From: Symbiotaphrina buchneri
Lineage: Eukaryota; Ascomycota; Symbiotaphrinales; Symbiotaphrinaceae
Assembly (NCBI GenBank): GCA_001599915.1
Contig: BCIG01000001.1
Coordinates: 930,001 to 994,000 of the forward strand
Direction of reading: 5' to 3'
DNA length: 64,000 bases
The notes under the pieces are model-generated. The model did no database searches and had not been told where the DNA came from. It saw nothing but the letters and a program-made list of their open reading frames with translations. Both the position numbers and the translations under genes were made by a program. This document shows positions 1 to 64,000 of the stretch, piece by piece. Position 1 is the first letter of the stretch. The number at the start of each line of letters is the position of its first letter.

Positions 1-3000
1 ATGTGAAGGATCTGGGGCTGGCGACCATGTCTTTACCTGTACCAACGAGCAGGAATGTTTCGTCATCCTGGCTTGCGAATGAAACAGTAGCTACGCTGAC
101 AGCAGCCTCATTGTCCTCAAGGTCGATTTGCTGGAGAGTGGTCTTGGTATCGACAGGATCTACAATCTGTATACAAGACGCCCAGTGCCCTTTGCCTTTG
201 GGGTATCCAAATTCTTCTGGAGGTAGCACAGCAGCATCGCCATTGACGACCGATGGGTCATTCAAGAGCTTCTGCTTTGTCGCGCTAGAAAGGACATTGT
301 TATCGGATTCGATGACGTAGAAGAGGGCTTGGTCTGGATGCCTAACGAAACGGCGGGGGGTGTAGGTGAGTGGTATTGATTCTTGGAGCAGGTTATCGGA
401 GAGTTTCTCAATGGAGAAGATCCTGTAAGAAGCACGATTAGCGTCCGCGAAGCCGGAATTGTACATGAAGCAAAGCGGAAGGAGTGTTGTGCACTGTCTC
501 AGTAGGAACAATTGGAGATAATAGATTTATCCTCATAGCTCAGCGAGCTTATCAGTGAGGTAAAGCAAGTGATCATCATAAAAGTGCAAGAGGGCCGCTA
601 ATCGATGGAGAATGATAGCACGTACCTGAGGTTTTGGCCTTGAATACCAACCATACCTTCCTGACACTGCTCGCTGGTGAAGTTCCAACCCCACTCTAGG
701 TCGACATAAGATAATGGTGTGAGCACAAAGCCTTTGGTCAGAGGATCAGAATATCCTAGCCAAGGTCTTGAACTTAAAGCCAGCACAGAGGTTTGCCCCT
801 TCACGGAAACTCTGAAGAGTTTGACTGCTTTAGGTCCAAGAAAACGTGTCCTTGTATCCGACAGTTCGCCTGTAATATCGTCCAGGACAGTGCGCAGATA
901 GACACCAGAATACAGACCGATATGTAAATAAAGGGTGGAACCGCCGGAAGAGGAGTCTGTCATTGACATAATAGAAAGTGCTGAAGGAGCTGAAGTCAAA
1001 GCTTGTACGGACTTGTTCTCCAGCGTAGAGTCGGGATCCAAGCTCAAAATGCGAACTGTCGAATCATCACAGCCAACTGCTAGGAAAGGACTCCGCACGC
1101 GGCCTTCAGGGACCTCTCCTAGACTCAAGCAGGTGACGGTCCCACTCATCTCTCTCTTTTCATCGTACTCGGCCAAAGACCCATCGGTATCCATTTCAAA
1201 GTACACAATTTCACCCGAGCTCAACGCAATCGCGACCTGCCGTTCATTTGTGGAAGCAGCGACAATGGACCTATGTTGGGGCGCTGGCCACTCGTTGACC
1301 TGGCGATCAGCTCGAATATGGCGAATACCTCGCGGGTGTACTTGAAGAAGGGCATCTTCACCAAGCTGCTGCACGGCGAGTGTAGGCGCTGATGACAGAA
1401 ATCCAGTATCCGTGACTTCCTCAACTGTCTCTCCAATACTAAGCACGAGAGTGCCATTGCTGAAGGATAGAATGATGTAAGCGTCATATTGGTCATTACG
1501 CGTGAGCTTCGTGGTCCAAACAGCAGAAGGTACGCTAGGCAGCTCTGATTCCACAATCTCAGACACTTCTAACCCATGCTTGAGAGTCCGAAAGGTGCTT
1601 CGCGCCCCCGTGCCGCAGATAGAGTAAATCTGCGGAGCATCTTTTTTAGTGAGATTCAGGACTTTGCAATCCATCAGCGGGTTCATCGAGTTGATGCTCT
1701 CCACGAGGTTGACGTTCTCCGCGCCTCTCGGGTGAAAGTAGACAGGGGTGTATGGCTGTGTAGGATCGGCAGGAAATTGATCACTGTCGTACTCAGTCTC
1801 CTCATCATCGTCTCCCAGCTTTTCGAACTGATAGAAATGATGGTTTCCATTCTCGCTAGCCACAAAAAGAAAACCACTTTTCAAGATGCACAAGCTGGTC
1901 GCAACAGGGACAGTGTCGAAATATTTGATCTTCAGCTTCGCCACTTCGCCAGTGGGTTGACCATTGTCGTCCTCCACCATATCGATGGTGACTTTGAACA
2001 GGTCACCATCCTCCGTCTGGAGAAGAAAGAAGAACGCCCCACGCATCTTGTGCATGACACCGCAGATAACAGAGCGCTTGCGATTAGGGTCTTCGGTTGC
2101 TCCTCGTCTCCGAGGAATAGCGACACGGAAGGCGTCTTGATTTGAATGACGATATGTAATGTTGTCTTCTCCACATACAAGGACACCACTTGGCCCGTCT
2201 GCCCCACCGGGCACCTGGAACAGCATGGTGGCTGTCCGATCGACGGGCTCTGCCCATTTCCTGACAACATGGTTCAGACCCAGATCAAGCTCATAGTACA
2301 CAAGGGACTTCTCGATGGCCAGATAAGCTTCACCAGTAGGATCTTGGTCCGAGTCACTGTAATCAACTTCTAGCGCGGCAAATACTGGATTTTCATAACC
2401 CACATCCAGCGCTGCCATGGCAAACACGAGCGTCTGGGGTTTGTGAGCTTCCAGCGGTGATGAAATTGTGAGTTCTGCTTGCGCATTCCGGTTCAAAACA
2501 TAGACCAGCTTATTCTTCTCCACTGACGCAATCAGACAAGCCCTTCCTTTCGGATCCACAACGAGGTATTGGCCGGGAATGACTCGACGGACACCCGATT
2601 TCCCGAATGTTTCGAGGTGTAGGCGGTTGAACTTGTTTTGAGAGGGAACATATTCAACTATTGTGATCCGTCCCGAATCGGAACCAATGATGATATAATC
2701 TGTAGGTCATCTTTAGCAGAGTTCTTTCAAGTCAAGTTCCATCTGTGCGCTGCGCCCCGACAGCATAAGTTCCCTCGAGGGAGGTCGCGCTGCCAAGGCG
2801 GAGTACCAATCACTAAATGAAGCTTCAAATGGATTCAAGAACATAGCTTACCCTTATTACTGCCAGCCAGCCGAAATACTGCCAGAGTCCGGATGATGCC
2901 GAATACATCGTGAGAAAGTATTTGAGTAATCTTCCCCTGGACAGGGTCAGGCCGGTGCAAAGTCAATCGCGAGCCAGAAGCCGTGGCAATCTGTTGTTCT

Positions 3001-3095
3001 TTCGTCCCTGCAAACTGTCCCAACACGGCTTGAACTATGGATGAAGGTGGTTGTATTGTAAGGGAGTACATGAACATGGAGGAAGTTGTCGCCAT
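1..3095 (-). CDS. RSE1: Splicing factor 3b subunit Rse1/SF3b130 (5' part; C-terminus off the left edge)
   Basis: Core U2 snRNP protein of the SF3b complex, acting in the nucleus in branch-site recognition; a relative of DDB1/CPSF160 built of beta-propellers. Exons on the minus strand: 2852-3095, 626-2699 and <1-422, with introns of 152 and 203 nt. The visible 913 residues include the [10 protein letters not shown] start, the segment [11 protein letters not shown] rebuilt across the first junction (GAT split by the intron), [21 protein letters not shown], and later [14 protein letters not shown] at the third exon. The family is about 1200 aa, so roughly 300 C-terminal residues lie outside the window. 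The ATG at 3095 is preferred over the in-frame ATG at 3104 because it matches the family start and has G at +4. It shares a roughly 360-bp upstream region with MSS51 in head-to-head orientation. Identification rests on recognising conserved blocks; confidence is high. Confidence 0.95.
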
Positions 3096-3456
3096 GATGG
3101 GCAAGAGGGGGGCTTGCGCCCGTTATCCTCCTTGGATGTCAGTTCAGTAATTGCCCCTCTGAACTTGATATTGTTCCCTTCATGGAGCACAGGGACGGAC
3201 CGGTAGACAGCAGATTGAATGTTTCGCTGAGGTTGTGGTTGTGAGAGGCTGGATGGAAGCGAGCAGGGAAAAGATCTTGAGGCTCTCGCTGGTGCGCCGC
3301 CCTAAACTTTGTTTTCGGTCATTTAGCGTGCCAAAGGTGAGCCGATCTCAGACCACCAGACTTCCGCCAACCAGCGCTGAGAGACTACAACGAAGCCCTC
3401 GACAAGTCCTCTCCACCTCGTCTCGTCCAAACGACATTGGTATCAACCAGGGCAAG
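3096..3456. promoter_or_regulatory. Divergent promoter region RSE1 / MSS51
   Basis: About 360 bp separate the start codons of two divergently read housekeeping genes, so it must carry both promoters and both 5' leaders. An upstream ATG at 3235 is in frame with MSS51, so a longer N-terminus is formally possible. I saw no clear TATA box. Confidence 0.5.
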
Positions 3457-5064
3457 ATGAGAAGTTCATATACTTGCCGGCGCTGTCTCGGCGCTCTGAA
3501 GTCAGATGCACAATGGCTACCAAAGTACTCCGCGGCCGCTCGCCGGAGGATCTCCTCTATAGCACCCGCGAGCTACACTGGGCAACTTCCTGCTCGAGGA
3601 GCGGCACCTAATAGCGCTCAGTCAGACTTCGCAGTCAGTAGACGGTTTCAGTCGTCCTCTGTTCCTCAAACAGAGACACCGAAATCAGAGCCCGTGGAGA
3701 TCCCATCACCGTCAGGGCTCGAGAACGTTCCCCCGCCTAAGACCACTGGCCGTCCCCTCCTCAGGCCAGACAATTTGTTTCACAAGTTCTCCACATCACC
3801 ATTGCCCGAGATCCGTAGGAGAGCTGCTTTTATCAAACAGCATGCTTACTGTCCTCACCCGAGCCACCGACAAACTCGCGCCCCCACCAGTCCGGACGAT
3901 CCGGAAGCTCGCAAACCGACGGACCCTCACAGTCAAGCTCCGGCGCACGTTGCATTTGAGTGCCCTGACTGTGGGATTCCGGTGTACTGCTCGGAGGAAC
4001 ATTGGGCGGATGACTACGAGAACCATTTGGAGATTTGCGAGACTCTATGGCAGGTCAACGAGGATGATCATGACCTAGTCTCCGGGCGTTTCTTCCCTGA
4101 ATTTGAATATCCCGGCCCGCAGATGGAGGAAGCAATGGTGAACATGACGAATTGGGATACCTTTCTCTACTCGCGCGAGTTCCGAGCTATCAATGAAGAA
4201 CGGCCGCTCCGTCAGGCTACCCGCCTGCTCACGTATCCTGTCACCATAGGCTCGATTCTTCACGAACTCAGCCCTTACCATATCCGCAAAGGTGGCCGAC
4301 TGACCCCAGAAGGCCTCAAGAGCTTCAGTGGTGGGTAACTCAACAGCTATAGACATCTGTGACTGACATTTTCCATAGCCTTACGGTATACCCTGCATCC
4401 CCCGCGCACTGGTGCCGGCTTAGACATCAAGGGCTTGCGGCCTAATCCACCTCCTGTCCGCCTATTTATTCTTGGCGCTCGCGCCGAATCTTCGCTGCCT
4501 CGGGAGGTCTGGGTGCAGCTTTCGCATATTTTCCCGGGAGCAACCTTCCATCTGATCTTCATTGGTCCAGAGAGCATGGCGAATCGGGACGACGAGTTTC
4601 CTTTACCTGAGCGGACTCCCAGCAACCCATTTGGAGCCATTGTTGAAGACCGTATAAGTCACCAGTTGAAGATTTCTACCTTCGTTGACTATTACCATAC
4701 GTTACATCGGGCACAGATCTTTGCACCCTACGATCCGTACTTTGATGCGTTTGTCCTCTTCCACCCGGGGCTGGGTCATCCGGCTAGCTCGCACGAGTGG
4801 GCCGAGACCCTCCCCATGTTGCTGGAGACAAAGGTCCCAGTCATCTGCACCGGCTACACCGAATGGGACATGGAGCGGGACCGGAAATGGGTCGAGGAGA
4901 AGGTCGGCGGAGAAGTAGATCTTCTTTTGGAGCCTGGGGAGAATAGGTTCCGGAGTCTGCGGTGGGAGATTAATGACTTGGATCCTCAGGATGTCAGTGC
5001 AGGTAATTGGGGTGTGTGGGCATTCAGAGGAAAGAGATACGAGACGATGATGAAAGACTCCTAA
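3457..5064 (+). CDS. MSS51: Mss51-like mitochondrial translation activator with MYND-type zinc finger
   Basis: Known role of the family: activates translation of the COX1 mRNA in mitochondria and couples it to cytochrome oxidase assembly. Two exons, 3457-4330 and 4379-5064, with a 48-nt intron; 519 aa. The N-terminus (MRSSYTCRRCL... rich in R, S and A) fits a mitochondrial presequence. Around residues 128-195 is a Cys/His cluster: CPHPSHR, then CPDCGIPVYCSEEHW and HLEICETLW, the MYND-like zinc finger. The C-terminal half (LFILGARAESSLPREVW, HPGLGHPASSHEW, PVICTGYTEWDMERD) is typical of fungal Mss51. The reading frame continues upstream to an ATG at 3235, but the ATG at 3457 gives a normal presequence and is preferred. 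Its 3' end faces the glycosyltransferase gene 234 bp away. Confidence 0.9.
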
Positions 5065-5297
5065 TCAATGGCATACTTGCTGGGTTGCATGTGTATCCAG
5101 ATAGCAGTGTAAAACATGTCAGCATATAGTGAAATAATCATGGCTCAGTTCATGAACATATTCGTTTCGTTCGTGTCCATAATGCATATTGCTCTTCCTG
5201 CCCCTGAGGTTCCAAGAGATTTCCGAGACCTCAATCATGCTGGACACCGGCCTCCGAATGAAAAAAATCCAGGCACTCCTTAATGCGTACCATTACA

Positions 5298-6803
5298 TCA
5301 TACAACAGGTTCGTACCAGTCCGTCCCTCGCCGTAACTTGAGATTGTACTGTGCATTTTCAAGCGGCAGCCCGCACACAGCCAGCCGTCTCTTTGCAAAA
5401 TCGTCATAGAGGCCGTACCAAATATCACGATCGCGACAGTCTTCCTTGCCATCGACCTTGTGGCATTTTGGTCCATCCTGCTCCAGCACACCCTTCCCAG
5501 CCTTGATCCACGGCTTGGGTATGGGCCAGTCGGAAAAGTGCACGAACTTGGCTTCCGCCAACACCTTCTCAGGGTCCCACGGTTCTTCGGCATTGCCCAG
5601 GTATTTGGAGTGATCCTTGCCACGGAACTCCCCTGTGAGCAGATCGTACCGTCGGTGTGGTAGGATCATGGCGCTATCTTTGTACAGCCGGTTTACAATC
5701 TCCATATCATACTCATTGTCCGCCTTGCTTTCAAGGGCCGCTAGAATCCTCGAAAATTCAAAGTCGGACGGTGAGATCAGCAATAGCTGCGAAGAAAGCT
5801 GCTTGTCACCCCAGTACGCTCGAGGAAGGGCTACCGGGCAGGGCGGAAGCAGGAATAGCTCGTCCATGGGCTTCAGTACGGTACTATCGGCATCCAGAGA
5901 GAGAACCCTTTCATACGCAGTTTGGTTAAAGGCCAGTAACTTTGTGAAAGACTCAGACCACGTGCCGGAGCCAGCTATTCAGCGGTGTATCAGCAGGGCG
6001 CTATTAATGACTTCGACCCATATGATGAGTGTTGAGGGGGACATACGGTCATTGCTAACAAGTTGTAAAACCTGAATGGGCGCCATTTTCACATTGTATC
6101 TCTGCCTCGCTCTGTCAAGCAATTGCTTGGTTGTGTGAGCCTTGGGCAGACTGTCCCACTCCTCAGGATACATCATTAGGCGGTGCGCTCTGCTACCCAG
6201 CCGATGGAGAGACTCGAAAATCATGAGGGAGTTGCAGAGATATGCCTGATTCGTCACGTACGCCGTGTATGCGAACCGGGACCAGTCGATCTCAGCTCCC
6301 TTCAGTAGGGTGCCTGGTTGTGATGGCGCTTCAGGTGCCTTGGGACTCACCGACATAGCCGGCGCAGGAACATCGGATGAAGCTTCGTGAATAGCTAGTA
6401 CAGTGCTGGCTGGCCTCTGGACCAGCGTTGTCGGCACGCTTGCAGTGGCTTCCGAGAGAGGTGACGACTCCTTGGGATGTGCAAGAACTTCCGTAACCAA
6501 GGCCACATTGTCCCCTGCAGATTCCGGAGTTGCTGTGACTTGAACCACCTTCTCCCCGGCGGATGTGCTTCCTAAGGGCGGGCTGTTCTCCGTGAAGCCC
6601 CGTACACCGGCTTGGCGGAAATGTGGTGCGCTGGCGTACAGAGCAATCAGTAGAAGCGCGGCGATGCTGGCAATTCGAAAGCGCTTTGAGCGCGCGATGG
6701 CCCCTATGGAAGGACCTGCCCCGACTTGGGGTTCCGAAGCCCCCTGAGAGACAGGCGCATATCCCAAGTGTCTCTTCAGAGACGCGGGCAGACCTAGAAT
6801 CAT
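5298..6803 (-). CDS. Type II membrane glycosyltransferase, GT8 / glucose N-acetyltransferase (GNT1)-like
   Basis: Probably a Golgi enzyme that transfers a sugar from a nucleotide sugar, in the manner of fungal GNT1-like alpha-N-acetylglucosaminyltransferases. Two exons, 6047-6803 and 5298-5974, with a 71-nt intron; 477 aa. A short basic cytosolic N-terminus is followed by one hydrophobic span near residues 45-62 (IASIAALLLIALYASA), then a Ser/Pro/Ala-rich stem, then the catalytic domain from about residue 175 (FAYTAYVTNQAYLCNSLMIF). The DXD-type metal and nucleotide-sugar site is LDADST, about residues 279-284. Later conserved-looking pieces are KFVHFSDWPIPKPW and DRDIWYGLYDDFAKRR. Family assignment is by pattern; donor and acceptor sugars cannot be read from the sequence. 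Confidence 0.82.
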
Positions 6804-7553
6804 TGTAATCCTCCTTCACAGGCTAAGAAGAAGCATGGTGACTTCGGCGCGCACCGGGACGGACGGGAGGCATGGCGGTAAGTAAGGATAGTGGCGGAAG
6901 GAAATAGGGTAGAGATGGTGTCGTCGGTGAGTTTCGTCAGTGTAGTGCAACCTTGATGAGGGAAGACACGTCGGTGAGAGTTGAGGCGGTTAAGTTAAGA
7001 TACCTAGGCAGTTGTAGTGGGGTGGCAGGTTGAGCTGGCAAGGCGGGACCAGGCAGCAAGTGACAAGTCAATTCTCCGCACGCTGTTCCAGTTAGACACT
7101 TTTTAGGTGAGAGTAAGCCATGTTTAGTGCATTTCTCCGTACCTTGTCAGGCAGAGTAAGCTGATGCTACTACCGTACAAAGTCTTATTTCACACACGCA
7201 CGTCGTACCGCGTTCTACACTCCTTCCAGTACCTTATTGTAATGAAATTGTCAAGTACGAGTTTGCTGTTTTTCATAAGCTAACCTAAGGTAACTTACAC
7301 ACATGAACCGTTTGCCATCCCTTATGTGGCTTGCCAAACCGCTGGAAGAGCAGGCCTGTTCCTGTACGTAGGAACTGCTGACCGACTTGACAGCTACCTA
7401 CTACCAGCCACCTATACAACGTTCCCTTTGTCGGAGTTGACAGCGAACCCTTCCTCCATGCCAAAAAAAGAAAAAAGTGTGGTAACACAGCAGATTCAGC
7501 GAATGGAAGAAAGCACCAGGTATTCAAGCATCTTGCCTACGCGAATTGTTCCT
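6804..7553. other. Intergenic region, glycosyltransferase promoter and OSBP 3' flank
   Basis: 750 bp without a supported gene. The part next to 6804 should hold the promoter of the minus-strand glycosyltransferase; the part next to 7553 is the 3' flank of the oxysterol-binding protein gene. A copy of the CTAAGGTAA-type short motif that recurs between genes in this window is seen near 7282-7292. Confidence 0.5.
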
Positions 7554-10500
7554 TCAGAAAATGTCCTCCACGCCTTCCCATGTGCCAGCGCCTGATCCAG
7601 CATTTTCGCGCTCCTTCCAATAACGCCCGTTGAAAATCCAGTACTCCTCCCCAGTAGTCTCGCATCGGCCCTTCGAGAACCATTTCGGGATAAAGATCTC
7701 TCCTTTCATCTCCCTCTCGCGTCTCTTAGCACGCTGTTTCTCTTCCAATCGATTCTTCTCTTTCGCCGCAACATCGTACGCTCCGTCTTCCATTGCTCGT
7801 TGATCTGGCCTCAACCGTGTGTCCGTAGGCGCTAGGTAAGGACGCAGTCTGTCCGTCAGGGCATTCAACGTCAGGACAAACGGGGTCAAGTTGAAGGGGA
7901 TGCCCTCCGGACGCTCATGCGCCTGCCAAACCAGGAATGCTTGCGAAGAGCCACCGGTGGTTCCGCGAGGCATCGTTGGCGGATCCACCGCGCCTTCAAA
8001 GCCAGGTGTAAGTCGGGCATAGATCTTGTCATTCCACCTTCCGCCAATTGACCATCTGGTCTTTCCTTCCGCGTCAGTAACCTTGCCAGTCACTTGATAG
8101 GCCGAGGATGCTTTCCAGCCTCTCGGTTTGAAGTCCAACGTAGCAACTTCGCCAGTCATCCAATTCTTGATCTCCATCACGCCATAATTGTCCACAGTAG
8201 GATTCCCACTGATGATTCCGACGACGGAAGAGGTAACCTTCTTCCACGTGTAGAGTTCTTCTGGTCCTGTGCTAGGCCGTAATCGTAGGAACCATGTACC
8301 AAGGGGATTGATGTCAAAAGACTTTCCGTAGAACTTTGACTTTACCGCAGATTCCCCCTGCCATAATCGTTAGTAGTCCTACGATCGCCATCGGAAATGA
8401 ACTTACATAATAATCCCACTTGGGAGACTCTGCATAAGCTGCACCAACAGGTGGATGGTGGCTCACTTGCTCAATGAAGAAACGGTAGCCTTTATCTGGG
8501 CGCGCGTATTCATAAGTCTCGCCCAGCAAGGGATTGAATGGCTTTGCAACCCTCCCAATCGTCGAGGCGTATTCACTAGCTGCAAAGGCAGCTACATAGA
8601 CCATGCGTTCCGTGGAGTCCGTCCGGTCGGCCGCGATATCCAAAAGGTCTGTATACTCCATGTCTTCCGCAACACGCTGAAGTAAAGACGTAGGCTCGTT
8701 GAATGAGACTGGAAGAGTCATCTTGGTCATGTCCTTACCGATCATGGATTTCAAAATGCCCTATTGATGTTAATGTCAGCTGTACCCATGTATATTGTCA
8801 CACAATACTCACCCAGAGGGAAATTTTTGGCCGATCGTCTTTGTCCATCTTCAACCGGGTCCGAACTGGCTCCTCATATCCCTTGAAGGAAGGTATCAAT
8901 TCTGCCAGCTTTTCCTCCCGCCTATCATTCTTGGGCTGTTCCTCCCCTTCTCTAATTGTTGTTGTGTGTGGCAGTTCCTCGACAACTTCTACTTCACCTG
9001 CGCCGATGGCGTCGAAAAACTCATCCTCATCCTCCGATTCGGAATCCGAGAGGGCCTGCAGATCAGCAAGCGTGGAATGCCTCCTCCGTCCTTCTACAGC
9101 AGTCCCTCCGCTTACGCCGTCCGCCGCCACCTCCCGAGTATCGACCGCCTCGGTCGGTAGGTTGCGGGATTTCAGATCAGGAGAGGAAACTGGACGCTCA
9201 GTGCCCAGTGCAGCACCAGAAGCCTCAAGGATTTCCCGCAGTGCTTTCTTAGTCTTTCTTCGCTTGTCCTCGGCTTCCCCAACTTTTCCCTCCAAGATGT
9301 CTTGCTCCCGGGCGAGTCTGGTCATACTATCTTCCAAAAGTCGGCGAATGTCAATTTCGCGGTCAAGTCTGTACTGCCAATACGCGTCGCGATCCCTGCT
9401 TATTTTCGAAAGATCACCTACCAAGCCCTTCAGACTTCGGACAGCGGCTTCGTACGACGCCAAGGCTTGCGAGACATTGCTATCGGACAGGGTCGTATTG
9501 GGATTTCTTGACCTCTCAGCCTGTAGTGCTGCCGATATCTGTGCAAGAAGGTCTAGCTGTAGCTTAGCGGATTGCGCAGTGATATTGAACGCATCCCGAC
9601 TTGGTTGCTGGAGTTCGTGACTACTTGCGTCATCTCCAAATTCTTCATCGTCATCCAGATCACCGTCAATGGCAACATTACCGCCCTGTTCGGTCATTTT
9701 GCCGGCCTCAGTAGCTGTCAGGCTCGGTTCATACGAGCCATAACCTGTGGCATCGTCGTCTCCATTGATACTGGAGGTCGCAGGATGGGAGGTCGAGTTG
9801 GGTATGCTGAAAGCTGTTCCCGGAACCAGCGTCTTGCTCGTCCTGCTACCTCGCCTGCCGAGGCCACTTGGTCGTTCGCTACCACTATCTGGCTCTTTTA
9901 TCGCAGACGTGTTGGACTGCGTCTTCTCAATCTTAGCTTGACGGAGTATCTCTTCCTCTCTCTTGTTTCTTTTCTCCTCCGCTCTCGCTTCATCTTTAGC
10001 CCATTGGATGGCGTTTGTCAAGGCCCAGATCCATCGTTTGGCTTCCACAACATGGTTTGCCTTCAGATGGTACTTGACGGATGACTTCCCATGGATTTCG
10101 AATTTCGATTTCTCCTGAGCATCCACGTGCAACGTGGCTATTCGCATGTTGATTGCGCCTCGACATGCTGAACCGGCGTCATCTGAAGATCTGTTAGGGA
10201 TCTGACGAGAGGCAGTGCGCAAAGAAGCTCACCCTGATGCTTATAATAGCTAAGCACACCGTCTTCTAGCACGAACCACCGCAATTTGTATCCTCCGGTA
10301 TAATTTGTCCACTTCTTCAAGTAACCCTTCATTTCGCGTGCATCCCTGCTGGCCAACGCGTTATCGGTGTTACCTGCAGGACCAGATGCCATGGCTGCCT
10401 GAGTTGGAACACTCCCTAAGACTGCCTTTTCCTGGATCCCACGCTGCGCTGCCGCTGCGGCTGGGGATTTCTTTAACATGGCCCGCGTCTTGTCATCTTT

Positions 10501-11484
10501 CGTGACATCCTGAGGTAACTTGCCGTTACGATCACGCCGAAAGGGATCAGCTCCGTGAAGAAGAAGCAATTGTATCAATTGCAGATCTTTCTTTCTTGCG
10601 GCTTCGTGAAGCAGGGTACCGCCCAATTGTGTTGTCATCGGATCCGTGGACAACTCTGCCCCATTCACGTCCAACACTTTCTGTATGCGAGGCTCTTCAA
10701 GAAGCTTTGCCAGAGCTTCGTAGTCCTTCTGCACTACTAACTCCTGGACCTTCTTCACAGTTGCTTCCAGGAACATGGATCGCGCTAATTGCAGTTCTTG
10801 GTAAATGTCCGGTGTTCGCGCAAGATCCAGAGGCTGACGTCCCTGGAAATTTGCAATTGAGTCGTCGATATTCTTCTGCTGCAGGAGCAGCCGTACTATA
10901 GGAGCCCGGCCAGACATAGCAGCTAGATGTAAAGGAGTGTTGCCATCTTTGTCCCGCGCATTGACATCGATGCCTCCGGGAGTCCCCGCAGATGATAGAA
11001 TGTATTCCACTACTGGTAGATCCGCGCATTGGATCGCAAGATGCAGAACAGTAGTTCCTTCGACTGCAGCGTTAAATCCAGTACCAGCAGCATCGGATGT
11101 GCTCCTTCTCCCTTCCTCGTCAGCGTTCGATTCCCTGATTGCCTTGGATATTGCAGTTGTGTCCCCACTCCTTAAGGCCTCGAATAGCCTGAACATGCGC
11201 ACCGATTGTTCAATGGCCAGACCCCTGTCAACTATCGGAGAATTACCAGCCGTAGAGGGCGACTGAGCACTGGCATTCGCTGCGGACAATTCAGATGCAG
11301 AAACGGCATTTGTTGAGAGGCGCGAACGATGTCGCGACAGGCCCGATCCAGTGGAAGAGGCCATATCCGAAGGGGCATTGCCTGTGCCATCTTCGCTCCT
11401 TATGTCTGACTTGGACTTGTCTCTCGTCAGGAGAGACAGGGCCAAGCTGCTCTTGGAGCGTTTGTGGCTACTCGAGTGGAACAT
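7554..11484 (-). CDS. OSH1: Oxysterol-binding protein with ankyrin repeats, PH domain, FFAT-like motif and ORD (Osh1/2 type)
   Basis: Lipid-transfer protein of membrane contact sites that exchanges sterol and phosphoinositide. Four exons (10233-11484, 8813-10182, 8407-8760, 7554-8357) with 49-52-nt introns; 1259 aa. Order of parts: Ser-rich N-terminus; ankyrin repeats at about residues 120-330 ([36 protein letters not shown]); PH domain at about 390-500 ([22 protein letters not shown], then CRGAINM after the first junction); acidic FFAT-like motif EDEFFDAIG, known to bind VAP proteins on the ER; C-terminal ORD with the family fingerprint EQVSHHPP and [10 protein letters not shown]. This layout is that of yeast Osh1/Osh2. 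The first intron acceptor is the CTTCAG ending at 10183 rather than the nearer CTAACAG, because only it keeps the PH domain in frame. Very secure. Confidence 0.96.
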
Positions 11485-12559
11485 GGGGTTAGCCTAAAGG
11501 CCCGGCAGCTGTCATGGCGATCGAGAAGGGGAGTTCTGTCTGCTGGTTTCTCAAACAAAAAGCAAAAAAAGAAAATGGGATGGGGAATGGGTATTGCGTA
11601 TTCGTGAAAGGCTGCGGGGAAGCTTGAACGGTCATAGCGAGGTGCTCACCCTTCCAGAGGTCTCTCGGCCATTGAAGTCTACCGAGCGATCAGACGCATC
11701 TAATGCAAAAAGAGGAAAGAAGACTAGGAGTAGGCGGTGGTGACCGTTGCGGGTCTTCGGCCGGGTGGATGGGATGCCTTTCTTGCTGGTCGGGGCTTGT
11801 TCGGACAATTGCAGCGTTCACTGGCGAAAGCGGCGCGTGCAGCCCAAGGTACAGAAGGAATTGGAAGGATCGTGGGAGGAAGTTATTAATCAGGCAATGA
11901 CGACAATGGAAGGTGGTCGACGGGCACTACCTTACTTCGTATTCCCTCCAACATCCTTCCCTTCCTTGCCGTCGGAGTTACGGGTAGGTAAGGTACCTTA
12001 GTGCTGCGACTACCTATACTTGGTACCTGCCTTAACTAAAGTACTACTCCACACTGTACGTTCCTTCCTTGCACACCTCGTACGGCCAAAGAATCGTGTT
12101 TCCACAAAGTTATGATTGTTCGGGTGTAGAGATCCCAGACGAAACCTTTGCCCATATGTAGTCTATGTTCCATGTACGGAAGTGCTCTTCACATATAGTA
12201 CCATACGAGTACCTTAGAAGCCCCACGCTTACGCATACAATCTCTCGTTGCTACCTTACCTACCTTACCTTAGGCTCTGCGGGAAACTCAGAACGTTTGG
12301 AGCTTGAATGGCGAGGGACCTTGCCCGATTCGCCCATTCGCGAGGTGTTCCAAAAATGCCTGAGAAATTGGGGCTGCGCAAACTTCTGCGATCAATGATC
12401 GGTCTTGGTAGCCGGTCGCATGCCATCCGGCTGTCGGCGGCACTTTTGCTACCCCAAAACTCCCTCTATAGGACGCACCTTATGCCATAAATCGTACAGT
12501 GCAAGCCACACCCTCCTTCATCCGTACATGTACCTTATGAATAGCTCATTGGGCCCCTA
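11485..12559. other. Intergenic region between OSBP 5' end and ATP12 3' end
   Basis: 1075 bp with no supported gene. It must contain the OSBP promoter near 11485. It carries dense copies of a short AGGTAAGGTACCTTA-like motif at about 11983-12000 and 12251-12273. Short open frames on the plus strand here show no recognisable protein pattern. Confidence 0.5.
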
Positions 12560-13745
12560 TCAGGGAGCCCCGTAGCTCCGCACTCCACTGACCAAGAGTA
12601 CCACGCTCCCTAGCTGCCGTCGTAGATCCTCCTTGTTGACATCATGCGTGTCCTCCACTTCTCCCCACATCCGTGTCTGCCACGACACTTCCAGGTTGGA
12701 AGCTTCTGCCGCCTCTTCTATTCCAAAGCTTCGCGCTTTCCCCTCGTGGAGATGGCTAAACTCTTCGCTCCACTCCACAAGCAACCGAACCGCAAGGAGC
12801 AGGCTTTTCGACGCCAGAACTGCCCGCTCCAGACCTGCCAACTCGAATGCCGGTAACCCTGATATCCAGCCTTTGATAATTTCTCTCGACATCTGAGGCT
12901 GTGGAGTGGGCATGATACTGTTGGAGTCTAACACCGGCTTGATCTCCACTCCAGGCCATATGTGCGTTGTTAAGTACCCAATGATAGGTTGGGCAGTCTT
13001 GATCTGCAGATCCCTCAATGTCTCATTGTGCTCCTCCTCAGCAACTGTCTGCCTGTCAAACCCATGGGAGCTGTGTTCCGGGGCCCAGCAAAGGAGAGTG
13101 TCGGTGTCTAGATAACCCATTACCATGTCCACGATGTTCTGTCTTGTAACCGTGACACCCCGCTCGTCCTCCATCCTAATATCTTCCGCGCGTGCAGCGA
13201 TGGAGGTCAATGGGATGAGATGTGTCTTTAGGGCTTGTTGGGCCGATGTCATAACGTCCCACTCAAGTGCGATGGCCGAAGCCAGGTGCGGCTTGGAATG
13301 AGGGAGAGTAAGGATCTTTTTCGAAGGGGTACGCACTGGCCGATGGTCGAGATGGATTTGCAACCCTTCTGAAGCGGACGTCAGAGACCCTGTCCGAAGT
13401 TGATGTAGGCGATTACTTACCAGGGGCTTCTTGGACGGAAACATCTTTCCAGAAACGTTTCCGCAGGGCACCACCTGACTGAGATTCTTTTGCTCGTATA
13501 TCTTTAGCTTGCTTCAGCAGCGATGCTTGCTGTTTCCGCCGACCTAGCCGATCCTGATACTGGGAAGCAGCTGGTACTGGGGCCTTTGGAGGCGGACCGT
13601 GTGCTGTGACTGGAAGAGGGGTGGCGGATCTTGACGAGGTAGTGTGAATACATTTGGGCTTCACTGCAAGAAATGCAGTTCTCGAGCAAGGACCGGAAGA
13701 CTGATGAATGCACCTTGCCTGGAGGGAAGCAGTGGCCCGCTTCAT
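12560..13745 (-). CDS. ATP12: Atp12-like F1-ATPase assembly chaperone, mitochondrial
   Basis: Known role: binds free F1 alpha subunit in the mitochondrial matrix during ATP synthase assembly. Two exons, 13421-13745 and 12560-13368, with a 52-nt intron; 377 aa. The N-terminus (MKRATASLQARCIHQ...) is basic and rich in S and A, as expected for a presequence; an in-frame ATG 24 nt further upstream is less likely. The junction rebuilds RKRFWKDVSVQEAPEGLQIHL, followed by DHRPVRTPSKKILTLP, ALEWD, NIVDMVMGYLDTDTLLCWAPE and LASKSLLLAVRLLVEWSEEF, all characteristic of the ATP12 family. High confidence. Confidence 0.94.
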
Positions 13746-14005
13746 CGTGCCCGCTGACAGACAAATCAATGCGTTGCGCGGAACAAACGGGGGTACTTCG
13801 AAGCAAGCACAGGTAGCAGTAAAGTGAAGCGTATCGGTAGTCTAATTTATCTCACGCAGAAGGTTTATCGCATCGCCAAGCGCCACAGAGAGGCTAGCTA
13901 TGCTGGGATTGGTTTCATGGCTTGACAGTTTACCAAGTCGCAGGGGCGGATTCAAGGCGACAGTGGGAGAAAGGAGCGCCTTGAGGGACCAGCTCTAGCT
14001 ACCTC

Positions 14006-14206
14006 AGCTCTCTTTGCCTTTTGGCTTACGAAGTAGATTAAGTGTAGTATCTGTTCTTTTCAGTTTAATCTCTGAAAGTGGAAGAACGTTCCGAAATCGT
14101 GATTACATTTATTTTTGCACCCCAGATTTCCTCCTCCTCTGGGCTCGTCCGATGAGGAAATCCACAGTGTCGGGGTGCTTACACTTACCCCGACAGACGC
14201 GAACTA
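14006..14206 (+). pseudogene. U2 snRNA retrocopy or pseudogene
   Basis: About 201 nt match the U2 snRNA gene at 31610-31799 from its first transcribed bases (AGCTCTC) to the end (GACGCGAACTA), and the match stops at both ends. Kept: the branch-site pairing region GTGTAGTATCTG, the Sm site ATTTTTG, a stem GATTTCCTC...GAGGAAATC and a terminal stem GTCGGGGT...ACCCCGAC. Changed: a 7-nt insertion (CGAAGTA) between stem I and the branch-site region, C to T in the GATCAAG segment that pairs with U6, several changes in stem II, and three extra bases in the stem III loop. No TATA box is seen upstream, unlike the other copy. Most likely a reverse-transcribed, non-functional copy; a diverged but expressed variant is the alternative. 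Confidence 0.8.
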
Positions 14207-14944
14207 CCTTAGGTATTTCAACTTGCTTGAAGCTTCATAGATACCTTACCTCCCGTACGTAGCAGCCAATTTGATGACAAGCATCTACCTTACGTAGCAC
14301 TTCTAGATGGAAGAGGTCATGAATAAAAGTTTAGAAGAGCCACAACACAAATTCATGGACCTTGCGACTTGACGATGCTGAGATGATGGAAGCAGGCATA
14401 CGTACTAACTATGAGCTACGAAAGCTCTTTAGCAGTGGTGGCACACGAGTCCGGATGATGCGCATTGTGCGACACGTAATGAAGCTGCCAGCTCAGCCAC
14501 GGTGATAGAGTGCCAAGCGCACAATCAAGGGTGCGGTTATGCTTATTATCGTCAGCGCCGCGTCCCGCCAGACGCCGGAGAATTCGCACGTGCCAGCTGA
14601 CTTGCGCTCTAAGATAAGGTACGTAAGGTACTTTGCCGTAGGCGTAAGTGATTAAATTCAATATTTGAAGCCTATCATCCTCGAGTCCTGTTTTACCCCT
14701 CAGTGCCTCTACGCAGACACGTTGCTCATACCGTCTAGACGTTTTGGCTTTGCTCATGCAGGTGGTCTTTCGGTACTCCGTACATTCTTGTCTGAAGTCG
14801 CGCACTTGAAACGACGATCTTTGTACGAAGTTACCGAGCTCCCTGCTTGCCTGGCTCCTTGAATAGGTAGCTTGGCACCACAAGGCTGAACCGCACAACT
14901 TCCCCCTGCACCAAGCCCGCAAGCAACATATCATCCGTCGCACA
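14207..14944. other. Intergenic region upstream of the GAT-domain gene
   Basis: 738 bp with no supported gene. It must hold the promoter of the plus-strand gene starting at 14945. Motif copies of the TACCTTACC / AAGGTACGTAAGGTAC kind occur at about 14240-14249 and 14613-14632. Confidence 0.45.
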
Positions 14945-16450
14945 ATGTCGACGACTATGAAGCGGATATTCACCAAGGCGAAGCAACGTTCGAGCAGTAT
15001 GCTTTCCTCTTGGTGCACATGCTAGCGTTCGATGTTCATTGCTAACAAAAGTACCGTATACAGGCGAGGATGCTGCGCCCGCGCCTGATACCCCAGAAGC
15101 TGCTGCTAGCAGAGGTGTTGTGCGTCCCCTGAGCAACCACATTTGTCTCCACCTCTCACCAGCCATGATTGAATGCTGATGATTTATCCCATGCAGAGGT
15201 TATTCTGCGAGTCTGGTGGACCCAATAACTCGGTGTGTATAAGCATGCATATGTCTTTAAAGAAGCAGGTGACTGATTCAATTGAAAGGGCGATGAGGTT
15301 CTGCACCTTCCAGGCATTGTCGAGGCAGCGGAGTCCAGTCCTGGAGCTGCCAAAGAGGCTGCATCCGCTATCCTCAAATTCCTGTCAACGGACAACTTGA
15401 ATAGACCTTATGTCCAATACAACGGCATGATGCTTGTTCGAATATTGTCAGATAATCCTGGCCCTACTTTTACACGGAATCTGGACACAAAGTTTGCGAA
15501 CACGGTGAAGGATCTCCTCCGACAGAGCAGAGATCCAAGCGTCCATCAGATCATCAGAGAAACATTGGACAGTTTTGATTCGGACCGAGCGTCGGATGGG
15601 AACCTCACGCCCCTGCGGGAGATGTGGAGGAAGGAGAAAGACAAAATGGCTAAAACGGTATGCTTATGACCAACATCTTTGCATTTGCTCAAGAACCTGC
15701 CTAATCCATCTATAGCCGCGAGGGAATTATGCAAACCCGTACCTCCAAAATCAGAGTGTCAGGGCGAGTCAACAAAATTACTGGGCGAGACCCCATAAGA
15801 ATAGAGGGCTCCCACCACCCGACGAACTCGCTGGAAGGCTGGAGGAAGCGAAGACTTCAGCAAGGCTCCTCCTCCAAGTCGTACAGTCTACACCTCCAAG
15901 TGAAGTGCTGAGCAATGACCTGATAAAAGAATTTGCCGAACGCTGTCAATCAGCATCAGCCTCGATTCAGGGATACATAAATGCGCAAGATCCGGCGCCC
16001 GATGACGATACTCTCCTTACTCTCATTGAGACAAACGAGCTGCTGTCAATGGCCATGTCGAAACACCAACGAGCAATACTCCAAGCGAGACGAGCTCTCG
16101 GCAGTCAGTCAGTATCACCATCGCCCCCAGCGGCTGCGGAGGCCAAAAGTCAAGGTGATAGCCAACGTGAGGCCAATAATCCTTTCGGCGATGATAAAGA
16201 GACCTCCTCTAGCCTTCAGGCACCGTTACAGCCGAGTCTTGCTCCGCACCCGGAATCAGCAGGTCGCGCTTCACCAGAACGACCCTCTGCTACACCCTAC
16301 AATGCCCAACATCGACCAACTCCAAGCTACATCCATCGCCAAGATTCCGCGTTGATGAATGGGACAATGCATGGAGCAGCCAATACTCCGTCAACTGCGG
16401 AAGGTGAACGGCCTATGGAGACGCGCGCATCCGTCACATACCGCTTTTGA
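14945..16450 (+). CDS. VHS/ENTH-like and GAT domain protein, Lsb5-like trafficking adaptor
   Basis: Likely cytosolic adaptor linking ubiquitinated cargo, clathrin and actin at endosomes or the plasma membrane, as known for Lsb5 and GGA/TOM1 relatives. Five exons: 14945-14996, 15064-15114, 15199-15236, 15289-15657, 15716-16450; 414 aa. A VHS-like N-terminal half (LVDPITRC|GDEVLHLPGIVEAAESS, AILKFLSTDNLNRPYVQYN) is followed by a GAT three-helix segment at about residues 215-300 (LPPPDELAGRLEEAKTSARLL, IQGYINAQDPAPDDDTLLTLI). The C-terminal tail is disordered and rich in P, S and Q, and contains NPFGDD, an EH-domain binding type motif. The third exon borders are tentative: the donor GTATAAG and acceptor GCAGAG were chosen because they restore the frame. 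Confidence 0.82.
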
Positions 16451-17359
16451 GAGATTGGACACAATTTTGCATCCCCTATGGGCGTTGGGTATACGTCGCT
16501 CTTGGTAGCTTTCGGACAATGCAGCAGCGATCCAGGGCGGTCTGTCCATACAAGGCCTTCCTTCATTTTGGTTCCCAGCATGTGGACGCAATATATTTGA
16601 TGTAGTACCAAGACAAGACCTACAAGCGCAAACCAGATGCCATACCAAACTTGCAGTGCTCGAAATTGCAGTGTCCAGATTGTGAACCATTCTAAGTTTT
16701 CTACTCCTTCTATTACCATTCTCAATAACTCAGGTGAGCGGCGAGAGCGTGACCAATTCTTGTCGCATGCTCTGGGAGCTAGGAGAGTCCTGTCAGATTT
16801 CCCCCTGACAAAAAGGGGGAACCTCATTCGCTGCGGAAAGTGCCGAGGCGGTCTGGCGAATGGTCTTTTAAGTGGTTGGAAGAGCGATCTGCCGACTTTC
16901 GTCCCCGCGGGCGGGCTTGGACTCCCCGGGAGTGGAGCTTCTGGCTTTCGGCCCCTCTTCTGTCTTCTCGACAAATCGGAACAGGCATGATCAACAGCTC
17001 TGATTCGCGATCCGGGGAAAATGCTGCACTGTTTGTGTCCGTTGTCCGTTGCTCCCGCCCTAGATTTCGCAGCGCTGGCAGCTCCCGAAAGTCTTACCCG
17101 GTTGCCTGATTGAAAAGTCCGCGAAGAAGCCCCTCCCTCCATCCGGTCCAAGCTGTATATCCGATACCAGCAAAGAAAGGGTTCCACTTGCCGGAGCTCT
17201 ACCCCGACGCTCCTCCCATTCTTACCTGCCCTACAAAACGTTTCCACCACCCCGCAACCCCACAGGACCCTGGAAGATCGGGTCGCATAACAGAAGAATA
17301 GAGAGGCATTCATCACAGAGCAAGCGGCTTACAGTCATTGCAACCCAATCTCCGCCACC
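16451..17359. other. Intergenic region, promoter of the dioxygenase gene
   Basis: 909 bp without a supported gene; open frames here look like chance. The 3' part should hold the promoter of the dioxygenase at 17360. CCCCT/AGGGG-type runs lie at about 16801-16816 (CCCCCTGACAAAAAGGGGG, itself an inverted repeat) and GC-rich CCCCGCGGGCGGG at about 16902. Confidence 0.4.
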
Positions 17360-18412
17360 ATGGATCCCTCACAGGTCAAGGCGCCTCAGCTGAAGAACAT
17401 GACCATTGACAATATCACCGAAAACACCATCGCCATCAACAGTCAATGCCCCGACCCTCGCACAAAGTATGTCCTCGAGAGACTCGTCAGCCATCTGCAC
17501 GACTTTGCCCGCGAGACCCGTCTCTCGACAAACGAGTGGATGGCCGCCATCAAGTTCCTTACAGCCGTCGGGCAGATCTGCTCGGACGTACGGCAAGAAT
17601 TTATCCTATTGTCAGACGTGCTGGGCTTGTCGCTCCTGGTCGACTCCATTGACCACCCGAAGCCGCCAGCGTCCACCGAGGGCACCGTGCTTGGGCCCTT
17701 CCACACACACGAGGCTGAAGTCATGACAAACGGCGGGGAAGTGAGCCACGACCCTCAAGGCGAGCCATGCTTAGTACTCTGCACGGTCAAGGACACCCAC
17801 GGTCGACCAATTGAGGGCGTCAAAGTGGACATCTGGGAGACGGACAGTACTGGTCATTACGATGTACAGTATGCCGATCGTCACGGACCTGACGGCAGAG
17901 GAATTATCTACAGTGACAAAGACGGTGTGATCTGGTTCAAAGCCATCAAGCCTGTCCCATATCCTATTCCCCACGACGGCCCGGTAGGGCAATTGTTGAA
18001 GAAACTCAAGAGACATCCATACCGGCCTGCACACATGCACTTCATGTTCGAGAAACCTGGATATGACCACCTTATCACGTAAGCCACCCAATCTCTGTGT
18101 GCCTATCCAAAGAGGTGTCCGCTGACATGGTGCCATTACAGCGCGCTCTACATTCGGGGAGATCCGTATGAGCATAGCGATGCCGTGTTTGGCGTCAAGG
18201 AATCCCTTCTGGTCGACTATCAGTCCGTCGACGAGGCGACAGCAAAGCAGCACGGTGTCAAGCCCGGCAGCGCCGTGCTGAAGTACGACTTTATTCTAGT
18301 GACAGACCAGGAATCAAAGGACTTGAGGGAAAAGAACAGTATTGAGGCGCTGGAGAAGCTCGGCCGGAAGGTCAAATTGATCGATAGTCTGCCGGTTCCA
18401 GATGTCGACTGA
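17360..18412 (+). CDS. Intradiol ring-cleavage dioxygenase, hydroxyquinol/catechol 1,2-dioxygenase type
   Basis: Non-haem Fe(III) enzyme that opens an aromatic diol or triol between the hydroxyls, a late step of aromatic breakdown feeding the 3-oxoadipate route. Two exons, 17360-18078 and 18142-18412, with a 63-nt intron; 329 aa. It has the N-terminal helical domain of the catechol/hydroxyquinol subfamily (RTKYVLERLVSHLHDFARE, EWMAAIKFLTAVGQICSDVRQEF), then the beta-sandwich with EGTVLGPFHTHEAE and VDIWETDSTGHYDVQ. Expected iron ligands are all present: Tyr167, Tyr201, His225 and His227 (RPAHMHF). Length and N-terminal domain favour hydroxyquinol 1,2-dioxygenase over protocatechuate dioxygenase; the exact substrate is inferred. 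No neighbouring aromatic-pathway genes, so it stands alone. Confidence 0.92.
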
Positions 18413-18612
18413 ACCCTTGCGCTTCTCAGATGGATGTACACATCTTGTACATGTATAGCAGTCCGGACACCTAGCATATTGTGTTATATATCAGCCTTTC
18501 TGGCGATGATCCTTTTGTACACCTCCATGTTCGAGATTGCAGAATCTGATGACCACATGTCCGAACGCCATTGTAATGCAACGCTGTCATCACCGTCTCG
18601 CGATAATCCCTG

Positions 18613-20215
18613 TTATTCATGCCCCTCATCATCATACTCCTCTTCTTCCTCTTCGTCAATCATCTCGACGATAAGATTTGCGCTCCTGCCCACCTTCTCA
18701 GCTACGCTCCCACCAGCTTCAAGATCGTAGACCTGTCTGGGCATTGGACTGACGAGCCGGAAAGGGTATTTGTGTTCGAAGTGCGACGGTGCTTGAGCTG
18801 AGCCCCTCGGAACCTTTTCGTCCAGGACATCATAACATTCCACAAATGCATACAGATCATCCAATGGTGTATCTGGAGCGAAGCGCCTGACGACTCTCTC
18901 TCCATCCGGCAGGCGTATCGAAATTCTGCAGGCTTGTTCCCCTTGAGCTGGCTCAGGTCTTAGCAGGCTTGCCCGCCACTTCTTCCACTGCTGTAGCATC
19001 TCGGCTTGTCGCTGTTCCCGCTCCGCTTGCTCTCGAGCCTCTCTTTCCGCACGCTCCCTGGCGGCTTCTGCCTCCCTCCGCTGCCGCGCTCGTTCCCTAT
19101 CCACCGCCAGTGACCGTTCATAGGCGGAGTTCTGTTCCTCCCGCAGATTTCTCGCCGCCTGCTGCTCGGCGCGCGTATTCCGCACTCGTTCCAGGGCAGG
19201 GGCGTGCTGCGAAATAGCGCTCTGCAGCTTCGCAACAAACGCTGTGGGCGGCGTTGGTCCACCAACACGAGCGACGATGGACATCGCAGTCGAGGATCGT
19301 TGTGGCGTGTGCACTATGAGAGCAGCAAAGGGGAACTTGGTCGCATTGAGAGCAGTAGAAACCTGATATGGTTCACTGTCTTGCACGGAACCCGCCCATA
19401 TCATGATGTTGTTGGAAGGATCCGTAAGGAAGGAGGTCACTTCAGGGGATAAGAGGGTAGAGCGGACGAAGGATACGGTATCATCATGCTCAGGAGACAG
19501 GAGGATGACGAGGAGGAACTTCAGATCTTGTTTGGCTTTGTCTAGTGCGGTTGCATAGCTTGTCTCCTGGAAAGGGAGTGGGTGCGAACCGTGTTCTTCC
19601 TCAAACTCTCGAATGAAGCGTGTCGCTGTGTCACGAGGATTGAGTGAACGTCTGCCGGTCGTGTTGCGGCTGGAAGATGTCTGGGGGCCACGGCCTGGTA
19701 ATATGCGCGACAGGAATGGAAAAAGATATGTGAAGAAACCGAAGGGCGTGGATAGAAGGCGGTAGAGGAGATTGAGTGGTGTCAGCAGGATCGATAGTAC
19801 GAAAGGTGGCCGGTAAGTCATCTGCCCTTCCGGCTGCGGTACTACTCGAGGAGCATCCTCAAAGCCTTGGCTGGACGAGGACGAAGATGAAGAGGAGGTG
19901 AAGCCATTCAACAAGACCTCCTGACGGGTGGAAGGTCGAGGCGGAGCTACACTCGCTGCTTGGAGAGCTTCCGCGACAGGATCGGCTGTTTCTCCATCGA
20001 AGAATTTAGTGATAGCAATCTGTGACAGGTCAGACCTGGCAAGGCCCGGCACGCACACAAGGAGTGATGAGGCAGCGTACCTGCACATTCCATTCTGAGC
20101 GCCGTAGAAGAGGGATGGCAGCCTCCAGTTCCTGATCTGTGACGGCGGTGAACTGTTGAAGAGCAAGCTGCTGGCTCTCTGTCAGCTGGCCAATGTCCAC
20201 CTCGGAACCCGCCAT
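18613..20215 (-). CDS. UBX-domain protein of the FAF2/UBXD8 - Ubx2 type (ER-associated degradation)
   Basis: Likely recruits Cdc48/p97 to the ER or lipid droplets. Two exons, 20081-20215 and 18613-20019, with a 61-nt intron; 513 aa. Parts in order: UBA-like N-terminus (LTESQQLALQQFTAVTDQ, split by the intron after EWNVQ); Ser-run linker; hydrophobic hairpin near residues 125-160 (PFVLSILLTPLNLLYRLL, FGFFTYLFPFL) suited to monotopic insertion; thioredoxin-like UAS domain at about 220-350 (KFLLVILLSPEHDDTVSFV, NNIMIWAGSV); a charged coiled coil (RQRREAEAARERAEREAREQ); and a C-terminal UBX domain (RISIRLPDGERVVRRFAPD). The acidic tail EEEEEEYDDEGHE ends the protein. The start is the second in-frame ATG (MAGSEVDIGQL). 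Head-to-head with PAN3. Confidence 0.92.
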
Positions 20216-20808
20216 ATTAACGGAGGTAACGGTCGTCAACAGAACTGAATCGTTGATCTTGATGATTTTGCTGAGAGGAAAGGGACCAGAAATGTATCCT
20301 TGGTAGGCAATGGAAGCACGACAATGGCCGTATCCAGTACACTTCCAGGTTGTATGCTTGGTGGTATTTGTACGAAGTTACGACGATAAGCCTTCTGGCG
20401 AGCTGCGTTCAGCGACAGATCCCGAGGGACAGCTTGACCTCATCAGGCAGCGGCATCTTCCGGCCGACCTTGCTGGCCTGTGCTCAGTGCCTGCGCGCTC
20501 GAGACATCTCACCTTTGTCACTTAAATCATTCATCGCCGCTGCAGCCCTTGCTTGACATTCTGTTGCGATGCGCGGATGGTGGTGAATGACTTGCCCCAG
20601 CCTGCGCGATAGCAGCTACAAGAACGCGCCTGAGACGCGCATACGGCCTGCATCTCTCCACGTACCACCAATCGCTATCGCCGTTATGATTCTCAAGTGA
20701 CGCTTGTAAGTTCTCCTCACAGCCATGAGGACTCTAGACAATCACTGATGCCTAGCGCCTGTAGTTTCCAGATGCGGTTTGTGGCGGGATAACATTCACA
20801 AAGTGGAC
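20216..20808. promoter_or_regulatory. Divergent promoter region UBX gene / PAN3
   Basis: 593 bp between two divergently read start codons, so it must drive both genes. Small open frames here have no recognisable content. No TATA box stood out. Confidence 0.45.
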
Positions 20809-23519
20809 ATGGCATCATGGAGTAGGAACTCTCCTGGTGAGAGTCGACGCGGCGTATCTTCACCAAAACCCAAGGGGCGCGGTATGTGGGAAATTCATGG
20901 CCCAATGCGCCTTGAGAGTGGAACCCTTCAGGATCGCATCTGGTCCAATTGTGGCTTGCAGATATAGGGAGATAGTACAGCAGCTGACAGACATCCACGG
21001 CTACCAGAAGCAGCGAAAGACACCTTATGTAAAAATGTGACCATATATGGTCACTGCAGATACGAGGGCAAAGGTATGTATCCTGAGTGGGAGTGTCCTG
21101 GATGGTTGCATCAACGCTGATGGCACCCGCCCGCAGGTTGTGCCTTCAACCATGACCCTACGAAAGCCCACGCCAGCCCTGTGCATACGGATAGGTACGT
21201 ATCGATGGCTGCCTGTCATTAATTGGCATCACCATGCTTACCAAGGGGCGGACAGTGCTAAGAAGCGTCTCAATGTTGATTCGCCCACGTTCACTCCCTC
21301 TACATTGTCCGGCAATGGAGTCATGAAAAAGCCCACGACAATCTCACCAAATGCGGCAAATGCAGTGCCTTTCATGCCGAAAGGCAACAACTCCACCGGT
21401 CTGTAAATCCTCTCATGCTGGTAATTCTGAAGCGGTAGGTTAATCTCGTGGGATAGGGAGCGTGACTCCATCCCAACAACCGGACCCTGCCGCAGCAGAG
21501 TGGACACCGGAAGCACAAGAGTTCCTTCCGCAGGGATTCGATAACACCCAACTAGTATGTCATTTCGGATGCATAATTGACATTTATACCACTTTTACCT
21601 AGTCATCTCATTTTGTTTGATATTAAGTCCTATTGACTCTTGCTTGTACCCTGAGGCTTGCTTTGCTCTGTCAACGTACAAGCTTCTCTATTAGTATCAT
21701 ACGCGTGGCAGTGTGGAACACTACCGAACATATTATTGCTGGTATAAAGCTGTGGACGATTTTTTCCCTTGTTTATATTCTGATTTGGCAAAAAGCTATG
21801 GCAACGCTTTCCTATGCAGTTCGAACTTACTCATTGTTCTCTTCCGCAAGGGCGATGCTGCAGCTACAGCCACCACCATCACCGCGTACGATCCATTCAC
21901 AACTCCTTCTTTCGCGCAGGCAGCTGGCATACCCGGTCAGGCGCCGCTCAATCCATACGTGCAAGATCCTGCGATCACAGGCTCGGCTTATTATCCCGGA
22001 CAAAGTACCTATACTCAACCGGTATGCGCCCCTATCTTTCACACGGGGAAAGCATCAGGCTAACATCGGCTCCAGCTCCAATATCATCTCTACGCACCTT
22101 TGGGTCCTCATAAGGAGAATTTACTTGCATATCAAAGGACTGCACATGACTTCTTCATCACCGATTCCATCCGGGAAGAACTCCAACGTAAGGCGGAGGC
22201 ATCATTGCAAGTCCTTCCAAGTAAGTCGGCAGTCGCCTTGAACAGAGGCAGACTAACGCCTCCTGCTGTACTAACTGATCTTAGATTCAACTCTGCCTTC
22301 CCATATTGACCATTTCCATAATCTTGTTCCGCTAGATACATCGAACCAGAAAAATGCCGCCGTCTTTGGAAATCCTAGTTGGATATATAAGGCAGTTTCA
22401 AGCAAAGATGGAAATATTTACGCTTTGCGTCGTCTAGAAGGCTTGTAGTCTCCGTGCTATTTGCATCAACATTCCTGACGCGTCTTAGGGTTTCGTCTCA
22501 CGAATGAGAAATCAATACGCTCGGTGCAGGCTTGGAAACGCGTCAGTAATGGCAGTGTTGTTACCATACACGACGCATTTACCACCAGAGCTTTTGGGGA
22601 CAGTTCCCTGATATTTGTAACGGACTACCACCCGCTCTCCAAGGCACTAGCCGAGCAGCATTTCCAGTTACCTGGAAGATTCCAGAATCGGACCGCTCCA
22701 GCTCATGTACCTGAGCAGGTCCTCTGGGGCTATATGGTTCAGATAGCAAATGCTTTGAAGACGATACACAGTACGGGACTGGCAGCGCGCCTCATTGACG
22801 CAACTAAAGTGCTCGTTACGAGCCAGAATCGCATTCGACTGAATGCCTGCGCTATATTGGATGTTGTACGCTATGACGCTCAAGCCGACGTTGTCCAGTT
22901 GCAACAGGATGATCTGGTCCAATTCGGCCGTCTTATTCTGGCTCTTGCGAATAACAACGCAGCTGCGCTTCATAACCTGCCCAAGGCCATGGAACACTTG
23001 GCTAGGTCATATACAGCCCAGCTCAAGGATTGTGTATTTTGGTTGCTTGGGAGCTCTACCCCCAATGCTGCCAAAGATATTGATCATTTTATCAATGGAA
23101 TTTCAGGCCACGTCATGGAAACTTTCGATAAGACCCTTCACCTCGACGATCAATTGACCACAGAGCTCAGCCGTGAGTTAGAAAGCGCTCGGCTCTTCCG
23201 TCTCATGGCCAAGTTGAATTTCATCAACGAGCGACCAGAATTCCAGCACGATCAGCATTGGTCGGAGACTGGAGAACGATACTTCCTCAAGCTATTTAGG
23301 GACTATGTGTTCCATCAGGTTGATAGTCAAGGCAATCCTGTCATCGACCTAGGCCATGTGCTTACCTGCCTCAACAAACTCGACGCAGGCATCGACGAGA
23401 GGATCACGCTTGTCAGTAGAGACGAACAGAACTGTATAGTGGTCAGCTACAAGGAGGTGAAACGGGCTGTAGAAGCAGCGTTTCAAGAGTTGCTCAAGGC
23501 CGGCCGGAGGGGCCATTGA
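20809..23519 (+). CDS. PAN3: PAN3, regulatory subunit of the PAN2-PAN3 poly(A) deadenylase
   Basis: Binds PABP and PAN2 and drives the first phase of mRNA poly(A) shortening. Nine exons worked out by frame: 20809-20881, 21014-21073, 21137-21194, 21256-21398, 21457-21554, 21851-22021, 22076-22220, 22285-22440, 22489-23519; 644 aa. Exons 1-3 give MASWSRNSPGESRRG and a CCCH zinc finger (C-KNVTIYGH-C-RYEGKG-C-AFN-H) at about residues 30-49. Exons 4-5 are disordered and contain a PAM2-like stretch (EWTPEAQEFLPQGF). Then come the pseudokinase (LQYHLYAPLGP, FGNPSWIYKAVSSKDG, FRLTNEKSIRSVQAWKR) and the C-terminal knob (RLMAKLNFINERPEF, LGHVLTCLNKLDAG). Intron 8 uses a GC donor and intron 5 is unusually long (296 nt). 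Typical length for fungal PAN3. Confidence 0.95.
22441..22488 (+). other. GC-AG intron of PAN3 (intron 8)
   Basis: The exon before ends RRLEG and must join to FRLTNEK for the conserved PAN3 sequence; the reading frame meets a stop six bases into this segment. The only arrangement that restores the frame is GAAG|GCTTGT...CTTAG|GGTTT, a 48-nt intron with a GC donor. No GT donor nearby gives the right frame. Confidence 0.7.
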
Positions 23520-23940
23520 GAGCCTTTTGGATACCGATAGTCATCTCGAACGGCCCGGGACGGGCCTACATATAGTAAGAGGAGCAGGCACACTGTTCCC
23601 GAGATAGGAGGTGGACATCTACGGCCCTGCGAAGAACGAAGAACCATATGCAGAGACACGGCGGGGNCATGTATGATTGGTCAATTCAATATTTAGTTTT
23701 GATATCGACGACTGAGTAATTTCCACTGCTGCTGAAGCCCTGCGGCTCTTGCAGATGCTTAGATCAAAGGCAGGAATGGTATCTGCAGCACGGCCTTCGG
23801 GCCGCCATGCCATGATAGGTTCGTAGGACCAGGTCTACTCTTCGTAGTTACGCAAGCCGTTGCTCAGCTGGTCCCGCTTTTTGAGCATGTCGAGGGTTTT
23901 CGTCGCACGATGAGCTCTTCATTTTGCTCCCCTAAGTTCT
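23520..23940. other. Convergent intergenic region PAN3 / LSM7, with one unresolved base
   Basis: 421 bp between two converging genes; holds both 3' ends. The sequence contains a single undetermined base (n) at 23667, a sign of a weak spot in the assembly. Nothing else is seen. Confidence 0.6.
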
Positions 23941-24467
23941 TCAATCTCCCTCGTCCGCCTGCACGAAAGGATTGGCGATCTCTTCACTGCCATCAACCGG
24001 AGACACCAGCACTAATAAGGTGCCCCTGGCGATGACGAGGCCAAGGGGCCGTGACGATTCATTCCCTTCATCATCTGCAGTGAGTTAGTACGCTATTCAG
24101 TGGACAGGAAAGTATCGCCATTTTCCAGGAGTGTGAGCCGACCAACCTCGCATAAGCTCCCTCACGTCGTCCAAAACCAGATTCATGAGCTGATCATAGC
24201 CCTTGAGCGTCCCAATGACTGCAGCGCAAATCAGTTTATGACCGGTCGCCCGTTTCTAGTTCAGAGATCCAGCGCACCTTCGCGGCCTCCATTGAATTCA
24301 ACACTGATCTCCTTATCCATGTACTTGGTCAGGTCCAGGATGTTCTCTTTCTTGGGCTTCTCTGCCTGATGCGACCCCGCTGTTGAGCCACCTCTCCCAC
24401 CTCCTCTTCCACCTCGATCACCCCCTCTGCCTCGTCCACCACCACGAAAGTGACCACGCTCAGACAT
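23941..24467 (-). CDS. LSM7: U6 snRNA-associated Sm-like protein LSm7
   Basis: Subunit of the LSm2-8 ring on U6 snRNA and of the LSm1-7 ring in mRNA decapping. Three exons, 24278-24467, 24147-24218 and 23941-24074; 131 aa. The N-terminus is an RG-rich tail (GGGRGRGGDRGGRGGGRGG) followed by the Sm1 motif (ILDLTKYMDKEISVEFNGGREVIGTLKGYD, built across the first junction) and QLMNLVLDDVRELMR, then the Sm2 motif (RPLGLVIARGTLLVLVSPVDG). The two introns are 59 and 72 nt. The family core is about 110 aa; the extra length is the RGG-type tail, which is common in filamentous fungi. Very secure. Confidence 0.95.
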
Positions 24468-25143
24468 GTTCCGTTAACAGGGACTGTCCGAGGAGCGCCG
24501 GATTGCTGGCGAATGAGCGGAATCGCGATGTAGAGGTACAGAGGGATGTTGTTGCAGGTAAGAGTCGCAGGTAAATCACGATTTCCGCGTATGTAAAATA
24601 CGAGGCGACGTCCAGTAAGGTAACGTAAGGTAACGTACTATGGTACTGGGCTGCTTCCGCGGCGCTGGCGAATCAGCGGGGACCCCGGGCAGTTCGGTAT
24701 CGACCCAGCTCCGCCGAGCGCGAGCGGCGGCGGCACTGAGCGGCGCAGGCGCAGCGGGGCTGCCGGTATTCATCATCTATTGCAGCTCTCCAGATTCATA
24801 TTCACCCACGCTGGTGTACATACTTCACCTTGCCCACGTCAATGGGGTGCGAGGAACGCTCCAGTCGTCTCGGACCACTCCTATCCTTCCGTTGTCTTCT
24901 CGCATCCACAAGTCCCTTCCATGTTTCCTTGTGCCTATGATGTTGTATCCTGCAGATCTCCGCCCCGCAGAATCTGCTACTACCTTTGTTCATGTGGTTG
25001 CTTGATATAAGTGTTCCGCACCAATGCCAGCACTGGGTCTCAAAGCTCAGGAACTTCATTCTCTACATACCCGATTCTTCCACATGTGCGGACACAACAT
25101 TACTTCGTTCAGTTGATACCCTCATATCCGGCGGCATCACTTC
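24468..25143. promoter_or_regulatory. Divergent promoter region LSM7 / zinc-cluster gene
   Basis: 676 bp between divergent starts. A doubled short motif AGTAAGGTAACGTAAGGTAACGTA lies at about 24615-24637, followed by a GC-rich block at about 24656-24765 (repeated GCGGCG/GGCGCAGG). No ORF with recognisable content. Confidence 0.45.
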
Positions 25144-26877
25144 ATGATGGAAGCAGCACCACATCCCGCCACCATGAGTCCGCCTTCCCATCATCCGACG
25201 GCGCCCAAGAGGAAACGTAGTATCTCAGATGATGGTAGCTCCTCAACGCAGCACGTCCACATGAAGCATCCGAAAACGCCCCAGAACCACCTCCAGATCA
25301 ATTACCTCATCCGTCAGAATAGCGAAGACATTCCTCTCATTACTGCCGAGGACAGCCTGCCCACCATAATCTCTCTCATCAATCAATACGACGACGTTTT
25401 GGGGCGCCATGAAAGCATAGCCGGAAACATGGGAGCTCGCCCGCTTGGCCCGATTCTTGTGAAACGGTTTGAACGGTTATTCGATGGTCCACCGCGTATA
25501 TTGAAGACTCATGGCAAGGACGGCGCATCAGTGACGTGGCTGGATGTCATAGACTTTGCTCGAAACAAACCGGAGCAATTCAATTTGGATCAGACCCATG
25601 ATGGAGTGAGAGTCTGTCAGTTCTGGACGAAACAAAGCCGGGTTGAGATCTCGGAAGAAGATTATCTGCTCATCGCTGCCGGGATCCCACAGAAGTTGAT
25701 CCCACCACAGCCTATTGAGGAGGATGAGCAAAAGGAATTAGGGGCTTTGGAAATACTGGAGAAGAATATCTATCAGGTCATACAGTTGGCTGATCATGGT
25801 ATGCTATGCTTCTATGTTGCTCTTATGACAGACCATCGCTAACGTGCCCCTTAAAGTGTCCACAAGGGCCCGCCAGCTCAATCATCGCTTGCGAAACAGG
25901 AAAACTGCGATAAATAGTCGAAGAGCTATCCAAAGCGCTGCAGATGACGCCTCTAAAACATCAGCTACAAAGGATGATTCCCCGTACTCCCCAGCAACAG
26001 TAAATGGGTCGGCTCAAGGGTCCAGCTTCGTCGCCGTCAATAGCCTACCCCGAGAGACTCGAGATGAGTCCATCCAAAGCCGGGGCTCCCATAGGCAGTC
26101 GACGGGGAGCAAGGCGAACGGCTATCTAAGTTGGCTGCTGCTGAAGCAGTCCGCGAAGAGCTCCTGACTCTCTTCAAAACTACTAGCCAACTACGTCATG
26201 AGTCCTTAGACAAGGAAGGCCGATCGTCTTTTCCCTCCGCGAACCATGCAGTCTCTGCTAGGAATAAGTCCAAACATCGCTCATCAACACCAGCAGGCTT
26301 GGGTTCTGGCGCTCATATTGATGTATTGCTTGGAAGAGGGAATGGTCCCGCCGCTGTAACCCCTACTCCGCCTTCTCACCCGGCAAAAGGGAAGCATTCT
26401 CCCGCTCCAGAGAAAGAGGACGCTGGGCCTTTCAAAGCCGAGATTCTTGCGAGGTTGGAGATGCTCAACAAAGGAGACCGAATCGTACCACCTTGTGATA
26501 GATGTAGGCGTCTACAGATGGATTGCCAGAAAAACCTTACAGCTTGTGTCAAGTGCACCGCTAAACATGCGAAATGCTCTTGGAGGCAGGTCAAAGAGGA
26601 AGAACTGAGGGCGAGTGATGCTATCATGGACCAGCAGGAACGACAGAATGGTCCCGGGCCTGAAGAACCTCAACAGGAGTTGGCGGATGATGCTGATATG
26701 GAAGAAACCCCACGCAACGACATGCCGGAATCTGATACTCGAGATACTCATGAGCCAGAGAATCAACCAGGATTGGAAAGGGGAATGCAAAATCCTGCGG
26801 TAGAACAGCGGGAAGATCCACTCGCCAACATCCCTATCTATCGTCAACCGGGAGCGGAGATGGCAAGTGGCGCATGA
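25144..26877 (+). CDS. Protein with a C-terminal Zn2Cys6-like cysteine cluster; putative regulator
   Basis: Three exons: 25144-25798, 25857-25999, 26095-26877; 526 aa. The second intron was placed from GTAAATG to CCCATAG because the downstream frame has a stop just before the acceptor and only this pair keeps the frame. The N-terminal third looks folded (HLQINYLIRQNSEDIPLI, SLPTIISLINQYDDVLGRHES, VTWLDVIDFARNKPEQFN) and I do not recognise it. The middle is basic and Ser-rich. Near residues 384-415 is PCDRCRRLQMDCQKN...CVKCTAKHAKCSW: spacing C-X2-C-X6-C-X6-C-X2-C-X6-C, close to fungal binuclear zinc clusters. The tail is acidic. Zn2Cys6 fingers normally sit near the N-terminus, so the C-terminal place is unusual. 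Nuclear role inferred; target unknown. Confidence 0.75.
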
Positions 26878-27398
26878 CCTTCGACAGTTGTTGCAGGTAT
26901 CTTCCTCATAATATCATATTGGTGTCTACTGCATTGCTTCCGGTGTATCGAATGGTTATCTGCAGGGACAGGAGCAAAGGAATATCGGGAAATGGGAATA
27001 CCCGGCGCATACATTTGTTTGTATCAACGAGCCTTGTGATAAGGATCTGTCTCTGCATCAGAAGCTGCATCAGATAGTAAAATGCAATTATTTCAAAAGT
27101 AAAGGCCATTCTGCATTCAGTCTGTCTGCGTCCAGAGAGGTGACGTGCCAGTATCTCAGGGGGGAGGTCAGCGAGCGCTCTGTACCTCATGTAGATCTTA
27201 GGGCGGGGCTTGGCGCTCGGCGGTTGATGATGAAAGCAAAGCAGCACATGCGACCTGACCGTCTGGAATCATCCCAGCTGCCATCAACCGCCTTCCTTCC
27301 CTTCCCTCGTCGCTCCTTCTCCCCTCTTTGTCTACTTTTCCCCTTACTCTATCTCCATCAGTTGCGGCCACTGTTTCCGTTCCGTCCTTGCCGGCACA
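26878..27398. promoter_or_regulatory. Intergenic region and ATG27 promoter with pyrimidine-rich tract
   Basis: 521 bp without a gene. A C/T-rich tract at about 27290-27365 precedes the ATG27 start codon by some 35 nt, as often seen at fungal core promoters and transcription starts. Confidence 0.5.
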
Positions 27399-28641
27399 AT
27401 GCGGGCCTTCTCCTCGGCCAGCAACCTCCACCTCCTATTTTCCATCCTCTCGCTGCCGTCGGCCATACTAGCATCAGGCACATATGACTGCAATCACATC
27501 CGGGTCGACGGGCAATCGTTCGACTTGAGCTCCCTACGTGGTCCGCGGTCGGTTGTCTGGTCCCAGTCGCAGCCTCCGCGGGTCATCAACACCACATTTA
27601 CCCTGGACATCTGCAAGCCGCTGAAGCGGACCAAAGGTGTAGCTAAAGGCGACGAGTGCAGATCAGGAACAAGAGGTATGTCAGGTCGTGTGAAGCCGTG
27701 CTGTCATTTTGCGTGCTGCAATCGGAGCTCCCACCTCCCGTGGCCGCTTCATCGCTGACCTTGCTGCTCTCGCCCAGTCTGCGGCATCCGGCACACGTAC
27801 AACGCCGACGAAGACACCGATGTCATCACCGACGTCATTCACATTGCGGGTGACTATATCCAATATTCCGGCCGGAGTCTGGACGCCGAGTGGACCCGGC
27901 TAAGATCCTCGGCCTCCAACTCGGACTCGGAAAAGGAAGGCCTGCGCGGGGAGTTACACGGCGGGGTCTATCCGTTCGGAGGACCGGCCAAGGACCAGCG
28001 CAAGCAGAAGGCCGTGATAGAGTTCCTGTGCGACCGGGACCGGACCGGGCTTGAGGGACTGGGCGATGCGGCGGCCCCTGATGGAGATGACGGTGAAGAT
28101 GAGGATGAGGACGAGGTCGACCGGAGGAGAAGCGTCATGCTCCTAGCGGATGATGGAGAGACGGTAGATGACGGAAAGAGTCTGAAGTTTGTCCGGTACG
28201 GTCCCGCGAGCGACCACAGTACGGAGGATGTGCTGCGGCTGGAGTGGAGGACCAAGTATGCTTGCGAGGGCCAGAAGGAAAAGGACGACTCGGAGAAGGG
28301 CAACCACTGGGGCTTCTTCACCTGGTTCCTCATCATGTCAGTACTTGCTCTGGCGAAGTGCATGGTCCCTTGCTGACTCGTTCATCGTACAGCTTCTTCA
28401 TGGGTACTGCGACCTACCTGATCTTCGGCTCCTGGCTCAACTACAACCGCTACGGCGCCAGAGGGTGAGCCTCTATATCTGAATTCTCCGTAGTGGCTTG
28501 CTCACACATTTTTACAGATGGGATCTTCTTCCTCATGGTGACACAATCCGGGACCTTCCTTACCTTCTGAGGGACTGGTCCCGAAACGTTTTCAGCACAC
28601 TTCAAGGTCATGGTTCGCGGGGAGGTTACAGCGCGGTTTGA
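27399..28641 (+). CDS. ATG27: Atg27, type I membrane protein of Atg9 vesicle traffic
   Basis: Acts with Atg9 in autophagy and cycles between Golgi, endosomes and vacuole. Four exons: 27399-27675, 27778-28336, 28393-28464, 28518-28641; 343 aa. A signal peptide covers about residues 1-26 (LHLLFSILSLPSAILASG). The lumenal part is a mannose-6-phosphate-receptor-like fold with paired cysteines (YDCNHIRVDGQSFDL, LDICKPL, EFLCDRDRTGL, TKYACEGQ). It holds an acidic insert GDDGEDEDEDEVDRRR. One transmembrane span follows (FFTWFLIIFFMGTATYLIFGSWL), split by an intron. The last residues are YSAV, the tyrosine sorting signal known at the end of yeast Atg27, which supports the fourth exon and the stop chosen. 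Confidence 0.93.
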
Positions 28642-28868
28642 TTTTCGTTTCTACTTGGGACTGTGCACGAGAGCGGCGAGAAGAGAAATTCGATTCTGTT
28701 TTTGCATATCGAAACGCACATTGGCCATCGTAGCTCCGTATGTCTTGTTCGAAAGCGCAGGCAGGATGTTAATAGCTAAGCAAATATTCGGAACCTGTTT
28801 CCATGCATTTCCCATGCCCCCTTTTCCCTATGCAATTCCCACCCGAGTTTGTAATGCAATGGGCAAGC

Positions 28869-30666
28869 TCAGACCTTAAGTGCAAACTGCTTCAGGTACT
28901 CGTAATCCTTGACGTTGGCATCAACGGTTTGGCGGATGACCCTGGCTCCCTCCTCACCATACTTTTGCCTCCATTCGTCCTCCTCTTCTTCATGGCTCCT
29001 GGCCTTCTGTTTCTTGAGAGAGTCAGCCCTCTGTCCAAGCAGAAAATATGCTACGATCACATTCATCCCGGGTTGCCACTCAAGGAAATACTACTTCGAA
29101 GGGGCACCCAGGGGTACTTACGTGAAGTCTAGGCTTCAGCGACTTGCTGCCAATGGCGTCCTCGTGGAAGCCTTTCCACTTTTCGAAAGCCGCCTTGGCG
29201 TGTTCGTCATCCTCCTCCGATTCCCAGCTGAGCATTTCCTCCTTGTAGTCGATGCCAACACTCTTGCAAAACGCTTCGATGATACCCGATGGGTTGTCGA
29301 GGAGATCATCGGCATCGATGACACAGATATCAACTTTGCCGGGCTGACCGGGATTTGACTCATCTCTCTTGAATCCACCGTGCGTCTCACCGGCCACGTT
29401 AGGCCCGATCTCGCCAATTTCGCGCAGATAGTCGAACACACGGCGCAGCTCGTCATAGCCAGCCTCGGAGGGCATGAAGTTGTAGAAGCCGGTAATCTTG
29501 TCCAAGGGAGGGATGGTGCACCGATAGTAGCTAGGGATACTGCGGCTCGGGTGCCGGATCAGGAATGCAAAGTGGAACTGGCTGAGCATTGACTCGGGGA
29601 CGACGGTCGGATTCCCAGGTTCGACGACGGTGGGGTATGGGTAAGGAGGACTGCTAACTGGCATGGCATCCTCACGAATAGCAGTGCTGGTTTCGATATG
29701 CTCGCCGTTGGTGCCATGAACACCATTGACACCATCGGTGGTTTCGGCAGTCCCCACCCCACGTTTTTTGGGTAGAAGCGAGGGAGCAATGCTCGCAGGT
29801 TTTGCATCCGGCGGGACCCAGTATTGCGCCATATCTTTGATAAGAAGGCGTTTTCCCTGACTTAGGGTAAGTATTTCGACCAACAGTATGTCCGTACTCG
29901 CAGCATTGTAAGGGCAATGAGGAGCAAAGACACGCAAAGTTTACCAAAGAAATGTCTCGAACAAAAGAGAGGGCAGGGATGCCTCCAATGAGTGTAGTCA
30001 AGAAGGCAGATTTAGGGCCGAAGTCGCGATTTGGCGGGAATCGATCTGTAGTGGGTACCGACGGTTGATGAGTTGGCTGATCAAGGAGGTCATATGGGAT
30101 GGTGTATGCAAGCAGCAATAAACTCAGAAAAGTATTTTGGGAGGCAACAGCAATGTATTGGCGCTAGATCAACAGTTCTATAAAAGGATAAACAGTAACA
30201 TTGACGATGAAAACATGTGGTATCATTGAGGCAAAGGAAGGGTATCGCAGAACGTGGACGCAGTAAAGAAGAGGCAAAGGGAAAGGAATCCTGGGAGGGA
30301 ATGTCAAACCTCGGCATTTTCCTTGTTGATCCCGTCAAAGATGGTTTTGTAGGTGGAGTCACTGAAGCCACTGTCGAGTCTTGCCTGCTCGTCCTTCTCA
30401 TATCTTTCGCTGAGTCGCTCAGGGCCAAAGTAGTATGCATCACTGCGGTGTTGTGAGCGAAGTTGTTCCTCGGCAGAAAGACCAGGATCGGCACTCACCC
30501 AAAAGGTTCGTGTACGCAAGACAGAATATCTCGGCGGGTCATGAAGACCTGTTCGAAATACAGAGTCAGCAGGCAGCGGATTCTAGAAGGAAGCCCGGCT
30601 AACCCTCTCAAATGCTGTAGAGCATGCCCTTGGATGGGTTGCGACGAAGATGGGTTTAGTCGACAT
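28869..30666 (-). CDS. Sulfotransferase-like P-loop protein
   Basis: Five exons: 30604-30666, 30499-30548, 30310-30442, 29122-29856, 28869-29030; 380 aa. Starts MSTKPIFVATHPRACSTAFER, where the stretch after the first strand resembles the PAPS-binding loop of sulfotransferases, and continues VFMTRRDILSCVHEPFG, DAYYFGPERLSERYE, GKRLLIKDMAQYWVPPD, FHFAFLIRHPSRSIPSYYR (the second PAPS-contact segment) and DADDLLDNPSGIIEAFCKSVGI. It ends with a helix-rich tail (EEEEDEWRQKYGEEGARVIRQ). Substrate unknown; members of this fungal group are often labelled only as sulfotransferase family or P-loop proteins. The third intron is 453 nt, far longer than others here and possibly hiding another exon or an alternative start. 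Frame arithmetic supports all five exons. Confidence 0.8.
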
Positions 30667-31609
30667 GTCGAATACACTGCCAAGCTGGGCAATTCCAGCA
30701 AGCTATCTCTCAAGCCTTGCTAAGACTAAACCTTGCAATTAGTGCAACGATCGAATTCGGACTCAAATAGGGCTGTATTCCAAGCGGCGAATTTGAGTCA
30801 CGATGGTCGTGATTGAGTGGAAGATTGGTGGTCCAAAGGGTCTTTGAGGGGTGTCCGGAGAATGGAGATGGTGGATAATGGATCTACGAGGTTAAAGAGG
30901 GGCAGAGAAACGTGTACGGCAATGTCAAATACTATGTCGTCAGCATCGGGGCAAGAGCCTTCTTTCGTCCTCTCGGCAAGCAAAGGTACCGTAGAAGAAG
31001 AGGGTCGTTCGCCGGCGCCTAAGCTTAACACGAACTGGCCGCTCCACCCGCGGGGAGCCTAGTCCTGACGGCTCTGGAGGGCAAGTGGCTCACCACTCAG
31101 CTTCCGTGCCCTGGCCGGCGTGTCCAGGACAAAAAGATCTGACAGGACTGGCCAGTGGTAGAGTTTTGCGGGACCCCGGCTGTGGCACGCTTGGTACCTT
31201 GTACTCTTCGATCACCTCCACCTTCCTTCACAACAGGCGCTGATAGTGAAGACCAGATGAGGAAGATGGGCTCAGTATTGTACTGCGTGTGCATGGGGAA
31301 GCCGTATTTTGAATGGCTCGCAAAGGTAGAGGATGCGAAAAAGGATACTCGACATATTATCGCAAAGCTCTGCATGGTATATGGACATAATGACAGGAAA
31401 ATCAAAACATCCGGGATGATGTTGACCGAAACCTCTGGCCGCGCGGTTTAGGTTACATTACAGGACTAGGAAGGTGCGATGGAGACACAAACATCATAAG
31501 GGAAAGTCCTACGCAGATGCTTAGCAGCAACTTCTTCTCGACTACTATCTACAACCCGGAAATATCCTTCTCTGAAGCTTCAAGCAAGTCGAAGCGCCAA
31601 TGAAAGAAA
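30667..31609. other. Intergenic region between sulfotransferase-like gene and U2 snRNA
   Basis: 943 bp. Contains the promoter side of the sulfotransferase-like gene. A 98-codon plus-strand frame (31155-31451) is open but has no recognisable protein pattern and is not called. Confidence 0.4.
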
Positions 31610-31799
31610 TAGTTCGCGTCTGTCGGGGGTAGTGTAAGCCCGACGACACTGTGGATTTCCTCATAGGACGAGCCCAGAGGAGGAAATCCGGGGTGCAAAA
31701 ATAGATTTAATCACGATTGAGGAATGTCTTCCTCTTTCAGAGATTAAACTGAAAAGAACAGATACTACACTTGATCTAAGCCAAAAGGCAAAGAGAGCT
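31610..31799 (-). ncRNA. U2: U2 spliceosomal snRNA
   Basis: RNA of the U2 snRNP that pairs with the intron branch site. Read on the minus strand it starts AGCTCTCTTTGCCTTTTGGC, continues TTAGATCAAGTGTAGTATCTG (U6-pairing region, then the GUAGUA that pairs with the branch site) and TTCTTTTCAGTTTAATCTCTG. Stem IIb GAGGAA-GACA-TTCCTC is perfect; the Sm site ATTTTTG follows; stem III is a 10-bp GGATTTCCTC...GAGGAAATCC; the terminal stem is GTCGGG...CCCCGAC. Ends are approximate (5' end near 31799; 3' end near 31610-31622). A TATA box lies about 50 nt upstream. All parts expected of a functional fungal U2 are present. Confidence 0.95.
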
Positions 31800-31845
31800 A
31801 AAGAGAAAAGAAAAAGAAAAATCAGAAGGTGCGAGGGGGGACCCT

Positions 31846-31854
31846 CTTTATATA
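31846..31854 (-). promoter_or_regulatory. TATA box of the U2 snRNA gene
   Basis: TATATAAAG on the minus strand, 47-55 nt upstream of the inferred U2 5' end, in a GC-rich surround and followed by a T/C-rich run (TTTTTCTTTTTCTTTTCTC) up to the start. Position and sequence fit a pol II snRNA promoter. Confidence 0.75.
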
Positions 31855-33048
31855 GGCGGGAGCGACGCCGGGTAAGTTGGTGGGAAACCGTCAGAATTTT
31901 CAAAATGTGTGCGCAGAATTTTCTTTGCCAATCACAGACGAGCACACCAAAACACCTTCTCCACCAGTCACAGTGGAGCCTGCAAGTGACAGCCAACCAG
32001 CAGTTTCCCTTATGTACACACAGACTCCACCAGACTTCAAGATCGCCATGAATCATTTCGAGATGTCCTCAAGTACGGAATTTTCTCGGTCAAAAGATGA
32101 GGATTGCATGTGGGCCAGATATCTCTACGCCTGTAGTTTGTACTTTTCCGGCCTTTTGCCCCTGATCTCCCAACACCAGGCGAGCCGGACTACGGAGTAC
32201 GTACGCTTTAACAATCGCAATCGCTCTGGACAGAGGCGTTCGTAAGAGCCAATATAATCTGGTCACTTCATCTACCATACCACTTATGTGAATGATAAGA
32301 GCAACTCAATTGACTGAGGCTTGATTATCCTTGGCCGGATGCGCCAAGTGATAAGAAACAGAGTTACAATCCGTCCCTGGTAGACACCCAGCTGCAGAGA
32401 ATCCGGCGTCGCCGGTCTGATAATAATCCCAAGTGCCGTCGCTGAAGATCTCGAGGGCATTCCTCCTGTAGATCTTTAAGCGGTCACCACGAGGTCTGGA
32501 CCTGGAGATGGATATGATCTGCCGTAGGGCTATCTTGATTGAGGCTCATGGGACAATTAGATGGTAGTCTGGTCTTCTCGAGCTTCTGTTTATGCACGAA
32601 GCTTCTACGTCAGGGCATTAGGTACATTCATACCCGAAAGTTAGGACGACAAGGTTTATTGGTGATAGACCTGGCACTATATTGCCACAGAGAGTCTGCT
32701 ATTATTGCTGCCAGTACTTCTGCACTTGCTATTCGTCAAGCTGTCCCGCATTTGGAAAAACAATGCGGCGCCCTTATCGATGACCATAAACCATCTCCAA
32801 ACATCATGCCCTGCCAAGTCGCAATTTGTGCGCCAGCAACCTCTTGCATATGGACAAGCTTGCGTATGTTCAATGATAAGCTCAGGGATGTGAAAGCTCG
32901 GCGGCAATGGACCGGGACGGTGGCCCTTGGCTCCTGGGGCCTATCCGGTCATCGGGCATTGGTTGCATAAATCGGCGGCCTCCTGCTCCTTTTCCATTGT
33001 AAGAGATAGAGCACACATACTAACTGGCATTGTCGAAAAACTACCGCC
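31855..33048. other. Intergenic region, ammonium transporter promoter
   Basis: About 1.2 kb with no supported gene. Several small plus-strand frames (such as 32539-32970) lack any recognisable pattern. It contains a group of GATA sites described separately. Confidence 0.5.
32294..33011. promoter_or_regulatory. Cluster of GATA sites upstream of the ammonium transporter
   Basis: GATAAG at 32294-32299, 32350-32355 and 32875-32880, its reverse TTATC at 32325-32329, and GATA cores at about 32419, 32664 and 33006. AreA/NIT2-type GATA factors are known to switch on fungal ammonium transporter genes when nitrogen is poor, and such sites act in groups. Binding is inferred. Confidence 0.5.
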
Positions 33049-35186
33049 ATGAGTGACTATCCAGTTGTAAGTACTTGTTACGGGATCCTAAGCTCAACTA
33101 CAGTTCTAAATTGTTCATAGCCCGAGTACAATTCGTCGGCGCCCAATGGAGGTAATCCGGAGGTCGTTGACGTGAACGCCCAGTACACGGGGTATGAGTA
33201 TCATTATACCTACCTGGTAAGCCATCCTTCTCACAATTTTTTCTCCTGATGTTATATTCGCCGTATTTTCTGCCGGTCCTTGTGGTTTTTGTGTGGGAGA
33301 AGTGGGAGAACCAAGCTCCGTATTCTTAATGGTGTACTCCCCAAAGCACCTTTTCCAATTTCCTTGCGCCACTTCAACTATAGAATATTCTCCCCTTTAT
33401 TTGACAACAGACTCATTGAAAATAGTTGTTCTGTGGAGCAATCGTGTGGCTCATCATCCCAGGTAAGAGTGTGGTCAACGACCAGAATCTGCCGCTTTTA
33501 GATCGCGGGTATATTGACTTGGTGTTTCACAGGAATCGGATTGCTATATGGCGGGCTATCTCGAAGAAAGTCATCTCTGGCGATGCTCTTCCAGTCACTC
33601 CTAGGTACGTAGATTCTGCCCCCTTATTTTCGTGAAGATCGCACCTAACACTGCCCATCATAGTGGCAGCAACCATCACGTTTCAATGGATGTGAGTACA
33701 TGCTGCCGTATTCATGCCGTCACGCTTGATCTAGTACGTTTACTTGGGGACATTCTAACGCTTCTGAAGGTTCTGGGGCTTTTCGTTGGCGTATTCCAGA
33801 TCAGCTGGCCCCTTCATTGGAGATCTGACGAACTTCGGGATGATGAACGTAATGGCAGCGCCCTCCGTCGGCTCACCATATATTCCGGACATCGTCTTCT
33901 GTCTTTATCAGCTTCTTTTCTGCGCCTGCACTGTACAGATCGTGGTCGGGGGCTCATTTGAGCGCGGCCGCATCATACCGTCCCTCGTCTTTGGATTCTG
34001 CTGGGCTACCGTAGTGTATTGCCCTATAGCTTGCTGGACTTGGAATCCATCTGGTTGGCTTTACAACCTCCCGTCACTGGTAACTCTTCCCCTACCCGTA
34101 AGTTGGGTGTGGACATGTTCTGATCGCTTCTAGGATTTTGCCGGAGGAGGCCCTGTACACATCAGTTCTGGCTGGAGCGCCCTCGCGTATGCTTTCGTGT
34201 TGGGTAAAAGAAAGCACAGAGGGGAGAAGCACCATCAGAAACCGCACAATGTGTCTCTCATCTTTCTGGGCACCGTGTTGATCTGGTTTGGATGGTAGGT
34301 TCAGCATCAATTGCTGATATAGTGGTCCATATTGATGGTCTTCTAGGTTTGGCTTCAACGGTGGTTCTGCATTGAATGCTAGCGTTAGAGCCATGCTGGC
34401 CGCATTCAATACCGCACGTTCCCTGCGAATGACCTATATCCAGCAAAATCTTGGCTAACTAGTCGAAGAACACAGCTGCATCGACCGGCGTGATAGGCTA
34501 CGTCGCAGTCCAGTATATCAGGAACAAACGGAAGTTTAGCGTCGTGGGCGCCTGCGAAGGTGCTATCGCAGGTCTGGTGGGCATTACCCCTGGTAAGCTG
34601 ACCCGAAAATCCGGTTGCAGCTTGCCTTCCGACATTAACTCTCGTTAGCTGCCGGCTACGTATCTGTATGGTGCGCAGCGCTGATCGGTTTCCTCACGGC
34701 CATCGTCTGTGCCTTGATGCAGGACGTGAATGATTGGATCGGCATCGATGAGGGCCTCTACGTATTCAAGCTGCACGGCATCGGCGGCATGGTCGGCTCC
34801 TTCCTGACAGGCATCTTCGCCTCGGCCTCGGTCAGCTCCCTCGACGGGGCCACGCTGGCCCCTGGCGGCATCGACGGCAACGGCATCCAAGTAGGCAAGC
34901 AGTTCGCCGAGATCACCGCCATCTCGGCGTACTCGTTCGTCGTCTCCTGCATCCTGCTCTACATCCTCAAGTTCATCCCCGGCATGCACCTGCGCGTCAC
35001 CGAGGAGGCTGAGTCATGGGCCTGGATATCGACCAGTTCTTCGATGAACAGATCGGCGATTGGACCTTCTTCGAGGAGGTCATGAACCCGGCTGGACATC
35101 ATTCGCACCAGGCCATCCAGGGCACCAAGACCACTTCTCCTGAAGATTCCGCTCCCGTCACCCCTCCAGGCGAGAAGACGGCATGA
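33049..35186 (+). CDS. Ammonium transporter (AMT/MEP family) with frameshifted C-terminal tail
   Basis: Plasma-membrane ammonium permease with 11 expected transmembrane helices. Ten exons: 33049-33066, 33121-33216, 33426-33462, 33533-33604, 33664-33691, 33770-34079, 34134-34294, 34347-34417, 34476-34592 and from 34649. Family blocks: IPGIGLLYGGLSRRKSSLA, FWGFSLAYSRSAGPFIGD, DFAGGGPVHISSGWSALAYA, GACEGAIAGLVGITPAAGY and FKLHGIGGMVGSFLTGIFA with the pore histidines. After LRVTEEAE the frame is lost: the expected tail (MGLDIDQFFDEQIGDW to PGEKTA, stop at 35186) lies one base out of phase, and the unshifted frame ends at 35085 (448 aa). One base seems missing near 35011-35018, or it is a sequence error. 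The donor of the eighth intron is weak. The tail regulates fungal and plant AMTs, so the change could matter. Confidence 0.9.
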
Positions 35187-35891
35187 TACTTGGATGCACC
35201 CCGTGCCAAATACTGTGGGCGTAATCAGGGCTACACTGAGCTATGCTTTATAGATTGTAGATTCTTCTTGAAGATGCGGTTGACATAGAGCGGCTGTCAT
35301 GTTCTAACTATACTTATACTAGATGGAACCTAGCAGTAGTGGTCATACAATACAGCTGAATGAATATGTGGCGGACAGATTTGCGGATTTATTCATCCCT
35401 CTGGCATCTCTGACAGAGAGAGCAGATATACTGCGTACTGCAGGCCGCTTAATATCAGCGATTGTAATCCCCTCAGATCTAGCAGTATGCTCTCATCTGT
35501 CAGTGGGATCCGGTTAGTCCCTCGGCTACCATTCGTCTAAGCACTCTGGCGATAAGGGCTATTCCACATCACTGGACCGCTTTCACTTTCATGGACGGAA
35601 TGACGAGTAGCCTTGAGTAGATTGAAAAATAGATATCGATATTCACAAGACATGCTGGAGTCAATATTGAATGACCCGAAGCCACTATAACGTCACTATC
35701 TGTATCAAAGCTTTTATCAACATACTCTCTGCTGTGCTCGCACCGTAAAACGGCGGATTCAAGCACAACCTTGCTCGTGATACGTCTCTCGAATAGCCCC
35801 AAATCCACGTACTCGCTGCCACCCTAACATGGCTTTCTCGACGCGCTCCAAACAAAACAAAAAGCAAGACATCCCCCCTCCTGGTATTCGT
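35187..35891. other. Convergent intergenic region
   Basis: 705 bp between the 3' ends of the transporter and the Zn2Cys6 gene. No supported feature. Confidence 0.5.
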
Positions 35892-38458
35892 TTATATGAT
35901 ATTAGCAATAGTCATCCTCGAGCTACTGTCGGGATTTGGTTGCTGTTGCGTCGACCGGGGCAGAGAAGCACCCAATCTCTGTTGCTGTTGCTGGTGGTGA
36001 CGTTCGGTAAGCTGTCGAGCGAAGGCCTCCAGTGCATCCCAACCCTCCCAGTCGTCCGACTGTTCGTCCGTCTGTTCGTCGGTGATAGTGGAACCAGGCG
36101 TAGTACCGTCCATTAAGTCGTCCGGCCAGCCAGCGAGTTGCTCCAAGCTGCTTCGCATATCCCCGCAAACATATACAAGCAATTCTTCGTCGTCCTCAGT
36201 CGCGTAGATACTATTACTCCGCTGGATCTTCTCCGCCATTAGATGCATGAAAAAGCTAAGATATCGACCGCAGGCAACGTTGGCCGCTCTGGCATCACCA
36301 ATCGCAGAACTTGCGAGAATGCAGGTCAAGGCCTCGTTGTAGTGATTAGAAAACAGAAGAAGTAATGTACACCTCCAGATATGTGTGCAGAGTAGAGTTG
36401 TGGCAGCAGCAGCAAGGCGCGATTGCCATGCATCAGGAGACCGTGACGGTACATCCGGCGACGGAACAGATGGAGAACCCATCGCCCTTGATAGATAATG
36501 AGCTGTGGCTTGCGCGACGTCCACGGAGTCCTGCAAGGCTGCTTTCCGGCTTTCGACTGGACTGGCTGCGGAGAGGTTGTGTCGGTGGAGTACCAACCGG
36601 GCGTTCTGCAGCTTTAATGATGGGCTCAGTTCGGAGGGCTCCAGGTACGCAGTCGAGTCGACCCTTGCATTGTGCGGTAGAGCTGCCGAGCATGCCTGTA
36701 ACTGATCATCCACAGCGGCAATGGCGGACTCTTCTACGACCGCGTCCCGAAGCACCCTTAGGAGTGATCCGACCGGTCTAATGACGCTGAGTGTACGTAT
36801 GATGCCCCTTTCTTCTGACGTTGGCAGAGGTTGAAACGATTGAGCATCCGCATACGACGGGAGATAAACGTCACAATCCAGGTCGTCGATGAGTGCAGGG
36901 CGTCCAAGTTCCAACGATACCAGCCTGCACGGGATTAACAAGCGTGATGAGGCAGTGCTGGCAGGTTTCTTACCTATCCAATGCATACAGACACCACCAA
37001 ACGCGATGTCGGGCAGTGCTCTGGACGCCTCTAGGAGGATCTTTTTCTCTGTGCAGACCAAGGTCCTGCGCGATGGAAATAGCAGACGCAAGCGATACAC
37101 TTGAGGCTGTCTTCAAATTTAACTCCAGTAGGCATCTGGCGGTTACACAAGCCCTTCTTGCGTGATCAAGCGTGTACTCCTCCGGCCACTCGTCCCACAA
37201 TAGCCTGGAAAGGTTGAGGTATCGCGTCGCGTCGTCATGCCGAGCACTCAGGGGATCCGTAGTACACAGCGAGCCGCATGCTAGGACAGCGAACAGAAGT
37301 GAAGCCCAGACCTTCAATCGCTGGTTCAAGCCAGCACTGTAAATTTCCTCATAATCTCTTCTGAATGAAGGCCAGTCGATCACCGGCATGCCAGGGTGAA
37401 CCCAACGATGATAGTGATCTAAGAGACGGTCCGCGGTCTCTCTTGTCGGGAGTTCTGGCGATACAGAAGATGATGAACTGGCGGGGCCGGCGGAAGAGGC
37501 AGGATGGGATAGATAGAAAAGACCCCGTCCATACCTTCGTAGGTTTGCTTTGACGTGCGACGGATAGGTTGGTACGTTTGCAGGCCGCCTGCGCTGTGAG
37601 CGCGATCCGTATTCAGGATCCGGAGACTCTGGTTGCTGGGGCCTAGAAGAAGATCCGGCATCGACTTCCATCGGACTTAATGATTCCGGCCGGACCATTG
37701 ATTGAAGCTGCGTCAGTTGCTGCCTTGCCTGCACGAGCTGCTTCTCTAGATCTTGCACTTGTCTGTGTTTTCGCAATCAGAAAAGCCGCCGAGGATTGCT
37801 ACGGAATGGCAGGGACAAGCCTTGACGTACTTGATAGAGGACATGCGACGATTCGTCTCCTTGGTAAATTGACACTTTACATTCCTACTCGAACATTCCG
37901 AACAGCTCGTTGTGTCAGTGGCATCACACTAGTTGGCATGTTAACACCAATATAGATCCAGCGTCCGACGCAGAAGCGTACCTTGACCTTCCGCTCTCTG
38001 CAAGCATCGCAGCTGGGGTCTTTACGTCGCTGGCGGTACGCTCTTTTTTGTGCGTGTAAGCCTGGAGAAGAGATGTGATGTGCCGGCATTCCCGGAGGTT
38101 GCGGCGTAGGTGGCGGACCCAATTGAGGATGGAATCCGGGAGGGCCATGGCCAGGAGACTGTGAGTGAGCATAATGCCCATAGGGACTTGCGCCAGCGGG
38201 ACCGGGGTTGATTGACGGTAAAGATATGGATTGCTGCATGGAGTACTCGGATCCGCTTGATGGGCGACTCAGTGATCTCGTGTCAAAGATGGAACCGACA
38301 TGAGCCATCCGAGGTGGAGGAGATACGCTCCCCGGCCTGGGCAAGCCATATGGATTAGGTGGAGGGATGCGCCCACTCTGACTTTGATCGTAGCGATCGT
38401 GCGAATCCCGAAAGTGATGCGCCATATCTCGATAACTTTGGTCTGAGTAATGGCCCAT
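35892..38458 (-). CDS. Zn2Cys6 transcription factor with fungal-specific middle homology region
   Basis: Four exons: 37982-38458, 37831-37928, 36974-37762, 35892-36924; 798 aa. A 140-residue Pro/Ser/Gly/His-rich N-terminus leads to a basic stretch (QKRAYRQRRKDPS) and the zinc cluster CDACRERKVKC...CSECSSRNVKC, about residues 150-177, with an intron right after VKVK. The linker and coiled coil follow (RRMSSIKQVQDLEKQLVQARQQL), joined across the second intron. The middle homology region spans roughly residues 270-480 (TADRLLDHYHRWVHPGMPVIDW, SLASAISIAQDLGLHREKD, HRVWWCLYALDR). The C-terminus has a poly-Gln run after HH. The start is taken at MGHYSDQSYRD; the frame is open further upstream, so a longer protein or an upstream exon is possible. 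Regulated pathway unknown. It has 4.1 kb of gene-poor DNA upstream. Confidence 0.88.
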
Positions 38459-41400
38459 AAGGCAACGGTCCGAGGTCGTTTGAGGAGAGCCGCTCCAATA
38501 TCGATCTGCCGTAGGATACACCGTCCCTTCTACTTTGAACCCCCCCTCGCCCCACCTACAGGGCCGCACATACCGGTAGAAGCCTCGAAGCGCAGAAGAT
38601 ACGGAATTTTGCCACACAAGAACCAAACACTGCCTTCCGGGCGGTCTGCGGATCGTCTGTCCAAATGGAGTCAGGTAGTTGGTCAAGCTTGAGAGTTTGC
38701 AGAAACTGTTCCAGTCATGCTATGGCTACTGCGATGACGGTGAGCAGATGTTATTGTTCCCAGGAGCTGCGGTGTAACTTCGTCGGATCAGCAGGTACTC
38801 CAGCTCGGTGCATCTGACGCGGAATCGACAATAATGACGGCGCCTGCTCCATATAAAAAAAAGTACAGCAGAAGGGGACCAAACGGGCCGAAAGAGCGGC
38901 AGCTAGTTTGGAAAAAAAGCACAAGACACGATTTTTGCCTTCACTGAAGCCCGAATTGAGGGCTCTTCTTCGGGCAACAATACGAGGTAGACGGGTGAAA
39001 GGGAAGGGAAGAGCGAGAAAAGCCGGAAGATTTACCTTTAGGTACGAAGGCCTGGAACGATTTGACTGCAGTTGCCGCCTTCCACCTACCGACAAGCGAG
39101 GGAGTGCGGATTGTGGAGTGCTCGTGCTCTTGACCGAGGCAAGAAGCTCGGATGGGCACCGACACCAACCACGTCGAGCGCAACTTTGATTAATAAATGA
39201 GAAAAGTTTCCGTTCAGGATTTGCAAAAAGGATGCAAGGCAGCCGGAGATCTGTGGCTGACTGTAGTGGCAGCAAGCGGCCGATCTCGGATTGGGAGTCG
39301 AAGGGAAAAGGACGAATTTGCCATCCTCCAAGATGGAGGTATGAGAAATGCAGATATCAGCAGATGTCGATCATTGCTGCTGTCAAGCTACCGCTTCCTA
39401 AACCGAGAGCAGGAGCGCATATCCGATGGCCCAAGTAGGAAAGGAGCCAGGACCGTAAGGGCAGGAGCATGCCGATGGCTTGTCCCTGAGCGCCCCCATC
39501 AGTGCAAGAGTGGGAAAGGCTTGAGAGCAATGGCGCGGGAAAGATGGAGACCGGTCCATCTGCCAGCCCGTGGTCAATCGGGGGGTTGCTGACATGGTGG
39601 TGCGCATCTGGCGTCGAGAAGATCCACAGTTTCCTTTTCCTACCTCGGTGCTGGGCTGAGGCAGCTGTTTCGATTTTGCCCCCCGGACAGGGTCCTGATG
39701 CCTGCCTCTCTGGTGCTAAGTGTGTGCTGGTTTGCAAAAATGCGCGCGCCAGGGTGTTCAGGGCGCCCAGGCGTCAGGGTGTCCGATCCTTGACTCGCCT
39801 GGTGTGCGAATGATGCCGACGTAAAAAAGGTTCCAAAGCTTCTTGGGAAGTCTGGACAGGCGGTCCAGGCCGGCTGCGACTAGACTAGCTCTCCCCAACC
39901 TGGAAGGAGGCTGGAGCCAAGTGTTCGGCTCTTCCCTTGTTCCCTTGCGTGGACGAATGATAAAACTCCCGATTGGCTGCACGGTGCGCGCCCAGCACGT
40001 TGGAAAATTTGCGCGGATCCTCGCCGTTTACACCATACCGGGCACCTCTAGGCGAAGTTACCTTGCTCTCGTGTTTACGCTCATACTTAGGTAGGCAGCT
40101 ACACGTACGGTCAGTATGTACTCCATGAGCATGAAGGCCAGCTCAAGGCCTTAGTACGGTACATGTACCTGCGTGGACGAATAGGCGTGTGTGGCGTTAC
40201 GTAGCGTACAGGTCGGGATTTCCCCAGCTCAGTCGGCACTATGTCAAATGGGGAAGATGACAGACCTCCTTCATTATTTGCTCGGGCAGGTAAAACAGCC
40301 CAAGCCGTGCTAGTCGTGAATGTTCGGCAGGCGGCAAACATCACTTAAGTTACTATTCGTACATACGACGGCTTCGGCGAGCAGCGAGATGTACGAGCTA
40401 CCGGTACTCGTATGCTTTTGATCTACCTGGACCAGGGATGAGCTTTGACAGCTCTGACCGCGGTATCTTCACGCCGAACTAGGCGGCGATCGCGGACCCT
40501 TCCCAGCGACCAATCCTTCGAACATCCGCCATTTTTCATATTGCTGGTTCGGGTAACCGTCCACGGAGACCCATCACTGTGGATTTCTCGCCAGACCTTG
40601 GGTACAGCACTAACCTGATGCACTAAAAGGAGCCAAGGAAATGAAGCCAGAGTCTGATCGTTGAGCGAGCCTGCGGGAAACGAACCCGTCAGAGCGGAAC
40701 TCAACGTCTCTGCAAGATACTCGAAGTACCGGCATATATGCCGAGAGAATGACCATGACAACTCACAATTGAGCGGTTTCGGAAACCCCAAGACGTGGTT
40801 CGATCGAAGGTGTTCTGCCTGACGCTCACTTGAGACTCAGAGCAGGGGAAGGAGGTTCAAGGCGATCCCCGCATGATCTTCGACGCTTGCAAGCGTGCTT
40901 GGCAAGGCGTGTAGTCGGGATTGAGGCAGGAGAGCACATCAGACGCGTCGCTGGGATCTTCTCACGCATGAGCCATGTGCTGTTTACGGCACTCGTATGC
41001 GCACGCTTCACATCATTGCCTCCCCCATATTCGCCACTCAAAGCTTCTGGGATTGTGAACTTCGGGCCCACAGAGTCACAGACGGTGGACGATTCACAGA
41101 CGGTGGACGATCCACAGAACAGGGGAATTGTTGGGGTTTGCCGATCATCGCCACATGACCACATTAACCTTGGAGCTAATTCGTATCCAGCTACGACGGT
41201 TCAGGCCTTTCCACCCGCCGCTGGCGCCGGCGCCGCCAACTTCTCACTCGCCTGTCAAAGGTTTGTCGAGAGGTAATCTTACTTTGTCAGGCATTACCAA
41301 TTCTAAAAGATCGACCAAGGAAGAAGGTGATCAAGTGGTACAACAGGCCCACGAGGTCGGCTAAAAGAGCAGAAGTGTGAACTCACGGCAGCTTCCGAGA

Positions 41401-42543
41401 AAAGTCTGAGCGTCTGCGATCAATTGAACGGCGAAGGAGTTCTGTGGGCGAAAAGAAGGATGGAAGAAGCGACACCGCCACTGGCGCAGTCGTTCCTCAT
41501 TCGTAAGGAATGTGAAACGAACATACAGGCAGCCGCTGATTGGGCTGCTCTGCCATCCGCAGCCGAGGCTCCCACGCGATGGACTGCGTACGGCATTGCC
41601 AAGCCAGCCCTGCAGCCTTAGTGGGTCTCGGGAAGCCTTCGCCATGTGCCGACTCCTTCGAGTCCTTCGTCGGATGTGAGAGAGAACGATCCCATCAGAG
41701 AGGGTCTTTTCGCAAGGTCTAGGCCACCTCGGATCTGCCTGCTTCCTCCAATCACCATCCGCCAATGACACGGCCAAGACTACGGGTTATTTTTGGAAAA
41801 AAGCATGGAATCTGCCGGAGATCCGCTGTCCCTATGTCCGACACCGGATGTTTACCCCGTCGACGTCATCTCTCCCTAGCATCAGTGCTTTTTTGCAATG
41901 ATCGCCCAACGAAGAATGCACTTTTTCGCGTTTCAAACATTCACGATCTTACCTACCGCGTACCAAGACTTCTAGAACACATGGAGCTTGCTAGGTATGA
42001 CCTCATCGTTTTGACAACTTACCCTGGCGGTCGTCTTGGTAGTGAATAATAGCAGCGGCCTTCATGATTCAAGAGACAAATGGCGATGCCCTCACCGTGA
42101 CGGAATTGCAGATGAGGCGAAAAGCCACTTACCACTTACTTACGAATGCACTTCTCGCGCACATACCAATTATGCGTTACTGAACCGTACTTTTCACAGA
42201 GTACCATCTGCTCCTTTACGTGTTATCGAGTTCGAGAAGCGACTGTCGCTCCAGCCCTGTGATGCACGAGTATTATCACATTCAAGAACAGGAGAAGAGA
42301 ATAGATCACAAAATCTTTGCCATTGCTCTTTGTGAGTTATCATCCGATCTACCTAAGATCGTGGATGCTACCACGCTTGTATGTTGCCATCACGCCGGAA
42401 CACAACGCCCAGATGGAGCAGGTTCTGTCTTCCATTTCAACAAAATCAATTGAAGCTTTTCTGCACCCCCTCGCACTCCCATCACCCTTGCTTCCGGCTC
42501 AGCCCGGTAGACGGTTCGCAGGAGGAAATCGCCTGCATCTCGT
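38459..42543. other. 4.1-kb gene-poor region upstream of the Zn2Cys6 regulator
   Basis: The longest stretch in the window without a gene I can support. Open frames up to about 148 codons occur on both strands (for example 40423-40791 minus, 40830-41276 plus, 41361-41777 minus) but none shows a domain, a credible exon chain or a low-complexity signature. No transposon ends or relics were seen. It may be a long regulatory region or leader for the regulator that ends at 38458, or may hold non-coding RNA. The part next to 42543 is the 3' flank of the decarboxylase gene. An 18-bp tandem repeat lies at 41076-41118. Confidence 0.5.
41076..41118. repeat. 18-bp tandem repeat, about 2.4 copies
   Basis: Unit TCACAGACGGTGGACGAT at 41076-41093 and 41094-41111, then a partial CCACAGA. 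The first two copies are identical. Non-coding as far as can be seen. Confidence 0.85.
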
Positions 42544-44084
42544 CTAGCAGACGGCGTGCGTCTTCCCGTGCTTGCCCTGAAGAGAATGTTTCTCATCCTT
42601 GTAGTGGGAATGAGCGTGCTTGCTCCGACGAGACCTGGGCCCAAAGTTCTTGATATTCCTAGTAATGTCAATTAGCCCAGCACATACAGCAATAAAGCCC
42701 ATCGTATACTCACTCGAGGTGTTTCGTCAAGTAATCAGGGTCCATCTTGTCGAGAGTCTCCATCACAAGCTTGATATCTGCCACACTGTATCCCACAAAT
42801 CAGATTAGTGAAAACCTCGGCGGAAGATTACAGAACATACAGCTGGTCGCAGCGACTCTTGCTGAAGTCCTCCCTCACAACAACACGCATCATCTTGAGC
42901 TTATCGACGTGAGGAGCCATAGTGTAGGCTGGGACGATCCAGCCACGTTCACGAAGATGATGCGCAATAGCAAACTCGTCAAACTTGGCCTGCTTCTTCG
43001 GATCCAATCTGAAAGCAACAAGCGGCAGACCCTTTCCGCTCTTTTTCGACATGATGATGAAACCCATGTTTTCAAGTGCAGCAGACAGGTAATCAGCGGT
43101 GCGGGTCAAATTCCTGAATAGCTGTTAGGAGCGATAACAGGGGCAAAACCCAATGGAAGGCTCTCACATCATGATCGAGCGATATCCACGCTTTCCAAGA
43201 CGAATCATCTGGTAGTACTGGCCAATAACTTGGGAGGCTCCCTTTGAGAAGTTCAAAGTGAATGACGCTTGATCAGCACCCAAGTAGTTGATGTTGAACA
43301 CGAGCTCCTTGGGAAGATATTCGGGAGAACGCCAGACGACCCAGCCAACACCGGGATACACCTATAAAGATACAATTAGAATGGTCACTCGCAGACATGT
43401 TCAGATACTGCAAGGAAAGAATTGCAGGCAAGCTACAAGGGTGTTATATTCTGACTTACCAAGCCATACTTATGCCCGCTGGTGTTGATACTGACAACCC
43501 TCTCCAAACGGAAGTCCCACTCCAAGCCGGGGTTGACAAAGGGAGCCACGAAACCACCACTAGCAGCGTCGACATGGATGGGGGTATCCATATTCTTCTT
43601 TATGAGGATATCGTTCATGGCTTTGACGTCCTCGTACTCGCCAGTGTAAGTGGTGCCCAGGATGGCGCAGATGCCGATTGTATTCTCGTCCACAAGGTTG
43701 ACAGCTTCCTCTGGATCGATGACATATCGGCCGGGCTCACAGTAGACGTAACGCTCCTCAACCTCGAAGTACCTCGCAGCTTTCTTTACCTGGCTTAGCT
43801 TGGGATCCTATGCGCTCATCGATTGTACTTACCTCCCAGCAGACTTGTACGGCGGAGTTCATAACAATATTTGGCTTGTCCCATGGCTTACCCTCTGCCT
43901 TCCGCTTGTTCTGCCAGCGCTTCTTCATCGCCAGAGTGCCCAACATGATGGCCTCGGAGCTGCCGACAGTGCTTGTGCCCAAAGCTTGAGGGCTATCCTT
44001 ATCAGTGGGAATATTGAAGAGGCGCCCAATCATAGAGACACATCGATTTTGGATATCTGCCGTCACAGGGTATTCTTCGTAGTC

Positions 44085-44617
44085 AGGAATAGTTATGTTC
44101 GAATCATAATGACCCGATATTAAGTGTAATATATCCTATATCAGGTCTTTTGATGCTTAAAGATAGAGTTCATCCTGATTTTTGGAAGATAATAAAAGAT
44201 GTATTAAAGTTAAATTCAAGGGCATCTACTGCTCATCTTCATTATTCTGAAATACGTTCAGTTATAAATCAGGCAGACTTTATACAGCTAATGATACTAA
44301 TATTTCCTATTGATATAAACCACACTGCTAAACACGTAGAATCTCCATTTATAGAGTTAGGGCAAATATGTACAGTTATTTATTTTGCTCATTTTTTTAC
44401 ATATTTTACCTATTAAACTACATAGGGGTGCAATTCCTCTACCCGCACCGATAAAATCTAATTACTTTATTAAGGCTATAGCTTAATTGGTAAAGCAAGC
44501 TGCTCATGATAGCTCAGATGAGTGTTCGATTCATTCTGGCCTTTGTTTCTGCTAGTTCGAATAAAAGTATATTCGGTTATTTAGGTATGGTGTATGCTAT
44601 GATGTCTATCCGTGTAC
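44085..44617 (+). other. NUMT: mosaic nuclear insertion of mitochondrial DNA
   Basis: A very AT-rich block inside a GC-balanced gene. Pieces seen on the plus strand: a tRNA T-arm (TTATG-TTCGAAT-CATAA, 44093-44109); an AT-rich stretch from about 44120, perhaps a mitochondrial intron; the end of cytochrome b (KHVESPFIELGQICTVIYFA, about 44315-44395); a likely second tRNA 3' end near 44422-44448; a complete tRNA-Met (44472-44543); and a cox1 fragment ([13 protein letters not shown], 44572-44610). These are not neighbours within one mitochondrial gene, so several pieces were probably joined at one break, as known for NUMTs formed during end joining. The host codons on both sides are directly adjacent in homologues, so nothing was lost. 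Confidence 0.9.
44472..44543 (+). tRNA. Mitochondrial tRNA-Met(CAU) copy inside the NUMT
   Basis: Folds completely: acceptor AAGGCTA/TGGCCTT (7 bp), D stem GCTT/AAGC, anticodon stem AGCTG/TAGCT with loop CTCATGA (anticodon CAT), T stem GAGTG/CATTC with loop TTCGATT. No mismatch beyond G-T pairs, which suggests a young copy. It has no nuclear role that can be inferred. Confidence 0.88.
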
Positions 44618-44985
44618 AATGAAATTTTTCGGAAGGCAGTCGTGCATAAGCTTCTCTGCCTCATCCTCCATGTATGTGGTGACGAAAGACGCAAGGTTGA
44701 GCGAGGCATTGCCATCGAGTTCCAAGTCGTCTCTGATAATACAAGTCAATTGCCTGTCAGACAATGGGTCCACTCGGGGCAGACCTACTTGATCATGCGG
44801 TATGCCGTATCCTTTGGCATCTCGTCATCAGGCATCTCGACTTTAGGGAGCTCCTGGGCGGCAAATCTGGAGCCATAGACGGTGGAGCTGAACTCCTCTT
44901 CGGGAATTTCCAGACTGAGCCCCTTGAGCTCAGGCACCAGCGGGCCGGTCTCATGGTCCTGCTGGACCGTCGAAAGATTCACCAT

Positions 44986-45954
44986 ATTGAGACAGATGGG
45001 GACAATGACAGATTTCCGGAAGTGAAGTTTCAGAGGAATGCCCGTCAGATGAGGGCTGGAAAGGCTGGAGGAGGGGAGGTAATGTACGGGGAGTTTGGAA
45101 GAAGAAGTAGGTAGCAGGGTGAGGAGGAAGGGGAAGTGGACGTGGGAGTGGAGACACAAAGAAAAGCAGGTTTGGCAGGGCAGCGGGGGATTGCGTGGAG
45201 GGAGTTGATACGGGCCAGCTGTTTCACCGCCCAGCATCGTCATGCATTGCTTAGCGAGGTTAAGCTCAGCCAGTCAAGCGGGTACCGAAAAGCTTAGCTT
45301 TCAGGCCACCTGATTTGCCGAAACCTCTGACATTTGAGGAGTTGGAGAGATACTACTGTTTCAAGTTGGCTGGTAGGTAGGGCATTCCTCTGGTCATATC
45401 TGTACTCCTGGGGACCTCATCGATACTCAAATGGACGCCGCCACCATGTGTCCGGTGGCTACGGAAGATTTATTGAAGTGGATTTGCTGTTGGGCGAGGT
45501 GGCCACGTTTCTGTAATCCAGGTAAATGCTTGACCAGGACCATGTGTCACGTTGATTGGACCCCTGAGCTTCGGCACAAGCTAAGGGATGAAGCCGGGCT
45601 TGATGGAGCTTGGTGTACTTCGTACCCTTGTCGTCACCGCCCGTCAGCTACCTACGCTGTGCGCTGGATGAGCCCCTCACACTCACAGGCATAGACTGAG
45701 ATTCAACTGCCTCCCAATTATTGAACTTGTCAATTCTTCCCAGCGAGCCGCACAACGAGCAATTCAATAAATTTCTATTGATTCCTAAGCAGACAACTGC
45801 ATTATTACCCTACTGAAGATCCTCGAATGTGTGCCATCCATATGCAAGGAGACCAGCCATGACAACGCATAAAGTACGCCGAACCAATAGAAGGACGATT
45901 GTGATTTCAATCGTTTCATTACTCACGCAAATCGCAGCAATAGTCATAACCCCG
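44986..45954. other. Intergenic region, decarboxylase promoter side
   Basis: 969 bp without a supported gene. The A/G-rich plus strand at about 45060-45190 (C/T-rich on the coding strand) is probably the leader and core promoter of the decarboxylase gene. Confidence 0.45.
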
Positions 45955-48305
45955 TCAATAACCCTGTCGAGACCCAGAAGCGGCTCCGTTGGTAGTATTC
46001 GTGCTGGCGCCCTTGTCCACCTTCATCGGGAGGCCAGTGTTGGGCTCAGTGACCGTCGACTTCCCAGTCTGGCCTGTGCCTCCACTGACGCCTTCACTAG
46101 TATGCCCATTGAGTGGGACCGTCGACTTCTCAGCTTGGCCTGTGCCTCTACCGACGCCTTGCGTAGTATGCCCATTGAGCGGGACATCGGGGATATTGAC
46201 GCCGGGAGGATCCTTGTGCAGCCGGTTTCGGTCGCTCTTGTACTCCCGTCCGGTTGTCTCGGCGCCTGTGGTAGTACTAGGACCTCTACTGGTGTCACTA
46301 GATCCACGAGTATCGTTGTATTCACGCTCCTGACGATTGAATTCCTCTTCCTCCTCGGGCGTGTACCTCTTGTTCTTATCCCGATGCAGGAAGCTGAACA
46401 GTCCTCGGTGTTTCTTTTCCTTTTCTGCATGCTTCTCGTGTTTTTCATGCTTTGCTTCTTCCTTGGCTTCCTTCTTCGCTTCTTTCTTTGACTCATGTTT
46501 CGAAACCTCATGATCCGCACCAGCTGCAGCACCTCCGGCAACTGCAGCATCACGGCCGTAATGATGATCCTCTGACTCCTTGTCCACCACTGGACGGGCA
46601 GTGCCGGCTGTATAGTGGCTAGTGCTTGTCTGATCCTCGTTGGTATGCGCACTTTGGATGTTGCGGTCGGCAGTGTCGTCGCGGTGGTGCTTCTCCGCCT
46701 CATATGCAGCTGCTCCTGCGCCTCCAACCAAAGCGGCATCCCTTCCTTTGTGGGAGCCAGCTCCACTTTCTCCCACAAGGCCATCTGGGTCGCGATCTGT
46801 TTGTGCAGCTGCGTACTGGTGGTTTTTGTTGGCTTCGTATCCAGCCATACCAAGACCTCCGGCCATAGCGGCATCTCTGCCCTTATGGGATTCTACGCCA
46901 GTATCGGCAACGGTTTCTGTTTGATTCGTAGTTGGTTGACGGGGATAGTTTTCATAACTCTCCGCACCGATACCACCAACTAACGCAGAATCCCTTCCAC
47001 CCTGAGAGCCGAAGGCGGTATCTCCATCTGATGGGGCCTGATTGCCATGGTGTTGGTGGTGCTTTTCAGCTTCATAACCAGCTGCCCCGATACCCCCAGC
47101 CACAGCCGCATCACGTCCAGCATGCGAACCGAAGCGCGTATCCGGAGCTACTTTCGACTCCACAGTGCTTGGCTCAACCCCGTCGGGGCCGCTAGACACT
47201 GTTTCGGATGCTAACTGCTTCCGCGCTGCAGTTGCACCAAGTACGCCTGGGGCTGTCACGAGTGCAGGATCGACTGCTTGACCGGACCTACTGGCACCAA
47301 TTTCTCGTGAAGTGGGACCAGCTTCGCTGTCATATCGATCTGGTGCTTCCCCTAGGCCGGAACCATATGCAGCGGTTGATGTGGGAGTATCAGTCTCACG
47401 GGTAGCTGCTGTGCCAGGCAAGGCTGGATTCGTACCAGAAGTAGCTGAAGTCGGTTCTGTAGCTCTATAGTCTGTTCCAGATGTACCACTAACGTCCGCT
47501 CCACGCGTGGCAGAGGGACCCTGCTCTCCGCCGAAAGTTTCAGCTAAGGCAGTTTCCGGAGTGACGTTGTACCCAGAGATGTGGGGATCTAGTAGATTTG
47601 CTGTTATGGTCGTATGCTTTCGGGATTCCGGCGGGCATGGATCGCCAACGTACTCATGGCCGAGGCCCAAGTGTTGATGTGCGCCCACCCATGCTTCCGG
47701 ACCATGGGCAGCTTGGATGTGGGAGTTATCGCTGGTGCTTGTAGCCAAACCATGTTCACTTTATTACAATTGTCAGTGCGACTCGCGTCAGATGAAGGGA
47801 AAAGGAGCCTACCTGCCGGCTGTCCTGTCAGGATAGCTGTTGCCCGTCAAACCGCCAGAGCTCGAAAAGCCAGTACCGCTGGATGGCTCGACGCCCCTCC
47901 TTTCATCCAAGTCAGAGTCCGCATCTGGGTCTAGTTCGTTGGCAAGGCCAGATGAATTGTATTGGCCAGGCGTTCCCGCTGCTCCAATACCAGCCATCTT
48001 GAAACCCTCGGGGTTTCCCTGCACGCCAGATTTGATCGAAGCGGTACTGGCAGACCGATCTGCTTCGGACGTCGCCATGCGCGGATCCAGGCTAGCATTA
48101 CCTGTTCCCTGATTTCCGCCGGACAGGTGTGAGGATTGAAGCTCAGAGGAGTGGGCCCCTGTAGTGACATTGTCACTCTCGCCGTTGCCGCACATGAGGC
48201 GGGCGTCCTTGTCTCTGCCTGGATCACTTTTCAAGAATTAGTGCGCGGTCTGGTAATTGAGAAAGGGAATGCTTTTCCGTACAGCGCGTTTCTCATCTTC
48301 TCCAT
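45955..48305 (-). CDS. Repeat-rich, disordered LEA-like protein
   Basis: Three exons: 48283-48305, 47813-48226, 45955-47758 (introns 56 and 54 nt); 746 aa. The first exon is only 23 nt (MEKMRNAL) with a strong CACCACCATGG context; an in-frame ATG at 48234 would be the alternative. No signal peptide or membrane span. The protein is rich in G, S, T, H, K and E and should be largely disordered. Five copies of a unit around GRDAAVAGGIGAAGYEAEKHH lie at about residues 365-560, spaced 40-65 residues. A Lys/Glu/His helix follows (KKEAKKEAKEEAKHEKHEKH), then RYTPEEEEEFNRQEREYN, then two copies of VPLNGHTxxGVxxGTGQxxKSTV. I do not recognise a named family; repeats of this type resemble stress-protective LEA-like proteins. 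Function is inferred only from composition. Confidence 0.8.
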
Positions 48306-49680
48306 GGTGGTGAGGAGCAATAGAGATAGCCTTGTGAATTAGCCCGACACTCGGTCCGCAAGAGAAGGCCGGAGGATTTTGCAGATGAAGGTTGGAATGT
48401 CGCAAAGAAACGTGGTTTCAGGACAAGGGATCTGGGCCAGGAAGCTTGATGAATAGGTAATGTACTTCAGGTAGAAAAGAAGAGGTACAATACAAGATTC
48501 TTGCTAGCAGATCTCCAGGGATGCTTAAAATCAGGGAAGGGGAAGATCGCCTTTTGGGTTGCGGTTGTTGCATGCGCACCGACATGGAAATTGTCCGTCA
48601 CAAGGCGTGCCCCGCCAAATGCTTGCTTGGTTGCTTGCTTGGTTGCTTGCCTGGTTGCTTGCTTTCAGAGTGGTGACATCACTACCTAGGTAGAAAGGCC
48701 CCGCACCCTTTTCCCCAGACGGTCCGAGGCCCATTCTGTGCGAGTCATCACGGGTGCGCATAAGGTAGTCTACAGTCAACAGAAATGACTCCAGATTGCT
48801 CCTGTAAGGTCCAGCATGATAAGAGGTCTTATTTCATTAATTGCTGCAGACGTCGAGGAGATAAACATTACCCACAGTTATCAGTAAAGAAATCGCAGAA
48901 TACGAATACCTTAATCCTTGAAGTTCGTTCTAGCCAGTGCGAACGGTTCTCACTGGGCTCATTCTATTGGTCAATCCCCATACCTGCGCCTTCTGGCGCT
49001 CGCACCAGCCGGTACGAGTCCACTATGAGCAAGATGGTGTGATGCAATTGATCAATAAGGTATCGAAGGATTGCGCCAACGATCGGAGATGGGGTAACAC
49101 GAGACAAAGCCACCGACGCAAGCCACAAGCGTTCTTGCAGATATGATGTTTCCACCTTTCCTGTATTGCGCGAAAGCATGAGAAGACTGACAGTTTTGCG
49201 ATGGACTGATGGCGAGCGTTCTTGTCACGGAGGAATACATCCATACCTTAAATACATCAACTGGGTACCTACAGAGTACCTTACTCCGTACCAAGTGCGA
49301 GTGAGTTCTTTCTAGGGAGTATCATGCTAGCCAATCCAAATGCCAGTGTCCCCCGTATCACGTGTGATGGCGTCCGTAGCTTCCGACCCCCTTTCCCCCT
49401 CCCTTGACATCTCAAAATAATGTCCCGTTATCACCCACCCACCCACCACGAGCCTTTCCCGCCCGATGACGACGGAATGTCAGTCGGGGCCACACACCCA
49501 CACCCTCAAGCTATCTTGCTTAAAACCATCCCTCAGTCTCCATCCGAAGCCTACCGGATACCAATGAATCAACACTTTTACGAACTACGATTGAATATTT
49601 GAAAGAGAACGCAGAACTCTACCGGTCCATACTCTGCCGGCTGAAGGAAGATAACGAAACACAAATAACCACAACACACA
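48306..49680. other. Divergent intergenic region with a microsatellite-like repeat
   Basis: 1375 bp between divergent genes, so both promoters should lie here. Contains the GCTTGCTTGGTT repeat at 48621-48664. No supported gene. Confidence 0.5.
48621..48664. repeat. 12-bp tandem repeat GCTTGCTTGGTT, about 3.7 copies
   Basis: Copies start at 48621, 48633 and 48645 (the third has one T to C change) and a partial fourth at 48657. The unit is built from TTGC/TTGG tetramers. Confidence 0.9.
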
Positions 49681-50358
49681 ATGCCTTTCCGAGACCGCGT
49701 GCGAAAGGCCTTTGGCCGCTCCCGGTCCAACTCCGACAACTCGGACCACAGCGCGACGGGGAGCAAACCAGTATCGCCCACGACGTCCAACTCCAAGCAG
49801 CCCAAGGCTCCCAAAGAGCCGGCCGCGGACGCCGCTGCGCCCGCCTACAAAAGAAGGCTGCCCGAGGCCCACCAGGCCCGCATGGCCGCCTTCTCGTGGG
49901 CCAACAACCCGTGCTCGCGCCACATGAGCGACGCCTCCCAGTACAGCCCCAAGGGATCCCGCGTGCCCACGCGCGAGAACAGCCGGAGCAGCGTGCGGGA
50001 GCGCAAGTCGATGCAGTCGCCGCGGAGGCGGGGTCCGCATCTGGTGGAGAATGCAGAGTCGGATGATTTCGTCGGCAGTAAGTGTCAACCCCCGTCTCTT
50101 CCCTACTCTGTCAATCACTTGTATCCGCAATCGTGTACTGACAGCATCTCGCCAGCTGCTGCTCCCCCGGCGCAACACAGCAGCGATCAGAAGCCACGGC
50201 TACATGAGCATGACCCCGAGCTTGAGGATCCATCCAAGATGGTGGGCAATGGAGGCAGTTACGGAGATGCCCACTTCACCAACGACCAATTGGCCACCGC
50301 TTTCAAGCAGTCTATGATGCACGCGCCCAACGGCATGGCGACCGGCATCGCCACTTGA
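49681..50358 (+). CDS. Small conserved-looking fungal protein of unknown function
   Basis: Two exons, 49681-50077 and 50156-50358, with a 78-nt intron; 199 aa spliced. Begins MPFRDRVRKAFGRSRSNSDNSD, a basic start followed by Ser/Asn/Pro-rich sequence, a more ordered centre (YKRRLPEAHQARMAAFSWANN) and a C-terminal part (GDAHFTNDQLATAFKQSMMHA) that could form a helix. No enzyme motif, signal peptide or membrane span. The intron has good GTAAGT and GCCAG signals, a multiple-of-three length and no stop, so its retention would give a 225-aa form. Function unknown. Confidence 0.75.
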   Translation: MPFRDRVRKAFGRSRSNSDNSDHSATGSKPVSPTTSNSKQPKAPKEPAADAAAPAYKRRLPEAHQARMAAFSWANNPCSRHMSDASQYSPKGSRVPTRENSRSSVRERKSMQSPRRRGPHLVENAESDDFVGSKCQPPSLPYSVNHLYPQSCTDSISPAAAPPAQHSSDQKPRLHEHDPELEDPSKMVGNGGSYGDAHFTNDQLATAFKQSMMHAPNGMATGIAT

Positions 50359-50852
50359 TATCTGCAATGACTTCCTGTTGGTCCTGGGCTGGGGAAAAGT
50401 TTGGTTATACGAGCATGGTTATGAGATGAAACGAACGAATAGGATTGGCAAATTGGCCTTTTCATGACTTGTATTATTATGTATTTTGCTATGGGATAGC
50501 GTCGTGGTTTTGGACCGAGGGATTGGGCTGGGCAGGCGCGGAGGATCACGAGGGCTTTACGCCCTCTTTTGATGGATATATGGCCAGACGGTCTTCATGT
50601 CACGGGCAGCACGTCTGCAAGAGGCACCAAGGTATTGAATGCCGCAAGAGGCATGTCGGCATTTGAGAGTCTTCCGGCTCTGACAGACATGGACCAGTAT
50701 ATACAGATAATCATATAAGCACGCTTTCATTGCAAACATCCATCCGCCGTTTTCGTGTGAAAAAAGAAAACGCCTTTCGCTAACAATCAGATACATGCGA
50801 GGATGCTTAGTAGTTCAGACGTAAAAAAACACGAGAAACCAACGCTATGGGA
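50359..50852. other. Convergent intergenic region
   Basis: 494 bp between two converging genes; holds both 3' ends. Nothing further seen. Confidence 0.5.
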
Positions 50853-53800
50853 CTACAATGGGCCTGACGGGTCCGCTCCGTTGCTCGGGGGCAGGCCATG
50901 ATCATCATTATCGAACATATTCATCCAATCCTGCGGCAGGTACTCCAACCAGGGTATCATGTCCCCGCCCAAAAGACTCATGTCAATGCCTTGAGACTCC
51001 AGCATCATGTCCCCGCCTGGCGTGAAGGCAATCGCCCCCGTAGCGCTGGCCGGTGTGGTTGCAAAACCCATGTTCGTCTGGAACGTCGGCTGATCAAGGT
51101 TGTACGTGTCCACAAGCTGCGTGGATGAGAGGCTGCCAGAGTAGGGGGAGTGGAGGTTCAACAGCATCTCCGCGTCAGAGGCGTTTGCCGGCTCAGGGGC
51201 CACGACGGGTCTGGACGCCGGCACCGCATCCGCTGGCCTTTGCAACGACTGGTTGCGTGGTACGGCGCCTTGGAGTCTCGAATTCGATGCCGGCGCGGAG
51301 AAGGATGAGGGCCCAAACCCTCCAGAAGTTCGTTCTTCCGGTTGCGGTGCAGTCCGAGTTTCGTTGGCCCCAACGTTTCTTGTTGGGAGGATCTGGGTCT
51401 GGCCCGAGAATCGCTCTTGCCCGATCTGTTGGGAGGTCGAGAATGGTTCCATTGGGTTGTTATAATGTTGATAGAGGAAGGTGAGGTTCGAGTTTGGCGA
51501 GTTTGTGGTACCAGTCAGTGACCATCCGATGGCTAAAGTAGAATCAGCAACGTCACCAGTCGTTCGAGACAAGACAAGAAATGACTCACCTTGCGTAGGG
51601 TCAGGCATCGGAGAGCCTACGTTGTCTACTCTTCCTTGCAAAAGCTTGGATGTTTGTGAGAAAGGCGCGGGGTTGAACGTCGTGCCAACTGACGCTGGGC
51701 TTGAACCGACTCCTCCCAAGGGTATCTTCCGCCGCCAACCCGGAGAGGTAAATGACGGTTCAGGATGAGGTGTCTCAGTCGCACATTCCATCACCTCCTC
51801 AGAAGTGTACAGGAGGGGATCCCATATCCCCTGTGCCTTCTGGTCCAGGGCAGTAAGTATATACTTCGTACCTGCCCAGTAGGTTTCGAGAGCCTCGAGG
51901 GCCTTGTAGCATCGCTGGTAGTTCTGATTGGCTGCAGATGCTAACAAAGTATGCTTCGCGCTTCTTTGCTCATTACTGATATTCTCATGTGCCTTATTTG
52001 AGGCAGGTGCTTGCTCATGTGAAGATGGACTACTCCCATCTGAGGGCGGGTTTCGAGTTTGTTCGGTCCCTCTGTTTGTTCTTTGGCCAGGGGGAGTGCC
52101 TGCTCTAGATTGTGGCTTAGAAGCAGTGTGCGCCTCCGTCTCCTTTAGAAAAGCACAAGCTGCAATATACATCGGTTGACTTGTGAATGGATTGCCGATG
52201 AAACTCTTTGCGTCCAAAAGCTCGGCAAAAGCTAAGATATCTGCAATTGTCTTCGCGGAGGACATCGACAACTCTCGACTATCGGGAAACAGTTGCTGGA
52301 TTCGGCCATCGAACGAGTGCAGCAGAGATGGCTGGTGCAATAGGACAATTAAAGTGTGAAACCAGAAGTGGAGGAGGATGAAATTGGTCCCTTGCCCAGC
52401 CTTCACGTAATGCTGGAAGTTCACAGCGTTGAAGTGCAGCTTGGGTGACAGACGCTGATAAATTCCAGTCAATTCGCTCTCCATCTTGGCCAGACGTTTG
52501 AGTGTCTCCGGCGTGACATGGTTGACTTCTCGAATATTGTTCAACAGATCGGTGACACGTCCATATAGATGTATTATCCGTATCAGGACATAAAAAGGCT
52601 CGGGCCACCCAGTGATAGGATCTGTCGAGTCTTGACCGGGAAAAGAGAGCTCGACATCTCTGTCTCGTAGGGTGACAGGTCTGCCGGTCCCGGAGGATAT
52701 CACCCTGTCTAGAAAGAACACCGCCCAGAATGTGTCAATACGTTCTCTCTCAACTGCTCGTTGTTCCTCCATATCTGGCGACTCTCCATTGACGGTTGAT
52801 TCACGCTTGCCGTGGTAAGTCTGCTCCTGGTGGGTGCGTGGATTGTAATTGCTCTCTTTACTGCTCTTGGGCGTTGGCCCCTCGCGTCCCTCGAACCTCA
52901 ACCCTTCCAGTTTTTGCATGCCGAGGTCTTGAGCCATTCTGATTGCAATCCCCAAGTACATCCAAAGCCCGCTGTCATGGTTACTTCCAAATTCTTCGTA
53001 AGCCAAAAGCAAGCAGGCCTGAACTACAGCGGTGGTTGGGCAAGAGAATGTGTCAACTACTGCAGCCTTGGCCCGTTGAGCGAATGCCTGACCATACTCA
53101 GACTTAGGTTTCGGTTCATGCCGGTCAGAACCTGGCGAGGATGGATATGCAGCTGTCAAAAGAGGATGAGTCGAGAACCTAGCAGCCACCGCGCAGACAG
53201 CGTCTACTATGATCGCATCTACGCGTTTATCTTCCATATCTTGCATGAAGCGCTCTCGCTGCAGGAAGGGGAAATTGCATCCCAGATGGGTGAAGAATAT
53301 CTCAACAAGATGAGTTATCAAAGGATGATTCGGTGAAGGGTCATTAGGATCATAAAACGGGATCTCTGCTGAGAGACGGGGTTCTGTCCCAGATTGTGAT
53401 GGTGTGGCAGCAGATCCATTACTTAAGGCCGTCGTGAAACCTGCTAAAGCCCCTGTTGAGGCTTCTCCTGCATTGATGAAAGAGCAAAATCAGTACTCTG
53501 TAGAAGTTTCGGGTCGGGAGAACGCAAAGATGAATATACCTGTATTTCGTCTGTCCTTCACTTGCACAACCATCTGCTTGAAGCCTGGTACTATAGCCGT
53601 GGGGCCAAAGTAGCGAAAGTATGGGACCCTGTTGCGCTCGGAGTAGTTGAGAGAGGTATGGCCTAAATGAATTGTCAGACCTCGAACCATGCCATTTCCC
53701 ATGAACATCCGCGTGTCGGAAGCAAAGACTTAACCACGTACTGCTGCTGACTGTGGGACTCGGCTTCTCTTCATCGACTCCTTGATTAGACAGATTATAA

Positions 53801-54342
53801 TCAGTCGCATGGTCTTTTGGACGGTCGATAGGCCTCGTGCTGGATGGATCGATCCCGTTCCCGGGCCTCGAATGCGTTATATCAGCCGCCCTTATACCAT
53901 GACGCCTTATCCGCGGCGAGCGGTCCTGCTCTGAGTATCCATCTGCCAATTTTACGATGTGCCCATGCTCTTTTTTGGTATCTACATCTTGGCCGTCGAG
54001 GAGCGTCGGGTCTGGGGTCGATTCTGAGTCCCGTTGTTGAGGTCTGATCTCGGCGTATCCTAGACAAGCATGGCCGTGCTGCTGGCATGTTTCGCACACT
54101 GGTCGTTCTCCACTGCATCTCGTTTTCCTCTTCCTACATGTCTGGCAACTGTACGGCGACAGGAAGTCAGCATTCATGACTTTTGCAGGCCGAGCCTGGA
54201 AACGCGGCACATACGCTGCATTAACCCGCCGTCGCTTGGCGTGGGGCTGGCCATCGCTAGACACGAATCGTATCTGCTTCGGTATCGCGAGACTTGTTGG
54301 ATGGTTAGGGGTATCCAGGCTGTCACCTCTATCGACGCTCAT
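50853..54342 (-). CDS. Large Zn2Cys6 transcription factor (1093 aa)
   Basis: Four exons: 53742-54342, 53540-53662, 51590-53467, 50853-51532. The zinc cluster is near residues 66-93: CQTCRKRKTRCSGERPVCETCQQHGHAC cut into C-X2-C-X6-C-X5-C-X2-C-X6-C. The short second exon gives NRVPYFRYFGPTAIVPGFKQM, and the third continues with IPFYDPNDPSPNHPLITHLVEIFFTHLGCNFPFLQRERF, the start of the fungal-specific middle homology region, which runs on through RMAQDLGMQKLEGL and IDTFWAVFFLDRVIS. The C-terminal third is disordered, with Ser/Pro-rich and acidic parts suited to activation (NLHSPYSGSLSSTQ, MFDNDDHG). The last intron (57 nt) is in frame and stop-free. Regulated genes cannot be told from the sequence. 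Confidence 0.87.
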
Positions 54343-55053
54343 CCTGACGGGTCCGCTAGCCGCAGAAGAATGCGGAGACGGCGATCAGGAGGGTCTGAAA
54401 TGAGGGGTTGGAGCCTTCACGTCCACTCGAGTTGACAGCGAGGGGTGCAGCCGCATATTACCGTCGCGGTCGGAAAGGAGAACTCTCACATGCCGAGTAT
54501 GATGATTTACGAAGGAGCACCAGCAGACCGCGAGGAGGGGGATCACGACTCTCGGCGCACGAATGGACTAGCGGTGGAATAGTCAGGCGAATATTAGCAT
54601 CCTTGGCGGGGGTCCACGCCGAAGATCTGGGGGATTGTGGGAGTCGTTCTATTCTTAGTAAGCCACGAGCAACTGGTTCTAGATTCGTCCGCTAAACGAT
54701 TTCACTTCAGAATGTTTATCTACCAGGTAAGGTACACATGCGGTACAGCACTGTAGGAATTAAAAGATGCCTGAGTTTGACCAAGTATAGTCACGCTTCA
54801 ACACTCAATGGAGAGCAAGATATACTATGATACAGGCAGCTAGCCAATGGAATTTTTTTTTCTTTTTGTGGATTTTCTAGATATCGCAATTGGTCCCTTT
54901 CCCCCTTTTTCTCCTGTGTACCAAACTCAATAACGGAAGGATATAAAACAATCGGGTCGAAGCTGTGATTAGCACAAGTGGAGCATCATTGCAAAGCAAA
55001 TATCAGCATGCCAGCATCTTTGAGGGGATATTATCCTGCTCATAAGGCGCAGC
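54343..55053. other. Intergenic region between the regulator 5' end and the Hsp20 3' end
   Basis: 711 bp. Holds the regulator promoter and the Hsp20 3' flank, including an A/T-rich run at about 54850-54868. An AGGTAAGGTAC motif copy lies at about 54725-54734. Confidence 0.45.
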
Positions 55054-56052
55054 CTACTCGATGTCGACGCGTTTCACCTCGACAAAGTCGTCTTTGTCAA
55101 GCTTGGGGATTGTGACCCGCAGAATGCCGTCTTCCAGTTTGGCGTTGATGCCATCAACGTCAACTTGAGCGGGGTTAGTACGACTGCCCAGCCTCACTGA
55201 TCGCTCAAAGACCCCAACTTTCCGTTCATCCATGGCAAGAGTCTTCAAGAACTCCTCGTCACCGGGCCTATGAATGACTCCAGCAATCGCCAACTCACTC
55301 TTATCGGCGTTCCAGTTGACGCCGACATCTTCCTTTTTTGCGCCCGGGAGCGAGGCGTGCACAATATACGCCTCCTCGGTGTCGAAGACATCGACTTCCG
55401 GGGTGAAATCTTTCTGCTCCTTACCCTCCTTGCTTTGGGCAGCGGCATCACCCAGCTGGGTCTGCAGAAACTCAACAATGGGAGCCACAAATGGTGCGGC
55501 GCCGTGACGTCCGCCCCAGCCGCGAAACCCGCCCCGTCCGCCGCATCGGCCACGGGCTCCTCCGTGTCGTCGTCCATGCCGGTGGCCATGGCCGTGGCCT
55601 TCTCTAGGGCCGTCCTTGGGACCCTCACCTTCCTCGTTCATGGTCACATCATCAGAATCCTCACAAGCTTCGGTGGGAGGAAACGGGGGGCGACCACGCC
55701 CTTCCTCATCCGACTCGTTCATGAATCCAGGGGGAGGTGGAGGGGGAGGGGGATAAAATCCGCCGAAGCCTCCACGTCCGTGGTGATGATGACCTCCACG
55801 GCCACCCCAGCCGCCGCGACGGCCGCCGAAAGGGTGCCGATGATGATGTTCGGGACCGAAAGGTCCATGCTCACCTTGAGGTCCTCCTGGCGGACCATGT
55901 GGATGATCTCCAGCATCAAAGGGAGGTGGACCTCTCGGAGGGCCCTGTTCGTTGAAAAATGCGAACATTGGGTGTTCGGGACCTTTCTCCTCGAGGCTTG
56001 CAACGAAGTCCCAGAAGGGGGCAGTTTGATTGTAGTACCTTATGGAGGGCAT
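55054..56052 (-). CDS. Hsp20/alpha-crystallin small heat-shock protein with long low-complexity N-terminus
   Basis: Intronless, 332 aa, against 150-250 aa for most fungal small heat-shock proteins. ATP-independent holdase of unfolding proteins. The first 30 residues (MPSIRYYNQTAPFWDFVASLEE) resemble the N-terminal motif of Hsp30-type proteins. Residues about 35-190 are rich in G, H, P and R (HHHRHPFGGRRGGWGGRGG, YPPPPPPPPGF, HGHGHRHGRRHGG). The alpha-crystallin domain covers about 215-325 (EVDVFDTEEAYIVHASLPGAK, VFERSVRLGSRTN, AKLEDGILRVTIPKL), with the conserved AxLxxGVL-like motif as AKLEDGIL. The terminal IxI/V motif is not clear. Lack of introns suits a gene that must work under heat, when splicing fails. 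Confidence 0.92.
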   Translation of the reverse strand: MPSIRYYNQTAPFWDFVASLEEKGPEHPMFAFFNEQGPPRGPPPFDAGDHPHGPPGGPQGEHGPFGPEHHHRHPFGGRRGGWGGRGGHHHHGRGGFGGFYPPPPPPPPGFMNESDEEGRGRPPFPPTEACEDSDDVTMNEEGEGPKDGPREGHGHGHRHGRRHGGARGRCGGRGGFRGWGGRHGAAPFVAPIVEFLQTQLGDAAAQSKEGKEQKDFTPEVDVFDTEEAYIVHASLPGAKKEDVGVNWNADKSELAIAGVIHRPGDEEFLKTLAMDERKVGVFERSVRLGSRTNPAQVDVDGINAKLEDGILRVTIPKLDKDDFVEVKRVDIE

Positions 56053-56164
56053 TTTGATCGTTGAGTGGTAGAAAATGTGGTAGCGGTATAGATAGGATTG
56101 TTGATGAGCTGCTGGTTGAAAGCTTGATGGGAAATGAAGCTGAAGGGGGAGGGAAGGAGCAAGA

Positions 56165-56171
56165 TTATATA
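56165..56171 (-). promoter_or_regulatory. TATA box of the Hsp20 gene
   Basis: TATATAA on the minus strand, about 115 nt upstream of the start codon. Strongly induced stress genes in fungi often have a TATA box. An AGGGG stress-element core lies on the plus strand near 56140; no clean heat-shock element (repeated nGAAn) could be made out. Confidence 0.5.
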
Positions 56172-57206
56172 GAGGATCGAGAGAGGCAACGGATCACTGA
56201 TGTGAGAGCAGGCAACGACCTACGCACTTCCCCGCCCGACGAATTCACCGAGCGCCACCTGTGGCTTGACTCATAGCGGGGGCAAAAGATCCACCATTTC
56301 GGGCTATGTACAGATAGGCCGCAGCAGACACGCGTCAAGCATAAGGTTAGGTACCCACAGGCAGCAGTAAAGCTGTGGCTTGCCACTGGCGGATCCCCGT
56401 TATTATTGACCGATACTACTGAAGTATCATGCAGAATGTGGCGAGTGGATTCGTTCGAATACCTCGTACGGTGTATCTGTACACCGTACTCCGCTGACAT
56501 GTGACAGACGCGCAACACAGCGAGATTTCATTAGCCAGATATAGGAAAGTGTCATCGGGACGTCGGGGGCTAACAGGCCCCGGCGAGCCTGTTCGGCCGA
56601 CGCACCTCGCTTTATCTCGCTTTTATCTCACTTCATCTCAAGCTTACGCCACGGGCGAGCCACAGATGCTCCGATAGCTGCGAACCTCGGAGAATAGCTC
56701 CACGGAACACCTCCCGAGTCTATGAAGCATCGCGAAGCATCTCGAAGAACATTGACTCATTCGTCCGCTCGTTGGTAAGCTACCGGTTGCAGCACTTCTT
56801 TTGATCTAGCAGACGCGGTCCTTGTGAAGCGTCTCCTGCTGGACGTCCCACTGGGCAAGCAAGTCAAAAATTTGGACGTTAGGGTGGGATCCACCTCCAA
56901 GGTGACGTCTCCGATCCAATCAAACGTTGGCCAAAGCTTTGGTTTTCGGGATCCATGCTTCCCATCAGATTTGTATTCAGCTATTACTTTCGCCGTTGTT
57001 ACATGACAGATCTGATAGGCTCGTCTGTGTATTAAAACAAATTCCTCCCGCCGCATAAGCCATGACATCGTAGGTAATCATACAGCGCTGGCAGCGGCAG
57101 CGTGAATCCAGATCATCCATTAAAGCCTCCTTGTGTACATGAATCTTTCATCATTGAATAGAAAGTTTTGAGCTCCTCTGCAGGGGAGAATATGTACGTG
57201 CCAACG
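56172..57206. other. Intergenic region between Hsp20 promoter and the DH-domain gene 3' end
   Basis: About 1 kb with no supported gene. A short irregular repeat of TTATCTC/ACTTCATCTC units lies at about 56606-56640, and GCATCGCGAAGCATCTCGAAG at about 56727-56747. Confidence 0.4.
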
Positions 57207-60200
57207 TTAATATCTCTGCTTCCCGACCAGCGAGAAGGTGTAAGCGGCGTCCGCTTCTGACTTCATCTGCAACCATCCTGATTAGCAATGATATCCGACA
57301 GTGTGTTGCATACAGCATGAAAATAACTTACTTGAATCATATAAACCCTGGCCCTGGCTCCCATTACGCCCCCAGTCGCAGCAACCATACCTACACTGGT
57401 CTCCCAGACAGAAACCGCAATACCCGTCCTGGCAACTCGTTCGAAACAGCTCTCAGGCAAAGAGACGTCCAGTAGCGTTTCCCCTTTGGTCTTTCCATGA
57501 ATGACAATGCGCTTCTCATCCCCACTTAACCCTGCTTGTTTGCCATCTAGGCCAGCCTGTAATGAAGCCATTCGTGGAGGCGGTCTATAGATGGTCATGC
57601 GCGCTGACCCCATGTCTCGCCATCTACTAGCTGACTCCCTCTGATACATTCTGATCTTGGCATTGGATAAACCTATTGTTGGGGGGGCTTTGCCGGCATC
57701 ACCTGGTAAAGGTGATGTTGTCCCAGACCCTGGTACTTCCGCGGATCCAGTAGATGACGAATACAGGCTGTTGGGTATACTATCGCCGGCGGAGCTGATC
57801 CCAATTTTCCGGGGACTGAACATGGTACCACCGTGTGAAAACCTTCTCAAGGCGCTGAACGCAGAAGTAACAGAGTGGACACTGCTTTCAGACACTGGAC
57901 CACTCAGGACCCTCCGATCTGCGGCACGGTAGCTGTTTTTCCTTCCAAAACTCCACCATCTGCTGTGCTTTTGCTCTAACCGATTGAAAGTGGCCGCGTT
58001 GTTATCGTAAGGACCCCTGGCATTTTGCAGCGCAATGTATGTGGGATTATTGATCCTCGCGGAGTTGATAAGTGCGTATAAAGCGTCACATTCTTCTGCA
58101 TTTCGAGACCGAAACATTACGTTGTTGCCGGAGGTGATCTTCGATCGGGAGGTCGGCGGGGATCGAATCGAGATGTCCAGAGCAGTCCCCCTTCTCAGAG
58201 GTACCAGGGGAGTCAACTCAAGCGCAATTAATGGCCGGCCATCCGTACTGTATGAAGATATGGAAGGAGCAGGTGCACCATCGTTGCCTTGGCTTATGGG
58301 ACGCGAATGCGACGCATTAAGTTCGTAAGCTTCGATCAGACCAGGACTAACAACGATGCTGCATTCGTCTGGGTGTAAATTATCCCAGGCTCCTTTGTCA
58401 GACCATGAGTAGATTGAAGCAATCGCCTTGGATGCTTTCATTGGTTGTAATGGGACGGCTTTATACGGAGCTTGTGAAGCAGAGTCCGACGGTTTCAAGG
58501 TTGCGTTGGGGAATGAGTAGAGGGAGCCTTGCGGAGATACTTTGCCAAACCGACTTAGAGATCCCAGCGACAATAGAGGGCCTGGAACATCGCCTCCTTC
58601 GATGGCTTCACCATCATCCGAATCTGAAATCGAGGATGGGTCATCTAGATCGGTTCCTGAGCTGTCTGACTCGGAGGAAGAGTCTGCTGACGGTTCGTAT
58701 TGCCGTTTGAGAGGCGAAGATGGGCGGCGTACGGTCCTGGATCCTGATGTGGGTGAAGTGATGGGACTTGCCTCGTGCTTCTGCGGTGCAGTGGCCTTTT
58801 CTGACCGCTGCCCGCTGGTTCTTCGTCTCGAAACTGGCCGTTGCTGAGAGGACGCGTCCTGTGGCTGGTCTGAAATTGCAAGGGCGCTTTCATTATATGG
58901 TGCTTCCTGAGTGACGTGGCCGGAAGCGCTATTTCCCGCCATCTGAGACTTGGGAAGCAGTGACGGAGTACCTTTACGCAATTTTGGTATTGATGGAAGA
59001 TTCGACGAAGGCACGGAAGAAGGGTTGCGATGTAGATGAGGACGATCTGCGCTCTTTGAAGATGAGACATCATCGGAAGCTCTGTCGCGGTGTTTGTACC
59101 GTGAAGGGATAGGGCTCCGTTTCTGCATGTCCTTTGGCGGTGGACTTGGTGGGACCAACGAATCAAACCTTTCAGGGTGATAAGGCTGCTCTGAAGATGT
59201 TTGCTCCCCTTCACGCAGCGGAGTCATGGGCGCAGCTGATGCTTCGTCGGCAAGCATAACATCATTCGCCCTTGTAGACTTTGCCATCCGCCCCTGAAGA
59301 CCAACACCGGGAGAGTCAACGGATGACTCTCTTGCCTCGGAGCCGCCAGTGAATGGGTCAATCTCTGTAGCTTCTCCCGGATGGCTTGGAAAAGCTAGAA
59401 TATCATCTTCCGCGTTTGCTCGAGGGCTGCTCTTCCCGGAAAACAGGCTTTCGAGGAAGCTTCTCGGCTTCTTGAACAATTTATTCAACGAATTTGGCGA
59501 ATAAGAAACAGCCGGATCCTGCCGATTATCTTGTACTTCCGTCTGTCTCTTCGGTGATGGCGGTAGGGGCTCGCCTATAGGGAGCTGTACGGCGCTTGAG
59601 GGAAGCTCCCCAATATTGGGTCGCGCCCCGGTATATTCAAGCTCGGAGGAGTCAAGGGTGATCCGTCCTTGGTCGTTTCCGTCGGCGCTCGTGTTTTCGG
59701 TTCGCTGCCTAATTTCCGGTGGAACTGGCTGCAGCCCAAGCATCTGGACCCATTCGAAACCTACTTGCTCATCTTCTGCCCTCAACAGCAAGAGTTCAGC
59801 CCATTCCTCGCCAGAACCTCGTATCATGACCACAATTTCCCCTTTGAGGTCTCCATTTCTTGCTGATACTCGATCTTGGCTTATAGGAGGGAAGAGCAAC
59901 CCTTGGCCCGTGCCATCAACTTCACAGATGAGAAGGTCGCCTTGTCCACCGGTCTCGGGAGGGTCATCACGTAGAAGAAGCTCAACTCGGCAGTCAATCT
60001 GCTGGCCGCTCGAATGGCTGAGCGACAAACTGAAGTTGTCCCTTGCTCGGACATGTCGGTTACGTATTATAGTAACTTCTGCAGCAGGAGCTAATGTCGG
60101 AGGGTGCCGGGCCCGGGTAGGATCAATATTCGCCGCGCCCTCATCTTCCAGCCTGCCGCGTTCTTCATTCAAGCGGCGTCGTGCCGTAACAACAAGGTCC

Positions 60201-62778
60201 TGATATTGAGCAGCTAGCCGTTCTGCATCCCCGCTGGGCGTTAGTTGATTTATGCCCTAACTACATTAGCGGTGTGTCAATCACAAACAAAGAAACGAAT
60301 AACCTTGAGTGTCCTCGCCAGATACTTCAGCCTAACCAGTGGCCGTTTCAGGAGGAATGCCACATCTACCCTTTCCCCATCACAATTTGTGACGTCGCCA
60401 TTTTCATTCCTCGGCAGTTCTTCATCTATAGCCTCCAGCCCGGATTTCGAGCCGCTGCGACTGCCATCGGCGCTTGGCGCGAGGTTGACCACCACATCTT
60501 GAAAGCCCATTCTCCAGGCTTTTAAGTAATCTGAATATATACGATGTCCACCCTGAGCCCAGCAGATGAAGGTACTGGGAGTCCGTAGAGGTATTCTTTT
60601 GTGCAAGGCTCGCAGCCGTTCCAGGGAAATTCCCATGTCAATGACATCTTGGGTGATGGTTTGTCCCCCTTTGGAACATCCAAAAAGGCCGGCAGCGGTA
60701 GCCGAGTCTGATTTAGAAAGGACACATGAGAGTAAGACAGGGATAACACCGTCAACAAGAGTCGTCAACTCTCTTGCGTACTTGGCCTCATCAGTGGCAA
60801 GTTCCCTCATCAAGCCATCTATTGTAGTTGCACCAAGCTTGCTGCGCTGCGTTCGAATGCTTCTAGCTGATCTTATACTCTTAGTCCCAGGTCCAGACAT
60901 TGACAAGACCGACATCAAATCAGCGTGCGTTGTAAGACGTCGTTTAAGTCCTGTTTTTTCCACCACCGCTTCACCCGTAGCAGCAGGCAAATCGATGTTC
61001 GAGGCTGCATTTGAGTCCAAGATCGTCGGGACCTCTGTATCAACCTCGTGGGTCACACTCTCCACGGCTGATTGCTCATCTGGTCCCCGTTGTCTCATGC
61101 AAAGTGTATCGACAGATGCAATGGTCGACAGTTGGTGTCTGCCGGTAGAAGGAAAAGGTCTCTTGAAATGATATCCAGGACTATACAGAGGACCATCCTC
61201 CGGTGCGTCCGTAACTGAGTAGCTCTCGGAGGAGGAAAAGGCCCGTTGAGGTTCGCTGGGCACTGAGCCAGAGTGTCTAACGCTCTCATACGGCGAGTAA
61301 GAAGAGCTCCGGTTGTGTTTAGTGGGAGATCTTCTTCTAGCTCCAGTTCTCTTCAATGTGGGCAACTGCGCTTTTGATGAGGGTGCAACATAGCTCGCAG
61401 TCGAGCTGAACGTTTCGTCGGCAGTGCTGAGTTCACGACCTGGGCGATAATTTGGAGCGGCATACTCTTTCGTTGAGGGCTCAGTTTTTGGCCTTGACCC
61501 CGAGGAAGGTTCATGCCCCTTGGTTCCAGACCTCGTTCTCTCTTTTGAGCGGACACTCCGAGATTCATCAGTGCGAATCGTGGAAGATACGCGGCTTGTC
61601 TCCGTCGGCTCGGGACTTGACGTTCTGAGACTGGGAGACTCCACGGATCTGGCATCTAAAAATGGATCAGATGTACCATTCAGCCACGATTCAATCGTTG
61701 GCGCCTTAGGAACAGGTTTAGGAGGTGGTGTTTGCTGGAATACTTTACTCCCTTGATCGAGAATTTCAACGGTCGATCGAGGTGACCGCTCAGTTGCTCC
61801 CGGCTCGTGATCCCGCGGTCTCCTTTTTGACGTTCTAAGCGGTGATGCACGGGCTTTGCCATTCATTTCAGGCTCTATTTGGTCTTGTTTGTGTTCCTCG
61901 GCGACGTGAGGCCTAGTCCGGCTGCTCTGCCTCTTCATCTCGCCCTCGTCGTCAGATAGAGCTCCCTGCCCTCCGCTGGTAGCTTCCACCCATTGCTTGA
62001 GGAATTGCGCCTTGGAACCGCGGGAGTCCATGTTGCGCGAAGATGTCCGCTGGGCGCTGGGGGTCTGCGGTGTTACGGCTTCTGCCTTTGGCTTGTCTGT
62101 TTTCGATGGGGTCCTCGAATGGTTTGCCTCATCCCTTCGCCTCCTCCTCCGCTGCCAACCGTCCGGCGTTATTCTCTCCGAGATCACGTCGTCGTCTGCC
62201 TTGTTCACGGCAGGGCTGACCGTCGCCCGCCTGCGCTCCCAGCCCTCAGCAGTCAGTCGCTCCTTTATAACTCCGCCGGAGCGAGTCTTGACATGACCAG
62301 GACCCGGACGGTTATCTGCCGTATTCCCGTTTTCTACACTATTTTTGCGCCAATGGCCGTCGCTCACAACGCGCTTCTTAGGAGCACTGGTACTTCGCTG
62401 CTTTCTGTCCGTAGGCCTGTCTTGATCATCGACTCGTCTCTGTCTAGGACTCCTTCCTGCTTCCTCCGATCCGGAGGTCGCTACATCGCGACTAGCACGT
62501 TGTTCGGCGCCATTTTGGCCGGATGCTGCCTTTAAAGCAGCACCTTGAGCTTGCCAACTGGCTATCTTTGCCCTAACACTGCTCTCCTCACTTGTCGCAC
62601 GGATGCTCTTGAGGTTTGACGCATTTCCTTCAGTTGTCCCTGCGGCGATTTCGGCGTCAACGAGGACATCCTGTGGTAGAGATGCGGTTCGGTTTTTGTA
62701 AGGTGCAGGCGTCTCGCCGGGCTCATATTCTCTGCGACGAGAGGTCCGGCGCGGAGATGGAGAAGACAGGGATGGCAT
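57207..62778 (-). CDS. Large disordered protein with a RhoGEF (DH)-like segment
   Basis: Three exons: 60304-62778, 57332-60256, 57207-57266; 1819 aa. The first 640 residues are disordered and rich in Ser, Arg and Pro (PSPRRTSRRREYEPGE, SKVFQQTPPPKPVPK). Residues about 650-870 look like a Dbl-homology fold: TTIDGLMRELATDEAKYARELTTLVDGVIPVLL, then LLKRPLVRLKYLARTLK and, across the intron, GINQLTPSGDAERLAAQYQDL. A possible PH-like part follows (VTIIRNRHVRARDNFSLSL to FEWVQMLGLQ). The centre (960-1480) is disordered with Ser/Asp runs; the C-terminal 300 residues look folded and end MIQMKSEADAAYTFSLVGKQRY. For the last exon the GTTGCAG acceptor is preferred over the one 13 nt earlier because it gives this ending. 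Likely regulates a Rho-type GTPase; this is inferred from the fold-like segment. Confidence 0.8.
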
Positions 62779-63722
62779 TGAATGCTACATTTCGAATTAG
62801 CCTACGGACTCCTCATGAGTGGAGATCATCTTGCACATGGAATGCACGCGGAAGAGGCGGTGTCGTGGAGCAGGAGTGAGTTACCAGAATCCCAGCGAGC
62901 TACATCTGTGGTACAACCAGGCGAGCAGGTTACCAGAGTTCCTCTCTTTGGAGACTCAGGGATTCTCAGCGTGACCGGTGCCGGTCCGCCTCAAAGGACG
63001 GAGTGCAGAAGATGTTGGCGGAGAGGCACAGTGCAGCGCGAGAGAGATCCACCTGCAGCAACTCGTACGAGGGTCAATACAGGATCTCAGTAAGTGGTAC
63101 ATGCAGAGAGGGTATGTTCGTACTCGAGAGGAATGTAATCGTGGGCTAGGCCGTGATAGCAACAAGCAGCCAACCGGAGAGCTCCCTGCCCTAGCAACCG
63201 GCGATCGTCTAAGAATAGAGCGCGATCGGCACCCCAGTCAAGCGGCCTGGGACGGGCATGCGACGCAACTTGAAAGGATGAATAAATGTGCAAGTAATAC
63301 GTAGTATCAATGTGCTATGCTCAGATGCCTGCGTTGCGTCTCACCCGACCGAGAATTGTGGTGGAATAAACTGTTGTAGCTGACAGTCGCCAGGTGCCAT
63401 TGTTTATTTGTCTCGTCATTCGTGAAGTTCCCAGATCGGCCTAAGCTTCCGGATCCGAGGCGAGCCGCCGCGCTGGCCACTTGGTCTTGCTCCTTCTCCT
63501 GCACTTCCCCCCTGCTCGTTCTCCCGCTCCCAGGCTCTCAGGTTAACCTTAACTGAACGAAAGAAAGAATGCCGGATCGTTCAGCAGTGGCAGCCAGAAT
63601 ACCGGCCATACAATTATGTCACGTCTACAGGAAGCGGACTACCATTCTATAGGCTCTCTGATTCTGCTGCTCTACGTATGCCAATTCCTGCAAGTGACTA
63701 GAGCCGCCCAAGTTAAACAATC
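62779..63722. other. Intergenic region, promoter of the DH-domain gene
   Basis: 944 bp with no supported gene; short open frames on both strands look like chance. Confidence 0.45.
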
Positions 63723-64000
63723 TCACGATCGCTTTTTGATTGCTGCTTCGGAGAATAAGGCGTTCGATGACTTTCCAAGCACGCTGAAAGCCTTCGCGCA
63801 GGATTTGACGCTGCTGTAGAGGAGGACTAAACGTAGAATACGGTTAGTCCAGCAGCATGAAATTCGGTAGATGAGAGGCGCACTCACTCAGAGGAATCAC
63901 AATCCAGAATGTGTTCATGAAGAAGAAGTAGCACCAAAAGTAGTATGCCTCTGGCCTGCAATACGAGATCCCACTGTACGCAAGATCCATGAGACTTGTC
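63723..64000 (-). CDS. EBP/EXPERA-type membrane protein, C-terminal part (gene continues off the right edge)
   Basis: Two exons are visible: 63888->64000 and 63723-63826, joined by a 61-nt intron. They read SGISYCRPEAYYFWCYFFFMN, then TFWIVIPLILLYSSVKSC, ending EAAIKKRS. The pattern of aromatic-rich YYFW.YF.FMN..W.VIP..LLY at the last transmembrane helix is that of the emopamil-binding protein family (sterol delta8-delta7 isomerase and relatives, EXPERA domain), in the ER membrane. The KKRS end resembles a basic ER-retention tail. Only about 70 residues are in view, so the exact subfamily is open. Confidence 0.7.

Follow-up and report, generated by a model that had tools for sequence, protein, structure and literature searches.

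Short pieces of mitochondrial DNA that become lodged in nuclear chromosomes (numts) are a known type of DNA-repair scar. For Saccharomyces cerevisiae, a preprint (PMC10802722) describes short mitochondrial fragments that are end-joined at chromosome breaks; it counts about 33,000 insertions, of which nearly 4,000 consist of two to four pieces. For humans, exonic numts in GLI3, MCOLN1 and USH1C are listed in a review (PMC2820518), and neo-introns of mitochondrial origin in Daphnia are cited in PMC4202315.

The insert described here, which lies in a glutamate decarboxylase (GAD) gene of a filamentous ascomycete, is a natural example of this scar type. As in the yeast complex numts, short mitochondrial fragments were inserted, there singly or joined in twos to fours by end-joining. 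The yeast insertions were induced in the laboratory at an HO cut and measure 22–492 bp, whereas the present insert is natural, is 533 bp long, occupies a coding exon and sits at a break that we infer (PMC10802722). As in human GLI3, MCOLN1 and USH1C, mitochondrial DNA lies in an exon and disrupts the gene, although the human cases are disease alleles of 36–93 bp and the 533 bp here hold parts of several mitochondrial genes (PMC2820518). Like the Daphnia neo-introns, the insert places mitochondrial DNA within a coding region but, unlike them, it has neither a good donor nor an acceptor at its edge and is known from DNA alone (PMC4202315). The insert appears to resemble the yeast break-repair and human exonic numts in fragment size and make-up. 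It is probably a recent mosaic (complex) numt captured at a chromosome break, and the GAD allele probably null. The locus shows, in a filamentous fungus, a natural and apparently recent insertion of mixed mitochondrial DNA into a coding exon with all flanking codons kept. With the remainder of the gene undamaged and a second GAD-like gene present, it is well suited to asking whether a genome purges such scars, tolerates them as nulls or converts them into introns.

Position of the insert in the glutamate decarboxylase gene

The window, a stretch of 64,000 nucleotides (C1:930001–994000) from an assembly of 23.4 Mb in 82 contigs, carries the GAD gene on its minus strand, from a start at 44985 to a stop at 42544 in seven exons. 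Three stretches of the locus were matched to PF00282 in a family search. With the hand-joined GAD protein (476 residues) as the query, the 120 homologues listed showed 74–79% identity over 93–100% of the query, and the matches in the PDB were plant and bacterial GADs. GAD and RasGEF searches together with a 22-row tree put the source of the DNA within Pezizomycotina, with no close relative receiving support. The gene and the insert are laid out as follows.

44789..44985, minus strand: GAD exon 1, start codon at 44985
44618..44732, minus strand: GAD exon 2, portion ahead of the insert, ending ...KNFI (homologue alignment and gene model)
44085..44617, no strand assigned: mitochondrial insert, 533 bp, at Ile104/Asp105 of GAD exon 2 (homologue alignment, GC and gene content)
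43833..44084, minus strand: GAD exon 2, portion past the insert, starting DYEEYP (homologue alignment and gene model)
43460..43783, minus strand: GAD exon 3 (gene model)
43168..43361, minus strand: GAD exon 4 (gene model)
42841..43113, minus strand: GAD exon 5 (gene model)
42714..42785, minus strand: GAD exon 6 (gene model)
42544..42658, minus strand: GAD exon 7, with the conserved C-terminal tail and the stop (gene model)

On the coding (minus) strand, the junctions read ...AAAAATTTCATT / insert / GACTACGAAGAA..., and their coordinates are exact. In all ten aligned homologues, which were picked from the 120 listed, KNFI and DYEEYP are directly adjacent and the insert is absent, confirming the proposal of an earlier note on this DNA that the insertion falls exactly at the codon boundary between Ile104 and Asp105. 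None of the flanking codons was lost at either edge. The two halves of exon 2 that flank the insert share one frame and one orientation, so the DNA on either side is nuclear. GC content is 32.5% over the 533 bp; the 500-bp bin filled by the insert stands at 33.2%, compared to 47–53% in the surrounding bins and 44.8–63.4% in the window's other bins. Because a length of 533 bp is not divisible by 3, the frame is broken, as had been claimed, and after Ile104 it reads Val-His-Gly-stop.

Mitochondrial content and origin of the insert

Three mitochondrial features were recognized within the insert, next to a left part that is open in one frame under the mitochondrial code.

44085..44329, plus strand: left part of the insert, 245 bp, frame open from 44132 under the mitochondrial code
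44330..44398, plus strand: C-terminal piece of cytochrome b (cob), residues 342–364 of the best match (E 0.00058)
44472..44544, plus strand: complete tRNA-Met, anticodon CAT (CAU) (ARAGORN; Rfam RF00005, 52.9 bits)
44545..44616, plus strand: mid-cox1 piece, residues 261–284 of the best match (E 6.6e-5)

All five protein matches listed for the cob piece were cytochrome b, and the cox1 piece had 27 sequences listed at E values of up to 10, nearly all of them haem-copper oxidases (one, at E 0.93, was unrelated). Neither peptide hit a Pfam family, even at E 10. This content and the GC value bear out the AT-rich mitochondrial origin put forward earlier. For 318 of the 533 bp (44085–44329, 245 bp, and 44399–44471, 73 bp), the viral-contig scan and the protein search found no source; the protein search with the left part, in which eligible proteins were only those of about 220–700 residues, considered 30 candidates, of which not one reached E 10. 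A DNA search of the assembly found no other place that shares a stretch with the insert.

The cob piece, the whole tRNA-Met and the mid-cox1 piece all fall on the same strand within 287 bp, an arrangement that is hard to square with ordinary mitochondrial gene order and from which the insert apparently consists of several joined mitochondrial fragments instead of one clean segment. The earlier picture of a clean capture at a double-strand break can be kept as regards the capture of mitochondrial DNA, while the single clean piece probably needs changing, and the break is taken from precedent. A chromosome break would have arisen in GAD exon 2, and end-joining would have closed it, with several short pieces of mitochondrial DNA ligated in between the ends. 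The mitochondrial genome of the species, against which a mosaic could be proved and the insert dated, was not found in the assembly: searching for the COX1 family yielded a single weak match below the cut-off, and searching for COX3 yielded two.

The 533 bp might instead be a single contiguous piece, taken up in one capture from a mitochondrial genome whose gene order is unusual or in which fragments of genes are duplicated, as would suit the shared strand of the cob, tRNA and cox1 pieces. We consider this unlikely, as the mid-gene cox1 piece, which extends to the insert edge, directly abuts a complete tRNA, the cob match ends about 20 residues before the C-terminal end of cob, and, elsewhere in the genome, one shared piece has differing neighbours between blocks. 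A misassembly, or a minor allele in a mixed or heterokaryotic culture, would have to produce two separate junctions within one exon and is very unlikely: the insert is free of Ns, its pieces are mixed and only tens of bases long, and both gene halves are in place on a 1.3-Mb contig, even though two other mitochondrial-looking blocks (L016 and L049) contain Ns, a long run in the former. A viral or transposon insert was rejected given the cob, tRNA and cox1 content; the viral-contig scan returned three pattern matches and no relative.

Splicing and the state of the gene

Of greatest interest is whether splicing ever acts on the block. Only one in-frame GT-AG solution keeps every GAD residue, pairing a GTACAC donor at the 5′ edge with a TATAG acceptor 51 nt inside the insert; the edge itself has no in-frame acceptor, in line with what the earlier note had stated. 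Such splicing would take out 482 nt and add 17 residues to the protein between Ile104 and Asp105. When the insert was shuffled 2,000 times by dinucleotide, 898 of the shuffles also offered some in-frame solution, and in 257 the donor fell exactly on the edge; the in-frame acceptor is therefore no better than chance. Donors of the GTRNG type occurred in 126 of the 2,000 shuffles and are absent from the real insert ahead of its first in-frame stop. The donors of the six native GAD introns are GTAGGT, GTAAGT, GTAAGT, GTGAGA, GTATGT and GTGAGT. By eye, no convincing branch point was seen in the insert.

A newborn intron, in which the weak GT-AG pair that came with the mitochondrial DNA is spliced and a GAD with 17 mitochondrial-derived residues may still work, would catch organelle DNA becoming intron and exon simultaneously, in a genome that carries several young insertions of this kind. 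The single solution that retains all GAD residues, the undamaged exons, two other numt-like blocks that seem intronic and a Daphnia neo-intron resembling mitochondrial DNA, reported in PMC4202315, are all compatible with it; the shuffle frequencies, a GTACAC donor unlike those of the six native introns and the want of a convincing branch point make it very unlikely. Enlargement of a native intron by the insert, as seems to be so at the two other blocks, was rejected, as the GAD edges show neither a remnant of a native intron nor an acceptor.

Joined without 44085–44617, the GAD exons give an open frame of 513 residues that includes the conserved C-terminal tail. At the 269 positions that are invariant in the other ten sequences, GAD deviates five times, and each homologue deviates one to eight times (of 265–272 positions); the other exons are thus as undamaged as had been described. 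This undecayed state would fit an insertion that happened recently, or an allele that has remained functional. With the insert read as a mosaic numt, the interrupted GAD is most likely a null allele, which would yield no more than a stump of 107 residues that lacks the catalytic part.

The earlier note went on to call this a knock-out of the GABA-producing enzyme, and suggested looking for a second decarboxylase gene. Such a GAD-like gene was found on contig C35, where a family search placed PF00282 at 120742–121606. A tblastn search with one relative aligned five pieces, corresponding to residues 29–105 and 113–487 of the relative at 32–57% identity, and no break was seen within the aligned pieces. 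A probable null allele hence agrees with the earlier claim, while loss of the enzyme is too strong a statement: judged from its sequence, the putative second gene may compensate, and GABA synthesis need not be lost. The C35 gene (L013 / L006, C35:120.0–123.1 kb) is of another subtype, with KNLSDSDEYP compared to KNFIDYEEYP.

Other mitochondrial-looking blocks in the assembly

Seven further AT-rich, mitochondrial-looking blocks were found by family and DNA searches. As the searches were not exhaustive, seven is the number found so far and not a genome-wide count.

Contig C9: L016, a cob match of 46 bits, which exceeds the Pfam cut-off, and a tRNA
Contig C17: L017, a family hit below the cut-off; mainly shared AT-rich pieces and presumed rRNA labels
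Contig C4: L018, a family hit below the cut-off; mainly shared AT-rich pieces and presumed rRNA labels
Contig C2: L022, mainly shared AT-rich pieces and presumed rRNA labels
Contig C15: L024, mitochondrial-looking block at L024:1250–1541 (C15:90.0–90.3 kb)
Contig C13: L048, PF00361 match over the cut-off
Contig C3: L049, PF00361 match over the cut-off

Pieces of L017, L018 and L022 are presumably rRNA (Rfam reported none in L017 and L018), and a piece of L024 is one that we take to be cox1. Two other loci, L002 and L019, had weak hits to the COX1 and COX3 families but were set aside, the surrounding sequence being of ordinary GC. Within C1:1–200000, no mitochondrial block was recognized by eye in the 9 AT-rich stretches inspected, out of 17 listed. 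Single Ns are scattered through L016 and L049:1552–1890, and L016:1452–2361 holds a long N run; these might reflect mixing of nuclear and mitochondrial reads during assembly.

Several blocks have pieces in common: L018 and L022 share a stretch identical over 74/74 bp, L017 and L018 share 58 bp at 95%, and identity is complete over 41/41 bp between L017 and L022 and over 39/39 bp between L016 and L024. The neighbours of such pieces differ from block to block. Uptake of mixed mitochondrial scraps thus seems to have happened repeatedly in this genome, and some copies appear undiverged. One short piece common to L017 (L017:1683), L018 and L022 starts in L017 at another junction than in both others.

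Two blocks could be placed relative to genes. L022:1238–1712 (C2:512.4–512.9 kb) separates the SH3-WW part of a Cdc25-like RasGEF from its DUF7783-DUF7784 part. In 13 of 13 aligned homologues, chosen from 120 listed, a gap stands opposite the residues that separate the block from a TTCCAG acceptor, and the block is for this reason most simply read as intronic. The GT of the apparent intron is at the block edge. The block in L024 is flanked by two transporter reading frames, one matching MFS_1 just over the cut-off and the other TRI12 below it, and apparently lies in an intron of an MFS-type transporter whose splice sites were read by eye. Both blocks may sit where little harm results, against which the exonic GAD insert stands out. 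By eye, one piece is present twice in L022, in opposite orientations.
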